DNA of 27,183 nucleotides from a virus: the IMG/VR virus record IMGVR_UViG_2199352024_000050, positions 1 through 27,183 of that record; one strand, 5' to 3'. Below the pieces are notes generated by a model that searched no databases, was not told where the DNA came from, and saw only the letters and a program-made list of their open reading frames with translations. This document shows, piece after piece, positions 1 to 27,183 of this stretch (position 1 is its first letter; every line of letters begins with the position of its first letter). Position numbers and translations under genes: made by a program.

Positions 1-14
1 AAAGAGGTTCTATC

Positions 15-569
15 ATGCACGGGGGAATGACCGAGGTGGTTATAACAAGAAAAGGACGCAAGCGCCGTTCTGGCTACCGGACACCCAGCGGAGACCTCGC
101 AAGACAGAAACGACCGGACGACAGGCTCTTAGCCGCCATGCAGCCCCACAGACGCCAACTCCCCGAGAAAGACCGGCTTAGTGAAAAGGCCGTCACCGTT
201 CTTGGCCGGCTGAATCTCTTTGGCCGGATAACCGATGAGCAGGCCGAGGCCGGGAGAAAATATGCGGCAGGCGTCAATGCCTATCGCGCTGTCATCGGCT
301 CAATGGATCCGCTGATGAGTCCGGCCCCAGGTTTTGGCAAAGGCATGTCAGATGAGGAAGCCATCAGACGGAAGGAAGCTTATGACGCAGCTTTCGAATT
401 ATTGTCCCAACTCGGCAACAGACCTATTCGCGCCGTCAACAAAGCAGCGGTTTATGAAAACACAGCCTATGGTGCCATTGATGATCTCAGGCTGGGGTTA
501 AATGCACTGGTCCGGCATTATGGGTTGTTGACGGCCTCTCGCAAATCAGATAATGCGGGAAATAGATGA
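15..569 (+). CDS. Conserved-type phage protein of unknown function
   Basis: A 184-residue soluble protein that I do not recognise with certainty. It starts with ATG behind an AAAGAGG ribosome binding site at positions 1-7; an internal Met at residue 6 is an alternative start. The first 50 residues are basic (RKGRKRRSGYR near residues 12-22) and look disordered. Residues 55-180 are predicted helical, with the stretch RLNLFGRITDEQAEAGRKYA around residues 65-84. That stretch loosely resembles the C-terminal helical domain of alphaproteobacterial regulators (DUF6456-like), but this is only an impression. It has no membrane segment. Its position just upstream of the terminase genes would suit a late regulator or a packaging accessory protein; this is inference. 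The gene ends 31 nt before the inserted IS-derived element. Confidence 0.7.
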   Translation: MHGGMTEVVITRKGRKRRSGYRTPSGDLARQKRPDDRLLAAMQPHRRQLPEKDRLSEKAVTVLGRLNLFGRITDEQAEAGRKYAAGVNAYRAVIGSMDPLMSPAPGFGKGMSDEEAIRRKEAYDAAFELLSQLGNRPIRAVNKAAVYENTAYGAIDDLRLGLNALVRHYGLLTASRKSDNAGNR

Positions 570-579
570 TGAATTTGCG

Positions 580-600
580 CGCCCGCCCGAGAAATCGCGG
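580..600. repeat. Left copy of 21-bp direct repeat flanking the IS-derived element
   Basis: The 21 bases at 580-600 are identical to those at 2262-2282. They contain most of an intrinsic terminator (CCCGCC arm, CGA, GAAA loop, TCG). In this copy the 3' arm is interrupted by the left end of the inserted element, which begins at 601. The intact hairpin survives only on the right side. Confidence 0.9.
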
Positions 601-623
601 GGCGATTATGTACTTGACGTACC
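601..623. repeat. Left terminal inverted repeat
   Basis: Starts GGCGATTATGTACTTGACG and is the exact reverse complement of 2232-2254. Identity stops after 23 bp. It contains TTGACG (614-619), a possible inward -35 box, but the region 17-18 bp downstream (GTATTC, 637-642) is a poor -10. Confidence 0.93.
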
Positions 624-998
624 GGAATCGTGAACGGTATTCAGGTAAGGACAGGCCGGCGTTCTGAATTTCAGAAATATGTGTGCGTGTGGCGTACAGG
701 CACTTGCGGCTCAGTCTGCACCGCTTCACAAGTCGTGAATTAGGACATTTTGTCCTAGAATGGCCAACGGCCCACCAGTGCTGAGTGACTGGTGAGCCGC
801 TGGGTAGTGCCCCCGGGCTCCGAACACCGGAGGTTTTGCCAGTGAACGGTGAGGCCGTGCTTCTCACGGCGAATCGGCCTCGCCACCACTGCAAGCCCAA
901 TATGTATCGGGAATCTCAGAGTCCCATCCAGAGCTTTTAATCCGCTTTCCACTGAATCGACTTTAGTGTGACGCATGGGGCGGGGGACCGGAGGCACG
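624..998. other. Passenger-gene leader without a supported coding region
   Basis: No convincing protein is encoded here on either strand. What can be seen is a 7-bp palindrome at 741-757 (separate entry) and a chain of potential hairpins: CACCAGT (773-779) with ACTGGTG (788-794); CTCCG (818-822) with CGGAG (828-832) followed by GTTTT; and competing pairings in which GCCGTG (854-859) pairs with CACGGC (865-870), or GAGGCC (851-856) with GGCCTC (876-881). The two last pairings share bases 854-856, so they exclude each other. A structured leader or small RNA is possible but unproven. Confidence 0.4.
741..757. promoter_or_regulatory. Palindromic operator-like site
   Basis: TAGGACATTTTGTCCTA: perfect 7-bp half-sites (TAGGACA/TGTCCTA) separated by TTT. 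The spacing and symmetry fit a dimeric helix-turn-helix repressor site. I have the impression that closely similar GGACA-N-TGTCC sites precede XRE-type regulator genes in Rhizobiales, but cannot verify this here. It lies about 240 bp upstream of the first passenger gene of the inserted element. Confidence 0.5.
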
Positions 999-1133
999 GT
1001 GGATAAATCGACTCAATCCCGCGACGAGGTTCTTCGGCGGATGCTGAAGACGCCCCCAAAGCCGCATAAGCCGATTGGGAAATCTAAGAGAGCCTCCAAA
1101 GAGCCAAAGCAAGGATCCAAGAAAGCCGGTTAA
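999..1133 (+). CDS. Small basic protein (44 aa), passenger of the IS element
   Basis: GTG start preceded by GGAGG at 990-994, with a short 4-nt spacer. An in-frame ATG at 975 would add eight Gly-rich residues but has no ribosome binding site. The product reads MDKSTQSRDEVLRRMLKTPP at its start, continues with KPHKP, and ends in a Lys/Ser-rich tail. The motif (E/D)xVLRRMLKTPPKPHKP looks like that of short uncharacterised alphaproteobacterial proteins, which supports real coding in spite of the size. Charge and Pro content suggest a disordered nucleic-acid or protein-binding peptide. It lies upstream of the HicB-like gene, separated by a 183-nt AT-richer spacer. Function unknown. Confidence 0.6.
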   Translation: MDKSTQSRDEVLRRMLKTPPKPHKPIGKSKRASKEPKQGSKKAG

Positions 1134-1316
1134 TTACGCTCGCGCCTTCGTGGAAAATTGAGCCCCGCAACTTTGGCGGCGAGGAAATTTTATTTCGCGA
1201 ATTACGGAACTTTAATCATTACAATGGCTTAATAAGGTATGCGTTTCACTTCAATGTGGACAATGGGTCTCCGAATCCCTAAGTTGACATTGTAATTGAC
1301 CAAGGCGCGTACCCCG

Positions 1317-1676
1317 ATGACCAAACTCAACCTGAATCTGTCAGTTTACACGAAGAAACTCGGTGCTGGCCGTTGGCTGGCTGCTACCGGGGTAGCCCCA
1401 TATTTTTGTGTTGAGGGTACAACAAAGGCAGCGGCACTAAATTTGGCCCGTGAGGCTCTACTTTTCTTTGTCGAATCGAACGATTCTTCAGGTAGAAGCG
1501 TTGAGAGTTTAGCTCGGAAGCGCGGCATTGCGTCTCTGGCTAAGAAACACCAGAGGGAACGCGGACCAATCCCGACTTTCGATCGCAACGATAAGGTCAG
1601 TGCGAAGGAGTTGGTGGCTGTTGGTTCGCAAGATCGGCACAACGTAGTCGATGCTAGCGCGATCAACATGGAATGA
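1317..1676 (+). CDS. HicB-like protein, passenger of the IS element
   Basis: 119 residues from ATG 1317; an in-frame TTG at 1296 is an alternative. Residues 5-54 have the layout of the HicB partial RNase-H fold: a strand (LNLSVYTKKLGAGRWLAAT), a strand ending in CVEGTT, then the helix KAAALNLAREALLFFVES. HicB antitoxins show the same order (strand, GDT-like turn, helix EALENAxEAIxxYLE). The region PTFDRNDKVSAKELVAV (residues 86-102) resembles the native C-terminus of such proteins. No HicA toxin gene is present next to it, so it is an orphan. The last 168 nt overlap the antisense end of the broken transposase, and the final residues (about 103-119) are probably read-through into transposase-derived DNA. 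Confidence 0.55.
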   Translation: MTKLNLNLSVYTKKLGAGRWLAATGVAPYFCVEGTTKAAALNLAREALLFFVESNDSSGRSVESLARKRGIASLAKKHQRERGPIPTFDRNDKVSAKELVAVGSQDRHNVVDASAINME

Positions 1677-2189
1677 GCGGGCAGAGCCGCCGCGTTCCAC
1701 GAGGGTAAGCACGACATTCTTGTGTCCGCTGCCCTGATGGACGTTTTTGCCGAGGATGCCTTCGCGGCGACCAATGTAGGTTTCGTCGGCCTCGACAGGA
1801 ACGCCAGAGCCGCCCATCGGGGTGAACTCTGACGGGCGCATGGCCTCGCGGATGCGATGGGCCATAAACCAGGCGGTCTTGTAGGTCACATGAAGCATAC
1901 GCATTAGCTGATGCGAGCTAATGCCCTTCTTGGACGCTGTAAGCAGATGCGTTGCATAGACCCACTGATGCAGCGGGATATGCGAGCGCTCGAATACGGT
2001 CCCGACCGTGACGCTAAAGGGCTTCTGGCAGGGGCGGCATTTATAGACGCCGGGGCGTGTGGACTTGCCCTTCAGCTTGGTCACTTCCTGTGACTGGCAG
2101 CGGGGGCAGGTCGGACCATCGGGCCATAAAAGGGCTTCCAGATGGGCGCGGGCGGCGTTTTCGTCGGTATAGATTTTGGGGAGTGCCAT
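1509..2189 (-). pseudogene. IS1595-family transposase, C-terminally truncated
   Basis: Reads from ATG 2189 (an upstream TTG at 2195 is less likely) behind AGAGGA, giving 226 residues. It has a zinc ribbon with C28-x2-C31 and C51-x2-C54, a helix-turn-helix-like segment (HQLMRMLHVTYKTAWFMAHRIREAM, residues 93-117) and VEADETYIG (132-140) with the first catalytic Asp at 135, all typical of the ISXO2-like domain of IS1595 transposases. The match continues to GHKNVVLTLVERGG and roughly to VPILRTN (residue 190). After that the reading continues into sequence antisense to the HicB-like gene, with no second Asp or final catalytic residue. Family members are usually around 300 residues. I read it as a deletion derivative fused to passenger DNA near 1620-1650, and inactive. 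Confidence 0.8.
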
Positions 2190-2212
2190 AGCCAAATTCC
2201 TCTGATTTTTCA

Positions 2213-2241
2213 GTTAAATCAGAGATTGACTGGTACGTCAA
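2213..2241 (-). promoter_or_regulatory. Putative transposase promoter overlapping the right inverted repeat
   Basis: On the minus strand, TTGACG (plus-strand 2236-2241, inside the inverted repeat) is followed after 17 nt by TTTAAC (2213-2218). This is a reasonable sigma-70-type pair located just upstream of the transposase start at 2189. Placing the -35 box in the terminal repeat is common in insertion sequences. Confidence 0.45.
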
Positions 2242-2254
2242 GTACATAATCGCC
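2232..2254. repeat. Right terminal inverted repeat
   Basis: Exact reverse complement of 601-623 over 23 bp. It defines the right end of the inserted element. The next 7 bp (TAATAGA) separate it from the right copy of the flanking 21-bp direct repeat. Confidence 0.93.
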
Positions 2255-2261
2255 TAATAGA

Positions 2262-2282
2262 CGCCCGCCCGAGAAATCGCGG
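2262..2282. repeat. Right copy of 21-bp flanking direct repeat
   Basis: Identical to 580-600. In this copy the sequence continues into the complete 3' arm and T-tract of a terminator. Confidence 0.9.
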
Positions 2283-2290
2283 CGGGTTTT
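2264..2290 (+). terminator. Intrinsic terminator
   Basis: CCCGCC-CGA, loop GAAA, then TCG-C-GGCGGG followed by TTTT: a nine-pair stem with one bulged C. It was probably the terminator of the gene at 15-569 before the IS-derived element arrived, because most of it is repeated directly in front of the left inverted repeat. Confidence 0.8.
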
Positions 2291-2361
2291 CCTTTGGCGG
2301 GCACCTCTTCAACATCACCCCAAGGCATATCGCCACTAGAGGTTGACCCGCCAATCCAATT

Positions 2362-2397
2362 AAAGGAGCAGAGCCTCAAACGCTCTGGGCCGAAGCA
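2362..2397 (+). promoter_or_regulatory. Remote Shine-Dalgarno plus hairpin before the small-terminase start
   Basis: A strong AAAGGAG (2362-2368) lies 29 nt before ATG 2398, too far for normal use, and no in-frame start lies closer to it. Directly after it CAGAGC (2369-2374) can pair perfectly with GCTCTG (2382-2387) around a 7-nt loop. If that stem folds, the effective spacer is the 10 nt 2388-2397, close to the optimum. Hairpin-bridged initiation of this kind has been described for phage T4 gene 38. Here it is inference from geometry. Confidence 0.4.
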
Positions 2398-2634
2398 ATG
2401 GCTAAACGAGGTCGCGCACCAGGCTTTCAAATGTCCGCCGCGCACCGGACTAAAATACAAAACAGTCAAATCCTCAAAGCCTTGCTTGAGCATGTAGAGG
2501 GCAGGCGGGAGATGGCCCCTAGCCAAGTGACGGCAGGGCTTGGACTACTCAAGAAAGTGTTGCCCGATCTTCAGAGCACTGAACACACGGGGCCGGACGG
2601 CGGGCCTTTGAGCATTTCGTGGCTCGACAAATAA
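2398..2634 (+). CDS. Putative terminase small subunit
   Basis: A 78-residue protein directly upstream of, and overlapping by 16 nt, the large terminase gene. The core SAAHRTKIQNSQILKALLEH, followed by VEGRREMAPSQVTAGLGLLKKVLPDL, fits the short DNA-packaging proteins found at this position in many proteobacterial phages: a helical pair that would recognise the packaging site and oligomerise. The N-terminus MAKRGRAPGF is basic and may contact DNA. The assignment rests on gene position and on this recurring motif, not on a catalytic signature. No Shine-Dalgarno lies at normal distance from ATG 2398; see the hairpin entry just upstream. The C-terminus (GPDGGPLSISWLDK) is probably disordered. Confidence 0.7.
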   Translation: MAKRGRAPGFQMSAAHRTKIQNSQILKALLEHVEGRREMAPSQVTAGLGLLKKVLPDLQSTEHTGPDGGPLSISWLDK

Positions 2635-3926
2635 TCCTGCCGTACTCGCCCCGCGAGGTTTTCAAGCCCTATCATAACCGAGAAGAGCGCTGGGCCTGCA
2701 TCGTGGCCCATCGCCGCTGTGGCAAGACCGTTGCCTGCATCAACGACATGATCCGGCGGGCGGTCATGTTGACCCTGCCACACGGGCGGTATGCCTATGT
2801 CGCTCCGTTTCTGTCTCAAGCCAAGGAAGTAGCGTGGGAATATCTAAAGCGGTATGCCCAGCCGATCATTGCGGACAAAAACGAATCCGAGCTTTGGGTT
2901 GAGCTGCTCAACGGCGCCCGCATCCGCATCCATGGCGCAGACAATCCTGATCGTCTGAGGGGCGCTTATCTCGACGGTGTTGTGAAGGACGAATACGCCG
3001 ACATGCGCCCGAGCGTTTGGGGCGAGGTCATTCGCCCGATGCTAGCTGACCGGCAGGGCTGGGCCACCTTCATCGGCACGCCAAAGGGGCGCAACGAGTT
3101 CTTTGAAGTCTGGGACAGGGCGCAGCGGGAAGATAGCTGGTTCTCCATGATGCTGCGGGCATCGGAAACAGCGATCCTTGATCCTGCGGAACTGGCCGAC
3201 GCGGCTCAGGACATGACGCCTGAGCAATACGCTCAGGAATTTGAGTGCAGCTTTGAGGCTGCAATCCTCGGGGCCTATTTTGGCAAGGAACTGGCTGAGG
3301 CTGATCGTGCAGGGAGAATCACCGATGTCCCGTATGATCAGGCGCTTCCTGTCCTCACGGCTTGGGACTTGGGCATCGGGGACAGCACGTCGATTTGGTT
3401 TTTCCAGGTTGCCGGCTCTGAGATCAGGGTCATCGACTTTTATGAAAATCACGGACAGGGGTTGCCGCATTACGGCGCTGTCCTTTCGTCCAAACCATAC
3501 GCTTATGGTGACGATTTCGTGCCCCACGACGCCAAGGTGCGAGAGCTAGGCACCGGGCGCACGCGGGTTGAAACGCTTGGTAGTATGGGCCGCCGGCCAC
3601 GGCTCGTGCCCGATCACAAGATCATGGACGGCATCAACGCGGCGCGGGTGACACTGCCACGGATATGGTTTGACCGGACGCGCTGTTCTGACGGCATCGA
3701 GGCTTTGCGCCAATACCGTGCCGAGTTCGATGAAAAGACCAAGGCATTCAAGGATACGCCGCGGCACGATTGGACGAGCCACGCGGCTGACGCCTTTCGC
3801 TATCTCTGCATGGCATGGCGCGAACTGACGCCCAAGGTTGTGCCGCCCAAGCGCAAGCCGCTCCCCGGTCAGGTTTTCCTTCCTGGTCCTCCTGTCGAGC
3901 GCAGTGGTATTCGCATCAAGATTTGA
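2619..3926 (+). CDS. terL: Terminase large subunit (packaging ATPase/nuclease)
   Basis: 435 residues from GTG 2619, overlapping the small-subunit gene. This is the motor that pumps DNA into the procapsid and cuts the concatemer. The ATPase half shows Walker A AHRRCGKT (30-37), Walker B LDGVVKDEYADM (118-129) with the Asp-Glu pair at 124-125, and the coupling motif FIGTPKG (151-157). The nuclease half shows the RNase-H-like acidic residues in AWDLGIGDS (D250), VPHDAKVREL (D304) and HDWTSHAADAFRY (D391). No earlier start codon exists in this frame, and family members likewise start just ahead of the (I/L)xLPYxPR segment, so GTG is accepted. A short Pro-rich tail (VVPPKRKPLPGQ) follows the nuclease domain. 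The length is typical and the gene looks intact. Confidence 0.95.
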   Translation: MARQIILPYSPREVFKPYHNREERWACIVAHRRCGKTVACINDMIRRAVMLTLPHGRYAYVAPFLSQAKEVAWEYLKRYAQPIIADKNESELWVELLNGARIRIHGADNPDRLRGAYLDGVVKDEYADMRPSVWGEVIRPMLADRQGWATFIGTPKGRNEFFEVWDRAQREDSWFSMMLRASETAILDPAELADAAQDMTPEQYAQEFECSFEAAILGAYFGKELAEADRAGRITDVPYDQALPVLTAWDLGIGDSTSIWFFQVAGSEIRVIDFYENHGQGLPHYGAVLSSKPYAYGDDFVPHDAKVRELGTGRTRVETLGSMGRRPRLVPDHKIMDGINAARVTLPRIWFDRTRCSDGIEALRQYRAEFDEKTKAFKDTPRHDWTSHAADAFRYLCMAWRELTPKVVPPKRKPLPGQVFLPGPPVERSGIRIKI

Positions 3927-3935
3927 GGTTTCACC

Positions 3936-4112
3936 ATGGCTGTCTGGGAAAAGGCCAAGGTCCGTGGCGTCACGCCCGGATCGCGGGTGGACGTGGACGC
4001 TGCTGGCCTGTCATGGGTGAAATTCCTGGGCGAGGGCAAGCGCCGCAATGACGGCAACGACTATGGCGCGATTGGCTACGGCATCGACCTGATTTACACG
4101 AGCACCGAATAG
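3936..4112 (+). CDS. Small phage protein, unknown function (58 aa)
   Basis: ATG 3936 follows GAGG at 3925-3928, which overlaps the terminase stop codon. The product begins MAVWEKAKVRGVTPGSRVDV and ends GYGIDLIYTSTE. It has no Cys, no membrane segment and no motif I recognise. It is mostly beta-type and compact, and fills the space between terminase and portal with 3 nt left before the portal start. Codon use and the ribosome binding site support it. A role in packaging or head assembly is only suggested by position. Confidence 0.7.
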   Translation: MAVWEKAKVRGVTPGSRVDVDAAGLSWVKFLGEGKRRNDGNDYGAIGYGIDLIYTSTE

Positions 4113-4115
4113 CCC

Positions 4116-6221
4116 ATGCCAGCCAATCAGGATGCCGAGCCGGACGATGTAAAAACCGGCTACAGCACGGCTGCCTATTGGGAAGAGCGGCTCAAGCAAT
4201 ACAAGCAGAAGGTTGAGGAGAAGTGGTCGCAGCAGCGCGACAATCTCGACAAGCTCTATTCGCGTGAGGATAGGGCAGACAGCGCCGACCGTGAATATTC
4301 GATCTTCTGGGCCAATATCGAGGTTCTAAGGCCTGCCTGTTATGCTCGGGTGCCGGTTCCAGTCGTGGTGCCACGCTTCAAGAGCGGCATCGAGCCACAA
4401 CAGGCGCAGATTGCCCGTTCCGCCTCGGAAGCACTGGAACGCTGCCTCGTTACTACGTTCGAGCAGCAGGACATCGACGGCTGCTTACAGGAAGTGCGCG
4501 ACGAGCTGTTGCGCTATAGCCGTGGCACCTCGCGTGTGCGGCTGGCCAAGAAAAAAGACGGCACGCCCTGCGTCGAGTTCGATCATTTCTCGGCGGATGA
4601 TTTTGCCCATGACCCGGCTCGCACATGGCGCGAGGTCAAATGGGTTGGATTTCGCGCCTGGCTGACACGCAAGCAGGGCATTGAACGTTTTGGTGACAAG
4701 TTTGCCGAGGTACCGCTCAAAAAGCGGGACAAAAACTCGGTTATGGACCAGCCTGACGATCAGGCTGCGGTCTGGGAAATCTGGTGCCGTGAAAGTGGCA
4801 TGGTGCATTTCTACGCGGAGGACTACAGCGAGCTTTTAGAAGAGACGGAGCCGTGGCTTGACCTCACCGGCTTCTGGCCCTGTCCGCGTCCGGCCTATGG
4901 AACGACCGTTCCCAAGAAGCTCAAGCCGGTCCCCGATATTCTGCAATACAAGGACCAGATCGAGGAGATCAACGAGTATACCGCGCGCATTGCGGCACTG
5001 AGTGAAAAGCTCAGGCTCAAGGGCTTCTATCCAGCAGGGGCAGGGGAACTATCCGAAGCCATCGAAGCGGCGATGAAGTCGGTCGAGAACCGTGCCGAGT
5101 TGATCCCGATTTCATCCTTTGCCGGGCTGGGTGGACAATCCTTCAAGGACAGCATCGTCTGGCTGCCGGTCAAGGACGTTCTGGAACTGATCAGCGGGCT
5201 TGTCGAGCTTCGCCGCGTTGTCATCGATGACGTTTATCAGATCACCGGCATTTCGGACATTTTGCGTGGGCAGACCGATCCAAACGAAACCAAGGGCGCC
5301 CAGGAGATCAAGGCGTCCTGGGGCTCGATGCGCGTGCGTGGTCGGCAGAACGAGATTGCCCGGTTTGCGCGGGACATGGCGCGGATAGCCGCTGAAATCA
5401 TCGCGGAGAATTTCGACCCGCAGACCATTACTGCCATGGCGCAGATGCAGATTCCGCCGGAGGTCTATGCCTTCCTGCAGAACGACAGGGCGCGCGGCTT
5501 CATCATCGAGATTGAGACGGATTCCACCATCCAGCCGGATGAGGATGCGGAGAAGCAGCGCCGGGTGGAGTTTGTCACCGCGGTTGGCACGCTATTCAAG
5601 GAAGCGGCCCCCATGGTGATGCAGGCCCCACAGTTGGGGCCATTCATGGGCGAGGTGCTGAAATTCGCAGCGCAGGGCTTTAGGGCAGGACGGCCCTTGG
5701 AAGGCGCGATTGATCAGCTTGTCGAACAGATGAAAGCACAGGCGGCTCAGCCGCAGCCACCGAAGCCTGATCCTGAACTGGCGAAGGTAGAAGCGCAGAA
5801 GGCGCACGGCGAACAGCAGCTCAAGCAGGGTGCTGAGCAGCATCAGCAAAAGATGCAGCAGTCACAGCAACAATTCGAGCAGGAAATGGCGTTCAAGCAA
5901 AGCGAGGCGGCGCTGAACCGGGAGGCTCAGCAGCAGTCCGAGCAGCAAAAACTGGAAGCTTCCAGCAAGCCGCAGAACGTTTTGAGCCTGTCTGGTGACG
6001 GGCTTACGGGCGAGTTCCAGAAGATCGCCGCCAACCAGAATGAAGCCTTGGCGAATGTGACCAGCGCCTTGCAAGAGGCCCTTGGGCAGATGGGACAGGG
6101 TCTTAACGCATTGGCACAGGCTATCCACGAACAGAACGCAGTAGCGGCAGCGCCAACTGAATTGGTCCGTGGCAAGGACGGCAAGGCTGTCGGAGCGCGC
6201 AAAATGATAGGACATCACTAA
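4116..6221 (+). CDS. Portal protein
   Basis: 701 residues, close to the P22 portal (about 725). Twelve copies would form the ring at the unique capsid vertex through which DNA enters and leaves. Family features are the N-terminal helical segment YWEERLKQYKQKVEEKWSQQ (21-40), the SIFWANIEVLRPACYARVPVP region (62-82), the wing and stem segment KDQIEEINEYTARIAALSEKLRLKGFY (279-305), and ITGISDILRGQTDPNETKGAQEIKASWGSMR (376-406), a stretch common to podoviral portals. Residues 540-620 are Gln/Glu/Ala-rich and read as a long coiled coil or barrel (QQLKQGAEQHQQKMQQSQQQ), as in portals with an extended C-terminal barrel inside the head. A short basic tail VRGKDGKAVGARKM ends it. ATG 4116 is 4 nt after the previous stop. 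Confidence 0.92.
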   Translation: MPANQDAEPDDVKTGYSTAAYWEERLKQYKQKVEEKWSQQRDNLDKLYSREDRADSADREYSIFWANIEVLRPACYARVPVPVVVPRFKSGIEPQQAQIARSASEALERCLVTTFEQQDIDGCLQEVRDELLRYSRGTSRVRLAKKKDGTPCVEFDHFSADDFAHDPARTWREVKWVGFRAWLTRKQGIERFGDKFAEVPLKKRDKNSVMDQPDDQAAVWEIWCRESGMVHFYAEDYSELLEETEPWLDLTGFWPCPRPAYGTTVPKKLKPVPDILQYKDQIEEINEYTARIAALSEKLRLKGFYPAGAGELSEAIEAAMKSVENRAELIPISSFAGLGGQSFKDSIVWLPVKDVLELISGLVELRRVVIDDVYQITGISDILRGQTDPNETKGAQEIKASWGSMRVRGRQNEIARFARDMARIAAEIIAENFDPQTITAMAQMQIPPEVYAFLQNDRARGFIIEIETDSTIQPDEDAEKQRRVEFVTAVGTLFKEAAPMVMQAPQLGPFMGEVLKFAAQGFRAGRPLEGAIDQLVEQMKAQAAQPQPPKPDPELAKVEAQKAHGEQQLKQGAEQHQQKMQQSQQQFEQEMAFKQSEAALNREAQQQSEQQKLEASSKPQNVLSLSGDGLTGEFQKIAANQNEALANVTSALQEALGQMGQGLNALAQAIHEQNAVAAAPTELVRGKDGKAVGARKMIGHH

Positions 6222-6222
6222 A

Positions 6223-6651
6223 ATGGCTACTTACACCAAATACGAGCCGTTCATTCAGCGGTTTTCCAATAAGGAAATCGACTATTTCGGCACGACCGAT
6301 GTGTGGAAGGCTGCCATTCATACCGACGCGCCAGTTGTGGCCACCGATGATGTACTGGCCGATGTGACGCAGATTGCGGGCAACAACGGATACACCACGG
6401 GCGGGGCTGACATCACGTTCAACTCAACCCGCGCTGGCGGCACTGTCACATCGACCGCCGTTGACGTTGTGTGGACCGCATCGGGTGGCAATCTTGGGTC
6501 TAGCACCACGGGCCGGTACATCTCGGTCTATGACGATACCCACGCCAGCGATGCGATGTCGCATTCGTATGATTATGGTGCGACGTTCACCGTGGCAACG
6601 GGCGAGACGCTGACGCTCGATTTTGGCGCGTCACTGGCGACCCTTGCTTAG
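6223..6651 (+). CDS. Probable virion structural protein
   Basis: 142 residues, starting MATYTKYEPFIQRFSNKEID. It reads like the small beta-rich phage proteins that open with an AYxxYEPF-type segment and continue with ATDDVLADVTQIAGNNGYTTGG (residues 46-67), usually found among virion genes. There is no signal peptide or membrane helix; the composition is Thr/Ser/Gly/Asp-rich, as in head-decoration or tail-associated beta proteins. An AGGA about 9 nt before the ATG could serve as ribosome binding site. It immediately follows the portal gene, and its stop overlaps tail-to-tail with a minus-strand gene. The exact virion role is unknown. Confidence 0.75.
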   Translation: MATYTKYEPFIQRFSNKEIDYFGTTDVWKAAIHTDAPVVATDDVLADVTQIAGNNGYTTGGADITFNSTRAGGTVTSTAVDVVWTASGGNLGSSTTGRYISVYDDTHASDAMSHSYDYGATFTVATGETLTLDFGASLATLA

Positions 6652-6824
6652 CTAAGAGCCGGAAGCTTAGCGCCGTATTGTTCAAGGATTGCTTTCGCCA
6701 ACGCCACGGCGGCGTCTTTCTGTAACAGAAGCTCAACCGATGGGCGGTCGTTGAAGTCAAACTTCAGTGCGGTGTCGTCAGTACTTCTGCTTCGGCCAAT
6801 CGACCATTTCCCAACATTGAGCAT
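6648..6824 (-). CDS. Small conserved-type protein, antisense to the late operon
   Basis: 58 residues from ATG 6824. A strong GGAGG (plus-strand CCTCC at 6832-6836) lies 7 nt upstream on the minus strand; the longer open frame to 7037 is unsupported. The product begins MLNVGKWSIGRSRSTDDTAL and carries KFDFNDRPSVELLLQKDAAVALAKAILEQ. The strand-then-amphipathic-helix ending is the pattern of small conserved phage and bacterial proteins of unknown function, with the helix VALAKAILEQYG as the most conserved-looking part. Its stop overlaps the preceding structural gene by 4 nt. Being the only minus-strand gene in this block, it looks like a moron: an added gene with its own expression signals. No convincing promoter was found (TATAAG on the minus strand near 6850 is a weak candidate). 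Confidence 0.65.
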   Translation of the reverse strand: MLNVGKWSIGRSRSTDDTALKFDFNDRPSVELLLQKDAAVALAKAILEQYGAKLPALS

Positions 6825-6853
6825 GTCGCGTCCTCCACGGGAGACAATCTTAT

Positions 6854-7243
6854 ATGACCCCGCATTCACTTGGAACAGTAAGTATCCAAACCAGCAAAAC
6901 TCCTGCACAGAAAGCTGCGGAGCGTGGCTGGGCCGGGCGGCATGGGACATTTCCAAAGGGAACAGTCCTGCCGGAAACCCAAGTACCTGCCTGTCCTCGG
7001 GTGAAGGTGGCCGATTTACCGGAAGATTTCCTTCCAAAGAAATACCTTGAGGTGCTCGAACAGAACCAGCTTATCGCGTCCTGTTGCCGTCATCCTGAAA
7101 ACCACGAGATCGAAGCCCGCAAGAGCCACCCCGACGAGCCAGCGCCTGACATTTACATTTTCCATTGCAACGAATGTAAGCGTCAGCATCGCCGCTTTTG
7201 TGTCGGGCTGACGGACGTTCGCCCTGTCTGGGATGCGGGCTAA
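6854..7243 (+). CDS. Putative zinc-binding phage protein
   Basis: 129 residues from ATG 6854 with a GGGAGA-type ribosome binding site about 10 nt upstream. The N-terminal half is polar and Pro-rich. The C-terminal half has CCRHPENHE (about residues 76-84) and FHCNECKRQHRRFCVGLTD (about 106-124), whose Cys and His residues could bind zinc; the ending DVRPVWDAG is compact. The pattern C-x2-C-x-R-x-HRRFCVG-x-RP-x-W recalls small phage proteins of unknown function in this part of late operons. It starts 29 nt from the divergent minus-strand gene, so the two may share a regulatory region. Function is unknown; a zinc-stabilised structural or nucleic-acid-binding role is a guess. Confidence 0.65.
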   Translation: MTPHSLGTVSIQTSKTPAQKAAERGWAGRHGTFPKGTVLPETQVPACPRVKVADLPEDFLPKKYLEVLEQNQLIASCCRHPENHEIEARKSHPDEPAPDIYIFHCNECKRQHRRFCVGLTDVRPVWDAG

Positions 7244-7259
7244 TAGGGGAGATTAAATA

Positions 7260-7619
7260 ATGGCTAAGATCCACGTTTTGCAGGGTGCCGGACTGAATAC
7301 CTTTACGGTTGTTGTTCACGCCACCACACCCGCTGGCAACAATTCGGCAGGCACTGCATGGACAGATGCGATTAAGAATAGCGGCAGAGCCACCTCTATT
7401 CTGACGGTTGGAACTGGCGCCGGTCAAATCCAGCAGAACGAAATGAACTCTATTACCAACGGGGCGATCATCGAAGGGTCGTTTCAGTGGGGCGATGATC
7501 CTAACTGGAATAACACGCAGCGCACCGCCGACCTTGATCTGCGGGCGCAGCAGCTTATTGATGAACTGCTGGCACGATATGCGCAAGACCTTAAATACTT
7601 CGGGTTCACCCGCGCATGA
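7260..7619 (+). CDS. Phage protein of unknown function, probably virion-associated
   Basis: 119 residues. ATG 7260 is preceded by GGGGAGA at 7247-7253. The first half is beta-rich (KIHVLQGAGLNTFTVVVHA, then TPAGNNSAGTAW), the middle has NGAIIEGSFQWGDDPNW, and the end is an amphipathic helix (LRAQQLIDELLARYAQDLKY). There is no export signal or catalytic motif. Its stop overlaps the next start in an ATGA arrangement, indicating coupled translation with the following probable structural protein. It looks like a conserved small phage protein from the accessory head or tail region, but I cannot name the family. Confidence 0.7.
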   Translation: MAKIHVLQGAGLNTFTVVVHATTPAGNNSAGTAWTDAIKNSGRATSILTVGTGAGQIQQNEMNSITNGAIIEGSFQWGDDPNWNNTQRTADLDLRAQQLIDELLARYAQDLKYFGFTRA

Positions 7620-8104
7620 CGACTGCGACCCCACTTTATGGCACCACCACTGCCATGACGATCACGTTGGCGAGCCTTGCCAGCGATACAAACTTGGTGG
7701 CAGGCCGGCAAAGCACGGTCGCTGCGAACGGTACCGATGATGCGATTGACGCGCTGGTGGGCGGCAAGGTCACAACCGGAACGACCCCGACAGCTTCCAA
7801 ACAAATTGAGGTTTGGCTTTTCGGGTCTTACGACGACACGGAATACAGCGCCGGCGCCGGCGCATCCGATGCCAATCTGACGCCGGATACCAAAACGTTG
7901 CTGAAACTGCTGACGATCATTCCGACCGTCAATACATCGGATAAAGCGTATCGCTGGGGGCCGTTTTCGGTCGCTCAGGCTTTCGGTGGCGTCATGCCGG
8001 AAAATTGGGGCGTCTATATTGTTCACAACACGGGCGTGAACCTGAATGCCACGGGCGGCAATCACGAAGTTCATTACACGCCGGTCAAATACGAGAGCGC
8101 GTGA
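7616..8104 (+). CDS. Probable virion structural protein (beta-sandwich type)
   Basis: 162 residues, starting at ATG 7616 within an ATGA overlap. The sequence opens with a Thr/Ala-rich segment (MTTATPLYGTTTAMTITLAS). Residues 57-80 (TPTASKQIEVWLFGSYDDTEYSAG) and the end (AFGGVMPENWGVYIVHNTGV, then HYTPVKYESA) resemble beta-sandwich phage proteins whose core reads QIEVWLFGSYDD and WGVYIVHNTG. No enzymatic motif is visible. It is followed by an overlapping LamG-type gene, so the two probably belong to one exposed substructure, for example decoration or fibre components. That role is inferred from composition and context. Confidence 0.75.
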   Translation: MTTATPLYGTTTAMTITLASLASDTNLVAGRQSTVAANGTDDAIDALVGGKVTTGTTPTASKQIEVWLFGSYDDTEYSAGAGASDANLTPDTKTLLKLLTIIPTVNTSDKAYRWGPFSVAQAFGGVMPENWGVYIVHNTGVNLNATGGNHEVHYTPVKYESA

Positions 8105-8847
8105 TGGCCGCAAATTTCGTTGCCGCCAGTACGCAGTATCTTGCAAATGCAGCCGTTCCGTTTACTGCGGTCCCATTTACTATCGCGCTTTGGTATTATC
8201 CGATAAATACGACGACACAGACGGTATTGTGTTTGTCTGACACTGGAACCACCAACAATTACTTTAATTTACGGAAGATTTCCACAGTCTATCAGTTGCG
8301 ATCGGCGGCAGGTGGCGCCGATGCATCGGCAAGCGCAGGCACTTTTGCCGCCAATGCGTGGACGTTTATTGTCGCCCGCTGTATCTCGGCTACGAATAGA
8401 CGGCTGGCTGTTCTTAATCCAGATGGTTCAGCAGGTAATGGCCAAGACACGACAAGTCGTGCTCCATCTGGGATTGACACACTCGGGATCGGGGCCCTGC
8501 TCACCTCCGGCGCGCCTCAATCTCCGATAGATGGACTTATCGGAGAATTTTGGTGCACTAACACGGATATTCAGGATGATGGTCTGGCGCTGCAAGGTGC
8601 CATGTTGCGTCAGCTTGCGTATGGAGGACCATTTTCCGTACCGCATATTGCCAAAGACATCATCGAGTATCATTCGTTCAGGAAGGACCTGAGTTCCGAC
8701 ACCTTTGACAATGAAGAGGATTTTTTGGGTGGCATAGGGATTGGGGAAGTTCTGACCAACACAAATGGTGTGACGGTAGGCCCGCATCCCCCCTTGCCGT
8801 ATTGGTACGAAAGACCGAGGCAGAGCCGCCGCGTTCTGACAATCTGA
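8104..8847 (+). CDS. LamG/concanavalin-A-like domain protein
   Basis: 247 residues from ATG 8104, which overlaps the previous stop; a longer frame from 8005 is rejected because it runs over the preceding gene. The protein has the jelly-roll layout of the LamG/ConA-like lectin superfamily: FTIALWYYPINTTTQTVLCL (about 25-44), AANAWTFIVARCISATNRRL (about 82-101), and SPIDGLIGEFWCTNTDIQDD (about 141-160). The C-terminus ends PYWYERPRQSRRVLTI. Such domains in phages usually sit on the virion surface and bind glycans or stabilise capsids. Placed between small beta proteins and the 22-residue-repeat protein, it is likely a capsid or tail surface protein that may attach to host polysaccharide (inference). 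Confidence 0.75.
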   Translation: MAANFVAASTQYLANAAVPFTAVPFTIALWYYPINTTTQTVLCLSDTGTTNNYFNLRKISTVYQLRSAAGGADASASAGTFAANAWTFIVARCISATNRRLAVLNPDGSAGNGQDTTSRAPSGIDTLGIGALLTSGAPQSPIDGLIGEFWCTNTDIQDDGLALQGAMLRQLAYGGPFSVPHIAKDIIEYHSFRKDLSSDTFDNEEDFLGGIGIGEVLTNTNGVTVGPHPPLPYWYERPRQSRRVLTI

Positions 8848-8848
8848 C

Positions 8849-10039
8849 ATGGCGATAGGATTCAGGCCGCTACCGCTGGCTGGCGCTGCTGCCAATAAAA
8901 CCCTCGCTGCCGGCTCCGGCTCCTACGCTTTCACTGGCACAGCAGCCACAGTCAAAGTCGCCCGCATTGTTGTTGCGGCGTCCGGTGCTTATGCGTTCAC
9001 GGGAACGGTTGTCACGCTGCGCCGGAATATCCCGGTGGTGGCTGGTGCCGGGTCTTATGCCTTCACGGGCGCTGCTGCTTCAGTTCTTCATGCATGGAAG
9101 GCAACGGCAGCCGCAGGCTCCTACAGCTTTAACGGCACTGCGGCGACGATCCTCAAGGGCCGGACGCTTACGGCAGGGGCAGGTTCCTACGCATTTACGG
9201 GAACAGCAGTTTTCGTTGTTCATGCATGGAAGGTTTCTGCTGCGGCAGGCGCTTATGCCTTTAACGGCACGGCGGCCACACTAAGGAGAAACATTCCGGT
9301 TATCGCCGGAGCAGGGAGTTACGCCTTTACCGGAACTGCGGCAAGCGTGCTACATGGGTGGAAAGTCACTGCTGGCCTTGGAAGCTATGCCTTCACGGGG
9401 ACCGCAGCATCTATCCTCCACAATTGGAAGGTAGCCGCTGGGTCTGGCGCTTACAGCTTTACCGGCACAAATGCGAATGTTCTGCTCGGTCGCAAGGTTG
9501 TTGCCGGGGTAGGCAGTTATCTCTTTACAGGCTCCGATGCGACACTCGCCACGGCCAGCCAGAAAATACTGGCAGCGGGTGCCGGGTCTTACGCATTCAA
9601 CGGCCAAGCCGCGACGGTTACCCAGCTCCGCAAGGTCATCGCGGAATCGGAAATTTACCTGTTCAGCGGCAGCGATGCAGCCTTAACAATCGCTAGTGCA
9701 GCGACAGAGACGCCAACGACAGGCGGCTATCCGCCGGTCGAGCATGCAACACGCAAACGTAAAAAACAGAAGGAAAGTTTCGAGGAGCGCGATGAAATCC
9801 GCGCCATCCTGCGCCGGGCCTTTGGTGATGATGCACCGGAGGCAGAAGCGGTTATCGACGCTGCTGCACCATATATTGCGCCGTCAGACATAACCATTGA
9901 GCGGTTTGATGTGGATTGGGCCGGGTTGGAACGGCACATGGCCGCATTCCAGGCTGCTGTGAAGCGTTACGAGGAATATCTCGCCGTACAGGCGGACGAG
10001 GACGACGCCGAGGCAATGCTGCTGCTCGGATTGCATTAG
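8849..10039 (+). CDS. Protein with twelve 22-residue repeats and a helical C-terminal domain
   Basis: 396 residues. Residues 19-286 contain twelve repeats of the type AGxGSYAFTGTAAxxLxxxKV. The conserved Tyr sits at 26, 48, 70, 92, 114, 136, 158, 180, 202, 224, 248 and 270, exactly 22 apart except for one 24-residue step. Alternating small, aromatic and Gly residues suggest two or three short strands per repeat, as in a beta-solenoid or other elongated beta fibre (inference). A basic linker (TRKRKKQK, about 301-308) leads to a charged helical domain (about 311-396). Similar YAFTGT-type repeats are known to me from alphaproteobacterial phages. It is probably a virion fibre or decoration protein. 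It starts 1 nt after the previous stop and is followed by a good AGGAG before the next gene. Confidence 0.8.
   Translation: MAIGFRPLPLAGAAANKTLAAGSGSYAFTGTAATVKVARIVVAASGAYAFTGTVVTLRRNIPVVAGAGSYAFTGAAASVLHAWKATAAAGSYSFNGTAATILKGRTLTAGAGSYAFTGTAVFVVHAWKVSAAAGAYAFNGTAATLRRNIPVIAGAGSYAFTGTAASVLHGWKVTAGLGSYAFTGTAASILHNWKVAAGSGAYSFTGTNANVLLGRKVVAGVGSYLFTGSDATLATASQKILAAGAGSYAFNGQAATVTQLRKVIAESEIYLFSGSDAALTIASAATETPTTGGYPPVEHATRKRKKQKESFEERDEIRAILRRAFGDDAPEAEAVIDAAAPYIAPSDITIERFDVDWAGLERHMAAFQAAVKRYEEYLAVQADEDDAEAMLLLGLH
8903..9706 (+). repeat. Coding tandem repeat, 66-bp period, 12 units
   Basis: DNA counterpart of the 22-residue protein repeats. The units are diverged, so it is not a simple satellite. 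Units 2-5 and 6-9 show a higher-order 264-bp (88-residue) pattern: both blocks begin with LRRNIPV and carry LHxWK-type spacers, suggesting duplication of a four-unit block. Confidence 0.85.
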
Positions 10040-10048
10040 GAGATACCA

Positions 10049-10309
10049 ATGACCGCAACCGTTGCCTCGTACATCGCGAGGGGGATGAACCACGTCCAGG
10101 CTGACGAACTCGTTACCCAGATCGAGGGCGTATCCGCGGGCAAAACCGCACGCCTTATCGCTCTGGGTTTCTCGGCTCCTTTGGCGACAGAGCTAACCAG
10201 GCAGATGGTTGCCGGCGCCGGGACAGAAAGCAATCTGATGGCGCTGGGCATTCCGCCTGATCTTGCCAAGCTTATCGCGGCAGACATTGAAGCAACCGCT
10301 AGCGAGTAG
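10049..10309 (+). CDS. Small helical phage protein, unknown function (86 aa)
   Basis: ATG 10049 preceded by AGGAG with a 6-nt spacer. The product opens with MTATVASYIARGMNHVQADE and continues with LVTQIEGVSAGKTARLIALG. It is Ala/Leu-rich and helical, with two similar helical segments (LIALGFSAPLATELTRQM and LMALGIPPDLAKLIAADI) that look like an internal duplication of a short helix-turn-helix-like unit (LGFxxxLAxxL / LGIPPDLAKLI). It has no membrane signal. It lies in the block leading to scaffold and capsid genes. The family is not recognised. Confidence 0.7.
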   Translation: MTATVASYIARGMNHVQADELVTQIEGVSAGKTARLIALGFSAPLATELTRQMVAGAGTESNLMALGIPPDLAKLIAADIEATASE

Positions 10310-10313
10310 CGCC

Positions 10314-10637
10314 ATGAAGGGCGGGCGCTGGATATTTGACCGGAACACGCAGGAGCTTGTCCCGGCTGATGAGTTCTATGCGCGCAAATACCAAGGCGTG
10401 CAGGTTTCAGAATTACCGGGGCCGATGTTGATTTCAGATTGCCAGCCTGAAACCAAATCAATGGTGACCGGCAAATATCACGACAGCAAATCGGCCATGC
10501 GGCGCGAATACAAAGAGCGCGGCTATATCGAAGTCGGCAACGAGGAAATGAAGGTCAAGGCTCCACCGAAGCCGGACCGAAGGGCTATCCGCGACAGCGT
10601 GCGGAAGGCCGCAGCACGGGTGGGCATCTCCACCTAA
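10314..10637 (+). CDS. Conserved-type phage protein before the scaffold gene (107 aa)
   Basis: ATG 10314 (MKGGRWIFDRNTQELVPADE) is chosen over an upstream in-frame start at 10263 that would overlap the previous gene. The central part GPMLISDCQPETKSMVTGKYHD, followed by SKSAMRREYKERGYIEVGNE, matches a recurring phage motif of the form ISDxxxPxxSxxxGKxYDSKSxxRxxYKxxGxxEVGND, found in small proteins just ahead of scaffold and capsid genes. The C-terminal tail is basic (KVKAPPKPDRRAIRDSVRKA). The motif recalls the FmdB-type context of nucleic-acid-related proteins but has no Cys pairs here. Function is unknown, probably linked to head assembly. Confidence 0.75.
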   Translation: MKGGRWIFDRNTQELVPADEFYARKYQGVQVSELPGPMLISDCQPETKSMVTGKYHDSKSAMRREYKERGYIEVGNEEMKVKAPPKPDRRAIRDSVRKAAARVGIST

Positions 10638-10652
10638 TTTAGAGGACATCTC

Positions 10653-11765
10653 ATGTCAGACGAAGCCCAAGGCGCCTCAAACGCGCCTGCGGAAGGCGTA
10701 ACTGCGCCTGTCGAGCAAACCAATTCAGCACCGGGCCCTGCGGCAACGCCGGAGCCGTCTGAGCCGGAGGCACCAAGTAAGTCCACCCGTCTGGCGCTTG
10801 AACGCGCCATGTCCACGATTGAAACCCCGGAAGGTGAGACTGCCAAGGCAGGCCGTGAGCGCAAGCCCGATGGCACTTTCGCTGCTAAACCCGTCACGTT
10901 GCAACCCGGTAAGCCGGGCGAGCCGGTCAAGGTGGTTGACGCCAACGCTCCGGCCGTTCCCGGTGCCGCCCCGTCACGCTTTACCAAGGCCGCGCAGGAC
11001 GCATGGGCGACCACGCCGGAGCCGGTAAAGGTCGAAGTCGAACGCGCCATCAACGAGATGACGCAGGGCATCGAGAAATACAAAGTAGATGCTGAGGCGC
11101 ATCAGCCGTTTAAGCAATTTGCCGAGCTGTCGAAGCAAAACAATGTCGAGCCCACGCAGGCTCTCAAGAATTATGTCGAGATCGACAAGCTACTCTATAG
11201 CGATCCGCTTAATGGTTTGCTGCAAGTCTGCCAGAAAACCAACATTAACCCGGTCGCCGCGGCGCAAGCCATTCTCAAGCAATTTGGCGGCCCGCAGCAG
11301 GAAGGCGCTGCGCCTGAAGTCTCGCAGTTGCAACAGATTATCGGCCAGCTGAACAATGAAATCGCAGGATTGAAAGGTCAGTTCGGCAATTTTACCCAGA
11401 CCTACCAGCAACAGCAATATCAGGCCCGTTTACAGAACACGCAGCAGTCGGTCGAACAATTCGCCACTGCTCACCCGCATTTTGCCGAAGTCGCGCCTGT
11501 GATCGAGCAATTGATCCAGACCGGCTTCGCAAAAGATTTGCCCGATGCTTACGAAAAGGCTGTCCGGCTCACACCCGAAGTCTTTTCCAAGATCGAGCAA
11601 GCCAAGGCCGCGCAAGCGGTCCAGCCCAACGCGGATCAAACCCGCCTCAAGGCTGAAAAATCCATCACCGGCACACCATCCAACGGCTCAAACCCTGCAT
11701 CTAGGAAGGCATCCGGTTCCCCACGCGAGAGCGTTGCAAACGCCTTCGCACAAGTTGGCCTCTAA
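10653..11765 (+). CDS. Putative capsid scaffolding protein
   Basis: 370 residues directly upstream of the major capsid gene, with AGAGGA about 10 nt before ATG. The composition is typical of scaffolds: a disordered, acidic and Pro/Ala/Glu-rich N-terminus (about 1-105), then predicted helices and coiled coil (about 130-335; for example EVSQLQQIIGQLNNEIAGLK and TQTYQQQQYQARLQNTQQSV), ending in a short basic, Ser/Gly-rich tail (SRKASGSPRESVANAFAQVGL) that would bind the inner capsid surface. Scaffolds direct procapsid assembly and then leave. No protease domain or catalytic triad is visible, so a protease-scaffold fusion is not supported. The assignment is by position and architecture. Confidence 0.8.
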   Translation: MSDEAQGASNAPAEGVTAPVEQTNSAPGPAATPEPSEPEAPSKSTRLALERAMSTIETPEGETAKAGRERKPDGTFAAKPVTLQPGKPGEPVKVVDANAPAVPGAAPSRFTKAAQDAWATTPEPVKVEVERAINEMTQGIEKYKVDAEAHQPFKQFAELSKQNNVEPTQALKNYVEIDKLLYSDPLNGLLQVCQKTNINPVAAAQAILKQFGGPQQEGAAPEVSQLQQIIGQLNNEIAGLKGQFGNFTQTYQQQQYQARLQNTQQSVEQFATAHPHFAEVAPVIEQLIQTGFAKDLPDAYEKAVRLTPEVFSKIEQAKAAQAVQPNADQTRLKAEKSITGTPSNGSNPASRKASGSPRESVANAFAQVGL

Positions 11766-11795
11766 CGAGGCTGTCTCACATAGGAACCTTGAACC

Positions 11796-12794
11796 ATGAC
11801 TGCTGCATTCGTCAGCGACTCACGATTGCAGGAAGTGCTGTCGTTGGCTCTTGAGGATCGGTCCAAAGGCTACGCCGACCTCGTTTCCAACAGCAACGCC
11901 ATTCTTGCAATGATGAAGGAGAAAAGCGGCTGGAAAAGCTTCTCAGGCCCGACCATCCGCGAACGTCTCCTCTACAACGAAACCGGAAGCTATGTCCGTT
12001 ATACGGGTTACGACTTCCTGAATCCTGTCCCCACCGAACTGTTCAACGACGCGGAATATACGCCCAAGCTGGCGGCTGTTTCGGTTGTGCTGTCCGGTGA
12101 GGAAATCCTCAAGAACTCCGGCAAGGCGCAACTGCTCGACGTGATGGAGGAACATATCTCCGCCGCTGAGCGTGAATTGACCGACCGGTTCGTCGAGGAC
12201 TTGCACTCCGATGGCACCGCCACCAATCAAATCGGTGGCTTGCAAGCCGCGGTGCCGACGACCGTTACCAACACCTATGGCGGCATTGACCGCAATACGG
12301 TGGCGGGATGGAAAACCGGCTCCTACAACGGCAACTCTGATTTTTCGGCAGCGACCGCCGCCGCGAACATCCACGACCAGTATACGCGTGTCCTCATCGC
12401 CCGTACTCGTGGCAAGCAGGGGCCAAACCTGATCGCCACGGATTCCGTCCATTTCCGTTTCTTCCAGCAGGCACTGGTCGCAATCCAGCGCGTGACCAAG
12501 GACGGCAAGATGGCGTCACTCGGCTTCCCGTCCCTGGCTTTTGCCGGCGCCGGTTACGAGTTGGACGTGGTGCTTGAGGGCGGTATCGGATCGGCCATGC
12601 CGGCCAACACCAGCTATTTCTTGAAGGTTGGTGATGACGGCCTGCGCTTCCGCTACCACGCGGATCGCAACTTTGTCGCCTTCGGCGGCAAGCAGCGTCC
12701 GGTTAACCAGGACGCGGTTGTCCAGCACATTGGTTTCTTCGGAAACCTGACGCTGGCCAATCCGCTGTTCCAGGCCAAGCTGATCACGAGCTAA
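11796..12794 (+). CDS. Major capsid protein
   Basis: 332 residues, follows the scaffold gene, with AGGA before ATG. It begins MTAAFVSDSRLQEVLSLALE; next come GYADLVSNSNAILAMMKEKS (about 35-54) and the segment SYVRYTGYDFLNPVPTELFN (about 68-87), which leads into the extended arm and the spine-helix region VVLSGEEILKNSGKAQLLDV. The central domain includes NLIATDSVHFRFFQQALVAI (about 210-229), and the C-terminal part FGNLTLANPLFQAKLITS ends the shell-forming domain. The layout fits HK97-fold capsid proteins of phages with a separate scaffold. No N-terminal delta domain is evident. Strong general support; the exact capsid subfamily cannot be named here. Confidence 0.9.
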   Translation: MTAAFVSDSRLQEVLSLALEDRSKGYADLVSNSNAILAMMKEKSGWKSFSGPTIRERLLYNETGSYVRYTGYDFLNPVPTELFNDAEYTPKLAAVSVVLSGEEILKNSGKAQLLDVMEEHISAAERELTDRFVEDLHSDGTATNQIGGLQAAVPTTVTNTYGGIDRNTVAGWKTGSYNGNSDFSAATAAANIHDQYTRVLIARTRGKQGPNLIATDSVHFRFFQQALVAIQRVTKDGKMASLGFPSLAFAGAGYELDVVLEGGIGSAMPANTSYFLKVGDDGLRFRYHADRNFVAFGGKQRPVNQDAVVQHIGFFGNLTLANPLFQAKLITS

Positions 12795-12808
12795 GGGAGA
12801 AAAAACAC

Positions 12809-13306
12809 ATGGCTTACACTTTCCAGAACAACTCCCTTGGCTATCAGCCTATCGCTGATACCAGCACCGTGCAGAAGCATAAGATCGGAACAATCGTTAC
12901 CGCGTTTGATTCGTCTTATGGTACTGGTGAGTTCATCTATTTGCTTGGTGTGGCATCAACCGCCGTTGGCGATGCCGTCACCTTCAACTCAGCCACCGGG
13001 CAAACCACCCGCTCGGCTGTTGGGGCAAATAAGAGCTTGCCCGTCGCCTTCGCCATGTCCGCGAACGTTGCCAGCCAATACGGCTGGTATCAGATTTCGG
13101 GCATTGCGCGCGCAACGAAAGCTGCCACGATTTCCTTGGCGGCTGGCGTTGCCGTTGCCATCAAGACCGTGGGCCGCATCTCGGTCACCGGCACCGGCAA
13201 GGAACTGAACGGTGCCGTGGTTACGGCGGTGGCCTCGGCCAAAACCGGCGTCATCCTTGTGTCGCTGGTCGTGAACAGACCACGTTTGCAAGGGCGTATC
13301 ACATAA
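12809..13306 (+). CDS. Probable capsid decoration/stabilisation protein
   Basis: 165 residues, 14 nt after the capsid gene with GGGAG upstream. It is almost entirely beta: HKIGTIVTAFDSSYGTGEFI and YLLGVASTAVGDAVTFNSAT (about 25-64), LPVAFAMSANVASQYGWYQI (about 78-97), then TISLAAGVAVAIKTVGRISV (about 106-125). This fits the small beta-barrel proteins encoded right after capsid genes that trimerise on the capsid surface. The pattern GxxVxAxD-x-GxGEFIYLxGVASTxVGDxVxF is typical of that role. It is the last gene before a strong intrinsic terminator, so it likely closes the head-gene transcript and is made in amounts similar to the capsid protein (inference). Confidence 0.75.
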   Translation: MAYTFQNNSLGYQPIADTSTVQKHKIGTIVTAFDSSYGTGEFIYLLGVASTAVGDAVTFNSATGQTTRSAVGANKSLPVAFAMSANVASQYGWYQISGIARATKAATISLAAGVAVAIKTVGRISVTGTGKELNGAVVTAVASAKTGVILVSLVVNRPRLQGRIT

Positions 13307-13314
13307 TAAAACTT

Positions 13315-13346
13315 GGCGGGGGTTCACAACCCCCGCCATTTCTTTC
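13315..13346 (+). terminator. Strong intrinsic terminator after the head genes
   Basis: GGCGGGGGTT (13315-13324), loop CAC, perfect complement AACCCCCGCC (13328-13337), then ATTTCTTTC. A 10-bp GC-rich stem with a T-rich tail. It lies between the decoration gene and the DUF115-methyltransferase gene and should reduce transcription into the tail genes unless antiterminated. Confidence 0.88.
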
Positions 13347-13352
13347 AGTGCC

Positions 13353-13359
13353 AAGGAGG
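13353..13359 (+). promoter_or_regulatory. Ribosome binding site deciding the start at 13364
   Basis: AAGGAGG, 4 nt before ATG 13364. It fixes the start of the two-domain enzyme downstream of the terminator. The alternative upstream start at 13313 would place the terminator hairpin inside the coding region and has no such signal. Confidence 0.8.
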
Positions 13360-13363
13360 CTTT

Positions 13364-14758
13364 ATGGCTGAGTTGCATATCCGATATCGGAATGAAGGCA
13401 CCACCATGCCTCTGATCATTCCCGTGTCGGTGCTGATCAATACACCACCTGAAAAGTTGTTTTCTCACATCAGGCAGAACTCCAAGAACTGTCAACGCTG
13501 GCTCAAGCAGGAACCCGCGCACGATGGCATTGCGCTGTTGTGCGGCTCCGGCCCCAGCATCAAGCGCGATCTTTCCGACATTCGAGCGAGACAGGCACAG
13601 GGTGCCAAGGTTTTTGCGCTCAATGCTGCCGCTCAATATCTTGCGGAACACGACATCTATCCAGACTTCCAGGTAATGATCGACGCCAAGGAAGAAAGCA
13701 TCAGCCTGATCGGCCCGGCTCGCCAGCATCTTTTTGGAGCGACGGTGGACCCCAAGTGTTTCGAGGTGAAGCCCGATGCCATCCTGTTTCAGTTGCAGGT
13801 AGATGACGACGATCTACAGTCTGAGATCGACGCACTCGCCACGCATGAATACTCCATGATGAGCACTGCTGTCAGCGTCGGACTTGTCTCGACCATTGTT
13901 ACGTTCACGGAGGGATACCGCGATCTGCATTTCTATGGCTTCGATTCCTCACACGAGGATAACGAAAGCCATGTGGTCCGTCAGGAAATGAACGACATCG
14001 TGGCCTGCATGAATGTCAGTTTTTGCGGCAAGGATTATGTTTCATCTCTGCCAATGAAATTGCAGGCCGAGCGCTTTATGCAAGTCGCAAATCTTCTCAA
14101 GGGGGAAGGCTGCGAGCTTCATGTGCATGGTTCCGGCCTGCTGCCGGATATGTATCGGGCGCCGGACGAGGAACTTTCCGAAAAGGAAAAATATCTCCGC
14201 ATGTGGTCGATGCTCTCTTACCGGCAGGATTCTCCGGCAGAGCGCATCGTGGATACCATCCTGCGGGAATTGCGCCCGACCGGACGGATTGTGGATTTCG
14301 GTTGTGGGACAGGTCGCGCCGCGGCCCGCATCAGTGCGCTGGGACATGACGTGCTGCTCGTCGATTTCGCGCCGAATTGCCGGGATGAAGAGGCTGCTGG
14401 GCTTCCGTTCGTCGAACTGGACCTTGCCGAGCCCATGCCGATCCGGGAGCAATTTGGCTACTGCATTGATGTTATGGAACACGTTCCGCCGGGTCAGGTG
14501 GATGCCGTCATTTGCAACATCATGACCTCAGCGCCGGACGTGTTTTTCCAGATCAGCACGGTTGACGATAAGTGCGGCGTGCTGATCGGCCATCCCCTGC
14601 ATCTCACCGTCCGCCCGCATGCGTGGTGGCGAGCGAAGTTCAACGATCTTGGCTATTTCGTGCGCTGGCAGGAAATGGGCGAGATCAGTTCCAGTTTTCT
14701 AGTCCAGGCGTCAACATTCAAACCAAAGGAGAAGGCAGATGGCCTCAAACGCCACTGA
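13364..14758 (+). CDS. DUF115/MptE-like domain fused to SAM-dependent methyltransferase
   Basis: 464 residues. The N-terminal half (about 55-265) has the DUF115/MptE-like layout: IALLCGSGPSIKRDL (56-70) with the GSGPS nucleotide-binding-type loop, KVFALNAAAQYLAEHDIYPD (82-101), FQVMIDAKEES (102-112) and LHFYGFDSS (188-196). Relatives include archaeal 6-hydroxymethylpterin diphosphokinase and bacterial flagellin-modifying proteins, as well as phage proteins of unknown role. The C-terminal half (about 292-450) is a class I methyltransferase: motif I IVDFGCGTGRAAARI (309-323), the acidic end of strand 2 at LLVDFAP (D334), and CIDVMEHVPP (367-376) as motif IV/post-motif. The gene lies between a terminator and a connector-type gene that it overlaps by 20 nt. 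A role in modifying a nucleotide, glycan or virion component is plausible, but the substrate is unknown. Confidence 0.8.
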   Translation: MAELHIRYRNEGTTMPLIIPVSVLINTPPEKLFSHIRQNSKNCQRWLKQEPAHDGIALLCGSGPSIKRDLSDIRARQAQGAKVFALNAAAQYLAEHDIYPDFQVMIDAKEESISLIGPARQHLFGATVDPKCFEVKPDAILFQLQVDDDDLQSEIDALATHEYSMMSTAVSVGLVSTIVTFTEGYRDLHFYGFDSSHEDNESHVVRQEMNDIVACMNVSFCGKDYVSSLPMKLQAERFMQVANLLKGEGCELHVHGSGLLPDMYRAPDEELSEKEKYLRMWSMLSYRQDSPAERIVDTILRELRPTGRIVDFGCGTGRAAARISALGHDVLLVDFAPNCRDEEAAGLPFVELDLAEPMPIREQFGYCIDVMEHVPPGQVDAVICNIMTSAPDVFFQISTVDDKCGVLIGHPLHLTVRPHAWWRAKFNDLGYFVRWQEMGEISSSFLVQASTFKPKEKADGLKRH

Positions 14759-15404
14759 GCAGGACAAGGCGCGTCCGCGTTTTTACATGGATGCGGTGCA
14801 TAATATGGCGCTTTCCACCAAGGAAGGCCGCCCGATTTATGAAGATAAGGAAATGGTTGAAGTCCGCATTCCGGGCGACAAGCTTTTTTCCTTCGTCAGT
14901 GTGGTCGAGGAGAAACACAAGGAACGCTGGCCCGAGCATTACGCCGCCTTCAAGCGTGGTGAGCAGCAGGCCACTATCGGAATGCCGCTGGAACATTGGG
15001 CGCATCCTTTGCTGTCGCGCAGCCGCATTGCTGAATTGAAGGCCATGCACATCATGTCGGTGGAAGACTTGGCCGGCGTCGGCGACAATGTTCTGCCAAA
15101 AATCGGCATGAATGCGCGTGAGATGCGGGATTCCGCCCGCGCCTATATTGAGAACGCCAAGGGCGGCGCGGAAAGCTCCCGACTGGCGACGGAAGTTGCC
15201 GATCTGCGGGCACAGGTCGCGCAACTGTTCGCCGTGAAGGCACCCGAGCCGGTTCCGCAGAAGGAAAAGACCCTTGAGGACTGCACCGACGCGGAACTGA
15301 AAGAGTATATCAAGCGTGAGACAGGCGAGGGCGTGCGGGGCAATCCTTCGCGGGAAACCCTGCTCAAGCGCGCGGCGGAAGTCGCTGAGAAAGTCGCCGC
15401 CTGA
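14739..15404 (+). CDS. Phage protein with HhH-like and HeH/SAP-like segments
   Basis: 221 residues. ATG 14739 has AAGGAG upstream and overlaps the enzyme gene by 20 nt. Residues 12-90 form a mixed domain (RFYMDAVHNMALSTKEGRPI; then EHWAHPLL). Residues 96-125 (RIAELKAMHIMSVEDLAGVG) resemble a helix-hairpin-helix turn, residues 145-166 are a short coiled coil, and residues 178-213 (TLEDCTDAELKEYIKRETGE through NPSRETLLKRA) resemble the HeH/SAP-like fold found in phage proteins and linked to DNA or protein contact. The pattern GMPLEHW-x-LxxxRIxELKAMxIxSVEDLA recurs in phages just before head-tail adaptor genes. It is probably a virion or assembly protein at the connector; this is inference. Confidence 0.75.
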   Translation: MASNATEQDKARPRFYMDAVHNMALSTKEGRPIYEDKEMVEVRIPGDKLFSFVSVVEEKHKERWPEHYAAFKRGEQQATIGMPLEHWAHPLLSRSRIAELKAMHIMSVEDLAGVGDNVLPKIGMNAREMRDSARAYIENAKGGAESSRLATEVADLRAQVAQLFAVKAPEPVPQKEKTLEDCTDAELKEYIKRETGEGVRGNPSRETLLKRAAEVAEKVAA

Positions 15405-16117
15405 TGGCTACCGTCCTCGCCATCATTCAGGATGCATGCAAACTGATGGGGCGCGCGGCTTTGGCTGTCGCCCCGTTGGCTGTTTATGGCAGCGCTGACA
15501 CCTTTGCACGCGAATTGGCGACGGTGGCGAATGAGGCGGCGACATACATTATGAAGCAGCACGATTGGCGGCTGCTGACGACGCTAAAAACACAGGCCGG
15601 TGACGGCTCGGATACATCTTTTCCCCTGCCGTCTGACTATGACCGGATGCCGGTCAAGGCAGCGGTGTTTCGCGCTTCCACCACGCGGCCCATGGTTGGC
15701 ATTCAAGACCTCGATACCTGGCAGTTTAATCGGCTGCAAAGCCTGTCCAACCCGACCGGGGAATGGATTTTGTTGGGAGGTGAATTGCAAATCTACCCGG
15801 CCTTGGCTTCGACTGACAGCGCCAAGTTTTACTATATCTCCAACAAATTCGCGACGGCGGTTGATGCCGTCACCACAAAAGCAGCGTTCACGGTCGATAC
15901 CGATACCTTCCGGCTGGGTGACCGGCTGCTTAAGCTGGCGATCATCTGGCGTTGGCGGGCGCTCAAGGGCCTCGACTATGCCGAGGATATGCAGAACTTC
16001 GAGATTGCCTTCGCGCAGGAGATCACACGGGACAAGGGTTCACGCAAAATCGTCATCGGCAAAGCGCGTATTCCTGACGGCGTAAGCCTCGCCTATCCGG
16101 GCACGATCGATGCGTAG
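15404..16117 (+). CDS. Head-to-tail adaptor protein (P22 gp4 / T7 gp11 type)
   Basis: 237 residues, starting at an ATG that shares one base with the preceding stop. The helical N-terminus (LAIIQDACKLMGRAALAVAP) and EAATYIMKQHDWRLLTTLKT (about 46-65), followed by FPLPSDYDRMPVKAAVFR (about 72-89) and GEWILLGGELQIYPAL (about 119-134), fit the adaptor family that docks under the portal in short-tailed phages. The WR-x-L-x-x pattern, the F-x-LPxDYDRM segment and the GGxLxIYPA strand are family hallmarks as I know them. The C-terminal part (ITRDKGSRKIVIGKARIPDG) is conserved-looking. It overlaps the tail-nozzle gene by 8 nt, so these two are probably translated together. Confidence 0.82.
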   Translation: MATVLAIIQDACKLMGRAALAVAPLAVYGSADTFARELATVANEAATYIMKQHDWRLLTTLKTQAGDGSDTSFPLPSDYDRMPVKAAVFRASTTRPMVGIQDLDTWQFNRLQSLSNPTGEWILLGGELQIYPALASTDSAKFYYISNKFATAVDAVTTKAAFTVDTDTFRLGDRLLKLAIIWRWRALKGLDYAEDMQNFEIAFAQEITRDKGSRKIVIGKARIPDGVSLAYPGTIDA

Positions 16118-17663
16118 CGCGGCAAGGCGCGTCGTCAAGAAAGGTGTGGCGAAGGAAAAGGAGAAATCCATCCCGGCCCCTATTGGAGGGTGGAATCGGC
16201 GCGATGCCATCGCTGATATGCCGGAAACCGACGCGATCATTCTTGACAATATGATCCCCGGCACGGAGGGCGTCTCGCTCCGTAATGGACGGGATACACA
16301 CGTTACCGGGCTCGGCACGTATATTGAAAGCCTGATGGAATATTCGCCGCCGTCAGGTGTGCCAAAGCTGTTTGCTGCTGTTCCAACCGCAATTTATGAC
16401 GTTACCGCCGCTGGCGCCGTGGGTGCTGCAGCTGTTTCCTCGCTGACCAATGGCCGCTGGCAGCATACGATGTTCGCCACGGCCTCTGCTAATTTCCTCG
16501 TTCTTGCCAATGGCGCCGATAGTGTTCGCAACTATGACGGATCAAGCTGGACGACGCCGAGCATTACCAATGTCTCCTCTGCCGATCTGATCCACGTTAC
16601 GGCTCATGCCCAGCGGCTCTGGTTTGTCGAAAAGAACAAACTGGATGCCTGGTATCTCGGTGTATCGGCAATTTCGGGTGCGGCCACAAAGCTGCCGCTC
16701 GGCCAGTTCTGCAAATTGGGCGGATATCTCGTTGCTATCGGGTCGTGGTCGCGCGACGGCGGCTCCGGCATGGACGATATGTGGGTTGCCGTTACGTCGA
16801 ATGGCGAGGTGGTCATTTACTCTGGTACTGACCCGTCGAGTTCAACCACATGGACGCAGGTTGGTGTGTTCAAGATACCGCCTCCTGTTGGTCGGCGCTG
16901 CATCGTTAAAGCCGGGTCTGACTTGGGTATTCTGACGGCGGTAGGGCTCATTCCATTATCGGCTGTTCTGGCCGCGAACCAATCGGGGCAGGCGCTCGTT
17001 GCCATCACAGACAAGATCAGTGGGGCGTTCAAGGATTATTACCAACGGTCAGGAACAGCCTTCGGCTGGCAGGTGATCGAATATCCTGAAAAGCAGCTGA
17101 TCCTTGTCAACATTCCTTATACTGAGCGTTCTATCCAATATCAGGCGGTAATGAATGTCAGGACCGGCGCATGGTGCCGGTTCACCGGATTTGACTTCGG
17201 ATGCTTTTCGTTGCTCGGCTCGTCGCTCTATGCCGGAGATAATACCGGAACGGTCTGGAAATATTCTCTTGAAGGTCACGATGATGACGGCGACGAAATA
17301 TCCGCCACTATCCTGCAGGCATTCACCAATTGTGGCTCGCTGCTGCACAAGGAAGTCACGCAGGCGCGGCCCATTCTGATGGGGCCTGGCAATTATACGC
17401 CAGTCGTTGAGATCAAGGTCGATTACGATACGCGGGCGCCCACAGCAGAGGCGGGAGTCACGGCAACAACGGAACCGTTGTGGAATGTGGCGCTCTGGAA
17501 CGTGTCGTTTTGGAGTTCCGGCTCGGTGCAGCGCAAGGAATGGCAGTCGGTGAGCGGTGGTGGGCTGGTGATCGCGCCTGCAATCAAGATTTCCATTGCG
17601 AAAGAACTCGTCATCAACCGCACAGATATTCTTTACGAGGAATCGGGCTTGGTCGATGCCTGA
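16110..17663 (+). CDS. Tail nozzle / packaged-DNA stabilisation protein (P22 gp10-like)
   Basis: 517 residues with a basic N-terminus (MRSAARRVVKKGVAKEKEKS) followed by IPAPIGGWNRRDAIADMPET and DAIILDNMIPGTEGVSLRNG. That is the usual start of podoviral tail hub proteins: a strand with GGWNxRD and then the LDNMxPxxxGxxLRxG segment. The rest is a series of beta blades (TNGRWQHTMFATASANFLVL; GGYLVAIGSWSRDGGSGMDD; VMNVRTGAWCRFTGFDFGCF), consistent with the beta-propeller-like P22 gp10 fold. The C-terminal region with repeated W residues (LWNVALWNVSFWSSG) would face the tail tip. It overlaps the adaptor gene (8 nt) and the GNAT gene (8 nt). Confidence 0.85.
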   Translation: MRSAARRVVKKGVAKEKEKSIPAPIGGWNRRDAIADMPETDAIILDNMIPGTEGVSLRNGRDTHVTGLGTYIESLMEYSPPSGVPKLFAAVPTAIYDVTAAGAVGAAAVSSLTNGRWQHTMFATASANFLVLANGADSVRNYDGSSWTTPSITNVSSADLIHVTAHAQRLWFVEKNKLDAWYLGVSAISGAATKLPLGQFCKLGGYLVAIGSWSRDGGSGMDDMWVAVTSNGEVVIYSGTDPSSSTTWTQVGVFKIPPPVGRRCIVKAGSDLGILTAVGLIPLSAVLAANQSGQALVAITDKISGAFKDYYQRSGTAFGWQVIEYPEKQLILVNIPYTERSIQYQAVMNVRTGAWCRFTGFDFGCFSLLGSSLYAGDNTGTVWKYSLEGHDDDGDEISATILQAFTNCGSLLHKEVTQARPILMGPGNYTPVVEIKVDYDTRAPTAEAGVTATTEPLWNVALWNVSFWSSGSVQRKEWQSVSGGGLVIAPAIKISIAKELVINRTDILYEESGLVDA

Positions 17664-18141
17664 ACTTATGGGTTCGGTTCTATTCGGCGCCGATGAATTT
17701 GTCGCGGATTTTGTCAGGGTCAGACTTGGTGGCCACACCCGCTTTGTCGATGGTTATACGGCCTTGGGTGTTGTGCGGCGTGGAATATTTGCCGGTGGCG
17801 TCGTTTATCACAATTTCCAACAATTGGCGCACGGCAACACGATAGAGACTTCCATCGCGTTCGACGATGCAACGTGGGCGCTGCCTCAAACGCTGCGAAC
17901 CCTTTTTACCTATCCTTTCCTCAATCTGGAATGCGTGCGGCTTACGTCCATCGTGGCGGAAGGCAATGAACGTTCCAGGAAATTCTGTGAAGGGCTTGGG
18001 TTTGATCTTGAGGGTATCCACCCGAGAGGGATGGACGGCAAGGAAGCGGCAGTGTCTTACGGACTTCTCCGCGAGAATTGCCGGTGGATAAGGAATAGAG
18101 ACATTGGGCAAAAGTTCACCACAACAGCCAACGCCGCCTGA
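17656..18141 (+). CDS. GNAT-family acetyltransferase-like protein
   Basis: 161 residues from ATG 17656, overlapping the tail gene stop; ATG 17668 is an alternative. The fold signature of a GNAT enzyme is seen in ALGVVRRGIFAGGVVYHNFQ (strands 2-4), the helix-strand region around LNLECVRLTSIVAEGNERSR, and KFCEGLGFDLEGIHPRGMDG (about 109-128), the terminal N-x-x-ArgArg-FxExLGFxxEG motif. The classic acetyl-CoA loop R/Q-x-x-G-x-G/A is not clear, so catalysis is uncertain. Similar proteins recur between the tail hub and ejection genes of podoviruses and may modify host or virion proteins. The 3' end overlaps the next gene by 38 nt in another frame. Confidence 0.75.
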   Translation: MPELMGSVLFGADEFVADFVRVRLGGHTRFVDGYTALGVVRRGIFAGGVVYHNFQQLAHGNTIETSIAFDDATWALPQTLRTLFTYPFLNLECVRLTSIVAEGNERSRKFCEGLGFDLEGIHPRGMDGKEAAVSYGLLRENCRWIRNRDIGQKFTTTANAA

Positions 18142-19228
18142 TCCTGCGAAAGTTGCTGCTGCTCAAAGCGCAGCCGATCTTCGCACGAGCATTGGCAATG
18201 CCTGGATGGGTAATGCCAACGAGGTCAATCCTTATGGCTCGGTGACCTATTCTCAGACCGGCTCGCGCGTTATTCCGGGTGACGGGACAAAGAACTCAAA
18301 GGACCAAACTGTCCCAACCTTCATGCGGACGGTCAGTCTGTCCCCGGAAGAGCAGGCCAAATTTGATCTGCAACAGAAAACGCAGCTCGGGCTTAATCAG
18401 ATCGGGCTTGACCAAACCAACCGCATTGGCGGGCTTTTGTCCTCGCCCGTTGACCGCGGCGACATCACCCCGGATTGGGTCACCTCGCTGGGTGATACCA
18501 ATTACGAAGGTGCGCGGAAGTCGGTTGAGGACGCGATGTATGCGCGGATTAATCCGCAGCTGGATCGCGACCGTAACGCGCTGGAAAGCAAGCTGGTCAA
18601 TCAGGGCTTTTCGCGCGGCTCAGAAGCTTTCAATACCGAAATGGATGCGGCCAATCGGCAGGCCACCGATGCGCGCAATCAGGTGGTGCTGTCGAGCGGG
18701 CAGGAACAATCTCGGCTGGCCGGGCTGGCGCGGGATGCAGGTGCATTCCAGAACAATGCGCGGCAAGCTGGATTGCAGGAAAGCCTTGCACTGCGAAACC
18801 AGCCGATCAATGAGATCACCTCATTGCTGTCAGGCGGTCAGGTTAATGTTCCGCAATTCCAGAACTTCCAGTATGCGCCGATGCCGTCCACGCCGGTCGG
18901 GCAATATGCCTATCAGTCTGCGGGACTCGCAAATCAAAATTATGCGCAGCAGATGGCACAGAAAAATGCCGAAATGGCAGCCATTGGGCAGGGTGCGGGC
19001 GCTCTAAGCCTGATGATGTTCAGTGATCGTCGCCTGAAAAAGAATATCCGCGGTCTTGGCATCAAACTTCGCAATGGTGTGAGCCTGTACGCCTACCAAT
19101 ATAAGGGCGAGGACAAGCCGCGCGTCGGTGTCATCGCGCAGGAAGTCGCGAAGGTCGTTCCGAAGGCGGTTCATACCGTTCGCGGCTGGCTGGCTGTCGA
19201 TTACGGCAAGCTGTTGGAGGCCGCATAG
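18104..19228 (+). CDS. Ejection-type virion protein with C-terminal S74 chaperone domain
   Basis: 374 residues from TTG 18104, preceded by AAGGA with about 10-nt spacing; no better start is present, and the N-terminus MGKSSPQQPTPPDPAKVAAA is the usual opening of this phage protein type. Residues 80-300 are helical and Gln/Ala/Asn-rich with heptad-like segments (SRLAGLARDAGAFQNNARQA), as in DNA-ejection proteins. Residues 305-374 (MFSDRRLKKNIRGLGIKLRN; LYAYQYKGEDKPRVGVIAQE; GWLAVDYGKLLEA) are a peptidase S74 intramolecular chaperone. Such domains trimerise a preceding fibre and then cut themselves off using a Ser-Lys pair, here likely S307 and K312. A beta-helical fibre domain is absent, which is unusual. 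Confidence 0.82.
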   Translation: MGKSSPQQPTPPDPAKVAAAQSAADLRTSIGNAWMGNANEVNPYGSVTYSQTGSRVIPGDGTKNSKDQTVPTFMRTVSLSPEEQAKFDLQQKTQLGLNQIGLDQTNRIGGLLSSPVDRGDITPDWVTSLGDTNYEGARKSVEDAMYARINPQLDRDRNALESKLVNQGFSRGSEAFNTEMDAANRQATDARNQVVLSSGQEQSRLAGLARDAGAFQNNARQAGLQESLALRNQPINEITSLLSGGQVNVPQFQNFQYAPMPSTPVGQYAYQSAGLANQNYAQQMAQKNAEMAAIGQGAGALSLMMFSDRRLKKNIRGLGIKLRNGVSLYAYQYKGEDKPRVGVIAQEVAKVVPKAVHTVRGWLAVDYGKLLEAA

Positions 19229-21136
19229 ATGGCGCTCAATCTAATCCCTGCATCGACCGGCGGCGGCTGGCTCTCTGATGGCGGCGAAAGCGATATGCGG
19301 AAAAAGATTGCAATGGCGATGGCCATGCAGTCGATGACCGCCGATCCGGTCGGAACCAAGGCGGGCATCGCATCGAAGGTTTTGCAAGGCGCTTATGCCG
19401 GCTATCAGGCTAATCAGATGGGGCAGGAGGAACGCGCGGCCACACAAACGTTGATGAACAATATGCCGGGGTTGAGCGGTGCTGCGCCCGGTCCGCAGGC
19501 AGAGGCCCCGTCATCCAATCCATTCGCTGGTATTGCAAAGATTCTGGCCGGTCCAGCGCCCGCGGATGCGGCTGCGCCGACTGCCACCCCAGTCGCCGCT
19601 CCGTCCGGCGATATTCTCGACAAGATCAAGGACTTTGAGGGCTTCGCACCCAAGGCTGCATGGGACTACAAGCAGAACACAAACGGCTATGGCACCCGCG
19701 CTACATCACCCGGAGAGATTATTGATCCGGCGACGGCGGAAACGCGCCTTCGGGATGAAGTCGGCAAGGCTTCCGGCATTGTGGACAAGTTCAAGCCAGA
19801 CCTGCCTCCCGGCGTTCGCGATGCCCTGACCTCGCTCACATATAATGCTGGCGACAAGTGGACCCGCTCTGGCTTGGGTCAGGCCATTCAGTCCGGCGAC
19901 ATGACCGGCGCCAAGGATCGTTTCCTACAATACAACAAGGCGGGCGGGCAGACCCTTCCCGGCTTGGTCAATCGCCGTCAGCAGGAGGCCGCATGGTTCG
20001 ATCAGCCGCAGGCGCCCAATGCTCCTGTTAGGGTCGCCAGCTTGGGCAGTGCCCCGCAGAACGATTCACCAGCGCCTGCCGCACAGCCTCCGATGGGCCA
20101 GCCGGTTCAACTCGCGCAGGCCGGTGGGCAGCCGCAAATCCCGCAGGGTGGTCAGCCGGTAGCTGCGCCGCCGCCCGGATCACGGCAAGGCCCGCAAATC
20201 CCCCCGGAAGTTGCCGCACAAATTCGCGGCTTGCTGGCGAACCCGCGCACGCGGGCTTATGGAATGCAAATTTATCAGCAATACGCCGCTCCGCCATCCT
20301 ATGGCTTTCAGATGACGCCGGATGGAACAATCCTGCGGCAAGACCCGCGCAGTGGCACCGTGGCGCCGGTCTATCAGGCCCCAACCAAGCCAACCTTTGG
20401 TGACATCGGCGTGGACCCTAACAGTGGAGAAGCCTTGAAGGGCTTTATTGATCCGAGCAAAAGGCAGATTGATCCTTATCGCCCTCCCGGCGCGCAAAAT
20501 GCCCAGCCGAGCACTATTCCTCCCGTTCCTCCGGGTGTGGACCCGAAGGTATGGCGCGAAACTCACAGCAAGGGCGCTGCGGCTAATGCCGCGCCCGGCA
20601 CGCCGGATGATGCCTATAAGGTCCGCAACGAAATACAGGGATTGCCATCTTACAAGAATATCGCACAGGCTGCCCCGGTTTATAAGTCAATGCTTGGTGC
20701 CGCCGCCCGCGATACCCGCGCCGCGGACGTTAATCTTATCTACGGTATGGCAAAGCTGATGGACCCTGGTTCGGTGGTTCGCGAAAGCGAAATGACCATT
20801 GCACAGGCCATCGCCACCTTGCCGCAATATCTGCAAGCGCAGGTTACGTCACAAATGAATGCCACTGGCAGGCTGGACCCAGCCGTGCGCGCTGGAATCA
20901 TGGAAGAAGCGCATTCCCGCGTCCAGTCTTATTCCGATATGTATGGCCAAGATGCTGGCATGTATCGCGGCATTGTCGGCCGCAGAAACATGAAAGAGGA
21001 AGATGTAATCCCGAATTTCGGTGCGTTTGATCCTTACAAGCCCCCTGCACCGGCTGGGGCTACACCGGCTCCTGCTTCTGGACTGTCCCGCGATGAACTT
21101 GAGGCCGAAATGCGCCGCCGGAATTTGCTTAAATGA
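19229..21136 (+). CDS. Ejection-type virion protein with GH24 lysozyme domain
   Basis: 635 residues. ATG directly abuts the previous stop. The N-terminal 125 residues are Ala/Gly/Met-rich. Residues 128-260 are a T4-type lysozyme (GH24) domain: KIKDFEGFAPKAAWDYKQNTNGYGT with E137, D146 and T151 at the spacing of the T4 lysozyme E11/D20/T26 triad, then ALTSLTYNAGDKWTRSGLGQ (199-218) and LPGLVNRRQQEAAWF (243-257), as in other GH24 enzymes. The middle is Pro/Gln-rich linker, and the C-terminal third is helical (NEIQGLPSYKNIAQAAPVYK and beyond). I infer a virion-carried enzyme that opens the cell wall during DNA entry, distinct from the lysis endolysin at 25697. It overlaps the next gene by 4 nt (ATGA). 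Confidence 0.85.
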   Translation: MALNLIPASTGGGWLSDGGESDMRKKIAMAMAMQSMTADPVGTKAGIASKVLQGAYAGYQANQMGQEERAATQTLMNNMPGLSGAAPGPQAEAPSSNPFAGIAKILAGPAPADAAAPTATPVAAPSGDILDKIKDFEGFAPKAAWDYKQNTNGYGTRATSPGEIIDPATAETRLRDEVGKASGIVDKFKPDLPPGVRDALTSLTYNAGDKWTRSGLGQAIQSGDMTGAKDRFLQYNKAGGQTLPGLVNRRQQEAAWFDQPQAPNAPVRVASLGSAPQNDSPAPAAQPPMGQPVQLAQAGGQPQIPQGGQPVAAPPPGSRQGPQIPPEVAAQIRGLLANPRTRAYGMQIYQQYAAPPSYGFQMTPDGTILRQDPRSGTVAPVYQAPTKPTFGDIGVDPNSGEALKGFIDPSKRQIDPYRPPGAQNAQPSTIPPVPPGVDPKVWRETHSKGAAANAAPGTPDDAYKVRNEIQGLPSYKNIAQAAPVYKSMLGAAARDTRAADVNLIYGMAKLMDPGSVVRESEMTIAQAIATLPQYLQAQVTSQMNATGRLDPAVRAGIMEEAHSRVQSYSDMYGQDAGMYRGIVGRRNMKEEDVIPNFGAFDPYKPPAPAGATPAPASGLSRDELEAEMRRRNLLK

Positions 21137-22893
21137 CGGATATTCGCTCCCTTTCCGACGCCGAATTGCAAAGGCTATTTCAGCAGTCTGCGGCAGCGTC
21201 ACCCGTCGCTGCGATGAGCGACGATCAGTTGATGGCCGCGCACAAAGCAGCCAGTCCATCTGCTGGTGACTATGCCGTCGATGTGGCGAAGTCTGGCGGC
21301 GTTGGCGTAGCGCAAGGCACTATTGGGCTGGCTGGCTTGCCTGGCGATTTGCAGAATATTGTCAAAGCGATTGGGGACAAAATCCCTGGAGCGCAGGATT
21401 TCAAGAACTGGATCAGTCAGTTCGAAACGCCGCAATCGCGAAAATATGCGGAAAAATACGGCAACCGCGGCGACATCGGCGGCGCTGCTTTCCCTTCCTC
21501 GCGTGACATTCAAGGCGCCGTTGAAGGTGCGACTGGAGAGTTTTACAAGCCACAAACAACCCCCGGAAAGTTCGCTAATACGGTCGGCCAGTTTGTTCCA
21601 TCGGCGGCGCTGATGGGCGGCGGGGCTTATGGAATGGCGGCAAATTCTCTTGTCCCTGGCATTGCCTCGGAAGCAGCGGGCCAAGCGGCGCAAAAATACG
21701 CCCCTCAGTATGAAACTGCGGCTCGCATAGGCGGCGCTATTGCTGCGCCGCTTGCGTTGGCCGGAGCCCGTCGCGCCATTACTCCTTTCCCGACAAGTCC
21801 TGAGCGAACTGCTGCGGTTAACACGCTCCGCAATGAAGGTGTTACCGACATTACAGCTGGCCAAGCGACAGGCCGGAAGGGATTGCAATATCTTGAGGCC
21901 GAGCGGGGCTCCGGTAATGCTATGGCCGAACGGGCTGGGGAACAATTCACAGGGGCGGCGCTACGCCGCGTCGGTGAGAATGCCAACCGCGCAACCCCGG
22001 AAGTGATTGACCGCGCCTTTCAGCGTATCGGCGGTGAGTTTGATTCTCTGGCTGCCCGCAACACGGCGCAGCTTGATGCTCAGCTTGCCAATGACATTGG
22101 GGCTGCGGCCCGGCAATATACCGGGAATGTTGCGCCGCCAAATCGAGCGCCCGCTTTTGGCAACTATATTGATGAAATTCTCAACCATGCGCGCCAGAAC
22201 AATGGCATCATGCCAGGCGAGGTCTATCAGTCGCTCCGCAGCCGCATGGAAAAAACAGCCCGCAGCTTGGGGGCAAATCCAGACGCGCAGTCCGCCGTTC
22301 GCAGTCTCCGTGAGGCTCTCGACGGCGCAATGGAGCGAACGCTTCCAGCAAACTCCCCAGACCTTGCCGCATGGCAGAACGCCAGAAACCAATATCGCAA
22401 TCTTTTGGTGTTGGAACGAGCGACGACCGGCGCCGGGGAGAATGCAGCGTCCGGCCTAATTTCACCAGCCAAACTGCGGCAGGATACGATAGCGGTACAG
22501 GGCCGCCGGAATTATGCCCGTGGCCAAGGCGATTATGCAGATTTGGCACGCGCTGGCGTCCAGATCATGACGCCTCTTCCGAACTCAGGCACAGCTGGTC
22601 GGTCATTTGCTCAAAACATGGGAACGGGCGTTTCATCGGTAGCGGGTGCTCTCGTTGGTAGTGGGGCTGGCAGTGCGGCTGGTGCACCTGGCTTGGGCGC
22701 TGGACTTGGGGCGGCTGCCGGCTATGCCCTACCAGCCGCCGTTGGTCATGCCGCTACGTCCCGGGCTGGTCGGGCTTATCTGGGAAACCAATTTTTGCCG
22801 CCGCCTGCGAACCAGCCACCAGAGGCCATCGCTTCGATTGTTCGAGCATTGATCGCCCGGCAGCAGGCGGAAAATCGTCAGCCTGCGCGCTGA
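21133..22893 (+). CDS. Large ejection-type virion protein (internal virion protein)
   Basis: 586 residues, third in the ejection block and coupled to the previous gene by ATGA. It is Ala/Gly-rich and largely helical, with an N-terminal LSDAELQRLFQQ repeat-like motif (also SDDQLMAAHKA, about 29-39), a central coiled-coil region (about 255-345), the segment RNQYRNLLVLERATTGAGEN (about 417-436), and a Gly/Ala-rich hydrophobic stretch (GALVGSGAGSAAGAPGLGAG through AAAGYALPAAVGHA, about 505-540) that could insert into a membrane. This matches the character of P22 gp16/T7 inner-core-type proteins, which build the transenvelope DNA channel. No catalytic motif is visible. The last 140 nt overlap a minus-strand gene. 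Confidence 0.8.
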   Translation: MTDIRSLSDAELQRLFQQSAAASPVAAMSDDQLMAAHKAASPSAGDYAVDVAKSGGVGVAQGTIGLAGLPGDLQNIVKAIGDKIPGAQDFKNWISQFETPQSRKYAEKYGNRGDIGGAAFPSSRDIQGAVEGATGEFYKPQTTPGKFANTVGQFVPSAALMGGGAYGMAANSLVPGIASEAAGQAAQKYAPQYETAARIGGAIAAPLALAGARRAITPFPTSPERTAAVNTLRNEGVTDITAGQATGRKGLQYLEAERGSGNAMAERAGEQFTGAALRRVGENANRATPEVIDRAFQRIGGEFDSLAARNTAQLDAQLANDIGAAARQYTGNVAPPNRAPAFGNYIDEILNHARQNNGIMPGEVYQSLRSRMEKTARSLGANPDAQSAVRSLREALDGAMERTLPANSPDLAAWQNARNQYRNLLVLERATTGAGENAASGLISPAKLRQDTIAVQGRRNYARGQGDYADLARAGVQIMTPLPNSGTAGRSFAQNMGTGVSSVAGALVGSGAGSAAGAPGLGAGLGAAAGYALPAAVGHAATSRAGRAYLGNQFLPPPANQPPEAIASIVRALIARQQAENRQPAR

Positions 22894-23098
22894 AAGCTTC
22901 GATAATTTTTCCGAGAATGAATGTCGCTGCCGCAGCCAGCCAAACGCCGCAGATCAGAGCGTAAACGAACACTTGGCCGCTCGATAGATAACCGATTTCT
23001 GACGCAGCGCGGTCAGGATCGGTGGCCATTACATAGCCTAACCAACTGAACGGAACGATGATGGCGAGCTGAAAGGCGAACCAGAGCAGTTTTTGCAT
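22754..23098 (-). CDS. Small two-helix membrane protein, antisense
   Basis: 114 residues from ATG 23098 on the minus strand. Two clear membrane segments, LLWFAFQLAIIVPFSWLGYV and QVFVYALICGVWLAAAATFI, are separated by the polar loop ATDPDRAASEIGYLSSG. The first-segment start MQKLLWFAFQ and the loop composition look like real coding, whereas the longer open frame back to 23437 is Ala/Ser-rich shadow of the mini-protein gene. The ribosome binding site is weak (AAAGAGA about 3 nt upstream). The last 40 residues are antisense to the end of the ejection gene, so the true C-terminus may be non-essential tail. It could be a superinfection-exclusion or holin-like moron, but only the topology supports this. 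Confidence 0.55.
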   Translation of the reverse strand: MQKLLWFAFQLAIIVPFSWLGYVMATDPDRAASEIGYLSSGQVFVYALICGVWLAAAATFILGKIIEAFSAQADDFPPAAGRSMLEQSKRWPLVAGSQAAAKIGFPDKPDQPGT

Positions 23099-23136
23099 AG
23101 TCTCTTTTACCACACCAAAAGCAGAGGAATAGCCCC

Positions 23137-23313
23137 ATGGACCCCCAGATGATCGCCCGCATCGCCCAGATGCTCGCCCAGCAGCAGCAAGGTGGAATGC
23201 CGCCAGCAGGCGCAATTCAGCCTCCGCAGGCCCCGCAGCCTCCCGGCCCTCCGGGAATGATGCCCGGTCAAATGCCTCCCGGCATGATGATGCAGCGCCC
23301 GCCGGGCATGTAA
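23137..23313 (+). CDS. Pro/Met/Gln-rich mini-protein (58 aa)
   Basis: ATG 23137 preceded by AGAGGA at 23123-23128 with an 8-nt spacer. The product opens MDPQMIARIAQMLAQQQQGG, followed by Pro-rich runs (IQPPQAPQPPGPPGMMPGQM) and PPGMMMQRPPGM. The first 18 residues form an amphipathic helix; the remainder is collagen-like in composition and disordered. Small proteins of this kind occur near the tail or ejection genes of alphaproteobacterial phages, but no function is known to me. It is followed after 3 nt by the end of the minus-strand endonuclease gene. Confidence 0.65.
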   Translation: MDPQMIARIAQMLAQQQQGGMPPAGAIQPPQAPQPPGPPGMMPGQMPPGMMMQRPPGM

Positions 23314-23316
23314 ATG

Positions 23317-24111
23317 CTAACCAGAACGCCTTTGTTCGCGCCGCTTTGTCTCGCCTTGACGGTGACACGCTCGGCAATAGCGTTGCCTGCTGTCTGTTCG
23401 CGTGTTTTCTGGTGTGAACTCGTGACCGTGTTTGCAATGGGTTTTAGATCGACGCAATGCGGCGCTAGCAGCAATTCCTTTAGGAAGCCCAGTGATATTG
23501 CAGAATTTTTCCGGGGATATGACTTCGCTCGGTGGCAACCCTCGGTCTAGTCGTTGTGTGATCGTGTTTGGATGGATGCCGGTAATTCGCGACCATTCGG
23601 CAATAGTATGAGCCTCATCGTTGACGCTAAAAATACGATTAACCCGGCGATTATTCTGTTGCTCAGTGCGCGATGACCAGCGGCAATTCTCTGGGCTGTA
23701 AGGACCGCTATTGTTGATACGATCAATCTCAAGTCCGTCAGGCGGTTGGCCCATATCAGCAAGGAAGTTTTTGAAGGTCATCCAACGCTCGCAGATCGTG
23801 ATACCTCTACCGCCATAATAGCGGTAGTAGCGGCTGCGAGTATTTAGGCAGCGCGACTTCATGCTGCGCCAAGTCGTGTAGGCGCGCGTATTCGAGGCGC
23901 CGTGCGTTACGTTTGCTTTATGCAGCGCCGCAACTCTCGCGCTAGACCTTCGCGAATGTTCACAGCCGCACGAGATCGTTCTGCCTGATCTCAGGTGGTC
24001 CTGTCGGATGCGTTTTTCGACGCCGCACACACAACGGCAAAGCCAATAGCGGCGGTCCTCCGTCGTTCCGCCGATCACCGTCAACAATCCAAATTTACTG
24101 CCAATTTGCAT
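23317..24111 (-). CDS. HNH homing endonuclease-like protein
   Basis: 264 residues from ATG 24111; a TTG at 24147 would add 12 residues, and neither start has a clear ribosome binding site. The N-terminal segment FGLLTVIGGTTEDRRYWLCR, with CRCVCG and SCGC, is the Cys-rich DNA-binding module common in phage HNH proteins. Residues 99-156 hold the HNH core YGGRGITICERWMTFKNFLA with IDRINNSGPYSPENCRW and QQNNRR. Residues 168-198 (AHTIAEWSRITGIHPNTITQ) look like a helix-turn-helix specificity module, and HCKHGHEFTPENTRTDSRQR with YCRACH (225-250) is a second zinc-type cluster. Standalone homing endonucleases spread themselves by cutting phages that lack them. It sits opposite to the late genes, between the mini-protein and the tail fibre gene. 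Confidence 0.85.
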   Translation of the reverse strand: MQIGSKFGLLTVIGGTTEDRRYWLCRCVCGVEKRIRQDHLRSGRTISCGCEHSRRSSARVAALHKANVTHGASNTRAYTTWRSMKSRCLNTRSRYYRYYGGRGITICERWMTFKNFLADMGQPPDGLEIDRINNSGPYSPENCRWSSRTEQQNNRRVNRIFSVNDEAHTIAEWSRITGIHPNTITQRLDRGLPPSEVISPEKFCNITGLPKGIAASAALRRSKTHCKHGHEFTPENTRTDSRQRYCRACHRQGETKRREQRRSG

Positions 24112-24151
24112 GCCGCAGATAATGGCATGATATGGAATAGGAGTCAAACTT

Positions 24152-24964
24152 ATGCCTTTTAGTGGGGGCGCCTTCGCCAGACTTTATTCGTGGATTACCG
24201 ACGCCGGCAACAGCGTGCCGATCACCGACACCCGCATGGACGGGGAGATGGATGGCTTTGCCACGGGCCTATCCAATACCATTTGCCGGGATGGTCAAAG
24301 CACCACGACCGCCAAAATTCCATTGGCGCTTGGTGCCAGTGTTGGCGATGGGACGGTCGGGACGCCAGCGATCAATTGGATTTCTGATCCTGACTGCGGC
24401 CTCTATCGCATCGGCACAAATAATCTCGGTGTTGCCGTTAATGGGGCGAAGGTTCTTGATCTTTCCACGACTGGATTGGGCGTAACGGGGAACATTACAA
24501 CAACTGGCGTTGTGGCTGTCACCGGAATGACCATTGGCCGGGCGTATGTCGAAGCAACAGCGAAAGCAGACATCACCGCTACGACACCGGCCCAGGATGA
24601 CACCATTCCACTAATTTCCGAAGGAACGGAAATTCTCAGCGTTTCCTACACGGTAAAAGTTTCCACCAGCCGGGTTCGTGTGCGGACAACTTTCCATGGA
24701 GTTACAAGCGGAGCTATAACTTTTGCAGGCGCTCTCTTTGCTGGCTCTACTTGCTTGGCTGCTTCAATGAAGGGGGCCAGCACCGCCAAAAGCGATATGA
24801 CTCTGGAAGCAGAATATGCGCCGGGGGCAACGGGCGCGGTTACGTTCTCAGTTCGCGTTGGCGTCGGCTCAGGCACGTTTTATCTGAACGCTAGTTCATC
24901 GGTAGATCGAGCCTTTGGCGGAGCCTCTTTATCCACTATTGTTGTTGAAGAAATCGCCGGCTAA
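24152..24964 (+). CDS. Short tail fibre / spike protein
   Basis: 270 residues. ATG 24152 has AGGAG at 24138-24142. The N-terminal region (AFARLYSWITDAGNSVPITD, TRMDGEMDGFATGLSNTICR) is the virion-attachment module of phage fibres. It is followed by WISDPDCGLYRIGTNNLGVA (about 76-95) and a short beta-repeat region (LDLSTTGLGVTGNITTTGVV), both familiar from alphaproteobacterial phage fibres. Residues about 136-270 form a beta-rich C-terminal domain (ISVSYTVKVSTSRVRVRTTF-like strands; VTFSVRVGVGSGTFYLNASS) that should be the receptor-binding tip. At this length it lacks a long shaft. No S74 domain is present here; that domain sits in the gene at 18104 instead. Confidence 0.8.
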   Translation: MPFSGGAFARLYSWITDAGNSVPITDTRMDGEMDGFATGLSNTICRDGQSTTTAKIPLALGASVGDGTVGTPAINWISDPDCGLYRIGTNNLGVAVNGAKVLDLSTTGLGVTGNITTTGVVAVTGMTIGRAYVEATAKADITATTPAQDDTIPLISEGTEILSVSYTVKVSTSRVRVRTTFHGVTSGAITFAGALFAGSTCLAASMKGASTAKSDMTLEAEYAPGATGAVTFSVRVGVGSGTFYLNASSSVDRAFGGASLSTIVVEEIAG

Positions 24965-25218
24965 TCTTTGTCTGCGTGGTCTGAAATCGCCTTTGCGATT
25001 TCTTTCGCGGCACTTGCCTTAAACACCAGGCGGCTGACAACGACGCAATTCCTTACTGACTTCCCGGTGAATAATGACTGTGGGTCATGCCGGACGGCTG
25101 TGCAGGTAAGTACTATAAGGCTGTCGCCGTCTGACCGAACCGCGCTGCATGGGCCCGTCACCAAAACCTCTTTAACGTTGTCAGGATCGGAAAACTGCAT
25201 TCCCCGTTCAGCGGCCAT
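24961..25218 (-). CDS. Small conserved-type protein, antisense (85 aa)
   Basis: ATG 25218 on the minus strand is preceded by AGGAG (plus-strand CTCCT at 25228-25232) with a 9-nt spacer. The product opens MAAERGMQFSDPDNVKEVLV and continues with SAVRSDGDSLIVLTCTAVRH, RNCVVVSRLVFKASAAKEIA and KAISDHADKD. The beta-strand series followed by an amphipathic helix, SRLVFKASAAKEIAKAI, is the layout of small phage or bacterial proteins with an ARLVLPxxALPE-type ending. No membrane or export signal. It is convergent with the tail fibre gene (4-nt overlap of ends) and divergent from the lysis region. Probably a moron-type accessory gene; function unknown. Confidence 0.65.
   Translation of the reverse strand: MAAERGMQFSDPDNVKEVLVTGPCSAVRSDGDSLIVLTCTAVRHDPQSLFTGKSVRNCVVVSRLVFKASAAKEIAKAISDHADKD
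24983..25006 (+). terminator. Possible terminator after the tail fibre gene
   Basis: GAAATCGC (24983-24990), loop CTTT, perfect complement GCGATTTC (24995-25002), then TTTC. It begins 18 nt after the tail fibre stop. The stem is only half GC, the T-tract is short, and the site lies within the end of the minus-strand gene, so confidence is moderate. Confidence 0.4.
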
Positions 25219-25222
25219 GCTG

Positions 25223-25250
25223 TTGTGCTCCTATTTTGGCGTCTTACAAT
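25223..25250 (+). promoter_or_regulatory. Candidate promoter for the lysis region
   Basis: TTGTGC (25223-25228), 16 nt, TACAAT (25245-25250). The -10 matches TATAAT at five of six positions; the -35 is weak. It lies in the 47-nt gap between the divergent genes at 25218 and 25266, so a transcript would have a very short leader. Confidence 0.3.
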
Positions 25251-25265
25251 GGGCCTCTCCATAGC

Positions 25266-25553
25266 ATGATCTCGCCTCGCACTCTAGCCGCCGCAGCCGC
25301 CTTATCGGCGGCTTTTTTATTGGTGCTGTCCGCTGCGCATGGTCATAGCTGGTACGGATGGGAATGCTGTTCCAACGAGGACTGCGCTGAGCTTGCAGAC
25401 GGCAGCATTGAAGAACGATCAGACGGCTATCTCCTGAAATCCACGGGCGAACTGATCCCGCTCTCTCAGGCCAAGCAGGGCCGTGACGAGCATTTCCATC
25501 TGTGCCGCCACGTCATCATTCGATGTCTCTACACGCCGATGCGAGGTGCATAG
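25266..25553 (+). CDS. Exported cysteine-containing small protein, first gene of the lysis region
   Basis: 95 residues from ATG 25266; the TTG at 25236 is not preferred because the signal peptide begins at MISPRT. Residues 1-26 (MISPRTLAAAAALSAAFLLV then LSAAHG) are a signal peptide with an Ala-x-His-Gly-like cleavage region. The mature part HSWYGWECCSNEDCAELADG, with LPLSQA-like ending and HFHLCRHVIIRCLYTPM, has five Cys that could form disulfides in the periplasm. The pattern HxWYxxECCSxxDC recurs in small exported proteins of alphaproteobacteria and their phages. No Shine-Dalgarno is obvious. It leads, with 2- and 3-nt gaps, into a membrane peptide and the endolysin, suggesting a lysis-related or envelope-related role (inference). 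Confidence 0.75.
   Translation: MISPRTLAAAAALSAAFLLVLSAAHGHSWYGWECCSNEDCAELADGSIEERSDGYLLKSTGELIPLSQAKQGRDEHFHLCRHVIIRCLYTPMRGA
25295..25318 (+). terminator. Terminator-like hairpin inside the coding region
   Basis: AGCCGCC (25295-25301), loop TTATC, perfect complement GGCGGCT (25307-25313), then TTTTT (25314-25318). It has the form of a good intrinsic terminator but lies within the signal-peptide codons of the gene at 25266. It may be an attenuator for the lysis genes, or only a by-product of Ala/Leu/Phe codons. Confidence 0.5.
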
Positions 25554-25555
25554 CC

Positions 25556-25693
25556 ATGCTGCTGTTCTTCTTTGGATTCATGTCGGGTGTTCTAGTTGGC
25601 TGGATTTTGCTCAAGCGCCCGGTTTGGATTGAAAAGCTTGGCGGCCTCATCTGGTGGTGCCTGCAATGGGCCTACGCCCGGGTATTCGGCTAG
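25556..25693 (+). CDS. Small membrane peptide (45 aa) before the endolysin
   Basis: ATG 25556, 2 nt after the previous stop, ends 3 nt before the endolysin start. The product opens MLLFFFGFMSGVLVGWILLK and continues RPVWIEKLGGLIWWCLQWAY before ARVFG. It has one strong membrane helix (2-19) and a second Trp-rich amphipathic helix (24-41) that could lie on the membrane. Tight packing with the endolysin supports real coding and a role in lysis (holin or holin modulator), though single-helix peptides of this size have other uses. Family not recognised. Confidence 0.65.
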   Translation: MLLFFFGFMSGVLVGWILLKRPVWIEKLGGLIWWCLQWAYARVFG

Positions 25694-25696
25694 CCC

Positions 25697-26383
25697 ATGC
25701 CGTCATTCCCTGAACTACGGGCCGGATATGATGGCCTGCTGTCCCGTATGAAGGTGCTGCCGGGGCGTGAAGCAGCACTGGCTGCCATTGCTGCGCGGCG
25801 CAATCGTGATCGCGCCATCTATATGCGGGTGAGCACCAAGACCAACGGGGTTCCATGGGAATTGATCGCAGCCCTGCATGACCGGGAGAGCGGGGGTGAT
25901 TTCAGGGGCTGCCTGCATAACGGCGAAAACATTATCGGCACAGGACGCAAGACCAAGCTTGTGCCTGCCGGTCGTGGGCCATTTGCAACATGGGAAGAAT
26001 CCGCCATCGACGCGCTGATGATGCCGCCGCATTCCCTGCATCTTGTCGGTCCCGGAAATTGGACGCCCGCCCGTGTGGCTTACGAGGCCGAGCGCTTCAA
26101 CGGCTTCGGCTACATGAACCATCCTCAATGGGATGAGAACTCACCTTACGTCTGGGGCTGGACGAACATCTATGACGGTCACGGCAAGTATGTGTCCGAT
26201 GGGCATTACGACCCGGAGGCAGAAGAAAAGCAATGCGGGGTGATGCCGCTGTATCTCAAACTCTGCGGTGTCACGCCTGCGGTCGCGCCTTCTCCCGATA
26301 TTGAGCCGGCGCCAAAGCCTGCACCTCAGCCCTGGTGGGCCGCGCTCATTCAAGCCATTGCCAGGATATTCAAGAGGAAATGA
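25697..26383 (+). CDS. Endolysin (peptidoglycan hydrolase, lysozyme-like fold)
   Basis: 228 residues, no signal peptide, so it should need a holin for release. The core WELIAALHDRESGGDFRGCL (about 54-73), then HNGENIIGTGRKTKLVPAGR and GPFATWEESAIDALMMPPHS (about 94-113), is the signature of a phage muramidase/transglycosylase-like family with E64 as the likely catalytic acid. Residues 120-175 (WTPARVAYEAERFNGFGYMN; ENSPYVWGWTNIYDGHGKYV) complete the lysozyme-like fold. The Pro/Ala-rich tail (PSPDIEPAPKPAPQPWWAAL) ends in a short amphipathic or membrane-binding helix (WAALIQAIARIFKRK) that may anchor it at the membrane. It overlaps the next gene by 4 nt (ATGA). Distinct from the virion GH24 domain in the gene at 19229. 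Confidence 0.85.
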   Translation: MPSFPELRAGYDGLLSRMKVLPGREAALAAIAARRNRDRAIYMRVSTKTNGVPWELIAALHDRESGGDFRGCLHNGENIIGTGRKTKLVPAGRGPFATWEESAIDALMMPPHSLHLVGPGNWTPARVAYEAERFNGFGYMNHPQWDENSPYVWGWTNIYDGHGKYVSDGHYDPEAEEKQCGVMPLYLKLCGVTPAVAPSPDIEPAPKPAPQPWWAALIQAIARIFKRK

Positions 26384-26589
26384 CCATGTGGGAACGCATC
26401 AAAACTTGGTTTAAGGATTCTGAGACGATCTTTTGGGCGCGGCTGCAAGTGTTTATTGGATCTGTCTTTACGGTCCTGACGGTTACCGATCTATCCCCAT
26501 TGCTTCCGCCAAAATATCTCACGATTTGGCTCATTATTTCCGGCGTCATCACGGAGCTGCTGCGGCGTCGGCGCGATGAGGCTATGTGA
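26380..26589 (+). CDS. Holin-like membrane protein 1
   Basis: 69 residues from ATG 26380 in an ATGA overlap with the endolysin gene; ATG 26386 is an alternative. An AGAGGA sits just upstream at 26374-26379, suiting the second ATG better. The short helical cap WERIKTWFKDSETIFWARLQ leads into a first membrane helix (VFIGSVFTVLTVTDLS) and a second (KYLTIWLIISGVITELL), ending in RRRRDEAM. Two membrane helices and a basic cytoplasmic tail next to an endolysin are the usual holin features. The motif DSETIFWARLQ, with W-x-ISGVITELLRRRR, resembles small holin-type proteins of rhizobial phages. Confidence 0.75.
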   Translation: MTMWERIKTWFKDSETIFWARLQVFIGSVFTVLTVTDLSPLLPPKYLTIWLIISGVITELLRRRRDEAM

Positions 26590-26984
26590 TGTGGGGTGTC
26601 CTTGCCAAGTTCATCCCGTTCCTCGATCCGATCACGTCAATTGTCGGCAAACTGGCCGACGCCAAGGTAGAACTCGCCAAGGCGGAAACCGATGAAAAGC
26701 GCATCGCAGCGAAGGAGCGGGTAGACACTCTGCAAATGCGGCGCGACGTACTGGTCGCGGAGGCCGGCAGCGGTATCAACGCCAAGATGCGCGCCGGGCT
26801 TGCGCTCGGCCCAATGGTCTATCTGACCAAGATATTTCTGTTCGACAAAGTGCTTGGCAGTTTCCTTGGCTACACTAAGGACATTTTCACCACTGATCCA
26901 CTGGACGACAATCTCTGGAAGGTTGTCGTGGCTGTCGTCGGTTTCTATTTCCTCTATGAAATCGGCGCCCGGTTCAAAAGATGA
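26589..26984 (+). CDS. Holin-like membrane protein 2 (GTA-holin-like)
   Basis: 131 residues from ATG 26589, overlapping the previous stop by one base; a GTG at 26586 is less likely. The N-terminus (MWGVLAKFIPFLDPITSIVG) is amphipathic. Residues 22-58 form a charged coiled coil (KLADAKVELAKAETDEKRIA). Two membrane helices follow: RAGLALGPMVYLTKIFLFDK (about 68-87) and LWKVVVAVVGFYFLYEIGAR (about 109-128). The layout, coiled coil followed by LVAEA-x-S and hydrophobic helices, resembles the three-TM holins of gene-transfer agents (PF11351-like), though only two strong helices are seen. A second holin or antiholin partner of the gene at 26380 is the natural reading (inference). Confidence 0.7.
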   Translation: MWGVLAKFIPFLDPITSIVGKLADAKVELAKAETDEKRIAAKERVDTLQMRRDVLVAEAGSGINAKMRAGLALGPMVYLTKIFLFDKVLGSFLGYTKDIFTTDPLDDNLWKVVVAVVGFYFLYEIGARFKR

Positions 26985-27183
26985 CCGGAAAGCTCGATGA
27001 GATCAGCCGCGTCATCGGCAATATCGAAGCCCAGATGGAGAACTTCGAGGCAAGTGTTGAAAGCATCGGGCGCTCACTCGACCGTGACAGGGGATTACAT
27101 AATCAGCGCCATCAGGAAAACATCGAGAACTTCCATAAGATCGACCAGAAGGTGCAGGGGCTGGAACAGTCAGTCTCCACCGC
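26981..27183 (+). CDS. Coiled-coil protein (DUF1515-like), partial at window end
   Basis: ATG 26981 overlaps the preceding stop (ATGA). The reading frame is open to the window edge (67 full codons). The visible part begins MTGKLDEISRVIGNIEAQME and continues NFEASVESIGRSLDRDRGLH, then HKIDQKVQGLEQSVS. It is a charged amphipathic helix with heptad spacing, and resembles the N-terminal part of rhizobial DUF1515 proteins, which are found in phage and prophage regions. No membrane segment is visible in the part present, but a C-terminal one outside the window cannot be excluded; if present, it would suggest a spanin or lysis accessory. Confidence 0.6.
   Translation, partial: MTGKLDEISRVIGNIEAQMENFEASVESIGRSLDRDRGLHNQRHQENIENFHKIDQKVQGLEQSVST

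What the first reader, a model, noticed from the sequence alone, without database searches (positions are those of the whole stretch)
13364..14758. DUF115/MptE-like domain fused to a SAM methyltransferase among head and tail genes
Both halves keep recognisable motifs (GSGPS loop and FGCGTG motif I). The fusion sits directly after the head-gene terminator with its own strong ribosome binding site. DUF115 relatives act on pterins or on flagellin glycans, and a linked methyltransferase suggests a two-step modification, perhaps of a virion glycan, a nucleotide or a host surface sugar. The function is undescribed as far as I know.
Basis: partly seen in the sequence, partly recalled or inferred. Interest (0 to 1): 0.6.

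Follow-up and report, generated by a model that had tools for sequence, protein, structure and literature searches.

The report
Phage head-glycan transferase–methyltransferase fusion gene
A gene beside the capsid genes of many uncultured bacteriophages fuses a sugar-transferase-like domain, related to the enzymes that decorate bacterial flagella, to a methyltransferase; it most likely adds and methylates a sugar on the virus particle, a phage trait that has rarely been studied.

Summary
Window 13364-14758 (+) encodes one 464-aa protein with an MptE-like/DUF115 domain and a class I SAM methyltransferase, after a clear terminator and with its own ribosome binding site. The window belongs to an Mx8-like podovirus. 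The fusion recurs in 116 distinct proteins, at least 112 of them in the same capsid-gene neighbourhood. In an MCP-based sample it is an accessory gene (DUF115 in 26 of 66 complete slots), and cultured relatives such as Mx8 lack it. The two halves also occur as adjacent separate genes and in reversed order, beside unrelated capsid types. In the same slot DUF115 is joined to glycosyltransferases, including GT-A–DUF115–MTase single proteins. By profile, DUF115 matches the flagellin glycosyltransferase Maf (1.4e-15) far better than pterin kinase MptE (0.0015), and it lacks MptE's DxDGD motif. Best explanation: a Maf-like sugar transferase plus O-methyltransferase that builds a methylated glycan on virion proteins. 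Sugar chemistry next to the capsid is well supported; the substrate (decoration protein), donor and methylation site are inferred.

The parts
13364..14758 (+). Fusion gene, 464 aa: DUF115/Maf-like sugar transferase domain + class I SAM methyltransferase
13364..14158 (+). DUF115/MptE-like (Maf_flag10-type) half; PF01973 core at 13523-13954; S65, D107, G184, G192, D194, G258 invariant in 51 relatives, N87 and H203 in 50 of 51
14165..14707 (+). Class I SAM methyltransferase half: motif I VDFGCGTG, acidic residue D334 after strand 2, DVMEHxPP, LHLTV-WW
13314..13338 (+). Intrinsic terminator-like hairpin between the head genes and the fusion gene
13353..13359 (+). Shine-Dalgarno AAGGAGG
   Evidence: read from the sequence
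12809..13306 (+). Virion structural (decoration-like) protein, phrog_29386; proposed acceptor or partner (inferred). A gene of this family was present in 26 of 26 MCP-selected slots with DUF115
11796..12794 (+). Major head protein, phrog_9953 (Mx8-like)
14739..15404 (+). Conserved downstream neighbour, phrog_20268 (Mx8 p50 homologue); right border of the slot
15404..16117 (+). SU10-type head-tail adaptor

Best explanation
The protein is a two-step glycan enzyme of the virion assembly operon. The N-terminal half is a Maf/CstII-type transferase that moves a sugar from a nucleotide-sugar donor onto a virion surface protein or onto a glycan already on it; the acceptor is most likely the small decoration-like protein encoded just upstream, or the capsid protein itself. 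The C-terminal half then uses SAM to O-methylate that sugar, capping it. The expected benefit is a changed head surface: stability, masking or attachment. Shown here: the domains, conserved motifs, kinship to Maf, recurrence next to capsid genes of several unrelated types, linkage of the halves, and exchange with or addition of glycosyltransferases. Inferred: catalysis, the virion as target, the order of the steps, the acceptor and the donor (CMP-linked ulosonic acid by analogy with Maf and CstII).
For: (1) A profile of 51 DUF115 halves hits Maf 5mu5 at 1.4e-15, MptE 8sd5 at 0.0015 and CstII 1ro8 at 0.048. Maf transfers nonulosonic acids to flagellin, and its PF01973 domain resembles CstII (PMC11339370). 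(2) The MptE SDLDGD stretch reads D-A-K/R in the phage family, while D107 is invariant (51/51) and H203, which aligns with a Maf His, is in 50/51. (3) 112 of 116 distinct fusions lie in the Mx8-type capsid neighbourhood, 100 with both borders seen. (4) The pair recurs beside other capsid types: MW202621 MCP, MT gene, DUF gene and further contigs with the MT after that MCP, most with the DUF gene too; T7-like MCP then an MT-DUF fusion in reversed order; D3-like MCP with DUF, MT and GT-A genes; lambda-E-like MCP then MT and DUF genes. (5) In the Mx8 slot: GT-A-DUF115 (phrog_1962, 1.7e-41), GT-A-DUF115-Methyltransf_24, GT-A-DUF115-MTase of the window's own family (L402/L404), separate DUF115, GT-B-like and MTase genes, and a hexapeptide acyltransferase next to GT-DUF115. 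(6) DUF115 occurs only with a decoration-family gene: 26/26 slots against 13/40 without DUF115, Fisher p 9e-9. (7) SAM and Maf-like motifs are kept at 40-78% identity. (8) Precedent: in cluster O mycobacteriophages an O-methyltransferase and glycosyltransferases lie between portal and protease genes and are proposed to modify the capsid (PMC4351075).
Against: No cultured phage with the fusion was found, so there are no proteomic or mass data; only two partial matches in 50,697 phage records. The gene is accessory: 40 of 66 near relatives with a complete slot lack DUF115, and all 69 complete slots nearest Mx8 lack it. No CTP_transf_3 gene was found in 17 carrier contigs, and full-length NeuB occurs in only 2 of 5 possible host genomes, so a nonulosonic-acid donor is not general. 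The decoration link is not significant after correction for kinship. The Ser/Thr excess of the decoration protein is matched by the adaptor protein.
Confidence: 0.62

Rival explanations
1. The same chemistry, but on the host: the enzyme transfers and methylates a sugar on LPS, capsule or flagellin of the infected cell, changing the receptor and blocking re-adsorption of progeny or superinfection.
For: Maf and CstII relatives act on flagella and lipooligosaccharide (PMC11339370; PMC3426422). The nearest PHROG methyltransferase family (phrog_24759) includes the phage DSL-LC06 gene, which lies among heptosyltransferase-, KpsC- and glycosyltransferase-annotated genes. A GT-A homologue in the same DSL-LC06 stretch was also found.
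Against: The gene sits in the structural operon next to the major capsid gene in several unrelated capsid lineages. DUF115 always occurs with a decoration-family gene in the MCP-based sample. Serotype-converting genes are usually placed elsewhere (general knowledge).
Confidence: 0.22
2. MptE-type pyrophosphokinase plus methyltransferase acting on a pterin or a modified nucleotide, for example in DNA hypermodification.
For: Pfam names the domain MptE-like; the fold superfamily includes MptE and thiamin pyrophosphokinase (PMC3426422).
Against: The DxDGD metal motif is missing, Maf is the far better profile match, partners are glycosyltransferases, and the place in the capsid operon does not suit DNA modification. 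No DPPY- or PC-type DNA methylase motif is seen in the sequence.
Confidence: 0.06
3. A non-catalytic virion or assembly factor that keeps the two folds.
For: Position among structural genes.
Against: SAM motif I and the DUF115 pocket residues are among the few invariant positions. The methyltransferase half is lost, gained or replaced by an unrelated one, which suits an enzyme better than a scaffold.
Confidence: 0.05

Closest known systems
Maf (motility accessory factor) flagellin glycosyltransferase, central Maf_flag10/PF01973 domain (PDB 5mu5)
   Same: Best profile match of the DUF115 half (1.4e-15); G-GPS loop, GxRxLxLFGxD segment and the following His and Gln are shared in the alignment.
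   Different: Maf has an N-terminal Rossmann-like domain and a C-terminal helical domain (PMC11339370). Here a bona fide SAM methyltransferase follows and no Maf-type C-terminal domain exists. The target is probably a virion protein, not flagellin.
MptE, 6-hydroxymethyl-7,8-dihydropterin pyrophosphokinase (PDB 8sd5)
   Same: Same Pfam family; weak profile match (0.0015).
   Different: The SDLDGD motif is replaced by D-A-K/R; the genomic partners concern sugars, not pterins.
CstII-type sialyltransferase, GT42 (PDB 1ro8)
   Same: Weak profile match over GxxxxxxAxxLGYkxxxLxGxD; phrog_4603 (alpha-2,3-sialyltransferase) gives weak hits to DUF115-only relatives.
   Different: Sequence too distant to place the catalytic His; no structural comparison was possible.
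Virion-modification genes of cluster O mycobacteriophages (Corndog O-methyltransferase, glycosyltransferases)
   Same: Methyltransferase and glycosyltransferases inside the head operon, proposed to modify the capsid (PMC4351075).
   Different: No DUF115 domain reported there; separate genes; different phage group and hosts.
P1 PmgQ/Ppp-type glycosyltransferase (phrog_1962)
   Same: Homologous to the GT-A domain that is fused to DUF115 in L303, L333, L035 and L402.
   Different: Absent from the window's own protein; partner domain only.

Membership tests
PF01973 / DUF115 superfamily | Score above the curated cut-off | tested here: met
   42.5 bits against 34.6; the same in 17 of 17 carrier contigs
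MptE pyrophosphokinase | DxDGD metal-binding stretch | tested here: not met
   D107-A-K/R in most of 51 relatives, second acidic residue absent; MptE shows SDLDGD in the HMMER alignment
Maf flagellin glycosyltransferase | Central Maf_flag10 domain | tested here: met
   Profile match to 5mu5, E 1.4e-15
Maf flagellin glycosyltransferase | Three-domain architecture with N-terminal Rossmann-like and C-terminal helical domains | tested here: not met
   Followed directly by a methyltransferase; about 50 residues before the core
Maf flagellin glycosyltransferase | Transfers nonulosonic acid to flagellin | not testable with these tools
   needs biochemistry
GT42 / CstII sialyltransferase | Catalytic His and CMP-binding residues in the fold | tested here: inconclusive
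Class I SAM methyltransferase | Motif I GxGxG and acidic residue after strand 2 | tested here: met
   VDFGCGTG and D334 conserved; Pfam above gathering score
DNA methyltransferase | DPPY/NPPY or PC catalytic motif | tested here: not met
   not present in the translated sequence
Phage virion glycosylation system | Glycosyltransferase gene in the structural operon | tested here: met
   Slot next to MCP; GT-A homologue directly downstream in close relative L003 (105-aa ORF, partial) and fused in L402/L404
Phage virion glycosylation system | Glycan present on virion proteins | not testable with these tools
   needs mass spectrometry

The most novel reading that the evidence does not exclude
A widespread, modular head-decoration system of environmental phages. 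A Maf-type transferase domain is recruited repeatedly next to the capsid gene in at least five unrelated capsid lineages and is combined, fused or side by side, with O-methyltransferases of more than one type, GT-A and GT-B glycosyltransferases and an acyltransferase, so that phage heads carry diverse capped glycans built by single multi-domain enzymes.
Probability: 0.5. Interest if true: 0.7.

Novelty: new variant of a known kind. Interest (0 to 1): 0.56.

Why it matters
Virion glycosylation is documented in few phages, and its genes are mostly annotated as hypothetical or as pterin enzymes. This family offers a sequence marker next to the capsid gene by which glycosylated heads could be predicted in hundreds of uncultured phages. 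It suggests that a flagellin-type glycosylation enzyme works on viral capsids, and it gives a compact one-protein glycosylation-plus-methylation system to test. Annotation as 'MptE-like pterin kinase' would mislead.

Tried and rejected
Ser/Thr enrichment of the decoration protein in DUF115 carriers (p 3e-11) was rejected as evidence: the adaptor protein shows the same bias. Decoration-gene association: strong by count (p 9e-9) but only 3-5 independent pairs, none opposite, p 0.06-0.25. A CMP-sugar synthesis gene in carrier contigs: none in 17. NeuB in possible hosts: full-length in 2 of 5, and small MAG contigs may be misbinned. Literature for DUF115 with phage: four papers; one was opened and proved to be a match to a longer DUF number, and none is on this gene as far as titles and abstracts show. 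PMC10527164 (virion glycosylation of mycobacteriophages) is not held. L278 gene 6189-6812 looked CstII-like by eye but had no significant match. A sulfotransferase-like gene in L348 by eye had no match in phages. A decoration-protein fold gave a poor model (pLDDT 62). The apparent reversed order in L388/L389 is an artefact of listing the first domain piece.

Full report
Observation. The reading frame 13364-14758 (+) is open for 464 codons and carries two Pfam domains above their curated cut-offs, MptE-like (PF01973, residues 54-197) and Methyltransf_23 (286-413). The gene follows an 11-bp terminator hairpin at 13314-13338 and has AAGGAGG 4 nt before its ATG. The neighbours are a phrog_12082 portal protein, a phrog_9953 major head protein, a phrog_29386 virion structural protein, phrog_20268, an SU10-type adaptor and a phrog_5107 protein. 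The window is a 27-kb virus record. Its capsid protein is 30-47% identical to those of Mx8, Mx9, Rhizobium phage RHph_I3_18, Bradyrhizobium ppBjS10J-1, Stenotrophomonas BUCT555, Microcystis Mwe-JY13 and others, so it is an Mx8-like podovirus.

Accessory status. In those named relatives the fusion is absent: nothing, or other genes, lie between the head genes and the p50 homologue. Among the 80 viral contigs nearest to the Mx8 capsid protein none has DUF115 (69 with a complete slot). Among the 80 nearest to the window's capsid protein, chosen without regard to the gene, 66 span the slot: 7 carry the fusion, 19 DUF115 without this methyltransferase, 1 a methyltransferase alone and 39 neither. 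All DUF115 copies found in that sample are between the capsid or decoration gene and the p50 homologue, or run off the contig on that side.

Recurrence. Searches with the methyltransferase half and the DUF115 half gave 116 distinct fused proteins; 100 have the Mx8-type capsid neighbourhood on both sides and 12 on the side that the contig covers. One lies in a 649-kb Isosphaeraceae contig and is thus probably a prophage. The DUF115 tree puts 68 of the 71 fusions sampled in one supported set with two DUF-only copies; the fusion label needs six changes, at least four forced by well-supported branches, so the halves have joined or parted more than once.

The halves belong together. In phage record MW202621, of another capsid type, a methyltransferase gene 40% identical to the window's half follows the capsid gene, and the next gene is a DUF115 protein (hhalign probability 90%, E 1.4e-6). 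Further contigs (L335-L340, L362) have the methyltransferase after that capsid gene, and in L335-L338 and L340 the DUF gene is seen too. In L129 the order is reversed, methyltransferase then DUF115 in one protein, directly after a capsid gene that matches a solved major capsid protein at 4e-29 and the T7-like cyanophage capsids. In L351 a D3-like capsid gene is followed, after a connector-like gene, by DUF115, methyltransferase and GT-A genes. In L401 a lambda-E-like capsid gene is followed by methyltransferase and DUF115 genes. With the Mx8 type that makes five capsid types.

Sugar chemistry. In the same slot of Mx8-like phages DUF115 is joined to other enzymes. L035 has an N-terminal GT-A domain (phrog_1962, 1.7e-41) and a neighbouring hexapeptide acyltransferase. 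L303 has GT-A, DUF115 and an unrelated methyltransferase, PF13578, in one protein; L333 is similar but cut by the contig end. L402 and L404 have GT-A, DUF115 and the window's own methyltransferase type in one 690-aa protein. L270, L276 and L293 have separate DUF115, GT-B-like and methyltransferase genes (the GT-B assignment rests on weak Pfam scores). L003, a close relative of the window (68% identity), has a short GT-A homologue directly after the fusion. The GT-A family includes P1 PmgQ.

Relation to known enzymes. The DUF115 profile matches Maf (5mu5) at 1.4e-15, MptE at 0.0015 and CstII at 0.048. Published work places the Maf PF01973 domain near CstII and describes Maf as a transferase of nonulosonic acids to flagellin (PMC11339370). 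The MptE motif SDLDGD is not kept: the phage family has an invariant Asp107 followed by Ala (or Pro) and mostly Lys/Arg. His203 is kept in 50 of 51 relatives and aligns with a His of Maf. The methyltransferase half keeps the SAM motif; its profile hits are mostly small-molecule methyltransferases.

Mechanism. The most likely function is transfer of a sugar to a virion surface protein or its glycan, and O-methylation of that sugar. The decoration-like protein encoded just upstream is the favoured acceptor, because DUF115 was never found without a gene of that family in the MCP-based sample (26 of 26 against 13 of 40; p 9e-9), although only 3-5 independent comparisons support this once kinship is considered. 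The donor is open: no cytidylyltransferase was found in 17 carrier contigs, and possible host genomes have full-length NeuB in 2 of 5 cases and a cytidylyltransferase-family gene in 4 of 5. If the host supplies the donor, it may be CMP-Kdo or another nucleotide sugar.

Novelty. An O-methyltransferase and glycosyltransferases in the head operon, with a proposed capsid modification, are described for cluster O mycobacteriophages (PMC4351075), so the kind is known. A Maf-type DUF115 transferase fused to a methyltransferase next to capsid genes was not found in the papers searched; the library does not hold most subscription papers. The verdict is a new variant of a known kind.

Limits. Each collection scan returned at most 80 loci. 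Several neighbour identities were read by eye; those used above were tested by profile or by database match, except the connector-like gene in L351. No experiment on any member of this family is known to me.

Noticed in passing
window 17596-18141: GNAT-type acyl-CoA N-acyltransferase (phrog_4470, 1.2e-31) conserved in the morphogenesis operon of most Mx8-like phages, including Mx8 p53; a second possible virion-modifying enzyme.
   Followed up: partly
L402 and L404 2534-4603: Single 690-aa protein with GT-A, DUF115 and the window's methyltransferase type in the capsid slot.
   Followed up: yes
L012 7290-8114; L071 4494-5216; L105 3170-3889: A second, DUF115-only gene directly after or near the fusion gene.
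   Followed up: partly
L035 4505-5395: Hexapeptide-repeat acyltransferase next to a GT-A-DUF115 protein in the capsid slot.
   Followed up: partly
L348 1844-2464: Sulfotransferase-like gene by eye next to DUF115 and methyltransferase genes; no match in the phage collection.
   Followed up: partly
L130, L131, L132: Relatives of the methyltransferase without DUF115 in contigs labelled as Chlamydiae; L131 lies among ordinary cellular genes.
   Followed up: partly
window 8005-8847: Laminin_G_3 (ConA-like) domain protein between portal and scaffold genes.
   Followed up: no
window 26586-26984: GTA_holin_3TM protein at the end of the window.
   Followed up: no
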